From: Minisyncoccota bacterium
Lineage (GTDB): Bacteria; Patescibacteriota; Microgenomatia; UBA1400; PJMF01
Direction of reading: 5' to 3'
Assembly: GCA_029881675.1 (NCBI GenBank)
Contig: JAOUMD010000008.1
Span: forward strand, 1 to 39,418
Length of the DNA: 39,418 bases
In this document: one piece after another, positions 1 to 39,418 of the stretch
Layout of the letters: each line of letters starts with the position of its first letter
How positions within the stretch are numbered: position 1 is the first letter of the stretch
Program-made: the position numbers and the translations under genes
The notes under the pieces: generated by a model
What the model was told of the DNA's origin: nothing
Databases searched by the model: none
Seen by the model: only the letters and a program-made list of their open reading frames with translations

Positions 1-21
1 TGATGTCAGCGAGTGACATCA
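1..21. promoter_or_regulatory. 8-bp inverted repeat at window edge
   Basis: Arms TGATGTCA and TGACATCA are perfectly complementary around a 5-nt loop (GCGAG). No T-run follows on either side within view, so it is not a clear intrinsic terminator. It could be an operator or the hairpin of a gene to the left of the window. It lies about 60 nt before the first promoter. Confidence 0.35.
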
Positions 22-79
22 ACTGTATTATATCTCGTCATATACAAATTTCTCACCCCCAAAAAAGGTTAATATAAAA

Positions 80-88
80 TGCTATAAT
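80..88 (+). promoter_or_regulatory. extended -10 promoter, leaderless start
   Basis: TGCTATAAT is an extended -10 element (TG-n-TATAAT). The hexamer ends 6 nt before the ATG at 95, so transcription should begin at or next to the start codon. There is no Shine-Dalgarno sequence. Confidence 0.6.
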
Positions 89-94
89 CAATTT

Positions 95-355
95 ATGAAG
101 AGGAATAAATACTGGTTTAAATCAAAAAGGTTTGGATGGGGGTTTGTCCCTATTTCATGGGAAGGTTGGTTATCAGTTGCTCTATTATTAGGGCTTATCT
201 ATTTGGTTGCATATCTAAATGGCATCTTTGAAGAGCCTGTCACCACAAAACAAATACTTTCATACCTTTTTGATGTATTCCTAATTATCTTAATTTCACT
301 GCCATACCATCAGAAAAGATCTAGAGATAAAATTAGATGGCGATGGGGAAAATAG
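95..355 (+). CDS. small two-helix membrane protein
   Basis: An 86-aa protein of unknown function. A basic, aromatic N-terminus (residues 1-22, with GWGFVPISWEGW) precedes a hydrophobic helix at about 24-42 and a second at about 55-70; the tail is strongly basic (HQKRSRDKIRWRWGK), so both ends are probably cytoplasmic. The start is supported by an extended -10 box 6 nt upstream, which implies a leaderless mRNA. It is convergent with the next gene, 10 bp away. I recognise no named family with certainty. Confidence 0.7.
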   Translation: MKRNKYWFKSKRFGWGFVPISWEGWLSVALLLGLIYLVAYLNGIFEEPVTTKQILSYLFDVFLIILISLPYHQKRSRDKIRWRWGK

Positions 356-364
356 AGTAGAGCC

Positions 365-1330
365 TTAATTTTCAGTAACTGATTCTTCTGTGATTGGCCT
401 CACTACGAGTTCAGCAGAGTAACTTAACATTCCTGTTTTTAAATTCAATTTATACAGTGACTCCTCGTATACTTCTTCAGTTTTTTTCAGGTTAATCCAA
501 TCTGTAGCTCCATCATAATCAATGTCTAAAGTAAGGGTAAGATAATCTCCAGATGATTTCTTCCTAACAGTTTGAATCTTTTCATCTTCATGTCTTAAAG
601 AGATCATATATTGAATATAGGCAACCATCTCCTCTTCATTTAGACCTTCAATCACCATATAACCCAACTCATATTCTGGGATATATCCATCTTCACTAAT
701 AGATATAATTGGAATAATTCTTCCACCAGGGTTAAAGACTTCACATTTATGAATTCTCATTAAATCAACATATGGACCAGCTGTAGTTGGGTATTCATAG
801 TAATAATTCCTCTCACGTTCTCCTAAGTTTTCTCTATATGCTCCTTGTGCCTTCTTATCCTTAATCCATTGATCTTCTCTCACAGTTGCAGGTTTCACTT
901 CCATAACCTGCTGGTTTTTAGTTCCAACGTACTCAGTATAAAGTTTTCTTGCTTGCTTAATATCATCAGCACAAAATTGTTGTCTTTTCTCAATATGATA
1001 AATTCTTTCTGGTTCTTCATAAAAAAGTTCTTCAGCACTTATATCTACCTCATATGTCTCTGGGACAATTTCATTTATTTCATCAAGAACTATTTCTTCA
1101 CCCTCATCTAAGTTAGGATCAACTACAGGTTTCTGAGAATATAATCTCAGGAAAGTACTAATAATCATTAAAAGTACAAATAATACAAAAAAAGTTACGC
1201 CCAAATTCATTAAGTTTATTTTTTTCTTTTCTGAAGTTTGAGAGATGTTTTCTTGAGACTCAACAGACTGATCCAATTGATGTTCAGGAAGCCTACTTTT
1301 ACCTTGCTTTGGGTGATTATTAAATTCCAT
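365..1330 (-). CDS. membrane-anchored hypothetical protein
   Basis: A 321-aa protein of unknown function. Residues 1-42 are polar and presumably cytoplasmic, a single hydrophobic helix lies at about 43-62 (NLGVTFFVLFVLLMIISTF), and a long, acidic soluble part follows, starting with a Glu/Asp-rich stretch at about 70-95. The ATG at 1330 was chosen over the longer frame (to 1393) because it lies 10 nt after the stop of the upstream gene instead of overlapping it. The pair probably forms an operon. A segment near the C-terminus (LTLDIDYDGATDWINL) looks like a beta-rich fold but matches nothing I can name. Confidence 0.7.
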   Translation of the reverse strand: MEFNNHPKQGKSRLPEHQLDQSVESQENISQTSEKKKINLMNLGVTFFVLFVLLMIISTFLRLYSQKPVVDPNLDEGEEIVLDEINEIVPETYEVDISAEELFYEEPERIYHIEKRQQFCADDIKQARKLYTEYVGTKNQQVMEVKPATVREDQWIKDKKAQGAYRENLGERERNYYYEYPTTAGPYVDLMRIHKCEVFNPGGRIIPIISISEDGYIPEYELGYMVIEGLNEEEMVAYIQYMISLRHEDEKIQTVRKKSSGDYLTLTLDIDYDGATDWINLKKTEEVYEESLYKLNLKTGMLSYSAELVVRPITEESVTEN

Positions 1331-1340
1331 ACAATTAATT

Positions 1341-2102
1341 TTATCTTTTTTTCTTATACAAAACCATCCACACAGCAAAGAAGAATAGTTCAATTAAAAT
1401 ATTAACAAATGCTAAAGTAGATTGAACAACCGCCTCATTAGCTTGTGAGAATAGTTTATTTACTATAACTATCATCAATTCTGAGATAGGGTAGTGGATT
1501 AATAAGCTAAGTATAATTATTAAAGAAACAATTTTATAATTCTTCTTAATAAACAAAATACTCAGCTTGAATGTTTCCAGGATACCTTTCTTCGCCTTTA
1601 CTAAAATTACTACAAAAAGATGGAATAAAGAAAAATAGACAACTGCCAAAGGTAAGAAAACAAGCATTCTAATTAATTCAATTGACGAAGGTTCTGAAAT
1701 AAGTCCTAAAATATTCACTAAGACATAAACTAATAAATTAGAAATAAGTGAAAAAACTATACCAAGTACAAATAAGAACACGGTAACAAAAAGAAACTTC
1801 TTAAAATAATAAAATAATAGATTTGGTGTTTTAATGTATTGAGGACTCTTATCTTTATCCACACTGTCTAAAAACTCTACTTTAAGAGCTGGTAAACTAA
1901 CTGTTAAGACCATCAAGATCAACGAAGCTTTTCCTCTTACTGCAGGCTCTAGAAAATTCTCAATTAAAATACCAAGAAGAACAAATACATAAAAGAAAAA
2001 CCAAAGAAACGGGCTTTTTGAAACTAACTTAAAACTACTCTTGATAAGATTAATTAATTCATTTTTTAACTTCATATATTCATTATAGACCATCAGCTCC
2101 AT
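1341..2102 (-). CDS. polytopic membrane protein, unknown
   Basis: A 253-aa protein with about six hydrophobic helices (around residues 30-50, 58-75, 100-130, 145-170, 190-210, 225-250) linked by short basic loops. The pattern resembles poorly characterised integral membrane families such as DUF975-like proteins, but there is no diagnostic motif. ATG codons occur at 2102 and 2093 (residue 4); the latter has GGAG only 3 nt upstream, so the exact start is uncertain. It is divergent from the Lys-rich small membrane protein at 2121 and is followed in an operon by the anchored protein ending at 365. Confidence 0.65.
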   Translation of the reverse strand: MELMVYNEYMKLKNELINLIKSSFKLVSKSPFLWFFFYVFVLLGILIENFLEPAVRGKASLILMVLTVSLPALKVEFLDSVDKDKSPQYIKTPNLLFYYFKKFLFVTVFLFVLGIVFSLISNLLVYVLVNILGLISEPSSIELIRMLVFLPLAVVYFSLFHLFVVILVKAKKGILETFKLSILFIKKNYKIVSLIIILSLLIHYPISELMIVIVNKLFSQANEAVVQSTLAFVNILIELFFFAVWMVLYKKKR

Positions 2103-2120
2103 TTTGCTTACAATAGGATT

Positions 2121-2330
2121 ATGGCCAAGAAGAAAAGAAAGAAAAACTCAAAGAAAAAATCTTTGAAAGAGTTCTTATTCCAGTCCTTTTTTGTTGAACA
2201 ACAACAGGAATTTTTTAACGTTCATTGTTATACTAGGATCTGGATTCCAATTTTAATTGTTGTAATTTTATTCTTTTTAAGCCTTGTTTTATTCCAGTCA
2301 TATCAGATCTATTACAGCCCTATTTATTAA
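2121..2330 (+). CDS. Lys-rich small single-pass membrane protein
   Basis: A 69-aa protein: a very basic N-terminus (MAKKKRKKNSKKKSLKE), a middle segment, then one hydrophobic helix at about 40-62 and a short aromatic tail. The topology suggests a cytoplasmic N-terminus that could bind nucleic acid or ribosomes, but this is inference from charge alone. AGGA lies just ahead of the ATG. Its start is 19 bp from the divergent gene's start and its stop abuts the stop of the convergent gene at 2331. Confidence 0.6.
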   Translation: MAKKKRKKNSKKKSLKEFLFQSFFVEQQQEFFNVHCYTRIWIPILIVVILFFLSLVLFQSYQIYYSPIY

Positions 2331-2693
2331 TTAATTAGTTGCCCCTAAAAAGAAATTTATATTATTCATCACAATAATCAAATAAAATATATTTGATGCA
2401 AGTAAGATCCTTTCTGCGGATTTAGAATCACCATATTTTTTACTTACTTGATCAAGAACAAAAAGAGTAGATGCTACATATATAGCTTTGGTAATTATCA
2501 TTGCTACATCACTTTCTACGATCTCTTGAGCAAGAGGATTTCCCTCAACACCCCCTTTATCTAAAGATATTCTAGTAGAAAGGATATCAGCAGCATTGAT
2601 AAGCATAAAAGCCGCAACGCTTAAGAAATAACGCTTAGAATATATCTCTGATCGTAAACTTCCTTTTTGTTCAATTTTTTCCATCTTAACCAT
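2331..2693 (-). CDS. DUF5658-like small membrane protein
   Basis: A 120-aa protein with about four hydrophobic segments. The stretch NAADILSTRISLDKGGVEGN, followed by PLAQ, matches the pattern of DUF5658 proteins, where a helix ending in a D/T motif is followed by a Gly-rich turn and E-x-N-P. Function is unknown for the family. It is convergent with the Lys-rich protein gene, whose stop it abuts. A terminator separates it from the helicase gene upstream on the same strand. Confidence 0.65.
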   Translation of the reverse strand: MVKMEKIEQKGSLRSEIYSKRYFLSVAAFMLINAADILSTRISLDKGGVEGNPLAQEIVESDVAMIITKAIYVASTLFVLDQVSKKYGDSKSAERILLASNIFYLIIVMNNINFFLGATN

Positions 2694-2721
2694 ATATTAT
2701 AAACTATCTATATCAAACCAT

Positions 2722-2752
2722 AAAAAAACGTCCTATCAATGATAAGACGTTT
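2722..2752 (-). terminator. intrinsic terminator of the helicase gene
   Basis: The stem AAACGTC/GACGTTT, extended by TATC/GATA after one mismatch, closes a 3-nt loop. Read on the minus strand it is followed by a run of seven T (the A-run at 2722-2728). The plus strand also has a T-rich tract after the hairpin, so it may act in both directions. It lies about 50 nt beyond the helicase stop. Confidence 0.75.
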
Positions 2753-2797
2753 CTTTTTTATATTATTAAATATTTAAGTTTAATATTAATTTTATGC

Positions 2798-4081
2798 TTA
2801 CTCAATAAATGTTAATGCAACACCAACCTTATCTGCACGACCTGTTCTACCAATACGGTGGATATAGTCCTCACGAGATTCTGGTAGATCATAGTTAATA
2901 ACGTGTGTAACATCATTAATATCTAATCCACGAGCGATCACGTCAGTAGCAATTAAAGCTTGTACTTGATCATTTCTAAATTGCTGTAAAGCTCTTTGTC
3001 TTTGACCTTGTGATTTATTACCATGAATAGCATTTACCTTAAGACCTCTATCTTGAAGTTCTCTAGTAATTTTTTCTGCACCTCTTTTGGTACGACCAAA
3101 TACTAAAACTTTATCAAAATTTTCTGTTCTTAAAAGATCATGTAAAACATCAATCTTTGATCTGCCTTTAATTTTAACAATTTCTTGTTGAACGTTTGCA
3201 GATGTATCACCAGTTTTAACTGAGATGGAGATTGGGTCTACTAAGAAACCTTTCATGATTTGTCTTACTCTGTCAGTCATAGTGGCTGAGAAGAATAATG
3301 ATTGTCTATCACGTGGTAAGGCATCAATGATTTCTCTAATTTCGTGCACAAAGCCCATATCTAACATACGGTCTACTTCGTCTAAAACTATATTAGTGAA
3401 TTCATGGAATTTGAGTTTTCCTCTTTGGTTAAGGTCTTTGATTCTTCCTGGAGTTCCTATTACAAAATGTTGTCCTCTTCTTAAAGAATCGATTTGACGA
3501 CCTATTGAAGATCCTCCGATAACCAAGGTTGAGAAAACTCTCATACCTTCTGAAAATGATCTTAATTCATCCTTAACTTGGAGAGCGAGCTCTCTAGTAG
3601 GGGCAATAATTAATACCTTTTCATTACTGTTGTTTATAACTTTATCAAGTAAAGGAATTAAAAAGGCTGCTGTTTTACCAGTACCAGTGTTTGCAATACC
3701 AACAACGTCTCTTCCTTCAACAATGTGAGGGATGATTTGATCTTGGATTGGAGTAGGGGTTACATAACCTCTAGCTGCAATATTTTCTTTTACTTTATCA
3801 GAAATATCAAAATCATTAAATTGATGAGTTGCTTGATATTCTTCTTTTTCTACTATTTCTGGTTTATTTAACCCAGCTTGAATAATCATTCTTGTTGGAT
3901 CAAAAGTAGCTTGGTTGAAGCCTCCACGACCTCCACGGCCACGGTTACCACAACCACGGTTACCAAAACTAGAACCACCGCGAGAAGAAAAACTTCTTCC
4001 ACCACCGGAATTTCTAGAACGGAAATTAGAGCCTCCGCTGCGGCTATTAGAATTAGAAAATGAGCGATTTGAATTTCGCAT
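2798..4081 (-). CDS. DEAD-box ATP-dependent RNA helicase with RG-rich N-terminus
   Basis: A 427-aa RNA helicase that unwinds RNA duplexes, probably in ribosome assembly or mRNA decay. Motifs in order: Q motif (TPTPIQDQ, about 90), Walker A ANTGTGKT, PTRELALQ, TPGR, DEVD in place of DEAD, SAT, then in domain 2 ATDVIARGLDI and HRIGRTGR. Residues 1-55 are Ser/Asn/Gly/Arg-rich with RGG-like repeats, an RNA-binding tail that most bacterial DEAD proteins carry at the C-terminus. The protein ends only about 11 residues after motif VI, so the usual basic C-terminal extension is missing. A good promoter lies about 140 nt upstream, giving a long 5' leader as in cold-shock-regulated helicases (inference). 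Confidence 0.93.
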   Translation of the reverse strand: MRNSNRSFSNSNSRSGGSNFRSRNSGGGRSFSSRGGSSFGNRGCGNRGRGGRGGFNQATFDPTRMIIQAGLNKPEIVEKEEYQATHQFNDFDISDKVKENIAARGYVTPTPIQDQIIPHIVEGRDVVGIANTGTGKTAAFLIPLLDKVINNSNEKVLIIAPTRELALQVKDELRSFSEGMRVFSTLVIGGSSIGRQIDSLRRGQHFVIGTPGRIKDLNQRGKLKFHEFTNIVLDEVDRMLDMGFVHEIREIIDALPRDRQSLFFSATMTDRVRQIMKGFLVDPISISVKTGDTSANVQQEIVKIKGRSKIDVLHDLLRTENFDKVLVFGRTKRGAEKITRELQDRGLKVNAIHGNKSQGQRQRALQQFRNDQVQALIATDVIARGLDINDVTHVINYDLPESREDYIHRIGRTGRADKVGVALTFIE

Positions 4082-4221
4082 AATATACTTCTTTCTTTAA
4101 TAAATAACGTAGGTTAAAGACAAGAAGCAGATACGATTAAGGGAAATGTGTATATTCTCAAAAATTAAGATTCGTGCTTAAACCCAGGTTGAGAGATATA
4201 GTTATCAATCAACAGGGTGGT

Positions 4222-4250
4222 AGTATAGCATAAATTGAAATAGATAGCAA
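4222..4250 (-). promoter_or_regulatory. sigma70-type promoter of the helicase gene
   Basis: On the minus strand, -35 TTGCTA (4245-4250), a 17-nt spacer and -10 TATACT (4222-4227). Transcription would start near 4215, leaving a leader of about 135 nt before the ATG at 4081. No ORF of note lies in the leader. The stretch 4082-4365 holds only this promoter, the leader and the opposing antiporter promoter. Confidence 0.65.
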
Positions 4251-4348
4251 GTTATAGGATAAAACATATCAAAATATAACAAGTAAACTATACTATAGTT
4301 ACAGAACTGTACTGGTAAGATCTTGTTCTTTTTGATCAAAAACCACTC

Positions 4349-4354
4349 TATAAT
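4349..4354 (+). promoter_or_regulatory. -10 box of the antiporter gene
   Basis: A consensus TATAAT lies 11 nt before the ATG at 4366. Transcription would start about 4-5 nt before the start codon, which is nearly leaderless. No Shine-Dalgarno sequence is present. Confidence 0.5.
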
Positions 4355-4365
4355 AGTTATTAACT

Positions 4366-6321
4366 ATGCATTCTGAAAGTTTAATTATTAGCACCATTTT
4401 TATTGCTTTGTTCTTGATGCTGACAGCATTGATTCTCAGTATCTCCAAGAAAATAAAGTTTCCTTATACAGTTGCCCTTCTCATTGTCGGATTTGTTGTC
4501 CAATTTCTATTTAAGTACTTTCATCTTGAAACTCATCTAGAAATTTCATCTGATCTTATCTACTTTGTTTTATTACCAATTCTTTTATATGAGTCTGCCT
4601 TTCATATTAATTTCCATCAATTTAAGCTTCAATTTAAATCAATTACTTTCTTAGCCACCTTTGGACTACTTGTCGCTATTACTACTGTGGCAGGGCTTCT
4701 GAGCCAGTTTATTGGGCTTGGATTCTGGCATGGATTACTCTTTGGAGCCTTAATTTCTGCTACAGATCCAATCGCTGTCTTAGCTATATTTAAAGAACTA
4801 GGTGCCCCCAAAAGACTTTCTCTGATTGCAGAAGGGGAAAGTATGCTCAATGATGCCACCGCAGTTATTATCTTTAGAGTTATCGCTGGTTTTGTAGTTA
4901 CAGGGAAAACCTTTGCTAGCACAGAAATATTCAAAAGTTTTGCCGACTTCTCCTATGTTTTTATCGGGAGTTTATTCTTTGGCTTTGTTTTGGCCTACCT
5001 AACCTCAATGTTTATCTCAAAAATTAAAAATGATGAACTGATAGAAACGACAATGACATTAGCCTTAGCGTTACTTTCATTTCTAATTGCTGAGCATTAT
5101 TTTGGTCTTTCTGGTGTTATTACAACTGTAGCCGCTGGTATCACCATGGGGAACCTTGGTAGAACCAAGATCTCTATTCCAGTCATTCATTTTATGGAAA
5201 AATTCTGGAAATATCTAGGTTTCTTAGCAATTTCTTTAGTCTTCTTTTTTACTGCATTTGACTTAGAATTTAGTATTTTATTCAAACATCCGGAGACAAC
5301 ACTACTCGCTATTTTAAGTGTCTTAATTGCTAGAGCAGTCTCTATCTATATCACTTTCCTTATTACAAATAACTTTAGCTTCTTTAAAAATGAACCAAAT
5401 GTGCCTCTTAGTTGGCAACATATCTTAAATTGGGGGGGGCTAAGAGGAGTCATACCTTTAGTTTTAGTTTATTCACTACCTGACAGTTATATTTATAAAG
5501 AACAATTCCTTGTGTTTACTCTAGCCACCTTTTTATTCACTCTACTTGTTAATGGCCTAACAATTGAAAAACTACTTTTCTTTCTTAAACTTCACCTTCC
5601 TAAAAAAGAAGAACAAATCATGCAAGAAGAAGCTGACATTTTTTCAATCCAAAAAGCTCATCAAAAAGTTGACTCACTTCCCAAAGATGAATTCTCACCT
5701 ACAGTCATTCATGAAGTAATTAGGAAAATGGATCATGAAGAAAAGAAACATAAAGATAAATTAGAAGAACTTGCTATCCCTAAAGATTTTGAACAAAGCC
5801 TTCATCTAGAAGTCTTACAAATTGAAAGACAAGCATTAAATCAACTCTTCAATGACCAGCACATTAATGAAGCAGTCTTTTATACTTTCCAAGGAGAGAT
5901 AGATATGCAACTAGATGCAATAGAATATCCAGACTTATATTATGGAAAAAATTATCAATTAGGAGGTCAAATACCAAGTAAAGAAAGTTTTTATAACGCG
6001 CTACATAAAGTAACTAGAAAAATTAAAATTGCCCCATTCCTTAATAGCTATTTTAACAATAGAAAAGATAACATAATTATGGACCGTCTATCCTTATTAC
6101 AATCTAGAATAGTAACTAGCGGGGAAGTTATCCAATACCTAGAACATATTACCGACTTAACAAAAAACAAACAAATCAATAAAATTATCAAAGAAATAAT
6201 TTCAGAGCATGAACAGTATAGATTAAAGAATAATTTTCAAATACAAGAGATATCCAGAGAATTTCCTAGACTATATAGGGAATTTGAGACCAAGACTGTT
6301 GAGACATTGGCTTGGTTGTAA
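4366..6321 (+). CDS. Na+(K+)/H+ antiporter, CPA1/NhaP type
   Basis: A 651-aa cation:proton antiporter of the inner membrane, for pH and Na+ homeostasis. The first about 405 residues form 11-13 hydrophobic helices. The family signature is clear: ISATDPIAVLAIFKELG with the conserved Asp, then AEGESMLNDATAVIIF (ND motif), and NWGGLRGVIPLVL near the end of the transport domain. Residues about 410-651 form a long, charged, helical cytoplasmic domain with no recognised regulatory fold (no TrkA-C or cNMP motif), as in long NhaP/NHE-like proteins. It is transcribed divergently from the helicase gene. Confidence 0.93.
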   Translation: MHSESLIISTIFIALFLMLTALILSISKKIKFPYTVALLIVGFVVQFLFKYFHLETHLEISSDLIYFVLLPILLYESAFHINFHQFKLQFKSITFLATFGLLVAITTVAGLLSQFIGLGFWHGLLFGALISATDPIAVLAIFKELGAPKRLSLIAEGESMLNDATAVIIFRVIAGFVVTGKTFASTEIFKSFADFSYVFIGSLFFGFVLAYLTSMFISKIKNDELIETTMTLALALLSFLIAEHYFGLSGVITTVAAGITMGNLGRTKISIPVIHFMEKFWKYLGFLAISLVFFFTAFDLEFSILFKHPETTLLAILSVLIARAVSIYITFLITNNFSFFKNEPNVPLSWQHILNWGGLRGVIPLVLVYSLPDSYIYKEQFLVFTLATFLFTLLVNGLTIEKLLFFLKLHLPKKEEQIMQEEADIFSIQKAHQKVDSLPKDEFSPTVIHEVIRKMDHEEKKHKDKLEELAIPKDFEQSLHLEVLQIERQALNQLFNDQHINEAVFYTFQGEIDMQLDAIEYPDLYYGKNYQLGGQIPSKESFYNALHKVTRKIKIAPFLNSYFNNRKDNIIMDRLSLLQSRIVTSGEVIQYLEHITDLTKNKQINKIIKEIISEHEQYRLKNNFQIQEISREFPRLYREFETKTVETLAWL

Positions 6322-6322
6322 A

Positions 6323-6958
6323 TTAATGAATGGTTTCACCATCCTTAGGATATAACCAACTCCCAAAACCATTATTATCTTCAAAAGTTCTTGCCTTCAT
6401 AGATGGTTGATCATCAACATCATTACCGACCACTTCTTTCCTTAACCTTAGATACTCTTTATATATTGCGTCAGAACGTTGCTCTGCAAAAGCTAATAAT
6501 CCAGCCGCATAGAATAAGTTTACTCTCATCCTTTCTTCTCTTTGATAATTTTCAAAGCTCTCCTGATGTAAATCATTATTTTCATCTGCCATAACACGCA
6601 TATTATAGGAAATAAAATCAAATTCTGCCTTTAAAACTTTTCTTACCATAGCATCCTGAAGAAACCCTTTGACTGCTTCTGTTTCCAAATTATGCAATAA
6701 GAAGTCACCGATATTGCTGTATCCAGCTCTTAAAGCATAAAAGGCTGCTGTTTGAACTACACAAACCTCCATATTATCGGCATATAAAACAATTGGATTG
6801 TAATCTAAGTCTTCTTTAAGGATAGTTTCTCTGCCATCTAACATTCCCAGCTTTCCTTCACTTGGCTTTATACCTAAGAAATCATCATCCCAATAAAAAT
6901 GAACTTTGGGTTCATTATCTACAATACCTTTATTATCTATCTCTTGAGATCGTGCCAT
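6323..6958 (-). CDS. hypothetical protein, 211 aa
   Basis: A soluble, acidic protein of unknown function. The N-terminal about 60 residues look beta-rich (VHFYWDDDFLG, GKLGMLDGRE), followed by a mostly helical region (about 70-175). Its leader shares an unusual layout with the 252-aa gene at 13679-14437: a hairpin of GGTGG/CCACC type, seven T, then GAAAGG and the ATG. A strong AAAGGAAG ribosome site supports the start. It is convergent with the antiporter gene (stop codons about 1 nt apart). No homologue is recognised. Confidence 0.7.
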   Translation of the reverse strand: MARSQEIDNKGIVDNEPKVHFYWDDDFLGIKPSEGKLGMLDGRETILKEDLDYNPIVLYADNMEVCVVQTAAFYALRAGYSNIGDFLLHNLETEAVKGFLQDAMVRKVLKAEFDFISYNMRVMADENNDLHQESFENYQREERMRVNLFYAAGLLAFAEQRSDAIYKEYLRLRKEVVGNDVDDQPSMKARTFEDNNGFGSWLYPKDGETIH

Positions 6959-6968
6959 AACTTCCTTT

Positions 6969-7001
6969 CAAAAAAACCACCAGCTAAAATGGCAGGTGGT
7001 T
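6969..7001 (-). terminator. hairpin plus T7 directly before an RBS
   Basis: On the minus strand AACCACC...GGTGGTT forms a 7-bp stem, extended by a GC pair inside, and is followed at once by seven T and then GAAAGGAAG and the ATG at 6958. A -10 TATAAT on the same strand (about 7012) would start the transcript near the base of the hairpin. It may be the terminator of the 87-aa gene upstream, a 5' stabilising hairpin, or an attenuator. The same layout recurs at 14447-14488. Confidence 0.55.
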
Positions 7002-7076
7002 CAAACTAATATTATATAAGTTCTTAGAATTTATTTTAACATACCTTTTCGAGATAGCTCTACTTCATCACAAATA

Positions 7077-7340
7077 TTACTCTTGCTTATATTGTGCTAA
7101 ACCTTCAAGTAGTAATTCTAAACCACCTTGAGCAAATGGTACTGTAGCTTCAATTGGAAAAATAAAAGTAGTTGCATTCTCACCATCATGAACAACTAAA
7201 GTTACGTCTGAAGAACCATCATCTTCTTGATTGATAATACAAGCTCCTTCAGCTTCAAAGTTTAATATTTTGGTTGAACATCTGTCACAACGCATTGAAT
7301 CAGCATGTTGGCAGATGGATCTGGATATTTCTAATTTCAT
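7077..7340 (-). CDS. small acidic protein with CxxC, unknown
   Basis: An 87-aa protein. An N-terminal segment with three Cys (SICQHADSMRCDRCS) could bind a metal; the rest is beta-rich (GACIINQED, DVTLVVHDG, TTFIFPIEA) and ends in an amphipathic helix (GGLELLLEGLAQYKQE). No family is recognised. The ATG has no ribosome site but a -10 box 8 nt upstream, so the mRNA is probably leaderless. Confidence 0.65.
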   Translation of the reverse strand: MKLEISRSICQHADSMRCDRCSTKILNFEAEGACIINQEDDGSSDVTLVVHDGENATTFIFPIEATVPFAQGGLELLLEGLAQYKQE

Positions 7341-7348
7341 AATAATCT

Positions 7349-7378
7349 ATCATAGTCAATAAAAAGGTATGATTACAA
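7349..7378 (-). promoter_or_regulatory. promoter of the 87-aa gene
   Basis: On the minus strand, -35 TTGTAA (7373-7378), 18-nt spacer and -10 TATGAT (7349-7354), ending 8 nt before the ATG at 7340. The -35 overlaps the stop codon of the small ORF at 7373-7453. Confidence 0.5.
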
Positions 7379-7453
7379 GACCATTTTTCTACATAATAAG
7401 TAACCACTTAGTATAAAAGCACCTAAAGCTATTATAATAATAACAGCAAACAT
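7373..7453 (-). CDS. possible 26-aa single-helix membrane peptide
   Basis: A short ORF starting MFAVIIIIALGAFILSGYLL and ending with a basic tail (CRKMVL). A strong GGGGGG lies 4 nt before the ATG. The hydrophobic helix with a positive C-terminus looks like a small membrane peptide. It sits alone in the gap between the 87-aa gene and the CNNM gene. Very short ORFs arise by chance, so this is tentative. Confidence 0.4.
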   Translation of the reverse strand: MFAVIIIIALGAFILSGYLLCRKMVL

Positions 7454-7482
7454 ATTTCCCCCCATTTATAGAACTTTTTTGC

Positions 7483-7488
7483 TATAAT
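7483..7488 (+). promoter_or_regulatory. -10 box of the CNNM/CorC-like gene
   Basis: A consensus TATAAT about 22 nt before the ATG at 7511, giving a leader of about 16 nt without a Shine-Dalgarno sequence. Confidence 0.45.
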
Positions 7489-7510
7489 ATAAGATCTATC
7501 TAAAACATAT

Positions 7511-8794
7511 ATGGAAACAATCATAGTTTTATTACTCATTATTCTAAATGGCGTTTTTGCCATGTCAGAAATAGCAATTGTCTCGGCTCGCAAAACCAAA
7601 CTTCAATCACAAGCCAACGAAGGCAATGAAAATGCTCAAACAGCCCTAGCGCTTGCTAAATCTCCAAACAGATTTTTATCTACAGTCCAAATTGGCATTA
7701 CCTTTATTGGAATTTTTGCTGGTGCATTTGGTGGTGGCACCATTGCCATATCACTAGCCAAGCAAATTGATAATATTCCTTTACTTGCTCCATACAGCGA
7801 AGTAATTGGCCTATTTTCAGTTGTAGCAGTCATTACATATTTATCATTAGTCATTGGAGAACTAGTTCCAAAAAGAATTGCTCTTAGTAGCCCTGAGAGA
7901 ACTGCCAGACTTGTGGCTAAACCGATGAACTTTCTTTCTACTATCACTGCCCCTCTCGTCAGTCTATTAACATTTTCAACAGATGTTGCACTAAACATCC
8001 TTAATATTGAACCACCTAGTGAACCTGTTGTAACTGATGAAGAAATTAAACTACTTATGAGAGAAGGAACAGAAGTTGGTATTTTTGAAACTACTGAAAA
8101 AGATATTGTTGAAAGAACTTTAAGACTAGGGGATAAGAAAATCTACCCAATGTTAACCCCTCGTGGTGAAATTCAATGGCTTAATACCAATCATCCATTT
8201 GAAAGCATTAAAAATAGAATTATAAAAGAACCTCATTCATACTTCCCAGTCTGTCGTGATGGTTTAGACAAAGTACTTGGTATTATTCAAACAAAAGACC
8301 TATTAGCTGACTTCATGAGTGATAGAAAAATTGATTTAGAGAAATCAATGCACAAGCCTATTTTTGTCCCTGAGACTATGGAAGCCCTAGATGTTCTTGA
8401 ACTCTTCAAAACTACTGGAATTCACATTGCTCTGGTTGTTGATGAATATGGGAGTGTAATTGGCTTACTCTCTCTCTCAGACATTCTTTCTGAAATTGTC
8501 GGAGATATTCCTACTGCAGATGCACTAGAAGAAGAGGACTTCATGAAAAGAGATGATGGCTCATACTTGGTTGATGGACTTGTTCCAATTGATGAATTTA
8601 AATCATTTTTCAAAATTAAAAAAATCCCAGGTTTAGAAACTGAAGACTTTCATACTTTAGGTGGCTTTGCCATGGATATGATTGGTCGTATTCCTGTCTC
8701 TGGAGACAAGTTTGAACTAGGACAATTTAACTTCGAAGTCGTTGATATGGATGAAAATAGGGTAGACAAAGTAATGGTCACTCCAAAACAGTAA
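7511..8794 (+). CDS. CNNM/HlyC/CorC-family membrane protein with CBS pair
   Basis: A 427-aa protein of the 'hemolysin' HlyC/CorC/CNNM family, implicated in Mg2+/Co2+ efflux. The DUF21/CNNM membrane domain (about 1-180) contains the typical NGVFAMSEIAIVSARK start, IGITFIGIFAGAFGGG and GELVPKRIAL. A CBS pair follows (about 205-330; MLTPRGEIQWL, HIALVVDEYGSVIGLLSLSD), then a C-terminal CorC_HlyC domain (about 345-427; GSYLVDGLVPIDEF, HTLGGFAMDMIGRIPVSGD). All domains and the length are normal for the family. It is transcribed alone. Confidence 0.93.
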   Translation: METIIVLLLIILNGVFAMSEIAIVSARKTKLQSQANEGNENAQTALALAKSPNRFLSTVQIGITFIGIFAGAFGGGTIAISLAKQIDNIPLLAPYSEVIGLFSVVAVITYLSLVIGELVPKRIALSSPERTARLVAKPMNFLSTITAPLVSLLTFSTDVALNILNIEPPSEPVVTDEEIKLLMREGTEVGIFETTEKDIVERTLRLGDKKIYPMLTPRGEIQWLNTNHPFESIKNRIIKEPHSYFPVCRDGLDKVLGIIQTKDLLADFMSDRKIDLEKSMHKPIFVPETMEALDVLELFKTTGIHIALVVDEYGSVIGLLSLSDILSEIVGDIPTADALEEEDFMKRDDGSYLVDGLVPIDEFKSFFKIKKIPGLETEDFHTLGGFAMDMIGRIPVSGDKFELGQFNFEVVDMDENRVDKVMVTPKQ

Positions 8795-8815
8795 TCATCA
8801 ATCTTCCCATTTATT

Positions 8816-9214
8816 TTATTCTGTAGTCATTCCATCAAAATCAGCTTCATTATCCATTGCTTCTTTTCTTGTTTCTCTAATAATCTGATCCTTATGATGA
8901 GCTGGAGAATAAATTGTGTATAGTTTTAATGCTTCACTATCCGATGTATTAATCACATTATGTTCTGCCCCTGCTGGGACAATTACTGCATCACCATCTC
9001 TTACTTGGTAATCACTACCGTCAATAATCACTTTGCCTACTCCTGCCTCAAACCTAAAAAACTGATCATTGTCATGATGAGTTTCCATCCCTATTTCTTC
9101 TCTTGGGCGAAGTGACATTAACACTAGCTGACTATGTTTACCAGTGTAAAGAACTTTTCTAAAGTTATTATTATTAATAGTTAGGTTCTCAATATTATCT
9201 TTGTATCCTTGCAT
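8816..9214 (-). CDS. cupin-domain protein
   Basis: A 132-aa single cupin resembling mannose-6-phosphate isomerase-like cupins. Motif 1 is THHDNDQFFRFEAGVGKV and motif 2 is PAGAEHNVINTS, giving His/Glu/His candidates for one bound metal. The ATG at 9214 is chosen over an upstream frame start at 9259 because AAAGGAA lies 4 nt before it and the first 15 residues of the longer form do not look like a cupin. The C-terminus (KEAMDNEADFDGM) is acidic. Substrate unknown; neighbours give no hint. Confidence 0.85.
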   Translation of the reverse strand: MQGYKDNIENLTINNNNFRKVLYTGKHSQLVLMSLRPREEIGMETHHDNDQFFRFEAGVGKVIIDGSDYQVRDGDAVIVPAGAEHNVINTSDSEALKLYTIYSPAHHKDQIIRETRKEAMDNEADFDGMTTE

Positions 9215-9315
9215 GAAATTCCTTTCTATTTTGCTGTTATAAATTGATAATACGCGCAAAATAAGAAAAGTTAAATAGTATCAAAGCAAAAAATATATTA
9301 TACTGATTTTAACCA

Positions 9316-9879
9316 ATGAAAAAGTCATACATCAGCCTTATTTTAATTATTGTCATAATCTCAAGTATTATCTTTTTGCTAATTAATAACCAGAATAAAA
9401 AAGTGAATAACCAAATAAAAAGTAATCAAGGAGAAACTATGAAACTAACTAGTAACGCCTTTATTAACCAAGGCAATATTCCCACAAAATATACCTGTGA
9501 TGGTGAAAATATCAATCCACCCTTACAATTTTCTGAAATTCCAAAAGAAACTAAAAGCTTAGTTCTAATTGTTGATGACCCAGATGCTCCTGTTGGAGAT
9601 TGGGTTCATTGGTTAGTTTGGAATATAGATCCTAATACAACAGAGCTAGAGGAAAATTCTCTGCCAGGTGGATCAATACAAGGCATAACTGATTTTAAAG
9701 AAAATAAATATGGTGGACCATGTCCTCACAGTGGTACTCATCGCTATCAATTTAAGCTTTATGCATTAGACACTACTTTAGACCTTTCTTCTGATACAAC
9801 CAAAAAAGTACTAGAACAAACTATAGAAGCGCATATTATTGATCAAACAATGTTAGAAGGAGTGTATAAAAGAATTTAA
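9316..9879 (+). CDS. YbhB/YbcL-family PEBP-like protein
   Basis: A 187-aa phosphatidylethanolamine-binding-protein fold (Raf kinase inhibitor-like, YbhB/YbcL). An uncleaved anchor or signal helix at about 5-23 exports it; the domain follows from about residue 40. Diagnostic motifs are LVLIVDDPDAPVGDWVHWLVWN and GPCPHSGTHRYQFKLYAL, which form the ligand pocket. The molecular role of bacterial members is unclear. A TATACT box 11 nt before the ATG suggests a nearly leaderless transcript; the gene stands alone. Confidence 0.92.
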   Translation: MKKSYISLILIIVIISSIIFLLINNQNKKVNNQIKSNQGETMKLTSNAFINQGNIPTKYTCDGENINPPLQFSEIPKETKSLVLIVDDPDAPVGDWVHWLVWNIDPNTTELEENSLPGGSIQGITDFKENKYGGPCPHSGTHRYQFKLYALDTTLDLSSDTTKKVLEQTIEAHIIDQTMLEGVYKRI

Positions 9880-9887
9880 ATAAAGAA

Positions 9888-10292
9888 CTATTTAATTAAG
9901 CCCTTATTCTTTAAATCTTCAAATATCAAAACATCAACAGGGGAGACCATATCTATTTGTGAATAAGTAAAAAAATCAATCTCTGCAATTTCAGCGGCAG
10001 GAGTTAAATCACCTGTAAAGTCTGCTTCATAGCAAGTCATTCTAACAATAGTACCGTCTGGTTTCCCATGGGCTTGAGCTTCAAATACACCATATTTTAT
10101 AATTGAATCTTCAATAACATTTACAGTTAATTCTTCATTTACTTCTCTAATTAAGGCTTGATGATCTGTCTCACCAGACTCTCTTTTTCCACCTGGAATA
10201 TACCAAGTATCCTTACCTTTACTCAGGGTAACGAGAATCTTATTATCTTTAATTAATATATAAGCCAGTTTATCTATAAAGTTTTTTTCCAT
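9888..10292 (-). CDS. Nudix hydrolase
   Basis: A 134-aa Nudix protein. The Nudix box G-x5-E-x7-REVNEEL is complete (GKRESGETDHQALIREVNEE), with the catalytic Glu pair. Such enzymes cleave nucleoside-diphosphate-X compounds, often as housecleaning. The ATG at 10292 is preferred over an in-frame TTG at 10313: it lies 2 nt after the stop of the HIT-like gene, so the two are translationally coupled. Pairing of HIT and Nudix suggests shared nucleotide turnover (inference). Substrate is not predictable. Confidence 0.9.
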   Translation of the reverse strand: MEKNFIDKLAYILIKDNKILVTLSKGKDTWYIPGGKRESGETDHQALIREVNEELTVNVIEDSIIKYGVFEAQAHGKPDGTIVRMTCYEADFTGDLTPAAEIAEIDFFTYSQIDMVSPVDVLIFEDLKNKGLIK

Positions 10293-10294
10293 AA

Positions 10295-10795
10295 TTATTT
10301 CTTTATATTCCAACTCTCTATATTATATTTATCTGTTTTTAATAACTCTTCTATATCTTGTCTAATTACATCCATATCCATTTTACTCAACGGTTCAAAA
10401 CCATCATAAAATCCACTAGAACGATCAGGAAGATAAACTGCTTCAGGAAATACTTGCTTTGTAGCATTTTCCGCTCTGCCAAAAATATGGAGGTGTAAAA
10501 CTGCTCTCTCTCCACGCTTAAAAGCCCAATTACCGAGGTCTTCATAATTAATCTTAACTACTGGGATACCTTGTTTATTCATCCCTTTTTGCATAGCTTC
10601 ACCAGCTAACATACTAAGCCAGATGAACTCTATAGCTTCTTGCTTAGTAAAATCAGTTCTATCTGAAATTCTTTGCTTATCTTTTGGAAATATTCTAATA
10701 TGACCACCATCTTCCCTAGACACAAATGGCATGGGATGAATCTCAACTGTAAAGTTTTTTGATTCATAAATTAGTTGATCTTGAATATTTGACAT
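10295..10795 (-). CDS. HIT-like hydrolase
   Basis: A 166-aa protein of HIT type. The histidine motif is VLHLHIFGRA, close to HxHxH, following a conserved KINYEDLGNWAF segment; an N-terminal GGHIRIFPK strand also fits a HIT fold. HIT enzymes hydrolyse dinucleotide polyphosphates or nucleoside phosphoramidates. A paralogue lies at 21586-22092 (shared GGH...K, INY.D.GNW, HLH, FPxAxYxP). It is first in an operon with the Nudix gene. The start is supported by an extended -10 box 6 nt upstream (leaderless). Confidence 0.75.
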   Translation of the reverse strand: MSNIQDQLIYESKNFTVEIHPMPFVSREDGGHIRIFPKDKQRISDRTDFTKQEAIEFIWLSMLAGEAMQKGMNKQGIPVVKINYEDLGNWAFKRGERAVLHLHIFGRAENATKQVFPEAVYLPDRSSGFYDGFEPLSKMDMDVIRQDIEELLKTDKYNIESWNIKK

Positions 10796-10801
10796 GAAAG
10801 T

Positions 10802-10810
10802 ATTGTAACA
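10802..10810 (-). promoter_or_regulatory. extended -10 promoter, leaderless start
   Basis: On the minus strand TGTTACAAT (TG-n-TACAAT); the hexamer ends 6 nt before the ATG at 10795. No ribosome site. Confidence 0.55.
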
Positions 10811-10878
10811 AATAAAATAAAAATAGAAGTTTGTTGTTTACCTATGATTTTATCCAATAATTAAGATATAAATAAAAT

Positions 10879-11253
10879 ATGAAAAGAAATTATGAAAGTA
10901 GATCCCCAAAGGTAAGTCCAGAAGTAGCTGTCTCAAGATTTAAACAGATAATGAAAGATATTTATAAAAACTGGGATCTCACATTACCAGATCAACTTTA
11001 CTTGGCTGATAGTGCAGTTGAGGCAGAAATGGGAGTACCTGGTGTTAGAGTCTATGGTGGGACTAGTGATATAGATATATTAGCACCAGAACCAATTGAT
11101 CTTGACCAAAAAGAAATTGGAATTTTAGAACAAGAAATTAGAAATTCAGTGGAGGAATCTGGAGTTGATTTTAACTTTGCACCAAAGAATGATTTACTCA
11201 ACGGAAATGCTTATGATAGAGTCTGTAGACCAATTAATAACTTCAGCTGGTAA
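10879..11253 (+). CDS. nucleotidyltransferase-like small protein
   Basis: A 124-aa protein. VRVYGGTSDIDILAP resembles the G-[GS]-x-S-D-x-D core of the polymerase-beta-like nucleotidyltransferase fold, and a later VDFNFA could supply the third acidic residue. The usual N-terminal helix is present but the protein is short, so it may be a minimal MNT-type enzyme or a degenerate form. A TATAAA box lies 6 nt before the ATG (leaderless). It is divergent from the HIT/Nudix operon and convergent with the RibD-C-like gene. Confidence 0.55.
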   Translation: MKRNYESRSPKVSPEVAVSRFKQIMKDIYKNWDLTLPDQLYLADSAVEAEMGVPGVRVYGGTSDIDILAPEPIDLDQKEIGILEQEIRNSVEESGVDFNFAPKNDLLNGNAYDRVCRPINNFSW

Positions 11254-11261
11254 ATTGTTGT

Positions 11262-11786
11262 TTATAATTTATAGTGACTCATTATTATCCCTGAATCATA
11301 TACATTGCTATTAATTAATTTTGTTTTAACTAATTTAGTTTTATTAAATAAACTAATTCCATCGCCTAAGACAACTGGCATTGTAAACAAAATAATCTCA
11401 TCAATTAAAGATTCTTTTAGAAACTGTTGTACAACATTCGCTCCACCAATCAACCAAACGTTCTTCTTTGAAACAGATTTAGCTTTATCTACTAAATTTG
11501 CTAATTCTCCTGAATAAAATTCAATATCTACTCCGCTTGGTTTTTCTAAATCATTACGATTTGTGAGCACAAAAGATTTTCCAGTATATGGATAGGGAAT
11601 ATCAAAATCTAACACTTGTTGATATGTTTTAGATCCTTGGATATCTACATCAATACCATCGATAAAATCATTAAAGCCTAAATCTTCACCAGTATTATTA
11701 AATTCATCTAACCATGACACACTTCCATCTTTAGTTGAAATATATCCATCTAAACTTTGAGCAATGTATAAAATTATTTTGGACAT
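11262..11786 (-). CDS. RibD-C/DHFR-like reductase (YyaP/YwjB type)
   Basis: A 174-aa protein of the RibD C-terminal/dihydrofolate-reductase-like fold. Recognisable parts: SLDGYISTKDGSVSWLDEF at the N-terminus, QGSKTYQQVL, FVLTNR, and KNVWLIGGANVVQQFL (NADPH-binding Gly pair), then EIILFTMPVVLGDGISLF. Members are NADPH-dependent reductases of mostly unknown substrate; true DHFR is less likely because the folate-site pattern is absent. TATACT lies 7 nt before the ATG, again leaderless. Confidence 0.85.
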   Translation of the reverse strand: MSKIILYIAQSLDGYISTKDGSVSWLDEFNNTGEDLGFNDFIDGIDVDIQGSKTYQQVLDFDIPYPYTGKSFVLTNRNDLEKPSGVDIEFYSGELANLVDKAKSVSKKNVWLIGGANVVQQFLKESLIDEIILFTMPVVLGDGISLFNKTKLVKTKLINSNVYDSGIIMSHYKL

Positions 11787-11826
11787 AAGAAATAGTATAA
11801 CAATAAGTATTGTAAACTATAGTCAT

Positions 11827-12318
11827 ATGCACATTCATTTTATATGCTCAGGAAATGCTTTTAGAAGTAGATTAGCCGAAGCGTATCTTAAATCAAAAAT
11901 TAAAAAAACTAACTTAAAAATTAGTTCCAGTGGTATTAATGCAAATAAATATAGTCTAGGGAATGGCCCAATATGTTGGTATTCAATGAAATTGATTGAT
12001 AAAAACAATATCATTAAATATATGTCTTGGAAAGAAAAACAAACAACAAAAGAAATCATCAATGACGTTGATTTACTGGTAGGGATGAGCGAAGATCACA
12101 TCAAGTATTGTCAAAAAAAATTAGGATTTGTTGGGAAAACTATTAACTGGAATATCCCAGATTTAAATGAAATGAAAGAATACCAGCTAATTGAAGATAA
12201 TCAGAATGATTTAAAAATTATTAAGCTTACAGAACAAATATTTGACTTAATTAAAGATAAAAACAAAGATTTAATCAAATGTTTAAAAAACAGTGATGGC
12301 TCTGTTGGACTATGTTAA
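11827..12318 (+). CDS. low-molecular-weight protein phosphatase-like
   Basis: A 163-aa protein of the LMW-PTP/ArsC fold. The P-loop near the N-terminus is C-SGNAF-R-S (Cys7, Arg13), matching C-x5-R-S, followed by SSSGI and a late NIPDLNE carrying the general-acid Asp. It may dephosphorylate proteins or small molecules. ATG 11827 is chosen because the P-loop then sits at the family's normal distance. The C-terminus reads into boundary repeat A (SDGSVGLC and the stop), so the original tail was probably replaced by recombination there. Confidence 0.75.
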   Translation: MHIHFICSGNAFRSRLAEAYLKSKIKKTNLKISSSGINANKYSLGNGPICWYSMKLIDKNNIIKYMSWKEKQTTKEIINDVDLLVGMSEDHIKYCQKKLGFVGKTINWNIPDLNEMKEYQLIEDNQNDLKIIKLTEQIFDLIKDKNKDLIKCLKNSDGSVGLC

Positions 12319-12325
12319 GAACTAC
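12294..12325 (-). repeat. cassette boundary repeat, copy A (right arm plus tRNA-end copy)
   Basis: Read on the minus strand: AGTTC-TTAACATA-GTCC (right arm) then AACAGAGCCATCA, resembling the 3' end of tRNA-Gln (AGTCC..GGGCATCA). Copies G (13604) and C (14586) are nearly identical in the arm; copy E (21554) has the same arm but a tRNA-Val-like end. The stop of the phosphatase-like gene lies inside this copy. Confidence 0.7.
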
Positions 12326-12455
12326 TTTAATTATGATTATCATTACAAACAAAAGGCTTTGTCCTACACTTTTCTTTTATAGGGCAGCTACCACAGCATG
12401 AGTCATGATCACTCAATTTTTTAACTATAAAAACAATACATAAGATAACAATGAA

Positions 12456-12504
12456 TAAATTTACTTGAGGGGACTTTTGAATTCTATTCGAAACTATTTT
12501 ATAA
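12456..12504 (-). repeat. cassette boundary repeat, copy H (left arm)
   Basis: The plus strand has TAAATTTACTTGAGGG, identical to the left arm after tRNA-Gln (from about 16991), then ACTTTTGAATTC and CTATTCGAAACTATTTT, which resembles copy B (CTATTCGAACCTATTTT). On the minus strand this is a tRNA-T-arm-like TTCGAA segment followed by CCCCTCAAGTAAATTTA, immediately before the truncated FeoB-associated gene. Confidence 0.55.
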
Positions 12505-12506
12505 AA

Positions 12507-12515
12507 TGATAATAT
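12507..12515 (+). promoter_or_regulatory. extended -10 promoter, leaderless start
   Basis: TGATAATAT (TG-n-TAATAT); the hexamer ends 6 nt before the ATG at 12522. It lies between repeat H and the gene. Confidence 0.5.
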
Positions 12516-12521
12516 TAAGTT

Positions 12522-13109
12522 ATGACTCAAATCATAGAAAATTCATCAAAAAAACCAAAAGAATCAATTTATAGTGAATATGATAGTGACTATGAAGACT
12601 TATCTACAGATGATGCACTCTTAGTAACATATGATGACGATACAGATCTTTATGAAAGAAAGCTTCTCGCAAGACAGGTAGTTGATTGCATAGTAATTGC
12701 TCTTTGGGGTAAAACACCAGAAGGTGATAATTTTATCTCTCTTATCCATAAGAGTTCTCCAAGTACCATTGAAAAACTTATGAAACAACATGGGATTGAT
12801 GTTAGTGGTGCCAAACTTTCATATTTATTAGTTCCTGGTCCAGACTCACAGAAAGATGTTATTACTAAAACTAAAGCAGAGTGTAAAAAACTTTTTGATA
12901 AAGAAGAAGCTTCAACTGATAAACCAGATAAAGAGTTTTCTTTTACAATTGAACAGCATGAACGACCATATGATAAATCTTCAGTAGTTATTACTGGCTT
13001 ACCTAATGATAGAGTTAGTGTAAGAACTATCTGTCCTCGTCCTGATGATATAAGAGAGAAAATGGCAATTGGAGTTGGCAATAGTAAATTGATTAGAGAA
13101 AAACAATAA
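12522..13109 (+). CDS. hypothetical protein, 195 aa
   Basis: An acidic protein of unknown function. Residues 1-45 are Asp/Ser/Tyr-rich and probably disordered. A folded core follows: LLARQVVDCIVIALWGKTPE, then FISLIHKSS, with Cys and His placed as in the CNF1/CheD/YfiH-like fold where a Cys-His pair is catalytic, but this resemblance is weak and unproven. Later strands include LSYLLVPGP and SVVITGLP. It lies as a lone plus-strand gene between boundary repeats H and B in the tRNA-Gln array. Confidence 0.65.
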   Translation: MTQIIENSSKKPKESIYSEYDSDYEDLSTDDALLVTYDDDTDLYERKLLARQVVDCIVIALWGKTPEGDNFISLIHKSSPSTIEKLMKQHGIDVSGAKLSYLLVPGPDSQKDVITKTKAECKKLFDKEEASTDKPDKEFSFTIEQHERPYDKSSVVITGLPNDRVSVRTICPRPDDIREKMAIGVGNSKLIREKQ

Positions 13110-13124
13110 ACAGAATCTAATCTG

Positions 13125-13160
13125 TGATGCCGTACGTGGACGCTATTCGAACCTATTTTG
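13125..13160 (-). repeat. cassette boundary repeat, copy B (tRNA-end-like)
   Basis: Read on the minus strand: ATAGGTTCGAATAGCGTCC then ACGTACGGCATCA. This keeps GGTTCGA of a tRNA T-arm and ends GGCATCA exactly as the tRNA-Gln gene does, but cannot fold into a whole tRNA. It is the copy closest to the tRNA itself and lacks the CTRACATA right arm of A, C, E and G. Confidence 0.6.
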
Positions 13161-13559
13161 TTAAAACATTTTTCTAGCTCTAGTAAGTACAGACTTCAAT
13201 TTCCACCTAGCTGCTGTTTTTTCTCTTGTGAAACGATCTTCATGTCCTATCCAATCTGCAGCTGTAGTATCATAGACAAAATCGTCAAAACCAACTCCTA
13301 AATCTGGTAACTTATCACACTTTTTTCTTAACTCTTCCAAAAACTTATCTCTACCTCCATCTATTCCATCCCTATTTAACAAACCTATTTCTGTAACAAC
13401 TGGTGAAACTTCTCTCATCACTAAGTCTAAGTTACCTGTACTGGGTTCTGAGGTTGTTACAATTTTAGTTAAACCCATGTTGATAAGCTGAAGACCTATA
13501 TTACGTTGCTCTTTTTCACTTAGTCTATCCACTATTGATTCGCTAGTTTTTTCTATCAT
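13161..13559 (-). CDS. hypothetical protein, 132 aa
   Basis: A soluble, mostly helical protein of unknown function. A helical N-terminus (RLSEKEQRNIGLQLINMGL) is followed by a variable middle and a basic C-terminal helix (REKTAARWKLKSVLTRARKM). It occupies its own cassette between repeats B and G. No ribosome site is obvious. No family recognised. Confidence 0.6.
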   Translation of the reverse strand: MIEKTSESIVDRLSEKEQRNIGLQLINMGLTKIVTTSEPSTGNLDLVMREVSPVVTEIGLLNRDGIDGGRDKFLEELRKKCDKLPDLGVGFDDFVYDTTAADWIGHEDRFTREKTAARWKLKSVLTRARKMF

Positions 13560-13603
13560 GAGAATAGTATAACAAATAAGAATTTATTTAGAGAGTGTAT
13601 TCG

Positions 13604-13635
13604 TGATGGCACTATTGGACTATGTCAGGAACTAC
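13604..13635 (-). repeat. cassette boundary repeat, copy G
   Basis: Minus strand: GTAGTTCCTGACATAGTCC then AATAGTGCCATCA. It differs from copy C by one base over the about 27-nt shared core (GTTCC to GCCATC). It lies downstream of the 252-aa gene and upstream of the 132-aa gene, both on the minus strand. Confidence 0.7.
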
Positions 13636-13678
13636 TTAGTACCTTCCACTAATCCCATACTCAGTCGTAACTTCCAAT

Positions 13679-14437
13679 TTAGGATTGTTTAGCTACTCGC
13701 AGTGCTAGATCCATATCACCATTTAAAACCCAATTAAACAAATGATCCCTAACTTCTACAAAGAGAGTTTCCTCATTAAGATCAAACGTCCTTTCACAAC
13801 CGAAGGCTCGTTCACCATTAAGAGTACAACTGCTGTGTACAAAACTATCAGCATCTAGTTTATCGCTTGAGCCTTTATATAGTGTATATCTAATTGAGGC
13901 TTTTTCCTGTTCATAAGGAAACTCAACTTCAATGAAGTACTGATCGTCATTGGGGTTGAAATCTGACATTTTAACTGAAGATCCTTCTCCAAAATAGTTA
14001 TTAACCAAAGCTAATAAAATTGGGAGCAATAATCTTTCAAACATCTGTTTATCATCCAGGTATTTTTCATGCCGTCTAAGCTCATCTTCATCGATCACAA
14101 CTTCTTTATCATTCAATCTTGCATAAGACTCAACAACGTCACTAAAAGTCATTTTAGATACACGTTCTTGAACTTCCTCTAGCCATTCACTAATTAATAA
14201 ATCTTCAAACTCAAAAACTGATGTGGAGATCATAATAGCAAAATCATAATCAAATAATGTTCTTATCATGTCAGCAATTACATGCCTAAGACCAGATGAC
14301 TCAGCGTCTAAAATACCTCCAAAAGACTCATTTTGAATTTTGCCACTTCCAGCAACAGCATGATCCACTGCACTTGCAATAATATCTTCTTTTCTAGCTC
14401 TCAATGCTTCTTCACATGGTTCTTTTTCAAATGCCAT
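13679..14437 (-). CDS. hypothetical protein, 252 aa
   Basis: A soluble acidic protein. The N-terminal two thirds are helical (EALRARKEDIIASAVDHAVA, LRHVIADMIRTLF); the last third is beta-rich (YFIEVEFPYEQEKASIRYTL, FVHSSCTLNGER) and could be a small binding domain. Function unknown. GAAAGG lies 5 nt before the ATG and follows a hairpin-T7 leader like that of the 211-aa gene at 6323. It is alone in a cassette bounded by repeats C and G. Confidence 0.7.
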   Translation of the reverse strand: MAFEKEPCEEALRARKEDIIASAVDHAVAGSGKIQNESFGGILDAESSGLRHVIADMIRTLFDYDFAIMISTSVFEFEDLLISEWLEEVQERVSKMTFSDVVESYARLNDKEVVIDEDELRRHEKYLDDKQMFERLLLPILLALVNNYFGEGSSVKMSDFNPNDDQYFIEVEFPYEQEKASIRYTLYKGSSDKLDADSFVHSSCTLNGERAFGCERTFDLNEETLFVEVRDHLFNWVLNGDMDLALRVAKQS

Positions 14438-14446
14438 ATTTACCTT

Positions 14447-14488
14447 TCAAAAAAACCACCTAACACAAAAGGGGACAGGTGGCTTCAT
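14447..14488 (-). promoter_or_regulatory. leader hairpin with 13-codon mini-ORF
   Basis: On the minus strand a stem GCCACCT/AGGTGGT is followed by seven T and GAAAGG before the ATG at 14437. An ATG just before the stem opens a 13-codon frame (MKPPVPFCVRWFF) whose TGA overlaps the end of the T-run and touches the ribosome site. An extended -10 TGATATAAT lies about 25 nt upstream of that ATG. It may be an attenuator or translational-coupling leader; the ORF could be chance. Confidence 0.45.
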
Positions 14489-14537
14489 TTATTCAAATTT
14501 AATTATTGGAATTATATCATACTTACTTGATGCAACA

Positions 14538-14616
14538 GGTTCTAACCGTCCTACTCGGGTCTATTTTCTCTTGAGGGGATTTCTTGGATGGCGCTATTGG
14601 ACTATGTCAGGAACGA
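14538..14616 (-). repeat. cassette boundary repeat, copy C (right arm, tRNA-end copy, left arm)
   Basis: The fullest copy. Minus strand, in order: GTTCCTGACATAGTCC (right arm), AATAGCGCCATC (tRNA-end-like), a spacer with CCCCTCAAG, and TAGGACGGTTAGAACC (left arm). The last 16 nt are identical to the sequence after tRNA-Gln (16967-16982). The two arms are imperfect inverted repeats of each other: GTTC-n8-GTCC against GGAC-n5-GAAC. Confidence 0.75.
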
Positions 14617-14768
14617 TTTTCTCCTTCATCATGACATACAAATGGTTTAGTTTTACACTTTTCCTTTATTGGACAACTACCACAATAAGATTCATGACTA
14701 CTCAATTTCTTGAATATCACAAAGACACATATTATTAAGATAGATAAAATCAAAATATTTTCCAACAT
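14607..14768 (-). CDS. FeoB-associated Cys-rich membrane protein
   Basis: A 53-aa protein of the FeoB-associated Cys-rich family. One hydrophobic helix (about 4-19) is followed by SSHESYCGSCPIKEKCKT and KPFVC, four Cys that could pass or sense iron. It starts 1 nt after the feoB stop, so it is coupled to feoB, and completes a feoA-feoB-accessory operon. Its TGA lies inside boundary repeat C. A truncated duplicate lies at 12327-12530. Confidence 0.85.
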   Translation of the reverse strand: MLENILILSILIICVFVIFKKLSSHESYCGSCPIKEKCKTKPFVCHDEGENRS

Positions 14769-14769
14769 A

Positions 14770-16704
14770 CTATATAAATCCCAATATCAATCCACCTTGG
14801 TACACAATAAAACTAAATACATATGCAGTTGATACTGTCATTAAAATTACAAACCATAAAAACTTTTGTCCAAACTCTTGCCTAATTGCACTTATTACAG
14901 CTACACAAGATATTAACAGCAAGTTAAATACCATATATGAATATGCCATCAAAGGGGTCATATCTTGCTTGATTAATTGAGATAGTTTCTTATCTTCTGA
15001 GTAATCAGTAATAAATACTCCAGGAACTAGACCTCCAAACACTGCCTTTATTGAATCTATAACAGCCTCATATAATAAAACGCATTGTTTTAATACATTT
15101 GGAATAAATCCGTCAGTAAGAGCCTCATTCGTACTTTCAGTTAAATTGGTTTCATAAGCTGTAGCCAAAGAACCAACTACTGCCTCCTTTGCTAGAAACC
15201 CAGGAATAACAGATGCTGTGGCCTGCCAGCTATTTCCCCAACCTAGAGGAATAAAAATAGGGGAGACTGATCTAGATGTTACACCAAGAATACTATCTCT
15301 GGGACTTACACCATAAGGTAAATTTGATAATGCCCAGATCATCACCACCACAACAGTGATGACAGTCCCAGCTCTCTTAACAAAACCTTTCACCTGAGCG
15401 AATGCTGACTTTATCATCACAATCATTGATGGCCATCTGTAAGTTGGTAACTCAATCACAAACTGGGCTGATGCATCTTTATATATAAATCGATTCAATA
15501 TCCAAGCCCATGAAATAGCAACTAACATCCCTAATAAATACAAGGAAAGCGTTACAAAAACTGCCTGCTTTGGAAAGAATATATATGAAAATAGAATATA
15601 AATTGGTAACTTAGCTCCACAAGAAACGAAAGATGTTACCGCAGCTGTCACTTTTCTGTCATTTTTTTTCTCCAAAGTTCTAGTGGAATATATTGCTGGA
15701 ACATTACATCCCAAACCAATCAATAATGGGATAAAAGCCTTTCCTTGTAAACCAAGTGGTCTCATGAATTTATCCATAATGAAAGCAACTCTCGCAATAT
15801 AACCACTTTCTTCTAAGAAGCTAATGAAAAAATACAGAAACATCATCAAGGGAACAAAACTTAGTACAGTGCCAACTCCTACTAAAAACCCATCAATTAC
15901 CAGTGACCCTATGACCTTAGGAACACTAAACGAAGTAAATATGGTAACTATTAATTTGGCAACAAAGCCATTAATGAACTGGTCAATCCAATCAATTAGT
16001 GGAGCACTGCCATCAAAAGTTATTTTAAATAATAAAAAGAAAACAATAAAAAAAATTGGAACTGAAACATAATCATTGAGGACTACCTGATCAATCTTAT
16101 CTGTTACAGAAACTTTATCAGTGGGAACTTTCTTCTCAACTTTATCAACAATAATATCTACAATTGCTCGAGCAGGTAAACTACTTGAAACTTTCGTTGA
16201 TCGCTTCTTATTTTTAAGAGAACAATTTATTTTTTCTAATAACTTCTCTCTATATTCAGTCTGATTTGCCTCTAAAGAGATGCATTCCACTCCCAAAACT
16301 TTTTCTAACTTTCCTAAATCTATTTGTTTACCCAAACCATTTAAGTCATTCCAGAAATTAAAAACCAATAATACTGGAACACCTTCTTTCAGTAACTGAA
16401 TAGTTAATAAAAGATTTGTACGTAAGTTTGTAGAGTCAATAATGTTGACATATAGATCTGGCTCATGTTCTTCAATATATTCCGTTGTGATCTTTTCATC
16501 ATCGCTAATTTTGGAAAGATTGTATAAGCCAGGAAGATCAACTAAATGAAATATGTTTTCCTTATATTCAACAAATGCCTCTTTCTTTGCCACAGTTACA
16601 CCAGGCCAATTACCAATCTTAAACTTTGAGTTTGATAAAGTGTTAATTAAAGTGGTTTTACCAGTGTTTGGATTACCAATAAAGGCAATATTAATTTTTT
16701 TCAC
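14770..16704 (-). CDS. feoB: ferrous iron transporter FeoB
   Basis: A 644-aa Fe2+ transporter of the inner membrane. The N-terminal G domain (about 1-165) has G1 GNPNTGKTT, G3 DLPG and a G4-like FNFWND in place of the common NMxD. Two Gate-type membrane regions follow, with the conserved GLGCNVPAIYSTRTLE and SCGAKLPIYILF, where the first Cys is part of the transport path. It is shorter than the usual about 750 aa because the cytoplasmic linker and C-terminal part are reduced. The start is GTG, overlapping the feoA stop (GTGA). Confidence 0.96.
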   Translation of the reverse strand: MKKINIAFIGNPNTGKTTLINTLSNSKFKIGNWPGVTVAKKEAFVEYKENIFHLVDLPGLYNLSKISDDEKITTEYIEEHEPDLYVNIIDSTNLRTNLLLTIQLLKEGVPVLLVFNFWNDLNGLGKQIDLGKLEKVLGVECISLEANQTEYREKLLEKINCSLKNKKRSTKVSSSLPARAIVDIIVDKVEKKVPTDKVSVTDKIDQVVLNDYVSVPIFFIVFFLLFKITFDGSAPLIDWIDQFINGFVAKLIVTIFTSFSVPKVIGSLVIDGFLVGVGTVLSFVPLMMFLYFFISFLEESGYIARVAFIMDKFMRPLGLQGKAFIPLLIGLGCNVPAIYSTRTLEKKNDRKVTAAVTSFVSCGAKLPIYILFSYIFFPKQAVFVTLSLYLLGMLVAISWAWILNRFIYKDASAQFVIELPTYRWPSMIVMIKSAFAQVKGFVKRAGTVITVVVVMIWALSNLPYGVSPRDSILGVTSRSVSPIFIPLGWGNSWQATASVIPGFLAKEAVVGSLATAYETNLTESTNEALTDGFIPNVLKQCVLLYEAVIDSIKAVFGGLVPGVFITDYSEDKKLSQLIKQDMTPLMAYSYMVFNLLLISCVAVISAIRQEFGQKFLWFVILMTVSTAYVFSFIVYQGGLILGFI

Positions 16705-16925
16705 AATAGCTCTACAAAAATTTTTAAACCCAATCCTTTTGAAATAGAAACTCTTCTGTTATCAACTTTAACTAACAAAGGATCAACCTTATTATTCTTT
16801 ATAATCTTTATCTTTATTCCTTTATATAAACCAAGAGATTCTAGTTTTTCTTTCAAAAAATTATCTCCAGTAATTTTCTGGATTTGAACTTCAAAATTTT
16901 CAGGGATAGTTTCAATTAATTTCAT
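16701..16925 (-). CDS. feoA: ferrous iron transport protein FeoA
   Basis: A 74-aa SH3-like FeoA protein that interacts with FeoB. Typical features are LKEKLESLGLYKGIKIKIIK and DPLLVKVDNRRVSISKGLG. ATG 16925 is preferred over a GTG at 16949 since the family starts directly before the first strand. An extended -10 TGATAAAAT lies 14 nt upstream. The operon starts right after the left arm of the tRNA-Gln boundary repeat. Confidence 0.92.
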   Translation of the reverse strand: MKLIETIPENFEVQIQKITGDNFLKEKLESLGLYKGIKIKIIKNNKVDPLLVKVDNRRVSISKGLGLKIFVELL

Positions 16926-16966
16926 GAATATATCAGAAGATTTTATCACACTATAAATCTAGTAGA

Positions 16967-17017
16967 GGTTCTAACCGTCCTAACAGGGTATAAATTTACT
17001 TGAGGGAAATATTTTGA
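16967..17017 (-). repeat. cassette left arm downstream of tRNA-Gln (copy D)
   Basis: Directly after the tRNA-Gln 3' end (GGGCATCA), the minus strand has CCCTCAAGTAAATTTATACCC and then TAGGACGGTTAGAACC. The 16-nt end is identical to copy C and the CCCTCAAGTAAATTTA part to copy H. It separates the tRNA from the feoAB operon. Confidence 0.75.
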
Positions 17018-17087
17018 TGCCCGACTAGGACTCGAACCTAGATTGACGGCTTCAAAGGCCGCTGTCCTGCCATTAGACGATCGGGCA
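17018..17087 (-). tRNA. tRNA-Gln (anticodon UUG)
   Basis: A full cloverleaf with acceptor stem TGCCCGA/TCGGGCA, anticodon stem around loop CTTTGAA (anticodon TTG) and T-arm CTAGGTTCGAGTCCTAG. CCA is not encoded; the gene is followed by TCAAAA. Its 3' end is the model for the degenerate copies at boundaries A, B, C and G. Confidence 0.93.
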
Positions 17088-17147
17088 ATCTCTTACGGAG
17101 AGGTATATTCTACCAGATTAAGGCCGTTTGAAAAAGAATGGGTTTAT

Positions 17148-17474
17148 TTACCATCCGTAATAGAGAACAATCATTGAAACAATTAGAGTAATAGTAAGCA
17201 TTATTCCTACTACAACCACACAAGTATCTTTTTTATAAACTGGTTTTACTTTACTAGATTTATTCTTTTCAGGTGGTGAAGCACAATTATATCTACTGTC
17301 ATGAAAAACAGAAACTAACAGAGGAATAAAAAGAAGGGGAGCAATAAAAGCGATTGGATTATTATATCCAACAAGACCTCTTGCATTTCTAATAAACAGA
17401 GTCCCAAATAAAACAATAAAAATAATAACAAAGCCAACCCCACAATTTTTATAAAACTGTCCTTTATTTTTCAT
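17148..17474 (-). CDS. hypothetical membrane protein
   Basis: A 108-aa protein with three hydrophobic helices (about 12-29, 43-58 and 86-106) and a Cys- and Lys-containing loop between the last two. ATG 17474 is preferred over an upstream TTG at 17519: TATTAT lies 7 nt before it (leaderless pattern), and the extra residues look unlike a start. Function unknown. It lies between tRNA-Gln and the acyltransferase, on the same strand. Confidence 0.6.
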   Translation of the reverse strand: MKNKGQFYKNCGVGFVIIFIVLFGTLFIRNARGLVGYNNPIAFIAPLLFIPLLVSVFHDSRYNCASPPEKNKSSKVKPVYKKDTCVVVVGIMLTITLIVSMIVLYYGW

Positions 17475-17537
17475 TAACTTAATAATAAAACATTTTTGAC
17501 TTAGAGGGAATAGGAACAATTAAAAAACACCTTAATA

Positions 17538-18515
17538 TCAGCCAACGACTTGATTTAATAAAGAGTTACTTTTCATCTTTTTTATCACAAAATAACTTAA
17601 GCTATATAAAGATATACTAATTATGGGGATGAATGAATAACTAGGAAAATAAACAATATTTATTCCAGTTCTAAAAATAAGCATATGGATAAAATAAATA
17701 CCAAAACTAGCATTACTTAAATTAGTAATTAAAGATATATAACTCTTTGAAATCTTCTTTTTATACACCTCCACTAACCCCTTTAAAGACATAAAACCAA
17801 AGGTAGAGAGTAAAACAACTGGCCAGGTATGATAATGGTAATAATCAGCGATAAAACCCATATTAGGAACAGATAAACGGTAGGTAAGACTAGCTATAAG
17901 TAACCAGCTAAATAGAGTTCCTAAGCCATAGAATGTTAAATACGTCTTTGATATTTTTTTCTTACTCAATACATACCCTAAAACAAAATAAAAAGAGTAT
18001 TCAAAATAAAGAGGGAAGTGAATCCCCTTAACCAACAATGTTCCCATTATCAGAAGAAAAAAAAGAGAAAAATAATTACCAAGCTTTCTTAGTAAATAAT
18101 TTAACAAAGGTGCTACAAGATATAACGAGAGTAATAATGGTAGTATCCAAAATCCTGTCCAAAAGGTGCCAATAATTAATCTTTTTATTGAACTAGCCTC
18201 ATTCCCTTGAATAAAATTTATCACTCCATAAATAAGGCTCCAGAATATCCAAGGCTTTAATAACCTTGTTAATCTCTTTGTATAAAATACTTTTAATGAA
18301 TCTTTCTTACCCAAAAGTAGAGCTCCACTAAGCATAATAAAAAGAGGAACACACATTCTAGAAAGGGAATCAATTAAATTAGCTCCCCACCAACTAAATA
18401 AGGATTGTTCATGCCATAGAGGAACATAACTAGCAGAGATATGCAGTACTACCATTAAAAAAATAGCTACAACTCTAATTAAATCTGGCCATAATAATCT
18501 TTGCTTCACAACCAT
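17538..18515 (-). CDS. acyltransferase 3 family membrane protein
   Basis: A 325-aa integral membrane O-acyltransferase (OafA/WecH type). The family start is clear: WPDLIRVVAIFLMVVLHISA with the catalytic-type His, then SLSRMCVPLFIMLSGALLLG and FYTKRLTRLLKPWIFWSL. About ten hydrophobic helices follow. Such proteins acetylate or succinylate cell-surface sugars. No sugar-biosynthesis cluster is adjacent, so the acceptor is unknown. Confidence 0.92.
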   Translation of the reverse strand: MVVKQRLLWPDLIRVVAIFLMVVLHISASYVPLWHEQSLFSWWGANLIDSLSRMCVPLFIMLSGALLLGKKDSLKVFYTKRLTRLLKPWIFWSLIYGVINFIQGNEASSIKRLIIGTFWTGFWILPLLLSLYLVAPLLNYLLRKLGNYFSLFFLLIMGTLLVKGIHFPLYFEYSFYFVLGYVLSKKKISKTYLTFYGLGTLFSWLLIASLTYRLSVPNMGFIADYYHYHTWPVVLLSTFGFMSLKGLVEVYKKKISKSYISLITNLSNASFGIYFIHMLIFRTGINIVYFPSYSFIPIISISLYSLSYFVIKKMKSNSLLNQVVG

Positions 18516-18569
18516 ATTCTCAGGTAATTACCTCAAACTTTCCACATCAAAACATATAAGGACTAATAG

Positions 18570-18578
18570 TGATAAAAT
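18570..18578 (+). promoter_or_regulatory. extended -10 promoter, leaderless start
   Basis: TGATAAAAT (TG-n-TAAAAT), with the hexamer ending 6 nt before the ATG at 18585. No ribosome site. Confidence 0.5.
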
Positions 18579-18584
18579 ACAGCT

Positions 18585-18917
18585 ATGCTCAGCCCATTTG
18601 CCAAACAAGTCCATAAATTACTTAGAACCGTCCCAAAGGGAAGGGTAACTACCTATAAAGAATTAGCTAATGCGATGGATACCAAAGCATTTCGTGCTAT
18701 TGGTCAAGTGATGAGATCGAATCCTAATGCACCTAATACCCCTTGTCATAGAGTAGTTTCAGCTAATGGAACCTTAGGTGGTTTTATGGGAGAAAAGAGT
18801 GGACCTAAGGTACTTAAAAAGATTCGGTTACTTAAAAAAGAAGGTACGCTTGTTCATGGGAATAGAGTAGTGGACTTTAATAGGAAATTATATAAGTTTC
18901 AAAATCCTAATAGATAG
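18585..18917 (+). CDS. O6-alkylguanine-DNA alkyltransferase-like protein (MGMT C-terminal domain only)
   Basis: A 110-aa protein equal to the DNA-binding/active-site domain of MGMT/Ogt. It contains VPKGRVTTYKELA (recognition helix region), the invariant Asn-to-Pro segment NTPCHRVV with the acceptor Cys, and GGFMGEKSGPKVLKKIRLL. The N-terminal RNase-H-like domain of full-length MGMT is absent, but stand-alone C-terminal forms are common. Because PCHRV is intact it is expected to be a real suicide methyltransferase and not an Atl protein (which has Trp in place of Cys). Confidence 0.93.
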   Translation: MLSPFAKQVHKLLRTVPKGRVTTYKELANAMDTKAFRAIGQVMRSNPNAPNTPCHRVVSANGTLGGFMGEKSGPKVLKKIRLLKKEGTLVHGNRVVDFNRKLYKFQNPNR

Positions 18918-18922
18918 TAGTG

Positions 18923-18928
18923 TATAAT
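18923..18928 (+). promoter_or_regulatory. -10 box of the attenuated operon
   Basis: TATAAT ends 7 nt before the ATG of the leader peptide at 18936, so transcription should start at or next to that ATG: a leaderless leader peptide. Confidence 0.65.
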
Positions 18929-18935
18929 CAAAACA

Positions 18936-19016
18936 ATGCAAATTAGAAATACTTTTTACTATATGTGGCTTTTCAACCTCACAGGGAGGAGTATTTCTAG
19001 TGCACTAAAGATGTAA
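18936..19016 (+). CDS. 26-codon aromatic-rich leader peptide
   Basis: A short ORF whose codons 7-13 read F-Y-Y-M-W-L-F. It ends in TAA at 19014 before the terminator. The position of the Tyr/Trp codons (18957-18968), the segments that follow and the near-absence of upstream mRNA all fit a transcription-attenuation leader, not a functional protein. It is not homologous to any leader peptide I can name. Confidence 0.7.
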   Translation: MQIRNTFYYMWLFNLTGRSISSALKM

Positions 19017-19063
19017 AAATAAAAAATAAAAGAAATACCACCTCCCAAACGGGAGGTTTTTTT
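18977..19063 (+). promoter_or_regulatory. four-segment transcription attenuator
   Basis: Segment 1 CCTC (18977-18980) can pair with segment 2 (GAGG within 18984-18997). Segment 2, GGGAGGAGTATTTC, is also complementary over about 13 bp (one interruption) to segment 3, GAAATACCACCTCCC (19032-19046). Segment 3 pairs with segment 4 GGGAGGT (19051-19057) to give a terminator with a 4-nt loop and seven T. A ribosome stalled at the Tyr/Trp codons would mask segment 1 and free segment 2, preventing termination. A GAAAGGA ribosome site and the ATG at 19082 follow. Confidence 0.75.
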
Positions 19064-19081
19064 ATATCTAGAAAGGACAAT

Positions 19082-19486
19082 ATGTCAAACATTTTATTTA
19101 TCTGCCAAGCAAACATTGGTAGAAGTCAAATGGCTGAAGCATTTTTTAATCATATGACTAATTCAAGACAAGCCACTAGTGCCGCTTGTGAGGATTTTAT
19201 TCAGAAATATAACGGTAAACCTACCAGAGAAATTATTAACTCAATGAAAGAAGTCGGGATTAACATGGAAAGACAAAGAATGAAGCTACTTACTCCAGCA
19301 ATGGTGAAGTGGGCAGATCAAATCATTGTTTTGTGTGATCAGAAATTTTGTCCTGACTTTGTTTTGAAAAATAGTGACAAAGTTTTAATTAAAACCGTTG
19401 AAGATCCACATGATAAAGATTCTCAATCAATTGCAAAAATACGAGACCAAATTCAACAAATAGTAATAAATATTATTGAAATATAA
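19082..19486 (+). CDS. ArsC/LMW phosphatase-like protein
   Basis: A 134-aa protein of the LMW-PTP/arsenate reductase (thioredoxin-coupled) fold. The P-loop is C8-QANIG-R14-S and the acid motif is VEDPHDKD. Cys85 and Cys90 (LCDQKFC) sit near the positions of the redox Cys pair in ArsC enzymes (there C-x6-C), so it could be an arsenate reductase or a phosphatase. It is the first gene after the attenuator and ends 2 nt before the M20 peptidase start, so the two are coupled. A second LMW-PTP-like gene lies at 11827. Confidence 0.85.
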   Translation: MSNILFICQANIGRSQMAEAFFNHMTNSRQATSAACEDFIQKYNGKPTREIINSMKEVGINMERQRMKLLTPAMVKWADQIIVLCDQKFCPDFVLKNSDKVLIKTVEDPHDKDSQSIAKIRDQIQQIVINIIEI

Positions 19487-19488
19487 AT

Positions 19489-20598
19489 ATGAAAAAACAA
19501 TTAATAAATAACTTAACTAAATTAGTTGCATGTCAGTCAGTGACAGGCAACCAAAAAGAAATAAAAAAGGCCTTACAAATAATTGATAAAGAGCTACAAC
19601 AAATCTTTCCTTTTATAAAAAAGGAATACGAAAAAAATGATGTTCAATCAGTAGTTTGGTTAACAAAAGATACTCTAAAACCAGACATTATTTTAAATGC
19701 TCATGTTGATGTTGTTCCTGCTTCTAAAGGGATGTTTAAGGTAAAAATAAACAATGGGAAAATATTAGGTAGAGGTGTTTCTGATATGAAATTTTCTATT
19801 GCTAGCTTTATTGAAGTAGTCAGAGAATTAAATAAAGAAAATAAGCTGAAAGATTTATCTCTCGGAATTATGATTACTGGTGATGAAGAAGTCGGTGGTT
19901 TCAATGGGGTAGGGTACTTAGTAAATGAGATTGGATACAGACCAAAATTAGTCATCATTCCTGATGGTGCTGATAATTGGAAAATATCAGAAAAAGCCAA
20001 AGGTGGTTGTTGGGTTCAATTATCTACTACTGGAAAAAGTGCTCATGCTTCTAAACCATGGGAAGGAGTTTCTGCCACTGAAAAATTAATAGATGTTTTA
20101 TCTTGGATAAAAAATAAATATCCTAATCCTACCAAGGATATTCATGTCACAAGTATAAACATTGGAAAAATTAGTGGTGGGACTGCTTTAAACCAAGTGG
20201 CTAATCAAGCCCAAGCTGACCTTGATATTCGCTACACTAAAGAACTGACTGCTGATGAAATTATAACAAGCATTAATAAGAAATTTCCTAATGTTAAAAC
20301 AAAAAAACTTTTGGAGAAACCATTCTTTGGAGTAGATAAAAATCACCCAGCAATACAAAGATGGGTAAACCTAATTAAAGATATTCATGACCAAAAACAT
20401 CCAAATGAGAATATCTTTATTGCAGAAAGTGGTAGTGCTGATCACCACTACTTTTCTGAACATGGTATTCCAGTACTACTCTCAAAACCAAGTGGAGGAT
20501 TAATTCATACAGAAGATGAGTGGTTAGATGAAGAAGATTTCTATTTATATACTAAGTTACTGACAAAGTATGTAAAAGAAGTTATCAGTAATTCTTGA
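19489..20598 (+). CDS. M20-family metallopeptidase/deacylase
   Basis: A 369-aa enzyme of the M20 family (ArgE/DapE/CPG2-like), dinuclear zinc. Metal-site motifs: LNAHVDVVP (His), GRGVSDMK (bridging Asp), TGDEEVGG (catalytic and metal Glu), and the late GGLIHTEDEW (His). A dimerisation lid domain lies in between (GKSAHASKPWEG). Likely substrates are N-acyl amino acids or small peptides. Its position in an operon under an aromatic-codon attenuator suggests release of amino acids during starvation (inference). Confidence 0.92.
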   Translation: MKKQLINNLTKLVACQSVTGNQKEIKKALQIIDKELQQIFPFIKKEYEKNDVQSVVWLTKDTLKPDIILNAHVDVVPASKGMFKVKINNGKILGRGVSDMKFSIASFIEVVRELNKENKLKDLSLGIMITGDEEVGGFNGVGYLVNEIGYRPKLVIIPDGADNWKISEKAKGGCWVQLSTTGKSAHASKPWEGVSATEKLIDVLSWIKNKYPNPTKDIHVTSINIGKISGGTALNQVANQAQADLDIRYTKELTADEIITSINKKFPNVKTKKLLEKPFFGVDKNHPAIQRWVNLIKDIHDQKHPNENIFIAESGSADHHYFSEHGIPVLLSKPSGGLIHTEDEWLDEEDFYLYTKLLTKYVKEVISNS

Positions 20599-20656
20599 GT
20601 AAGAAAGATATAGAACAATATTGGAAAATTTCTTAATAAATTAGACAATATTTATC

Positions 20657-20685
20657 TTGACTATGACAATGGCTTCGCCTAAGAT
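20657..20685 (+). promoter_or_regulatory. sigma70-type promoter with leaderless start
   Basis: -35 TTGACT (20657-20662), 17-nt spacer, -10 TAAGAT (20680-20685), and only 6 nt to the ATG at 20692. One of the clearest leaderless arrangements in the window. Confidence 0.65.
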
Positions 20686-20691
20686 TTGGGT

Positions 20692-21534
20692 ATGGAAACA
20701 AAACAAAAATTAGTTACAACTAAAATTGCAATTTTTCAAAAAAATGAAGTGCGAAAGGTTATTTATAACAATGAGTGGTGGTTTTCTGTTGCAGATGTAG
20801 TGCAAGCACTAACAGATAGTGTTGATGTAAAACAATATATAAAGAGAATGAGACAGCGTGATTTAGAAATAAATTCCTACTGGGGTACAATCTGTACCCC
20901 CCTTGAAATGAAAGCTAAAGATGGTAAAAAAAGAAAAATAACTAGCGCCAATACCGAAGGTATCTTTCGCATTATTCAATCCATCACCTCTCCCAAAGCA
21001 GAGCCTTTCAAACGTTGGTTAGCAAAAGTTGGATATGAAAGAGTGCAAGAAATAGAGGATCCTGAGTTAGCTACAAAAAGAACAAGAATGCTTTATAAAG
21101 CAAAAGGTTATTCTGATGGATGGATTGAAAAAAGGTTAAGAGGCATAGTCATACGTGAAGAGTTGACCGATCAGTGGCAAGAAAGAGGAGCTAACAACAA
21201 AAAGGACTATGCAATCTTAACTGCTGAAATATCCAAAGCAACTTTTGGAGTAACTCCTAATCAATATAAGAAATTAAAAAAACTAGATAGAGAGAACTTA
21301 AGAGATCATATGAATGATTTTGAGTTAATTTTTAATATGTTGGGGGAACGTGCTACTACAGAAATTCATCGCAATGAAAATTCACAAGGTGTATCAAAAC
21401 TAAAAAGTGATGCAAAAGCTGGTGGAGATATTGCTGGTGGAGCTAGAAAAGAGTTAGAAAAAAAACTTGGTCGCTCTGTAGTTTCAGAGGAAAATTATTT
21501 GGAAAAGAAGGAAAAAGAAAAACAGTTAAATTAG
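20692..21534 (+). CDS. BRO-N/DinD-like protein
   Basis: A 280-aa protein with an N-terminal BRO-N domain (about 8-105): AIFQKNEVRKVIYNNEWWFS, VADVVQALTDS, and FRIIQSI...PFKRWLAKVGYER. The C-terminal part (ELTDQWQERG, DYAILTAEISKATFGVTPNQ, YKKLK) matches the DinD/phage-antirepressor-like C-terminal domain. Related proteins are phage antirepressors or SOS-induced DinD. ATG 20692 is used because of the promoter spacing; a TTG 6 nt upstream is also in frame. It lies directly outside boundary repeat E and is probably an accessory gene. Confidence 0.85.
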   Translation: METKQKLVTTKIAIFQKNEVRKVIYNNEWWFSVADVVQALTDSVDVKQYIKRMRQRDLEINSYWGTICTPLEMKAKDGKKRKITSANTEGIFRIIQSITSPKAEPFKRWLAKVGYERVQEIEDPELATKRTRMLYKAKGYSDGWIEKRLRGIVIREELTDQWQERGANNKKDYAILTAEISKATFGVTPNQYKKLKKLDRENLRDHMNDFELIFNMLGERATTEIHRNENSQGVSKLKSDAKAGGDIAGGARKELEKKLGRSVVSEENYLEKKEKEKQLN

Positions 21535-21553
21535 GATTTTTTTATATAATACT

Positions 21554-21582
21554 GTGGGCAATGTTGGACTATGTTAGGAACT
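21554..21582 (-). repeat. cassette boundary repeat, copy E (tRNA-Val type)
   Basis: Minus strand: GAGTTCCTAACATAGTCC (the same right arm as A, C and G), then AACATTGCCCACAG, whose end resembles tRNA-Val (ATCGCCCACC) and not tRNA-Gln. It lies downstream of the HIT gene, about 690 bp from tRNA-Val. Confidence 0.7.
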
Positions 21583-21585
21583 CTT

Positions 21586-22092
21586 TTACAAACTTTCCTT
21601 TACACCGTCATACTTCTGAGTGTCTAAAAGCCTATTAATCTCAGCTTCAATATAACTACAATCTTCTTTTGAGTATGGTTTAAAACTCTCATAATACTCT
21701 GGAGAGTCTTCTCTAAATGGAAAATATAATGCATTAGGAAAAGCCATAAATCTCTTGTCACCTGTTGGATGTTTCTCACCATTTGCTCTCACATATAGAT
21801 GAACATGAAGATGAGGTTCTTTTTTCATAATAGGGAAGTAAGACCAATTGCCGTTATCTTGATAATTTATTCTGACAACATCAACGCCCTTTTTTCTCAT
21901 TACGTTAGTGATAGCCTCACCAGTTATTCTTACTAATTTCATTAGAGAAAGATAAAGATCCATTGGCATCTCGCTACGATCACTATATCTTGCTTTTGGT
22001 TTAACTAATGCGTGTCCACCATTATCTCTATCATGATGTGGTTGATCAGGACCTATTACTAGAAAATTATTTGTTTCAAAAATTATTGGCAT
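21586..22092 (-). CDS. HIT-like hydrolase, paralogue
   Basis: A 168-aa HIT-type protein with GGHALVKPKARYSDRSEMP, VVRINYQDNGNWSYF and the histidine motif EPHLHVHLYVRA (HxHxH). It is a clear paralogue of the gene at 10295-10795 and probably hydrolyses a nucleotide or dinucleotide substrate. The ATG has no strong ribosome site. It is the only gene of the cassette between tRNA-Val (left arm F) and repeat E, in the same direction as the tRNA. Confidence 0.78.
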   Translation of the reverse strand: MPIIFETNNFLVIGPDQPHHDRDNGGHALVKPKARYSDRSEMPMDLYLSLMKLVRITGEAITNVMRKKGVDVVRINYQDNGNWSYFPIMKKEPHLHVHLYVRANGEKHPTGDKRFMAFPNALYFPFREDSPEYYESFKPYSKEDCSYIEAEINRLLDTQKYDGVKESL

Positions 22093-22208
22093 ATATTTAT
22101 TATTTCTTCAAACATCATTTTATAACCTAAAGTATTAGAATCATAAGAAAAAAGAGACTTCAAATCTTGGGACATATGTTTTGATTGTATCAAGAAAATA
22201 GGAGAGAA

Positions 22209-22269
22209 GTTCTCACGTTCTACATTGGTAACACTGTTATATGGATGTTGTCTTGAGGAAGTTTAAGGG
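22209..22269 (-). repeat. cassette left arm downstream of tRNA-Val (copy F)
   Basis: The plus strand has GTTCTCACGTTCTACA (compare GTTCTAACCGTCCTAACA at tRNA-Gln) and then CTTGAGGAA just before the tRNA-Val 3' end, in the same order and spacing class as copy D. It is more diverged than C and D but clearly the same layout. Confidence 0.55.
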
Positions 22270-22343
22270 TGGGCGATACAGGATTCGAACCTGTGACCTT
22301 TCGGATGTAAACCGAGCGCTCTAACCAACTGAGCTAATCGCCC
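22270..22343 (-). tRNA. tRNA-Val (anticodon UAC)
   Basis: Acceptor stem GGGCGAT/ATCGCCC, D-arm with AGCTCAGTTGGTTAGAGC, anticodon loop TTTACAT (TAC), and T-arm ACAGGTTCGAATCCTGT. The discriminator A is followed by CCC, so CCA is not encoded exactly. Confidence 0.94.
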
Positions 22344-22488
22344 ATAATCCAAGTAATTGGAAAATAGATATGAGTATTATATCGCATTAATTAAAATACG
22401 AGTATATCAGATCAAGAAAAAAGAAATTTTAGATGAAAAAGTAGTAATATATAGGTATAGTATTTATATTAGTTACAAAATAATACCT

Positions 22489-22947
22489 ATGGAAGACGAA
22501 TCAAAATCAGAAGCTAGAACAAGTTTCTTTAGAGGTAATCCAATAGCTAGAGTAATCAGAAAGCTGAGAAGAGACCAGCATCATAGGTCTAGTAGATCTG
22601 ATAAAGACTTAGGCACTTCTGGAGAAACAGCCGCTGTAAATAAAAGAAGAGCTCAAGAACAATTTGCTGCTCTAGATATTGAAGAAGAATTCAAACCAAA
22701 ACCTACTGAAGAAGAATATAATCCTGAGTTAGATACAGAAGATAGCTATGAACCAAATTGGAGAAACTATGCTCATGAAGGTGTACCAGAGAAAATAAGA
22801 TTAAATCAAATGATGGACGAAGATAAAAAATTTCAATTTTCTACATCACAACTTTTGAAAAAAGTAACAACAAGAAAAGAAAACGATAGAAAACTAAGAA
22901 AAGGAAGTAAGGCTAAACACCTTGTTGGAAATAGATACGGAAATTAA
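22489..22947 (+). CDS. charged low-complexity hypothetical protein
   Basis: A 152-aa hydrophilic protein with a basic N-terminal part (ARVIRKLRRDQHHRSSRSDK), an acidic Glu/Pro/Tyr-rich centre (about 60-100) and a basic Lys/Arg-rich end. It is probably largely disordered; the pattern could fit nucleic-acid or ribosome association, but nothing is proven. ATG 22489 is preferred over a frame start at 22357, since the upstream 44 residues look like translated AT-rich spacer. Confidence 0.55.
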   Translation: MEDESKSEARTSFFRGNPIARVIRKLRRDQHHRSSRSDKDLGTSGETAAVNKRRAQEQFAALDIEEEFKPKPTEEEYNPELDTEDSYEPNWRNYAHEGVPEKIRLNQMMDEDKKFQFSTSQLLKKVTTRKENDRKLRKGSKAKHLVGNRYGN

Positions 22948-22970
22948 AAAAACCTTAGATAAACTAAGGT
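22946..22970 (-). terminator. intrinsic terminator after tRNA-Leu
   Basis: Stem ACCTTAG/CTAAGGT with a 5-nt loop, followed on the minus strand by seven T. It ends the minus-strand unit that includes tRNA-Leu and possibly the lactate dehydrogenase gene. Confidence 0.7.
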
Positions 22971-22992
22971 CTTAATATTATTTTTTATGTTG

Positions 22993-23073
22993 TGCCCAGG
23001 AGAGGACTTGAACCTCCACAGCTTGCGCCATACGAACCTCAATCGTACGTGTATACCATTTCACCACCTGGGC
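22993..23073 (-). tRNA. tRNA-Leu (anticodon GAG)
   Basis: Acceptor stem GCCCAGG/CCTGGGC, anticodon stem TACGA/TCGTA around loop TTGAGGT (GAG), a long variable arm (TGGCGCAAGCTGT) as in class II tRNAs, and T-arm GAGGTTCAAGTCCTC. CCA is not encoded. It lies about 50 nt downstream of the L-LDH gene, with no terminator between. Confidence 0.93.
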
Positions 23074-23121
23074 TTATAAAGAACTGTCTTTTGAAAGACA
23101 ATAGTATATTTTACCACACCA

Positions 23122-24045
23122 TTACTTCAAGAACTCTTGAAGTGTTTTTGCCGAGTTATACATCTTTACAACTTCCTCCTCAGATAGTGAAGCCATCAGT
23201 TGTCTTTCTACACCATTTTTACCAATGACACAGGGGATACTAAGAGCTACATCGCTTAATCCATAGTAATTATCTAAAGGAACAGAGACTGGTAATACTG
23301 TTTCTTCATCCCTTAAGACGGCATTCATAATCTCTACTACAGCAGCTGCAATTGCATAATATGTAGCACCTTTGGCTTCAATAATCTTGTAAGCTGCACT
23401 TCTGGCTTGCTCATATGCGTCCAGGGCATACTGCATTGAGAAGTTCTTTAATTCAGTAATATTTTGTCCTCCTACACTGGCTGATGAAATAACAGGGAAA
23501 GAACTATCTCCATGCTCACCCAAAATATATGCATGGATACTACCTGGGTTCACTTTTAATTTATCTGATAGATGAGTTCTAAATCTAGCAGTATCAAGAA
23601 TAGTTCCAGAACCAAAGATTTGTCCTGGAGCAGCTTTCTTGGCTATTTTATTTGCCTTGAAAGTAAGAATATCTACTGGATTAGAAACAATTAAAACTAC
23701 AGAATCAGGAGCGTATTTCATTATTTTTGGAATAATATCTTCAATGATCTTACTATTCTTATTTACCAAATCTAATCTGGTTTCTCCCGGCTTTTGCGCT
23801 GCTCCTGCTGTTACAACAATAAATCTACAACCTTCAAGATCTTTGTAGTTATCAGTTGGAATAATATTAGCACTCTCTAAAAAGGGGAGAGCGTGTTCTA
23901 AGTCTAGAGCTTCACCCTCTGCTTTTTTCTTATCTCTTGAAACTAAGACTAATTCATTGGGTGCACCATTAAATAACATAGCAAAGGCCGTTGTTACACC
24001 AACGTTGCCTAAGCCAACTACACCAACTTTAATAGAACCACTCAT
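23122..24045 (-). CDS. ldh: L-lactate dehydrogenase
   Basis: A 307-aa NAD-dependent enzyme that reduces pyruvate to L-lactate to recycle NADH in fermentation. The Rossmann motif is VGVVGLGNVGVTTAFAML; the substrate loop is AGAAQKPGETRLDLVNKN, where the Gln after the two Ala favours lactate over malate; VSNPVDILT, DTARFRTHLS (substrate Arg) and GEHGDSSFPVISSASVGG (catalytic His) are intact. Length is normal. A GGAG ribosome site lies 4 nt before the ATG. tRNA-Leu follows on the same strand. Confidence 0.95.
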   Translation of the reverse strand: MSGSIKVGVVGLGNVGVTTAFAMLFNGAPNELVLVSRDKKKAEGEALDLEHALPFLESANIIPTDNYKDLEGCRFIVVTAGAAQKPGETRLDLVNKNSKIIEDIIPKIMKYAPDSVVLIVSNPVDILTFKANKIAKKAAPGQIFGSGTILDTARFRTHLSDKLKVNPGSIHAYILGEHGDSSFPVISSASVGGQNITELKNFSMQYALDAYEQARSAAYKIIEAKGATYYAIAAAVVEIMNAVLRDEETVLPVSVPLDNYYGLSDVALSIPCVIGKNGVERQLMASLSEEEVVKMYNSAKTLQEFLK

Positions 24046-24112
24046 AAAACTCCCTCAATAAAATAATTTGTAATACAACTATAGCAAATTTTATGAGTAT
24101 AATGCACTTATT

Positions 24113-24367
24113 ATGCTAAATTCACTTCGTTTGGAGATAGATGAGATAGATGAAAAACTCATCTGTTTATTAGCTAAAAGACTCCAGATTGCCCAATCAA
24201 TAGGAGAACACAAAAAAGAAAAAGGCTTAGACCCACTTGATGAAGTTAGATGGCAAAAAGTCATCAACAGCAGAATTAAAATTGGCAAAAGACACAAACT
24301 CAGTAAGCAGTTTATTTCCAGAGTTTGGGAAGAGATTCACTTTGGATCTCTTGAAGTTCAAAAATAA
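24113..24367 (+). CDS. chorismate mutase, AroQ type, stand-alone
   Basis: An 84-aa all-helical protein like the AroQ chorismate mutase (chorismate to prephenate). Helix 1 LRLEIDEIDEKLICLLAKRL carries the two conserved Arg; EHKKEKG has the conserved Lys; DPLDEVRWQKVI keeps Asp and Arg, but the Glu that normally follows this Arg (D-x2-RE) is Trp here. It is therefore either a variant mutase or a protein that has lost activity. A TATAAT box lies 9 nt before the ATG. No other shikimate gene is in the window. Confidence 0.82.
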   Translation: MLNSLRLEIDEIDEKLICLLAKRLQIAQSIGEHKKEKGLDPLDEVRWQKVINSRIKIGKRHKLSKQFISRVWEEIHFGSLEVQK

Positions 24368-24429
24368 CCAGATATAATTCTTGTTTTCTCTCAAGTTTAA
24401 GATACAATAGTAAGGTTCTTTGAAAATAT

Positions 24430-24502
24430 GCCAAGCTAGCCAAGTCGGTCACGGCGCGTGTCTGAAAAACATGAGATTGAGGTTCGATTCCTCAGCTTGG
24501 CA
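24430..24502 (+). tRNA. tRNA-Phe (anticodon GAA)
   Basis: Acceptor stem GCCAAGC/GCTTGGC, anticodon stem CGTGT/ACATG around loop CTGAAAA (GAA), and T-arm TGAGGTTCGATTCCTCA. CCA is not encoded (CACTTT follows). Confidence 0.94.
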
Positions 24503-24504
24503 CT

Positions 24505-24663
24505 TTATTTACCTACAAAAGTAGTCAATAAGTGCTTTATAAATAAAGCGACAGCTTTAAGAGCTTCTAACCCGTAAATGGTAGCTTGCTGAAGTATCTT
24601 AGCAATACCTCTCCCGGTAGAAGCATTAAAGTCGGTCTGTTTCATTTGGTATGGATTTGACAT
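24505..24663 (-). CDS. 52-aa conserved-looking small protein
   Basis: A short protein on the strand opposite the two tRNAs that flank it: MSNPYQMKQTDF, a Gly-rich turn (STGRGIAKIL), then an amphipathic to hydrophobic helix (YGLEALKAVALFIKHLL). TATAAT on the minus strand (24675-24680) lies 11 nt before the ATG. The clean composition, a start with a promoter and a stop 2 nt from the tRNA-Phe end argue that it is real. Function unknown. Confidence 0.5.
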   Translation of the reverse strand: MSNPYQMKQTDFNASTGRGIAKILQQATIYGLEALKAVALFIKHLLTTFVGK

Positions 24664-24706
24664 AATTGTCTATGATTATAAAATAGATAGGTAAATTAAA
24701 ATAGAT

Positions 24707-24783
24707 GCGAGAATAGCTCAGCTGGCTAGAGCGCTTCCTTGCCAAGGAAGAGGTCGCGGGTTCGAATCCCGTTTCTCGCTCCA
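24707..24783 (+). tRNA. tRNA-Gly (anticodon GCC)
   Basis: Acceptor stem GCGAGAA/TTCTCGC, anticodon stem CTTCC/GGAAG around loop TTGCCAA (GCC), T-arm CGGGTTCGAATCCCG, discriminator T and encoded CCA. Confidence 0.95.
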
Positions 24784-24792
24784 TAATAAAAG

Positions 24793-24815
24793 ATGACCCA
24801 TTAGGGTCATTTTTT
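24793..24815 (+). terminator. terminator after tRNA-Gly
   Basis: Stem ATGACCC/GGGTCAT, 4-nt loop, then a run of six T. It lies 9 nt after the tRNA and just ahead of the DUF2164 gene. Confidence 0.75.
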
Positions 24816-24833
24816 ATAAGCTAATATATAAAC

Positions 24834-25082
24834 ATGAGTAAAAAACCAATCTCTCTCCTCACTAAAGAACAAAGACAAGCTGCTATAGATGAAATAATTT
24901 TCTTTTTTGCTAACCAAAGAGATGAGCAAATTGGCATTATTGCTGCTCAAGATATCCTAGATATGTTCTTAGAAAATATTTCCAAAGCTGTCTACAACAG
25001 GGGAGTAGATGATACCAAGGAACTAATTAAAGAAAGAATGTTAGAACTAGAGACAGATGTTGAATTAACGCTTAAGAAATAG
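24834..25082 (+). CDS. DUF2164-family protein
   Basis: An 82-aa protein that matches DUF2164 along its length: LTKEQRQAAIDEIIFFFANQ, RDEQIGIIAAQDILDMFLEN, and the conserved AVYNRGVDDTKELI. The family is of unknown function. It is convergent with the DUF1059-like gene (6 bp apart). A TATATA stretch lies just before the ATG without a ribosome site. Confidence 0.85.
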   Translation: MSKKPISLLTKEQRQAAIDEIIFFFANQRDEQIGIIAAQDILDMFLENISKAVYNRGVDDTKELIKERMLELETDVELTLKK

Positions 25083-25087
25083 TTAAT

Positions 25088-25333
25088 CTACTCATCATCA
25101 GCCACAGCGTCAAACTCTGCTTTAAAATCAGCTTGCCATTTCATCATATCTTCCTCTGACATACCCTCCATCTTAGATCTCATTTCTCCCATTACTTTAA
25201 GATGAGATTCATCACCCTTTTGTGCCATTTCCATTCCATGAGCTTTACTTTGCTCCATCATTTCTTCTGCAGTCTCTGAGTGGAACTCCATATCGCACGC
25301 TCCATGGAGCTGTTTACAAGTCATTTTTTTCAT
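25088..25333 (-). CDS. DUF1059-like small protein
   Basis: An 81-aa protein. The first about 40 residues fit DUF1059: MTCKQLHGACDMEFHSETAE and MMEQSKAHGMEMA with the two Cys and the His. The rest is a Met-rich acidic helix (EMRSKMEGMSEEDMMKWQAD). The function of the family is unknown; small metal-binding proteins are one guess. AGAAAGG lies upstream of the ATG. Confidence 0.75.
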   Translation of the reverse strand: MKKMTCKQLHGACDMEFHSETAEEMMEQSKAHGMEMAQKGDESHLKVMGEMRSKMEGMSEEDMMKWQADFKAEFDAVADDE

Positions 25334-25414
25334 AATAATTAGCCTTTCTGTTATTTATCATAGCAGTAATAAAAAGGTGATGAGAGGGATATTATTTGTT
25401 CTCTTAATTAACAG

Positions 25415-25442
25415 TTGTTCAATTCATATATCTCTCTAAAAT
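25415..25442 (+). promoter_or_regulatory. promoter of the split lysO operon
   Basis: TTGTTC, a 16-nt spacer and TAAAAT (25437-25442). Transcription would start about 14 nt before the ATG at 25463; there is no Shine-Dalgarno sequence. Confidence 0.45.
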
Positions 25443-25462
25443 CAAACCTATTCAACAAAAAA

Positions 25463-25735
25463 ATGTTAATTATTTTTCTTTCACTAGCTAGTGGATTGTT
25501 CCTTGGTTTTGTCTATAAAGGAGAAAGACTAAAGAGTTATTCAGAAGCAATCACCCGGATTATGATTCTACTGCTAGTGGGGTTAATGGGTCTTAGTCTA
25601 AGTTCAAATAGAGAGATATTACATAACTTCTTTGACTTAGGAATAAAGGCATCTATCTTTGCCATAGGATCAATTGCAGGGAGTATTACTGCGGTAACGA
25701 TATTACTTAGGTTGTTAGAGAGGGGAGAGAAATAA
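25463..25735 (+). CDS. LysO-like exporter, N-terminal half
   Basis: A 90-aa protein with three hydrophobic helices (LIIFLSLASGLFLGFVY, IMILLLVGLMGLSL, ASIFAIGSIAGSITAVTILL) matching the N-terminal domain of LysO (YbjE/DUF340) lysine exporters. In E. coli the protein is one chain of about 300 aa; here the second half is a separate gene starting in the overlap TAATG. ATG 25463 is chosen because the helix then starts at once. Confidence 0.75.
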   Translation: MLIIFLSLASGLFLGFVYKGERLKSYSEAITRIMILLLVGLMGLSLSSNREILHNFFDLGIKASIFAIGSIAGSITAVTILLRLLERGEK

Positions 25736-26334
25736 TGTTTGGTCTAATTATTTTTTTTCTAGTTGGAATTGGTTTAGGACACTTTATTGAACCTCTTCAA
25801 GGTTTTGATTTCTCTAATATTATCTTTATTACCGTTTCACTGCTCGTCTTCTTGATTGGATTTAGTGCAGGAGGGAATAAGGAAGTATTTGAGAAGATAA
25901 AAAAAGATAAACTTAAAACTATTCTTATTCCTATGATGTCCCTGGTAGGATCGATTACCGCTGGTTTACTAATCTCAGTTATATTTTCTGACCTTAACTA
26001 TATTAGAGCTAGTTTGATTACAGCTGGAATGGGATATTACTCTCTATCTAGTATCTTAGTTTCTGCACAGCTAGGAGCATATATGGGAACATTAGTTCTA
26101 ATGAGTAATATTTTAAGAGAATTAATTGTTTTACTCTTCTCTCCACTTCTAGTTAAATACTTTGGCAAAATAGCTCCAATTGCAGCAGGCGGTGCTACCA
26201 CTATGGATGTAACACTACCAATTATTACCAAAAGTTCTGGGAATGATTATATGATTCTCGCTATGATAAATGGATTGATACTAAGTATGACTGTACCTGT
26301 GGTAATTGGATTTTTATTAACTTTTGCTAATTAA
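25735..26334 (+). CDS. LysO-like exporter, C-terminal half
   Basis: A 199-aa membrane protein that matches the main part of LysO: ASLITAGMGYYSLSSILVSA, MSNILRELIVLLFSPLL and GGATTMDVTLPIITKSSG, about six helices. LysO expels lysine and toxic analogues such as thialysine. Its ATG overlaps the stop of the N-terminal half by one base, so the halves are made in equal amounts and probably form one transporter. Whether the split is recent or ancestral cannot be told here. Confidence 0.85.
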   Translation: MFGLIIFFLVGIGLGHFIEPLQGFDFSNIIFITVSLLVFLIGFSAGGNKEVFEKIKKDKLKTILIPMMSLVGSITAGLLISVIFSDLNYIRASLITAGMGYYSLSSILVSAQLGAYMGTLVLMSNILRELIVLLFSPLLVKYFGKIAPIAAGGATTMDVTLPIITKSSGNDYMILAMINGLILSMTVPVVIGFLLTFAN

Positions 26335-27057
26335 CTACTTCCCAAAAATACCTCTATATCTCTCAACCTTAGAAAACTTCTTGTAAAATCCTTCTACAAC
26401 TAAGTCTGCACATGCATCAAGGCTCATGTATGAGGTACTAAGAACCATATCATAATAACTAGCCCTCTTTATATCTTTCTTGAAATATTTCTTAACAAAA
26501 TCAGTTCTGTCTTTTTCTGTCTTTGCAATCATTTCCTTTGCTTCTAGGGCATTGAGATTCTCATACTTCACTGCTCTAATTCTTCTAATTGGAAGTGGAG
26601 CAGTAATCCTGACATGAAAGCCTTTAGAATCTGGAGTAATGAAGTTAGCTCCTCTACCCAAGATAACTACTTTGCCTTTATATGCATAGGCCAAAATAAC
26701 TTTGCTTAACTCAGTAATATATTTGTAATCACTAATATAGTCTTTATTCAATGAAGAGTGAATTAAATCTTGAATAGAAGTTCTTGCCTTCTCATCAATA
26801 GATTTAATGATTTCTTTTCTTTTCTTTGTTGATTCGGCTAATTCATCAATAATTTGTTGGTCAATAAACTCAAAGCCAAGCTTTTGTGCCACCTTCATTG
26901 CAACATGAGCACCACCACTACCAGGCTCACGACCAACAGTAATAAATGGAGTGGAGAAGAGAACTTCCGGAATAGAACCATTAGAAAAAGCTCCATTCTT
27001 ACGAACTCCAGAAAGCTTCATCATTCTATTTATAAAGGGGTAATAATGGATGGACAT
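26335..27057 (-). CDS. cytidylate kinase-like protein
   Basis: A 240-aa P-loop protein of the cytidylate-kinase-like family. The P-loop region is TVGREPGSGGAHVAMKVAQK; FEFIDQQIIDELA and KVVILGRGANFITPDSKGFH follow, with VRITAPLPIRRIRAV as the lid-type Arg-rich segment. Members phosphorylate nucleotides or have unknown substrates; true CMP kinase function is uncertain. TATACT lies 5 nt before the ATG, and a short inverted repeat (GCTGT-TTTT-ACAGC) sits just upstream of it. Confidence 0.85.
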   Translation of the reverse strand: MSIHYYPFINRMMKLSGVRKNGAFSNGSIPEVLFSTPFITVGREPGSGGAHVAMKVAQKLGFEFIDQQIIDELAESTKKRKEIIKSIDEKARTSIQDLIHSSLNKDYISDYKYITELSKVILAYAYKGKVVILGRGANFITPDSKGFHVRITAPLPIRRIRAVKYENLNALEAKEMIAKTEKDRTDFVKKYFKKDIKRASYYDMVLSTSYMSLDACADLVVEGFYKKFSKVERYRGIFGK

Positions 27058-27128
27058 GGCTAAGTATAGCTGTTTTTACAGCAAAACTCCATGCTTATGG
27101 GGTATGTATGATCATCTATGATCTTGTT

Positions 27129-27731
27129 CTATTCGAACTTGTCTGGGAATAAATCTCTGAGAGATATAGACTCTGTATCTCTCATAGAATAAACCATTTC
27201 TTCTCTAGAAATTGGCCATTCTACTGCGATATCCTTATCAAATAAGTTAATTGCCTGATCTCCATCCTTACTTCTTGTAGCATAGAGGTCATCTACCAAA
27301 TACAAATAGTCTGCTGGACCATCTAAAACTAAGAAACCATTTGCAATCCCTTTGGTGACATAGATAGCCCCATTTAGAGCTTCTTCACCTGTTCCTAGGA
27401 TAAACTGCTCTGTCTTACCAAAAGTAGGAGAATCAGGCCTAATATCAACTAAAACACTAAGAACTCTACCACCTGTAATCGTAATTAGTTTATTCCAATC
27501 TTCTGCATGAAAACCCCTAATGACATTTTGTAGTGATCTTGAGTGATTAACTTGTTTTGTGACAAACTTTGTCCCAGTTACTTCTTCTATCTCTGGGATT
27601 CTTGCTACCTCACTGTAGAAACCTCTGTTATCTGGATAGGTATGGTGAGGTAAAAAAAACAAACCATCAATCGATGTTTTATATATGTCGTCAGCAATTT
27701 TTAAGTGATTTTCAGGTTGGTATGTCTGCAT
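27129..27731 (-). CDS. RmlC-like sugar epimerase
   Basis: A 200-aa protein of the dTDP-4-dehydrorhamnose 3,5-epimerase (RmlC) cupin family. Motifs: DNRGFYSEVARIPE, FVTKQVNHSRSLQNVIRGFH with the catalytic His, VLVDIRPDSPTFGKTEQFIL, then KGIANGFLVLDGPADYLYLV. No other dTDP-sugar gene is nearby, so the substrate is open. ATG 27731 is used, since the longer frame to 27782 overlaps the divergent methionine aminopeptidase start. Confidence 0.88.
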   Translation of the reverse strand: MQTYQPENHLKIADDIYKTSIDGLFFLPHHTYPDNRGFYSEVARIPEIEEVTGTKFVTKQVNHSRSLQNVIRGFHAEDWNKLITITGGRVLSVLVDIRPDSPTFGKTEQFILGTGEEALNGAIYVTKGIANGFLVLDGPADYLYLVDDLYATRSKDGDQAINLFDKDIAVEWPISREEMVYSMRDTESISLRDLFPDKFE

Positions 27732-27745
27732 AGCTAAATGTATTT

Positions 27746-27751
27746 TATAAT
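27746..27751 (+). promoter_or_regulatory. -10 box of map, leaderless
   Basis: TATAAT ends 7 nt before the ATG at 27759. The AT-rich 27-bp gap also carries the start region of the divergent RmlC-like gene, so the promoters overlap. Confidence 0.5.
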
Positions 27752-27758
27752 ATACCTG

Positions 27759-28538
27759 ATGATAATCAAAAACAAAAATCAAAAACGAGAATATTTAGAA
27801 GCTTGTCAGATCTCAGTAGAAATCCTTAAACAAGTCTATGATGCCATCGAGATTGGCGTTTCTCCAATTGAATTAGATATACTAGCTGGAAAACTTTGTG
27901 AAGAAAAAGCAGTTAAACCAAGCTTTTTTAATGTACCAGGAAGAAAAGGGATTTATGGATATAACAGTTGTATTCAAATTAATGATGTCGCTGTCCATGG
28001 TATTCCTGATGCCAATTATCACATTCAAGATGGTGATCTGGTTACAGTAGACTTTGGGATAATTTACAAAGGATATTTTACAGATCACTGTGTCAGCGTT
28101 GGAGTAGGTAACGTTAGCAAAGAAAATATGAAACTTTTAAAGGTTGGGAGAGAGTCAGTTTTAAAATCCACAAAACAAGCAATCTCAGGAAATTACACTG
28201 GAGATCTTGGATATGTCATGGAATCAGAAGCCAGAAAAAATGGCTTTGACACTCTCAAAGAATACATCGGTCATGGGATAGGGGACAGTCTCCATGATGA
28301 GCCAGAAGTCCCTGCCTATGGTAATAAGGGGGAAGGGGACCAACTCAAAAAAGGTCAAGTAATTTGTATAGAGTCACAAGTTGTTGCAGGAGAACCAAGA
28401 GTTAAAACGGATGTTGATGGTTGGACCACTAGAACCAGAGATGGTAAAAATGCTGTAATGTTTGAATATATGGTGATGGTAGACAATACCAAGCCATTAA
28501 TTATGACCCCAACTCAAGATTGGCCATTAGTTAAATAA
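27759..28538 (+). CDS. map: methionine aminopeptidase, type I
   Basis: A 259-aa metalloprotease that removes the N-terminal Met of new proteins. Metal ligands are visible in order: VTVDFGIIYKGYFTDHCVSV (two Asp), IGHGIGDSLHDEP (His), VICIESQVV (Glu) and MFEYMVMV (Glu). VHGIPDANYHIQDGD holds the substrate-site His. ATG 27759 is used because TATAAT lies 7 nt upstream and the longer frame adds non-family residues. It lies opposite the RmlC-like gene. Confidence 0.95.
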   Translation: MIIKNKNQKREYLEACQISVEILKQVYDAIEIGVSPIELDILAGKLCEEKAVKPSFFNVPGRKGIYGYNSCIQINDVAVHGIPDANYHIQDGDLVTVDFGIIYKGYFTDHCVSVGVGNVSKENMKLLKVGRESVLKSTKQAISGNYTGDLGYVMESEARKNGFDTLKEYIGHGIGDSLHDEPEVPAYGNKGEGDQLKKGQVICIESQVVAGEPRVKTDVDGWTTRTRDGKNAVMFEYMVMVDNTKPLIMTPTQDWPLVK

Positions 28539-28548
28539 GAAAAGAGTA

Positions 28549-28863
28549 TTACTTCTTCTTTTCTTCTACTTCTAACTTTTGAAATTGTTGTCTTCTGTAT
28601 AAAACCCCAATCACTGCATAGACTGCAATGTCTACAAATGTCTCTTCTATAGATTCATTCTCTGGGGTATTTCCAGACATTAATAAATTCTTCAGTCTTT
28701 CTGATTTTTCACCAATTCTAAAAGCTATACCTAGCTCTTTACCTGAAAGAATATTACCTTTACCGTAATCTGCATGTTTTTGTAGGAACATTTCTAAAAG
28801 TTCTGTACTAATATTTTCAAATGCTTGGTCTAATGTTTTTGGAGAAGTCTTTGTTTTTGCCAT
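28549..28863 (-). CDS. DUF1599/Nmad1-like small protein
   Basis: A 104-aa all-helical protein. FLQKHADYGKGNILSGKELG, FRIGEKSERLKNLLMSG and ESIEETFVDIAVYAVIGVLY follow the pattern of DUF1599 (nucleotide-modification-associated domain 1), MazG-like proteins often seen in phage. A function in nucleotide hydrolysis or sensing is likely only by family analogy. An 18-bp palindrome lies about 23 nt upstream of the ATG. Confidence 0.65.
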   Translation of the reverse strand: MAKTKTSPKTLDQAFENISTELLEMFLQKHADYGKGNILSGKELGIAFRIGEKSERLKNLLMSGNTPENESIEETFVDIAVYAVIGVLYRRQQFQKLEVEEKKK

Positions 28864-28885
28864 AGATATATATATGTAACCTTAT

Positions 28886-28903
28886 CTTGTCAAAATTGAC
28901 AAG
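28886..28903. promoter_or_regulatory. operator-like palindrome
   Basis: CTTGTCAA and TTGACAAG are perfect 8-bp arms around 2 nt. On the minus strand the right arm includes TTGACA, a consensus -35, so a bound regulator would overlap the promoter of the DUF1599-like gene. It is not a terminator, as no T-run follows. Confidence 0.5.
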
Positions 28904-28928
28904 TTCAATGTGTATATGAAAATGTTAA

Positions 28929-29366
28929 TTACAATCCTTTAATTACTCCATCGGCCCAAGCTACAGTAGCTTCAACAATTGGATCTTCAACAAAACCATC
29001 AATCTTATGTGCTGAACCAACCAGAGTAGCTCCCTTTGCTGTAAGAGCAGCCTCAGTCTTTTCTACAGCTCCACAAAAATGTGGGTAACTAGAATCACCA
29101 AGACCAACTAAAGCAAACTTTTGTCCAGCTAAATCTGGTAATTGGTTAAGATAATCTTCTGCAATCATATTTAGATCACCATCATCCCAGCTAGAAGATA
29201 CAAATAGAACTAAATCATATTGGCTATAGTCTTCACCCTTACATTCATCAGCATCTTTGTAGACAAATTCTTTATCTGCATGAATAGCTTTTAACTTATC
29301 GTTTAGTTGTTGCGCTAACATTGCGGAATTTCCACTAACTGTTGCGTAGTTGATTAATATCTTCAT
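28929..29366 (-). CDS. flavodoxin
   Basis: A 145-aa FMN-binding electron carrier. The phosphate loop near the N-terminus is YATVSGNSAML (T/S-x-[ST]-G-N), the aromatic loop is VSSSWDDGDLN and the third loop is VGLGDSSYPHFCGAVEKTE. Full length for a short-chain flavodoxin. Likely electron donor to reductases in a cell with few iron-sulfur proteins (inference). It ends 66 bp before the DUF1599-like gene. Confidence 0.95.
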   Translation of the reverse strand: MKILINYATVSGNSAMLAQQLNDKLKAIHADKEFVYKDADECKGEDYSQYDLVLFVSSSWDDGDLNMIAEDYLNQLPDLAGQKFALVGLGDSSYPHFCGAVEKTEAALTAKGATLVGSAHKIDGFVEDPIVEATVAWADGVIKGL

Positions 29367-29421
29367 ATCTATATATGGTACCTAAATCTGGTAATTTTGC
29401 AACTTAAAGATTTACAAGAAG

Positions 29422-29435
29422 ATGTATTAATACAT
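29422..29435. promoter_or_regulatory. 14-bp perfect palindrome
   Basis: ATGTATTAATACAT is fully self-complementary. It lies between the flavodoxin start and the candidate ncRNA promoter and could be an operator for either. The rest of 29367-29491 is AT-rich with no ORF. Confidence 0.35.
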
Positions 29436-29491
29436 AGTCTTTGTGTATTTTGTGGGTTGATGTGTGTGTATCAAGTGATAAATTTATTAAA

Positions 29492-29755
29492 TGTAAGACC
29501 TGATTTTTAAATACTGATCAAGATTGAGGATATTAAGATGCACCATGTAACATGGGGACTAATTGGTACGGAAAATTGCTCGACAAAATTTATTGGGGGC
29601 AATGGGGCAGATGCTAAGGCTAAAAGCCTAATTGCATTGGGCCACCCGGTTGTAATTGTCTATATGGGAAATATCCCCGTATGGAAAAAACAAAAAGGTA
29701 GAACATACCGAAAAAATAGAATTGGGTCATGGACTTGTTGTAATTAGGTCTTACA
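29492..29755 (+). ncRNA. candidate structured RNA, family not recognised
   Basis: A 264-nt segment, clearly richer in G+C than its surroundings. Its ends form a 14-bp helix: 29492-29505 with 29742-29755 (one G-U). Inside are perfect hairpins at 29543-29555 (CCATG/CATGG), 29617-29629 (AGGCT/AGCCT, nested in CAATG/CATTG at 29600-29604 and 29635-29639), 29662-29682 (7 bp) and 29697-29709 (GGTA/TACC). A promoter-like TTGATG-n16-TAAATT predicts a start at about 29492, and a 9-bp GC hairpin follows. I see no RNase P (GGAAAGTCC), SRP (GGAAGCAGC) or tmRNA (GGTTCGA near the end) signature. A 69-aa ORF (29538-29747) overlaps but looks incidental. Confidence 0.6.
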
Positions 29756-29762
29756 CTCACTT

Positions 29763-29790
29763 ACAGCGGCCACGCACAATCGGCCGCTGT
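29763..29790 (+). terminator. GC-rich hairpin after the candidate ncRNA
   Basis: ACAGCGGCC and GGCCGCTGT are perfect 9-bp arms with a 10-nt loop, followed by TTTGCTATTTAT. The T-tract is imperfect. It starts 8 nt after the ncRNA closing helix and is the most GC-rich stem in the region. Confidence 0.6.
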
Positions 29791-29855
29791 TTGCTATTTA
29801 TAGTCCTTTTTCACCATCATAATTGCCTTGGTGGGGTATAATGTAGATACAAAGA

Positions 29856-29932
29856 GCACCAGTAGCTCAGTGGATTAGAGCGTCGGTCTTCGGAACCGTG
29901 CGTCGGGGGTTCGAATCCCTCCTGGTGCACCA
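29856..29932 (+). tRNA. tRNA-Arg (anticodon UCG)
   Basis: Acceptor stem GCACCAG/CTGGTGC, discriminator A and encoded CCA, anticodon loop CTTCGGA (TCG) closed by CGGT/ACCG, T-arm GGGGTTCGAATCCCT. TATAAT lies at 29837-29842. Confidence 0.94.
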
Positions 29933-29972
29933 TACTGCCCATTATTTATATAGTCTAAGAAAGGCGTATATT

Positions 29973-30218
29973 ATGGCAATGAGAAATCCAGAACATATCC
30001 AATATGGGTATAGATTGAATATATCCAGAGAAGATGCTGGGTATAGATCCAAACCTTCACCAGAAAAACAAGGTGAGCAAGAAGAACCAAATTTTGTTTA
30101 TAAATTCATTCAACAGATCTTATCTAAGCTCATTGATGAGGAATCTTTAAATAACGACGCAGAATTTCAATATAGGTCTCCTAAAGGTGACCCAGATAGT
30201 TACGATATTTACAACTAA
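29973..30218 (+). CDS. small hydrophilic hypothetical protein
   Basis: An 81-aa protein: a polar N-terminal part (MRNPEHIQYGYRLNISREDA), a central amphipathic helix (NFVYKFIQQILSKLIDEESL) and an Asp/Tyr-rich end. Function unknown. The ATG at 29973 has AGAAAGG 8-9 nt upstream. It lies directly after tRNA-Arg, possibly co-transcribed. Confidence 0.6.
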   Translation: MAMRNPEHIQYGYRLNISREDAGYRSKPSPEKQGEQEEPNFVYKFIQQILSKLIDEESLNNDAEFQYRSPKGDPDSYDIYN

Positions 30219-30234
30219 CCACTCAAGTAGATAG

Positions 30235-30263
30235 TTGACATTTTCCTATTTATATCCTATAAT
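30235..30263 (+). promoter_or_regulatory. perfect consensus sigma70 promoter
   Basis: TTGACA (30235-30240), exactly 17 nt, TATAAT (30258-30263). It is the strongest promoter in the window and serves the GC-richer gene at 30311. Confidence 0.85.
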
Positions 30264-30310
30264 GATGTGGAGGTTTTGATTGATAGAAATGATGAAAAAG
30301 GCAAACACTG

Positions 30311-30646
30311 ATGACAAAGTTAATGATAGTAAGTTCAGGTTCTGAGATGGATAAGACGGCTGTTGAACTTTATGCGGCATTGCTCAAGATATCTGGCTAT
30401 GAAACAATGTCAGATTGGGATAACCCTTTCGGGGAAAACCCCATTGAGACTGATGCGGACATACTGATCGTACAGGGCAGAGGAGATGAAAACTGGTTCA
30501 TGGATATGATACCAGATGGGAAACCAACTATTTTCATCACAACCCTCGGAATCCCCGTTGTAAAACAGGGTCAACATGTCCTTATTATCAAAGACGGGAT
30601 GGACTTACCTGACGCAATAAGAATTCAGGAAAATTTCTTGAAATAA
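30311..30646 (+). CDS. foreign-looking 111-aa alpha/beta protein
   Basis: A protein with alternating strands and helices (KLMIVSSGS, TAVELYAALLKISGYE, ADILIVQGRG, KPTIFITTLGIP, QHVLIIKDG), suggesting a small Rossmann/flavodoxin-like fold. It is not recognised. Codon use (GCG, CTC, CGG, GAC) and higher G+C differ from most neighbours. It has its own consensus promoter, AAAGG 9 nt before the ATG, and its own terminator, so it is a self-contained unit, as seen for moron-type genes or plasmid cargo. Confidence 0.7.
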   Translation: MTKLMIVSSGSEMDKTAVELYAALLKISGYETMSDWDNPFGENPIETDADILIVQGRGDENWFMDMIPDGKPTIFITTLGIPVVKQGQHVLIIKDGMDLPDAIRIQENFLK

Positions 30647-30674
30647 GCGTTGGTTTAACAATGGCAATACAATA

Positions 30675-30700
30675 GGGCGGGCTCTTAACCCGCTCTTTTT
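30675..30700 (+). terminator. intrinsic terminator of the 111-aa gene
   Basis: Stem GGGCGGG/CCCGCTC (one G-U) with a 7-nt loop, followed by five T. It lies 28 nt after the stop codon. Confidence 0.8.
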
Positions 30701-30762
30701 GCATTTATAAGACAAATGTACTCTGGTATGATAAAATAACTACCTGATATTTAATAATATTA

Positions 30763-30839
30763 GGGTCAATAGCTCAGTCGGTTAGAGCACCTGCCTCTTA
30801 AGCAGGGTGTCGTGGGTTCGAGTCCCACTTGACCCACCA
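30763..30839 (+). tRNA. tRNA-Lys (anticodon CUU)
   Basis: Acceptor stem GGGTCAA/TTGACCC, discriminator A, encoded CCA, anticodon stem CCTGC/GCAGG around loop CTCTTAA (CTT), and T-arm GTGGGTTCGAGTCCCAC. Confidence 0.95.
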
Positions 30840-32237
30840 TTAATCTTTATTTCTTACGAAAATCCTCTTAAATAACTTCTTCCACCTAGGAAGCTTCTTC
30901 TCATCTGCTTCATTCTGTTCAATCCTTTGTTTTCTATCTTGCTCTGCTTCCTTTGGATCAGTACTTCTTTTAATAACCTTTGCCCACTTTTCTACATTAA
31001 AATTCTCTCTCTGATGACCCATATTAACAGTGAAATGCTTTCTATTACCAAGTTGTCTAAAGAGATTTCTCTTACCCAATTTATTCAACAAATTAAACAT
31101 TACATCACCAAAGGTAGACGTAGTTATATCTGTAATTCCTTTTCTGACATAGGGAGCTATTTTCTTGTTTAAATCTGCAGTAGGCTGTTTAAGAAGTAAT
31201 AAACATTCAGCTTTAAATGCACTCTTCTTTAATGCCATCTGCTTTTCATCATCACTAGGAACATCACCTGATTTTCCTTGATCCTTTTTTTTCTGAGAGA
31301 TATATTGTTTAAACTTCTCTAAAAAATCTGGTTCTCCTTTGTATACATCTGCATAGTGGGGAAGACGGGCTAATACTTGAGCATAATCTAATCCCATACC
31401 AAGAGGTAATTGAACTGCTCTAAGCATTTTAAGTAACCTATTTTTATAATATTGATCAGCAGGATTATCTAAAAGAAACTGCATCTTTGATAATTCTTCA
31501 TCAGATAAATGATCAATTGCTTCAGTAGCAATTAATGATCCCATGGAAATACCATTGACTCTGACATAGTCATTGCCTTCCAAAAGATTCTTTTTTAAAT
31601 AATCTGCCACCATTTCACCATGTGCTCCAAAGCCTTTTTCTTGAATATCAGCCAAAAACTCTGGGGTTACTTCACCCCAATCAGAATTTGCTGAACCCAA
31701 GACCCTGACATCTACTTCTGGTAATGGCTCACCTTTTTTCCAAGCCGCAAAAATTCTGGGAAGATCTGTAAAAGCTTGGTTGTAAACATAGTCCCATGGA
31801 GTAAAAGGATGACCAACTGGTGGAGGAGAGAAGCCTGGGATAATAACTGTCGATCTTTTTTGGGGTACTATCTCAGAATTTGCCAATTGCTCTTCTTGTG
31901 TAAGTTTTTTTTGTGCAATTTTATCTTGGAATACTTTTCTAAATATCTCAGTGACAGAAACAATGCTAACAGGCCATTTACCTTTTTCATTTTCAAAAGT
32001 AGTAAAAGATTCAATACCCTGACGATCTATTTCAGAAATAACTTCAGCAATTACCTTTGCCATTTCTGGAGAGGTCAATTCTTCTGCCTTTTCTATAGCG
32101 ATATCGTGATAATTACTAACTAACTCTTGAGCTTGGGGTTCTTGTTCTTTAACAACTGGAGTCTCAGTATGATCTGGGGGAGATTCTAATGAGGTAGGTA
32201 GCTGAAATGATGTTTCTGAATTAATCACAACAATCAT
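30840..32237 (-). CDS. large alpha/beta-hydrolase-like protein
   Basis: A 465-aa protein. After an about 125-residue Glu/Gln-rich N-terminal part, VIIPGFSPPPVGHPFTPWDY starts an alpha/beta-hydrolase-like core with the nucleophile elbow VNGISMGSLIA (G-x-S-x-G) and a late VNMGHQRENF that could supply His. A long helical insertion (about 270-400) lies between them. The C-terminus is basic. A lipase/esterase-type or peptidase role is possible; there is no signal peptide. The gene ends beside tRNA-Lys. AAGGGA lies very close to the ATG. Confidence 0.7.
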   Translation of the reverse strand: MIVVINSETSFQLPTSLESPPDHTETPVVKEQEPQAQELVSNYHDIAIEKAEELTSPEMAKVIAEVISEIDRQGIESFTTFENEKGKWPVSIVSVTEIFRKVFQDKIAQKKLTQEEQLANSEIVPQKRSTVIIPGFSPPPVGHPFTPWDYVYNQAFTDLPRIFAAWKKGEPLPEVDVRVLGSANSDWGEVTPEFLADIQEKGFGAHGEMVADYLKKNLLEGNDYVRVNGISMGSLIATEAIDHLSDEELSKMQFLLDNPADQYYKNRLLKMLRAVQLPLGMGLDYAQVLARLPHYADVYKGEPDFLEKFKQYISQKKKDQGKSGDVPSDDEKQMALKKSAFKAECLLLLKQPTADLNKKIAPYVRKGITDITTSTFGDVMFNLLNKLGKRNLFRQLGNRKHFTVNMGHQRENFNVEKWAKVIKRSTDPKEAEQDRKQRIEQNEADEKKLPRWKKLFKRIFVRNKD

Positions 32238-32264
32238 TGTCCCTTAAACAATCTATTTGGACAA

Positions 32265-32522
32265 TTACTTCTTTCTCAGACTTCTAGGTTTGTATTTATC
32301 TGGAGTAGTTCGATAAAAAAATCCTTCTCCAGCTAAAATAATTAACTGAGCAATATCAGCCTCACCCTTTTGTGCCAAGCATCTTAACTCCCAAATCTTC
32401 TGCTTATTCCACCATTCTATTTCTTCAGGTGTAGCTGTAGTTACTTCATCAGCTTCATAAGGATCCTGTTTACGATCTTGATGAATATCTAAAAACTCTT
32501 GATGTTCCTTGCTTCTTTTCAT
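32265..32522 (-). CDS. small charged hypothetical protein
   Basis: An 85-aa hydrophilic protein (MKRSKEHQEFLDIHQDRKQD...) with a helical middle (EEIEWWNKQKIWELRCLAQ; ADIAQLIILAGEGF) and a basic end (KYKPRSLRKK). Function unknown. An extended -10 box lies 7 nt before the ATG, so it is probably leaderless. It precedes the hydrolase-like gene on the same strand. Confidence 0.6.
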   Translation of the reverse strand: MKRSKEHQEFLDIHQDRKQDPYEADEVTTATPEEIEWWNKQKIWELRCLAQKGEADIAQLIILAGEGFFYRTTPDKYKPRSLRKK

Positions 32523-32529
32523 ATGTAGA

Positions 32530-32538
32530 ATTATACCA
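32530..32538 (-). promoter_or_regulatory. extended -10 promoter, leaderless start
   Basis: On the minus strand TGGTATAAT (TG-n-TATAAT) ends 7 nt before the ATG at 32522. Confidence 0.55.
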
Positions 32539-32555
32539 AAAAGAAAATATTGTAA

Positions 32556-32945
32556 TTAATACCTCTTCATACTTCTTCTGGATCTTTTCTTTTTCTTACC
32601 CTTTTTCCTTCTCCGATATGCATAAGTATGACCTTGAGACTCTTCTACTTCTTTTGGATCAAGATCAAAAAGCGCCCAAGCCATCATGGCAATATCTGGT
32701 GCATCCCATGATATTTGTTGTTCATCAGCTTGCTTATGACAATCATGACAAAGCATAATCATGTTTTCAGTACTCCTAATTACCATTGGAGTTAATACTG
32801 GATTATGACTTGCTAAAAAACATGCAATTAAATGGTGGCCATATAATTTAGTTTCAGCTCCACAACATTCACACTTACCTTCACAACCGGTAAGTCTTTC
32901 TTCTTTTAAAGCCTCTCCAAAACTATAAAACTCTCTTGTACCCAT
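32556..32945 (-). CDS. HNH endonuclease-like protein
   Basis: A 129-aa protein with an HNH/zinc-finger core: CEGKCECCGAETKLYGHHL gives the first Cys pair and the catalytic His, TENMIMLCHDCHKQADE gives the Asn and the second Cys pair. The C-terminus is an Arg/Lys-rich tail (RRRKKGKKKKRSRRSMKRY) suited to nucleic-acid binding. HNH domains nick or cut DNA; targets are unknown. No phage genes are adjacent. Confidence 0.85.
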   Translation of the reverse strand: MGTREFYSFGEALKEERLTGCEGKCECCGAETKLYGHHLIACFLASHNPVLTPMVIRSTENMIMLCHDCHKQADEQQISWDAPDIAMMAWALFDLDPKEVEESQGHTYAYRRRKKGKKKKRSRRSMKRY

Positions 32946-32986
32946 TAATATTTTCTAGTAATAACAATATTCTATCTATGTCTTAA

Positions 32987-33508
32987 TTATTGCAAATTAA
33001 TAATATACCTTCTTTTCTCAATTCCACTTGGGTTGGTAGTAATCTCAATAAACTGACCACCATTAGCCTCAATAATTTTTCTTGAGCCCTCATTATCTAA
33101 GTCACATGTAATAACAGCTTCTTTAATACCTAGTTCTTTAGCCTTTTCTAAAGCCAACTTAAGGATCAGTTTTCCAAATCCCAATCTTCTTCTTGTTGGT
33201 CTAATATCATATCCAATATGACCACCAAACTTATCTAGAAACTCATTGAGCTCATGCCTAATATCTAACCTACCAATATATCCTCCATCATCAACCAACC
33301 AGTAGACTGTATGAGGAACATATCCTTCTGGAAGACCAATTCCTTTAGCTTCATTATTTATATCTTCAACATATTTCTCAAAGTTATTTTCCAATTCTTT
33401 GATATTAAGATGACGATAATTAAAAAGATTCTCCGCTTGATACTCTCTCACAGCACTTAAAAAACTATCTTTATATTTATCACTAGGAAGAACTAATTGG
33501 GCTTTCAT
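32987..33508 (-). CDS. GNAT-family acetyltransferase
   Basis: A 173-aa protein of the GNAT fold. The acetyl-CoA loop is RPTRRRLGFGKLILKLALEK (R-x2-G-x-G-type), preceded by the strand GGHIGYDIRP and followed by EAVITCDLDNEGSRKIIEAN (motif B), typical of RimI/YitI-like acetyltransferases. Substrate unknown. An extended -10 box lies 6 nt before the ATG. Divergent from the riboflavin kinase gene 33 bp away. Confidence 0.9.
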   Translation of the reverse strand: MKAQLVLPSDKYKDSFLSAVREYQAENLFNYRHLNIKELENNFEKYVEDINNEAKGIGLPEGYVPHTVYWLVDDGGYIGRLDIRHELNEFLDKFGGHIGYDIRPTRRRLGFGKLILKLALEKAKELGIKEAVITCDLDNEGSRKIIEANGGQFIEITTNPSGIEKRRYIINLQ

Positions 33509-33514
33509 AAATTG

Positions 33515-33523
33515 AGTGTAACA
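33515..33523 (-). promoter_or_regulatory. extended -10 promoter, leaderless start
   Basis: On the minus strand TGTTACACT (TG-n-TACACT), the hexamer ending 6 nt before the ATG at 33508. Confidence 0.5.
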
Positions 33524-33541
33524 CTTAGAATTTCAACTATC

Positions 33542-33898
33542 ATGCAAGAAATATATTCAGGAATAGTTATCAAAGGAGATGGAAGAGGAAGAACAATTGG
33601 TTATCCTACTGCTAATATTGATATATCAAAATTAATAATTGATATTGAACCTGGGGTTTATTCATCAATTACTACTTATGATAATACCCCATATAAAGCT
33701 ATTCTTTTCTTTGGACCAAAGAAGACTTTCAATCAAGTAGAGAACACCTTAGAAGTTCATATCCTAGACTTTGACCAAGATATCTATGATCAAGAACTAG
33801 AATTTACCATTGGTCAATTTATCAGAGGACCGGTTAAATTTAACTCCGTTGAGGAACTTGTTACACAAATTAAGAGTGATATAGAACAAATTGACTAA
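33542..33898 (+). CDS. stand-alone riboflavin kinase domain
   Basis: A 118-aa protein equal to the C-terminal kinase domain of RibF: SGIVIKGDGRGRTIGYPTAN with the nucleotide-binding Gly/Thr-Ala-Asn motif, EPGVYSSITTYD, and LEVHILDFDQDIYDQ, where Glu activates riboflavin. The FAD synthetase domain is absent, so it should make FMN only; this suits a cell with a flavodoxin. ATG 33542 starts the family fold; the longer frame from 33497 overlaps the GNAT start. Confidence 0.88.
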   Translation: MQEIYSGIVIKGDGRGRTIGYPTANIDISKLIIDIEPGVYSSITTYDNTPYKAILFFGPKKTFNQVENTLEVHILDFDQDIYDQELEFTIGQFIRGPVKFNSVEELVTQIKSDIEQID

Positions 33899-33906
33899 AT
33901 AAGTTA

Positions 33907-34815
33907 TTACTTATTCTTTGCTAAGCCAATCTTAGAAACATTATAAATAGCAAACATCAGTACTGCTGCTGCTATGTATTGTGTCGGAGCTAAGACTGTT
34001 TTGTATAAGAAAATATCAATAAAGACAGCAGTCATTGGAAAGGCTAACTCTAAAATAGTAGATACTTTAGCTTCAGTTTGTTTGAGACCTTTGTAATAAA
34101 TCCATAAAGCAAACATTCCAGTAGAAAGTGCAATCACTACTAATCTACCTAGTTGTGGGGTAGTAGGAGAGAGGATCATAGCTCCTTGTCCAAGTGCATA
34201 GACACCAACAAAAGCAAAGATAGTAGTAAAGAAAAATCTCAATCCAGTAATTAAAGTATCTGAATGTTTCTTGAGTGCATATCTAGAGACAGCAGTAGAA
34301 GAACCCCAGGCAAAAGCAGCTCCCAGAGCAAATAATGCTGCAGTAATTGTGCCTGCTCCTGTTTCAAAATTAACAATTCCATTTTTAAATGTAACAAAGA
34401 AAGCAGCGATGAAAGCTAAGAGAGCCCAACCTAAATACTTAGGACCGACTTTTTCTTTAAGTAAGATAACTCCAGCTGTGGCCGCAAAGATTGGTTGTAA
34501 TTTTTGAAGTAAGAAAACAACAGAGAAAGGAATAAACTGAACTTTAACCAATGCAGTAGTAAACCATAATGTTCCAAATAAACCACTAAATAAACTAATC
34601 CATAAAATAGCGATCCATTCTTTTGAAGTAAGAATCTCTTTCTTCTGAGTTTTGAATAACATAGGAAGAATTAATAAAAGACCAATTAAGTGCTCATAGA
34701 AAACAATGATAATCGGAGCAAGGGTAAAAAGACTACGTCTTAAAACACCATCTACACCCCAAAGTAAGGCTGCAATAACTATTAACAATGGTCCGTGGGA
34801 TAAAAGCTTTTTCAT
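33907..34815 (-). CDS. EamA/DMT-superfamily transporter
   Basis: A 302-aa inner-membrane protein with ten predicted helices in two EamA repeats (about 8-140 and 155-295). Typical segments are GPLLIVIAALLWGVDGVLRR, FLLQKLQPIFAATAGVILLK with EKV, and the second-repeat LGAAFAWGSSTAVSRYAL and LELAFPMTAVFIDIFLY. Substrates of the family include amino acids and metabolites; none can be assigned. An extended -10 TGTTATACT lies 9 nt before the ATG. Confidence 0.93.
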   Translation of the reverse strand: MKKLLSHGPLLIVIAALLWGVDGVLRRSLFTLAPIIIVFYEHLIGLLLILPMLFKTQKKEILTSKEWIAILWISLFSGLFGTLWFTTALVKVQFIPFSVVFLLQKLQPIFAATAGVILLKEKVGPKYLGWALLAFIAAFFVTFKNGIVNFETGAGTITAALFALGAAFAWGSSTAVSRYALKKHSDTLITGLRFFFTTIFAFVGVYALGQGAMILSPTTPQLGRLVVIALSTGMFALWIYYKGLKQTEAKVSTILELAFPMTAVFIDIFLYKTVLAPTQYIAAAVLMFAIYNVSKIGLAKNK

Positions 34816-34870
34816 AACAAAGGGAGTATAACAAATTAATATCTGAATAAAACCAGAGAATGCATGATGC

Positions 34871-35851
34871 TTACCTTGTTATGGTAAGCAATCCAAATTT
34901 ACTATTTGTACCCTCTTTATCACTCCGAGAAGCAGATAACTGATGCATTAACTCATGAGCGCGAAGTTCTCTCTTATTTTTTTTGGCAAAATGATCCATA
35001 TACTTATGTTTTAACATCTCAGCTACACTCATACCAATTACGCCAACAGCTGGAATAACCGATGAAAAAGCAACAGCTGTCCCTAAAAAAACTCCTTTTG
35101 CGACAGCCCTCACTCTCAAACCAAGCTTTCTCTTACTTGTTGATTCTTCATCAAAATAAGTATTAACTTCACCAGACTTAGGAGAATATACCCCAAGCCT
35201 ATTTTCATATCCCCAGGCAAATCCAGAGAAATGTTTTTTTACTAATCCACTAGCTTTATCCATCAACCGTTTTCTAGAAACATTCTTTGCTGCTTGGATA
35301 ACTAATGCTAAATCAAAATTACTTGATCCAACTTCTATATATTCTTTCACCCAATCAAAACCTCTCCAATCAAGATTTTCCATATAGCCTTCCAATGTTC
35401 TTTCTGTCTGAGAGTCATCTACTGGCCTTAAGTGTTCCTTAACCATTGCCATTAATACTTGGTGTGAATAAGCATCTCCATTTATTTGAACTTCTCTACA
35501 AAGATCATCAATGAAATCTCTAGCATCAGGATAATAGTCTTGGTATCTTGGCAGTGAAGTAGTTAAACCCATACCGAGGGCATATCCTGTGGAAGTATCG
35601 TTGATAATTTCATTGACACCGTAAGAAATATTATAAAATGCTGCTTCAAAGTCTTCCCAATTTACTCCCAATTTCTCAGCAAAAGCTTTTCTTTTTTCAG
35701 CTTCAATCGGAAAAACTAGATGTGACTTTTCTGACACTGATTCTTTGGATTTTGAATATGCTAAACCTTCTTGATCAAGTTTAACCATTAACTCTTGTCG
35801 TACTGCTTCGAGAATCTGCTCTTCACTTATCTGGCCTTCATAATTAGTCAT
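34871..35851 (-). CDS. hypothetical protein with C-terminal helix hairpin
   Basis: A 326-aa, mainly helical, acidic protein of unknown function. One hydrophobic stretch near the C-terminus (VAKGVFLGTAVAFSSVIPAV) may be a membrane segment, followed by a basic region and an HELMHQLSAS end; HELMH resembles HExxH only in part and is not a metalloprotease signature. ATG 35851 is used because TATGAT lies 6 nt before it; a TTG two codons upstream is also in frame. Divergent from secA. Confidence 0.6.
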   Translation of the reverse strand: MTNYEGQISEEQILEAVRQELMVKLDQEGLAYSKSKESVSEKSHLVFPIEAEKRKAFAEKLGVNWEDFEAAFYNISYGVNEIINDTSTGYALGMGLTTSLPRYQDYYPDARDFIDDLCREVQINGDAYSHQVLMAMVKEHLRPVDDSQTERTLEGYMENLDWRGFDWVKEYIEVGSSNFDLALVIQAAKNVSRKRLMDKASGLVKKHFSGFAWGYENRLGVYSPKSGEVNTYFDEESTSKRKLGLRVRAVAKGVFLGTAVAFSSVIPAVGVIGMSVAEMLKHKYMDHFAKKNKRELRAHELMHQLSASRSDKEGTNSKFGLLTITR

Positions 35852-35897
35852 AAACAAATCATACTAAAATTATCCACTCGATAAAATGGTAATTTTT

Positions 35898-35906
35898 TGA
35901 TATAAC
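35898..35906 (+). promoter_or_regulatory. extended -10 promoter of secA, leaderless
   Basis: TGATATAAC (TG-n-TATAAC) ends 6 nt before the ATG at 35913. Confidence 0.55.
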
Positions 35907-35912
35907 CTTCAC

Positions 35913-38828
35913 ATGCTTAAATTTTTTGCAAACCTATTTGATGAAAATAAAAAAACACTTGATAAGTACGGTAAAATCGTCACTCAAATCAATGATTTAG
36001 AACCTAAAATAAAGAAGCTCAGTGATGATAAACTGGCTGCTCAGACTAAAAAATTCAAAAAAATAATTGAAAAAGAAATATCAAAAGGAAGAACTGAAGA
36101 AGATATCTTAGATGAAATTCTTCCAGAAGCTTTTGCGACTGTTAGAGAAGCATCTAGACGTGTTCTTGGTATGCGTCACTTTGATGTTCAGTTACTTGCT
36201 GGAATTGCTTTGCATAAGAGAAGTGTTACAGAACAAAAAACTGGTGAAGGTAAAACTCTGACAGTTACTGGACCTTTATATCTAAATGCTCTGCTTGGTA
36301 AAGGTGCTCACCTTATCACTGTTAATGACTACTTGGCGGAAATCGGAGCAGGTTGGATGGGATCTTTATACAACTTCCTTGGTTTAACTACTTCTGTTGT
36401 TATCCATGACAAATCAAAACTCTATAACCCTGAGCTCACTTCTGAAGATAGAGGTGATGAAAGATTAGAACACTTTGAAGAAATTTCTCGTAAAGATGCT
36501 TACTTGGCAGACATTACCTACGGAACAAATAATGAATTTGGTTTTGATTATCTAAGAGATAACATGGTCCAGACATTGGATAGAATGGTCCAAAGAACTG
36601 ATAATGCTCATCATTACGTTATTGTTGACGAAGCTGACTCAATTCTTATCGATGAAGCTCGTACTCCTTTAATCATCTCTGCTCCAGGTGGAGAACCAAC
36701 AAATAAGTACTATGACTATGCAAAAATGGTCCAAACTTTGGTTAAAGATATTGACTACAAGCTAGACGAGAAAGCAAAGACTGCTACTCTTTCTGATCTT
36801 GGTGTCAAAAGAATAGAACAAAAACTTGGTGTCAAAAATCTTTATGAAGAATCTTTTGATACCATTCATTTAGTTGAGTCCGCCCTTAAAGCAAAGACTC
36901 TATACCTTCGAGACAAAGAATATATTGTTAAAGAAAACCAAGTTGTCATCGTTGATGACCACACTGGAAGACTAATGTTTGGTAGAAGATACTCTGATGG
37001 TCTCCACCAAAGTATTGAAGCCAAAGAAGGGGTTCCTATTCAACAAGAATCTAGAACTCTTGCTACTATCTCTATCCAAAACTATTTCAGAATGTACCAC
37101 AAACTATCTGGTATGACTGGTACCGCGGCTACAGAAGCTGAAGAATTTAAATCAATCTACGATACTGAAGTTCTCATTATTCCAACTAATAAACCAGTCA
37201 TTAGAGAAGATATGGCTGATGTTGTTTACAAAACAACCTCTGCAAAATACTCTGCTATTGCTCATGAAGTAGAGAGAATTAACAAAACTGGCCGACCTAT
37301 CCTTATCGGTACCAAATCTATTGAACATAACCAAATCATTTCTAACTTCCTTAAACGTAAGAAAGTCACTCACCAACTACTCAATGCCAAAAACAATGAG
37401 AAAGAAGCTTTTGTTATTTCTGACGCTGGTAAAAAAGGTGCTATCACTGTTGCGACAAATATTGCTGGTCGTGGTGTTGACATTGTTCTTGGTGGAGCTA
37501 AACCAGAGATAAAAGATTTTAAAAAGAAGCAAGCAGGTGGAAAAGTAGATAAGGACCTTGTTGAGTCTCTCAATCTTCCTCCTGCTATTGATCCAGCAAG
37601 CTATAAACTCAAAGAATATGCCAAAGCCCTAAAAGAATGGAAAGAAGCTCATGATGAAGTAATTGAGCTTGGGGGCTTACATATCATCGGTACAGAACGA
37701 CATGAGTCTAGACGTATTGATAATCAGCTTAGAGGTAGATCTGGAAGACAAGGTGATGCTGGTGCTTCACAATTCTTCCTTTCTCTAGAAGATGAAATCA
37801 TGAGAATCTTTGGTGGAGAACAGATCTCCAAAGTCATGGACTTCCTTAAGATTGAAGAAAACCAACCAATTGAACATGGCATGATCGGTAAAGCGATTGA
37901 ATCTGCTCAAGTTAAAGTGGAGGGATTCTTCTTTGACCAAAGAAAGAGACTTGTTGATTTTGATGATGTAATGAATAAGCATCGTGAGATTATTTACAAA
38001 AGAAGAAGAAGACTTCTTGAAATTGGTAGTGAAGAAACTATCAGTGAAGAATACAAAGATGACAATCTTAAAGAACAAATCGTTGGCTACCTTCATGACG
38101 AAGTAGACTCTATGGTTTCAGTCAGAGCTCCACAAAGCTTTACTGAAGATGAATATGAGGCAATCGTCAAAGAATTTACTAAGATCATCCCTTTTGACCA
38201 AGCCTCACAAAGAGAATTAACAAAAAATATTTCAAAACATACAGATGCCAAAGAAATCATCAGTGATCTAACTGATATCATTGACCAAACATATGAAGCC
38301 AGAGAAAAAACTCTAGGAGAAGATGTCATCAAACAAATTGAAAACTATGTAGTTCTTTCTACTGTAGATGAGAAATGGATGGAACATCTAGAGAATATGG
38401 ATGCCCTTAAAGAAGGTATCTGGCTTAGAGGTGATAAGAACACTGTCCTTAGTGAATATAAGAAAGAATCTTTCAATATGTTTGAAGGACTAATCACTAC
38501 TATTGAGTCAACTATTGCCAATAGAATCTTTAGAATTCAACCATCTAGAAACCAACCGATTAGAGTTCAGCCTAAACAAGGGATAGAGAAGAAGGAAGAT
38601 ATTCACGAGAGTTTAACCAAAGAAGTTCAAGATGCAACTGTACCAAGTCCAGCTTCAACTAATACCAAAGGTTCTACCTCTGATTTAGCTGCAGCACTAG
38701 GAAAAGCTAAAGCAAAGAAGAAAGCTACACCTGGACAGAAAAGAATTAAAATTAAACGTAATGATCCTTGTTACTGTGGCTCTGGAAAGAAGTACAAGAA
38801 GTGTCATATGTTGATTGATGAGGCTTAA
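35913..38828 (+). CDS. secA: preprotein translocase ATPase SecA
   Basis: A 971-aa motor that drives preproteins through SecYEG. Walker A QKTGEGKT (about 108-115), DEAD box VDEADSILIDEARTP (Asp239 on), the preprotein-crosslinking domain between, NBD2 with TNIAGRGVDIVLGGAKP and RGRSGRQGD, the helical scaffold/wing (about 660-850), and a C-terminal zinc motif CYCGSGKKYKKCH (about 952-964). An insertion of about 50 residues between LGGAKP and LGGLHIIGTERHESR is found in many SecA proteins. The linker before the zinc motif is long and Lys/Thr-rich. A leaderless promoter precedes it and a terminator follows. Confidence 0.98.
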   Translation: MLKFFANLFDENKKTLDKYGKIVTQINDLEPKIKKLSDDKLAAQTKKFKKIIEKEISKGRTEEDILDEILPEAFATVREASRRVLGMRHFDVQLLAGIALHKRSVTEQKTGEGKTLTVTGPLYLNALLGKGAHLITVNDYLAEIGAGWMGSLYNFLGLTTSVVIHDKSKLYNPELTSEDRGDERLEHFEEISRKDAYLADITYGTNNEFGFDYLRDNMVQTLDRMVQRTDNAHHYVIVDEADSILIDEARTPLIISAPGGEPTNKYYDYAKMVQTLVKDIDYKLDEKAKTATLSDLGVKRIEQKLGVKNLYEESFDTIHLVESALKAKTLYLRDKEYIVKENQVVIVDDHTGRLMFGRRYSDGLHQSIEAKEGVPIQQESRTLATISIQNYFRMYHKLSGMTGTAATEAEEFKSIYDTEVLIIPTNKPVIREDMADVVYKTTSAKYSAIAHEVERINKTGRPILIGTKSIEHNQIISNFLKRKKVTHQLLNAKNNEKEAFVISDAGKKGAITVATNIAGRGVDIVLGGAKPEIKDFKKKQAGGKVDKDLVESLNLPPAIDPASYKLKEYAKALKEWKEAHDEVIELGGLHIIGTERHESRRIDNQLRGRSGRQGDAGASQFFLSLEDEIMRIFGGEQISKVMDFLKIEENQPIEHGMIGKAIESAQVKVEGFFFDQRKRLVDFDDVMNKHREIIYKRRRRLLEIGSEETISEEYKDDNLKEQIVGYLHDEVDSMVSVRAPQSFTEDEYEAIVKEFTKIIPFDQASQRELTKNISKHTDAKEIISDLTDIIDQTYEAREKTLGEDVIKQIENYVVLSTVDEKWMEHLENMDALKEGIWLRGDKNTVLSEYKKESFNMFEGLITTIESTIANRIFRIQPSRNQPIRVQPKQGIEKKEDIHESLTKEVQDATVPSPASTNTKGSTSDLAAALGKAKAKKKATPGQKRIKIKRNDPCYCGSGKKYKKCHMLIDEA

Positions 38829-38847
38829 ATAAAAAAGACTATAAAAA

Positions 38848-38876
38848 AGCCCTCGTAATGCAACGGGGCTTTTTTT
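38848..38876 (+). terminator. terminator of secA
   Basis: Stem AGCCCTCG/CGGGGCT (one G-U and a bulge possible), 8-nt loop, then a run of T. The A-run before it lets it also stop the opposing gene at 38897. Confidence 0.85.
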
Positions 38877-38896
38877 GTTTGTATCTATCGAATTAA

Positions 38897-39418
38897 TTAG
38901 AGATGACGATAGAGGTATGGTTTACCTTCAAGGTTGGAGATTATGCAATTAGCAAAGTGGCGATAATCCCATGCTCGTCCAAAAATTGGACCAATTCTCT
39001 CTAGCCTGCAACCAGCATGTTCATACAGGTTAGTCACTCTCTGTAGTAACTGATTTTCTAGCATATCCCAAATTTTTGAAGCATCATAATCTAAATCAGA
39101 AGCTTCATAATCATTACCAAAGAAATGAACTCTTGAGTAATGAAGCATTTGTCCTTGGCGTTCATACTCCAACATTTGCCAAAAGGGAACACTATATTTT
39201 TTCCACTTCCAGATACCTTCCTCATAGATTTCCCACCAGTCATCTCCAAAGCGACTTGTTGAGTATCCCTCTAAGTCAACATGGTATGGCATCGTTAACC
39301 TATCCCAATCTTTATCAGACCAAACTCTCCACCACCTTGGCCCATTTGTTTCAAGATCATGAAGCCCAGAAGATATTGCTTCTCCCAAACTAGCCCTAAT
39401 CAAAAAACTTCTTGGAAC
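38897..39418 (-). CDS. Trp-rich hypothetical protein, 5' end cut by window
   Basis: At least 173 codons are open to the window edge without a stop, so the gene starts beyond 39418; a TTG at 39403 is only a possible start. The visible part is Trp/Tyr-rich (RWWRVWSDKDWDRLTMPYHV, DDWWEIYEEGIWKWKKY) and soluble. Function unknown. It converges on secA across the shared terminator. Confidence 0.65.
   Translation of the reverse strand, partial: VPRSFLIRASLGEAISSGLHDLETNGPRWWRVWSDKDWDRLTMPYHVDLEGYSTSRFGDDWWEIYEEGIWKWKKYSVPFWQMLEYERQGQMLHYSRVHFFGNDYEASDLDYDASKIWDMLENQLLQRVTNLYEHAGCRLERIGPIFGRAWDYRHFANCIISNLEGKPYLYRHL

Follow-up and report, generated by a model that had tools for sequence, protein, structure and literature searches.

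The 39,418-nucleotide stretch of DNA analysed here (hereafter the window) contains a short interval between an alkyltransferase-like gene and an operon for an ArsC-like protein and an M20 metallopeptidase/deacylase. This interval raises the question of whether the operon is switched by translation of a small leader peptide and, if so, which amino acids are sensed and for what purpose. Since few Patescibacteria can be cultured, hardly anything is known of how they regulate their genes. The 1.08 Mb genome is, by its RpoB placement, a member of the Microgenomatia: it shares a group, supported at 100/100, with the same-genus PAT3, other class members, Woesebacteria and Levybacteria, and Saccharibacteria, Parcubacteria and Buchananbacteria fall outside this grouping. 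Candidatus Chazhemtobacterium aquaticus Ch65 belongs to the same class, in order UBA1400 (PMC7143001). The features of the locus are as follows.

18585-18917, plus strand: upstream gene, alkyltransferase-like DNA_binding_1 protein (ogt family, from family search), outside the element
18923-18928, plus strand: -10 box TATAAT, with 7 nt between the box and the leader ATG (18936)
18936-19016, plus strand: leader peptide ORF of 26 codons, MQIRNTFYYMWLFNLTGRSISSALKM and stop, from ORF reading; leaderless mRNA probable
18937-18956, plus strand: segment 1, overlapping the start codon in part; its partner is segment 2 with the adjoining 3′ bases (18987-19004)
18954-18974, plus strand: sensor codons Phe-Tyr-Tyr-Met-Trp-Leu-Phe, between segments 1 and 2, from leader translation
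18984-18999, plus strand: segment 2, GGGAGGAGTATTTCTA, inside the leader ORF
19031-19046, plus strand: segment 3, AGAAATACCACCTCCC, which pairs with segment 2 (antiterminator) or, through its 3′ part, with segment 4
19040-19063, plus strand: intrinsic terminator ACCTCCC-AAAC-GGGAGGT (segments 3:4) with T7, -10.3 kcal/mol
19051-19057, plus strand: segment 4
19082-19486, plus strand: ArsC-like/low-molecular-weight phosphatase family protein, 134 aa, intact CX5R motif (Pfam PF01451, 62 bits)
19489-20598, plus strand: M20 family metallopeptidase/deacylase, 369 aa, metal-ligand residues kept (Pfam PF01546 and PF07687)

The second gene of the operon qualifies as an M20 metallopeptidase by its Pfam M20 and dimerisation domains and its metal ligands, with H72, D74, D99, E133, E134, D159 and H340 as invariant residues, and it scores below the NCBIfam equivalog cut-offs for DapE and ArgE. 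The ArsC-like protein misses every NCBIfam arsenate reductase cut-off (48 bits against 215; 44 against 174), and on this curated score it does not qualify as a thioredoxin-type ArsC arsenate reductase. A BRO-N domain protein lies downstream of the operon (20686-21534); this domain family is frequent in phages and mobile elements.

The whole element, from the -10 box through T7, spans about 18923-19064. An earlier note on this DNA had placed a TATAAT box 7 nt before the ATG of a 26-codon ORF carrying F-Y-Y-M-W-L-F, followed by segments 2 to 4 and a T7 tract, and our analysis confirms the leader, segments and terminator where it described them, save for segment 1. The tetramer CCTC, which it had taken as segment 1, gives only four pairs and was dropped; the true segment 1 lies at the start of the ORF itself, where 18944-18953 matches 18990-18999 of segment 2 in an unbroken run of 10 of 10 Watson-Crick pairs. 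The predicted fold of the whole leader reaches -36.8 kcal/mol (z = -5.3), with none of 200 dinucleotide shuffles as good. Its minimum-energy state, in which 18937-18940 pairs with 19001-19004 and 18943-18956 with 18987-19000, combines the 1:2 helix (ORF 5′ end with the GGGAGGAGTATTTCTAGTGCA region) and the 3:4 intrinsic terminator. When the 5′ part is masked, mimicking a stalled ribosome, GGGAGG.GTATTTCT pairs with AGAAATAC.CCTCCC as the 2:3 antiterminator, at -16.0 kcal/mol against a shuffled mean of -4.9 and with 0 of 300 shuffles as low. Folding thus bears out the proposal that the 1:2, 2:3 and 3:4 pairings are mutually exclusive.

Three features expected of a trp-type attenuator are present: mutually exclusive predicted helices ending in an intrinsic terminator, a short ORF overlapping the switch (its stop codon lies about 24 nt upstream of the terminator stem), and a cluster of regulatory codons, with aromatic residues at five of the seven sensor positions. 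Among 54 comparable short ORFs of the window, the aromatic run occurs in this leader only. Taken alone it is weak evidence, being matched by 2.7% of stop-free shuffles. Counting against the reading, no -35 hexamer can be recognised in the promoter, so that readthrough from ogt is possible.

We interpret the element as a ribosome-mediated transcription attenuator of the trp/his/phe type, a leaderless sensor of several aromatic amino acids that controls peptide scavenging, and assign this reading a probability of roughly 0.8; it rests on sequence, without a transcript, ribosome profile or reporter. RNA polymerase would start at or near the leader ATG, an inferred start, and the ribosome would load the leader from its 5′ end without a Shine-Dalgarno sequence. 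When charged Phe, Tyr or Trp tRNA is short, the ribosome is inferred to stall on F-Y-Y-M-W-L-F, covering segment 1 and freeing segment 2; the 2:3 helix would then form, block the 3:4 terminator and allow transcription of the ArsC-like/M20 operon. When the aromatic tRNAs are charged, the ribosome would pass segment 2 to the stop codon; alternatively, translation may fail to start. In either case the 1:2 helix would form and lock the start codon, 3:4 would form, and transcription would stop near 19063. Readthrough on uncharged tRNA, and with it the direction of the response, is an inference, as is the presumed purpose, which would be to free aromatic amino acids for an auxotroph by cleaving peptides or acyl-amino acids.

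The same-genus ArsC-like ortholog, 67% identical to the window protein, provides the closest comparison. It is preceded by TATACT, 7 nt and then the leader MQLANRLHQIWYFTFKGGSVFVA with its stop codon, and has a 1:2 helix, a 2:3 hairpin of -16.3 (0 of 300 shuffles) and a terminator, all in entirely different sequence. At the position matching the sensor codons of the window, this leader reads His..Trp-Tyr-Phe..Phe. We observe a helix equivalent to 1:2, in different sequence, in three genomes (G001, G036, G017). The earlier note had proposed a comparison of homologous leaders, with loss of the leader where the terminator is kept as grounds for refutation; this check did not refute the proposal, either within the genus or for the M20 operons found in other families. 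This recurrence of one layout in unrelated sequence, before the same-genus ortholog and before M20/tRNA-synthetase operons elsewhere, argues against chance.

A search of the class extended this comparison, using a pattern that covers segments 2-3-4 only. It matches 176 of 374 Microgenomatia genomes, and the reversed pattern matches 24; in a phylum-wide sample it matches 7 of 20 genomes of the class versus 28 of 220 others, some of the latter chance-like and some resembling real Leu/Ile leaders. Leaders were called from the -10 box and ORF alone. Those with Cys codons precede cysteine synthase/CBS (cysK) and cysS, those with Thr codons thrS, with Lys codons lysS, with Ile codons ileS and citramalate synthase, with Phe codons pheA and pheS, with F/Y/W codons DAHP synthase, and with Ser codons serA/serB. 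Two aspartokinase leaders (L248, L249) mix Lys and Thr codons (TKKTTKTAF, TKKTAKATF); Lys and Thr are the two end products of the aspartokinase pathway. Across the class, as judged by this codon match, the regulated genes serve the amino acid presumably sensed. For 19 pairs of leader and NCBIfam-annotated next gene, the mean cognate fraction is 0.23 versus 0.09 when permuted, with 0 of 20,000 permutations as high, and leaders at odds with their gene (alaS in L047, valS in L240) were kept in this test. When segments were exchanged between 85 class members, pairing in both 1:2 and 2:3 was poorer than with the native partners (KS p about 1e-8).

The class also bears on how the leader peptide is translated. 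With promoters picked on -35/-10 alone in 68 class attenuators, the ATG lies 6-9 nt past the -10 box in 35, against about 6 expected, and an SD-like tetramer is found in 0 of 38 class leaders. This spacing peak and the lack of SD sequences make leaderless translation likely, supporting the leaderless leader peptide that had been suggested for the window, where the start site is unmapped. A second ATG peak lies exactly 11 nt past the -10 box. The comparative evidence from the ortholog, the M20 operons and this set backs the trp-type logic first proposed, and shows the window element to be one of a class-wide set of leaderless attenuators and not a one-off.

Several further loci are recorded in their own right. 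Genes for (R)-S-adenosylmethionine hydrolase (L035, L217, L254) follow Met-containing leaders such as SVMMDMM, which suggests, from sequence, a link between SAM hydrolysis and methionine supply. Genes of the amino-acid racemase family (asp_race-like) lie behind Trp/Tyr/Phe-codon leaders in three genomes (L146, L277, L280). The leader of a HisC-like aminotransferase (L244, G360:C26; ..TNAYYWHHSSLR..) lacks an ATG: what stands 6 nt past its TACAAT is ATA, which would mean a start at AUA or else a defective leader, and an ORF similar to the BRO-N protein of the window comes after this aminotransferase. In the window genome itself, two tandem aromatic leader-terminator units (LYFMFLK; NNFYTSMFNLMYL) at 3990-4235 (L003, G000:C22) precede a 185-aa protein without a Pfam match and a HisC-like aminotransferase.

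Which gene of the window operon carries the aromatic signal is answered by its relatives. Among 34 bacterial ArsC-like homologs inspected, a leader was found only at the ortholog of the same genus (g1) and at two loci of genus g17 (L058, L068). The g17 leaders have the full attenuator layout and a conserved MQH...K.NGKKP peptide without an aromatic run; the ArsC-like gene is therefore not what the aromatic signal tracks, and for this gene the sensed amino acid is not fixed. The ArsC-like gene was thus weakened as bearer of the signal. M20 operons, in turn, are preceded by F/Y/W/H leaders in 11 genomes, which represent at least five families. In the order, the M20 gene stands alone behind an aromatic/His leader in G036 (CYALIWFM) and G012 (HHQTWY, broken by an assembly gap), follows hisS behind His/Tyr/Trp/Phe-rich leaders in G039, G062 and G064, and forms hisS-M20-tyrS in G056 (HHYYFH) and pheS-pheT-M20-tyrS in G080 (MFTNIYFTGFFFNFQK and stop). 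Elsewhere in the class, M20 leaders occur in G401 and, only weakly aromatic, in G381. Counting against the reading, one hisS-M20 operon, that of G061, has no leader. NCBIfam confirms hisS in G039, G064 and G056 and tyrS in G056; pheS, pheT and tyrS of G080 were named by reading of the sequence only, as was a GNAT-like partner protein. The closest M20 relatives (G057, G058; 47%) lie behind a putative dipeptide epimerase, and the G057 operon begins further upstream with tyrS and an aminotransferase, all likewise named by reading.

The median F/Y/W/H fraction is 0.29 in M20-operon leaders and 0.10 in 85 other attenuator leaders (p = 5.5e-5), a comparison limited by few M20 leaders and by kinship among some genomes. 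In the order, 87 of 88 genomes lack chorismate synthase, the window genome among them, and all 14 control genomes gave a match. The aromatic signal follows the M20 gene, with hisS, tyrS and pheST, and not the ArsC-like gene. The earlier proposal that the aromatic codons serve scavenging rather than biosynthesis gains comparative backing from this, but its signal tracks only one of the two genes. For the window operon itself, the tie to the sensed amino acids consists solely of the association of M20 with hisS/tyrS/pheST and of aromatic auxotrophy.

At a clearly lower likelihood, the attenuator may be real but not specific to aromatic residues, responding to general translation or to several amino acids (Met, Leu and Asn too), or acting through arrest by the leader peptide. 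The window leader also contains Met, Leu and Asn, the g17 ArsC-like orthologs have the conserved KxNGKKP leader, and relatives have His codons in their M20-operon leaders. Elsewhere in the class, however, codon runs match the gene, and M20-operon leaders across families have, by eye, no common peptide motif as expected of nascent-chain arrest, sharing only their F/Y/W/H content. A sensor of aromatic amino acids remains the preferred reading.

It is very improbable that the hairpin merely terminates ogt, with the short ORF and the other pairings arising by chance. The ogt gene does end at 18917, on the same strand and 122 nt upstream of the hairpin, and the aromatic run alone is matched by 2.7% of stop-free shuffles. 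The 2:3 pairing nevertheless outperforms all 300 shuffles and 1:2 has its ten contiguous pairs, and two genomes (G001, G036) keep hairpin and leader though their upstream gene is divergent, on which ground this reading was rejected. At the same-genus ortholog the upstream gene is divergent, so the terminator there does not serve it. Slighter still is the case for a small ligand or protein binding the leader RNA (riboswitch or T-box-like) with translation irrelevant: the leader folds well by itself, but its sequence is unconserved between relatives, unlike that of aptamers, its codon content follows the regulated gene, and no T-box or other Rfam leader family matched the window or 14 related loci at the covariance-model gathering score, for which reason an Rfam riboswitch or T-box was rejected. 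Both the plain terminator and the riboswitch are close to excluded.

Attenuators of the trp/his/phe type include trpL, pheL and hisL of enterobacteria and trp of Corynebacterium and Streptomyces (PMC1262725). The window element shares with them a leader ORF with regulatory codons, the 1:2/2:3/3:4 alternatives and an intrinsic terminator ahead of the first gene. It differs in lacking an SD sequence, in a segment 1 that contains the start codon, in apparently sensing several aromatic amino acids jointly, and in the control of peptidase and aminoacyl-tRNA synthetase genes in an auxotroph. In mycobacteria, leaderless polycysteine short ORFs have been tied to translation attenuation (Canestrari et al. 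2020, as cited in PMC13236596). The likeness lies in a leaderless leader peptide with a codon run for the amino acid concerned, and Cys versions also occur in Microgenomatia. Conserved intrinsic terminators are absent from the mycobacterial cys leaders (PMC1262725). The window element, in contrast, has a strong intrinsic terminator and an antiterminator. The trpL leader of Sinorhizobium meliloti is leaderless. It is a trp-type attenuator with a leader peptide, peTrpL (PMC7298713), and resembles the window element in this, but it senses a single amino acid and controls a biosynthesis operon in an alphaproteobacterium. The ilvB leaders of C. glutamicum and M. tuberculosis sense Leu, Val and Ile in one leader (PMC11857589, PMC13236596); such multi-amino-acid sensing is as proposed for the window, but is branched-chain and biosynthetic.

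Trp-type attenuation and leaderless leader peptides were thus each already known (PMC1262725; Canestrari et al. 2020 via PMC13236596). What is new is their combination: a leaderless leader whose start codon is locked in 1:2, several aromatics apparently read together, and scavenging and tRNA-charging genes as targets in an auxotroph. We found no report of attenuation in Patescibacteria, the candidate phyla radiation or Microgenomates in the open-access literature, and the class-wide set of switches is apparently undescribed so far.

We consider it reasonably probable that Microgenomatia, with many auxotrophs and only a few regulators known, manage a large share of their amino-acid economy by means of class-wide leaderless attenuators (Cys, Thr, Ile/Leu/Val, Ser, Met, Lys, aromatic/His), which in the present case have been turned to peptide scavenging and tRNA synthetases and not to biosynthesis. 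A switch that names its amino acid from sequence offers functional clues for uncharacterised genes such as the M20 enzyme and the ArsC-like protein, and reveals which amino acids auxotrophs run short of. Additionally, it points to leaderless translation as routine in the class, and could supply genetic tools for Patescibacteria with a naturally occurring inducible element.
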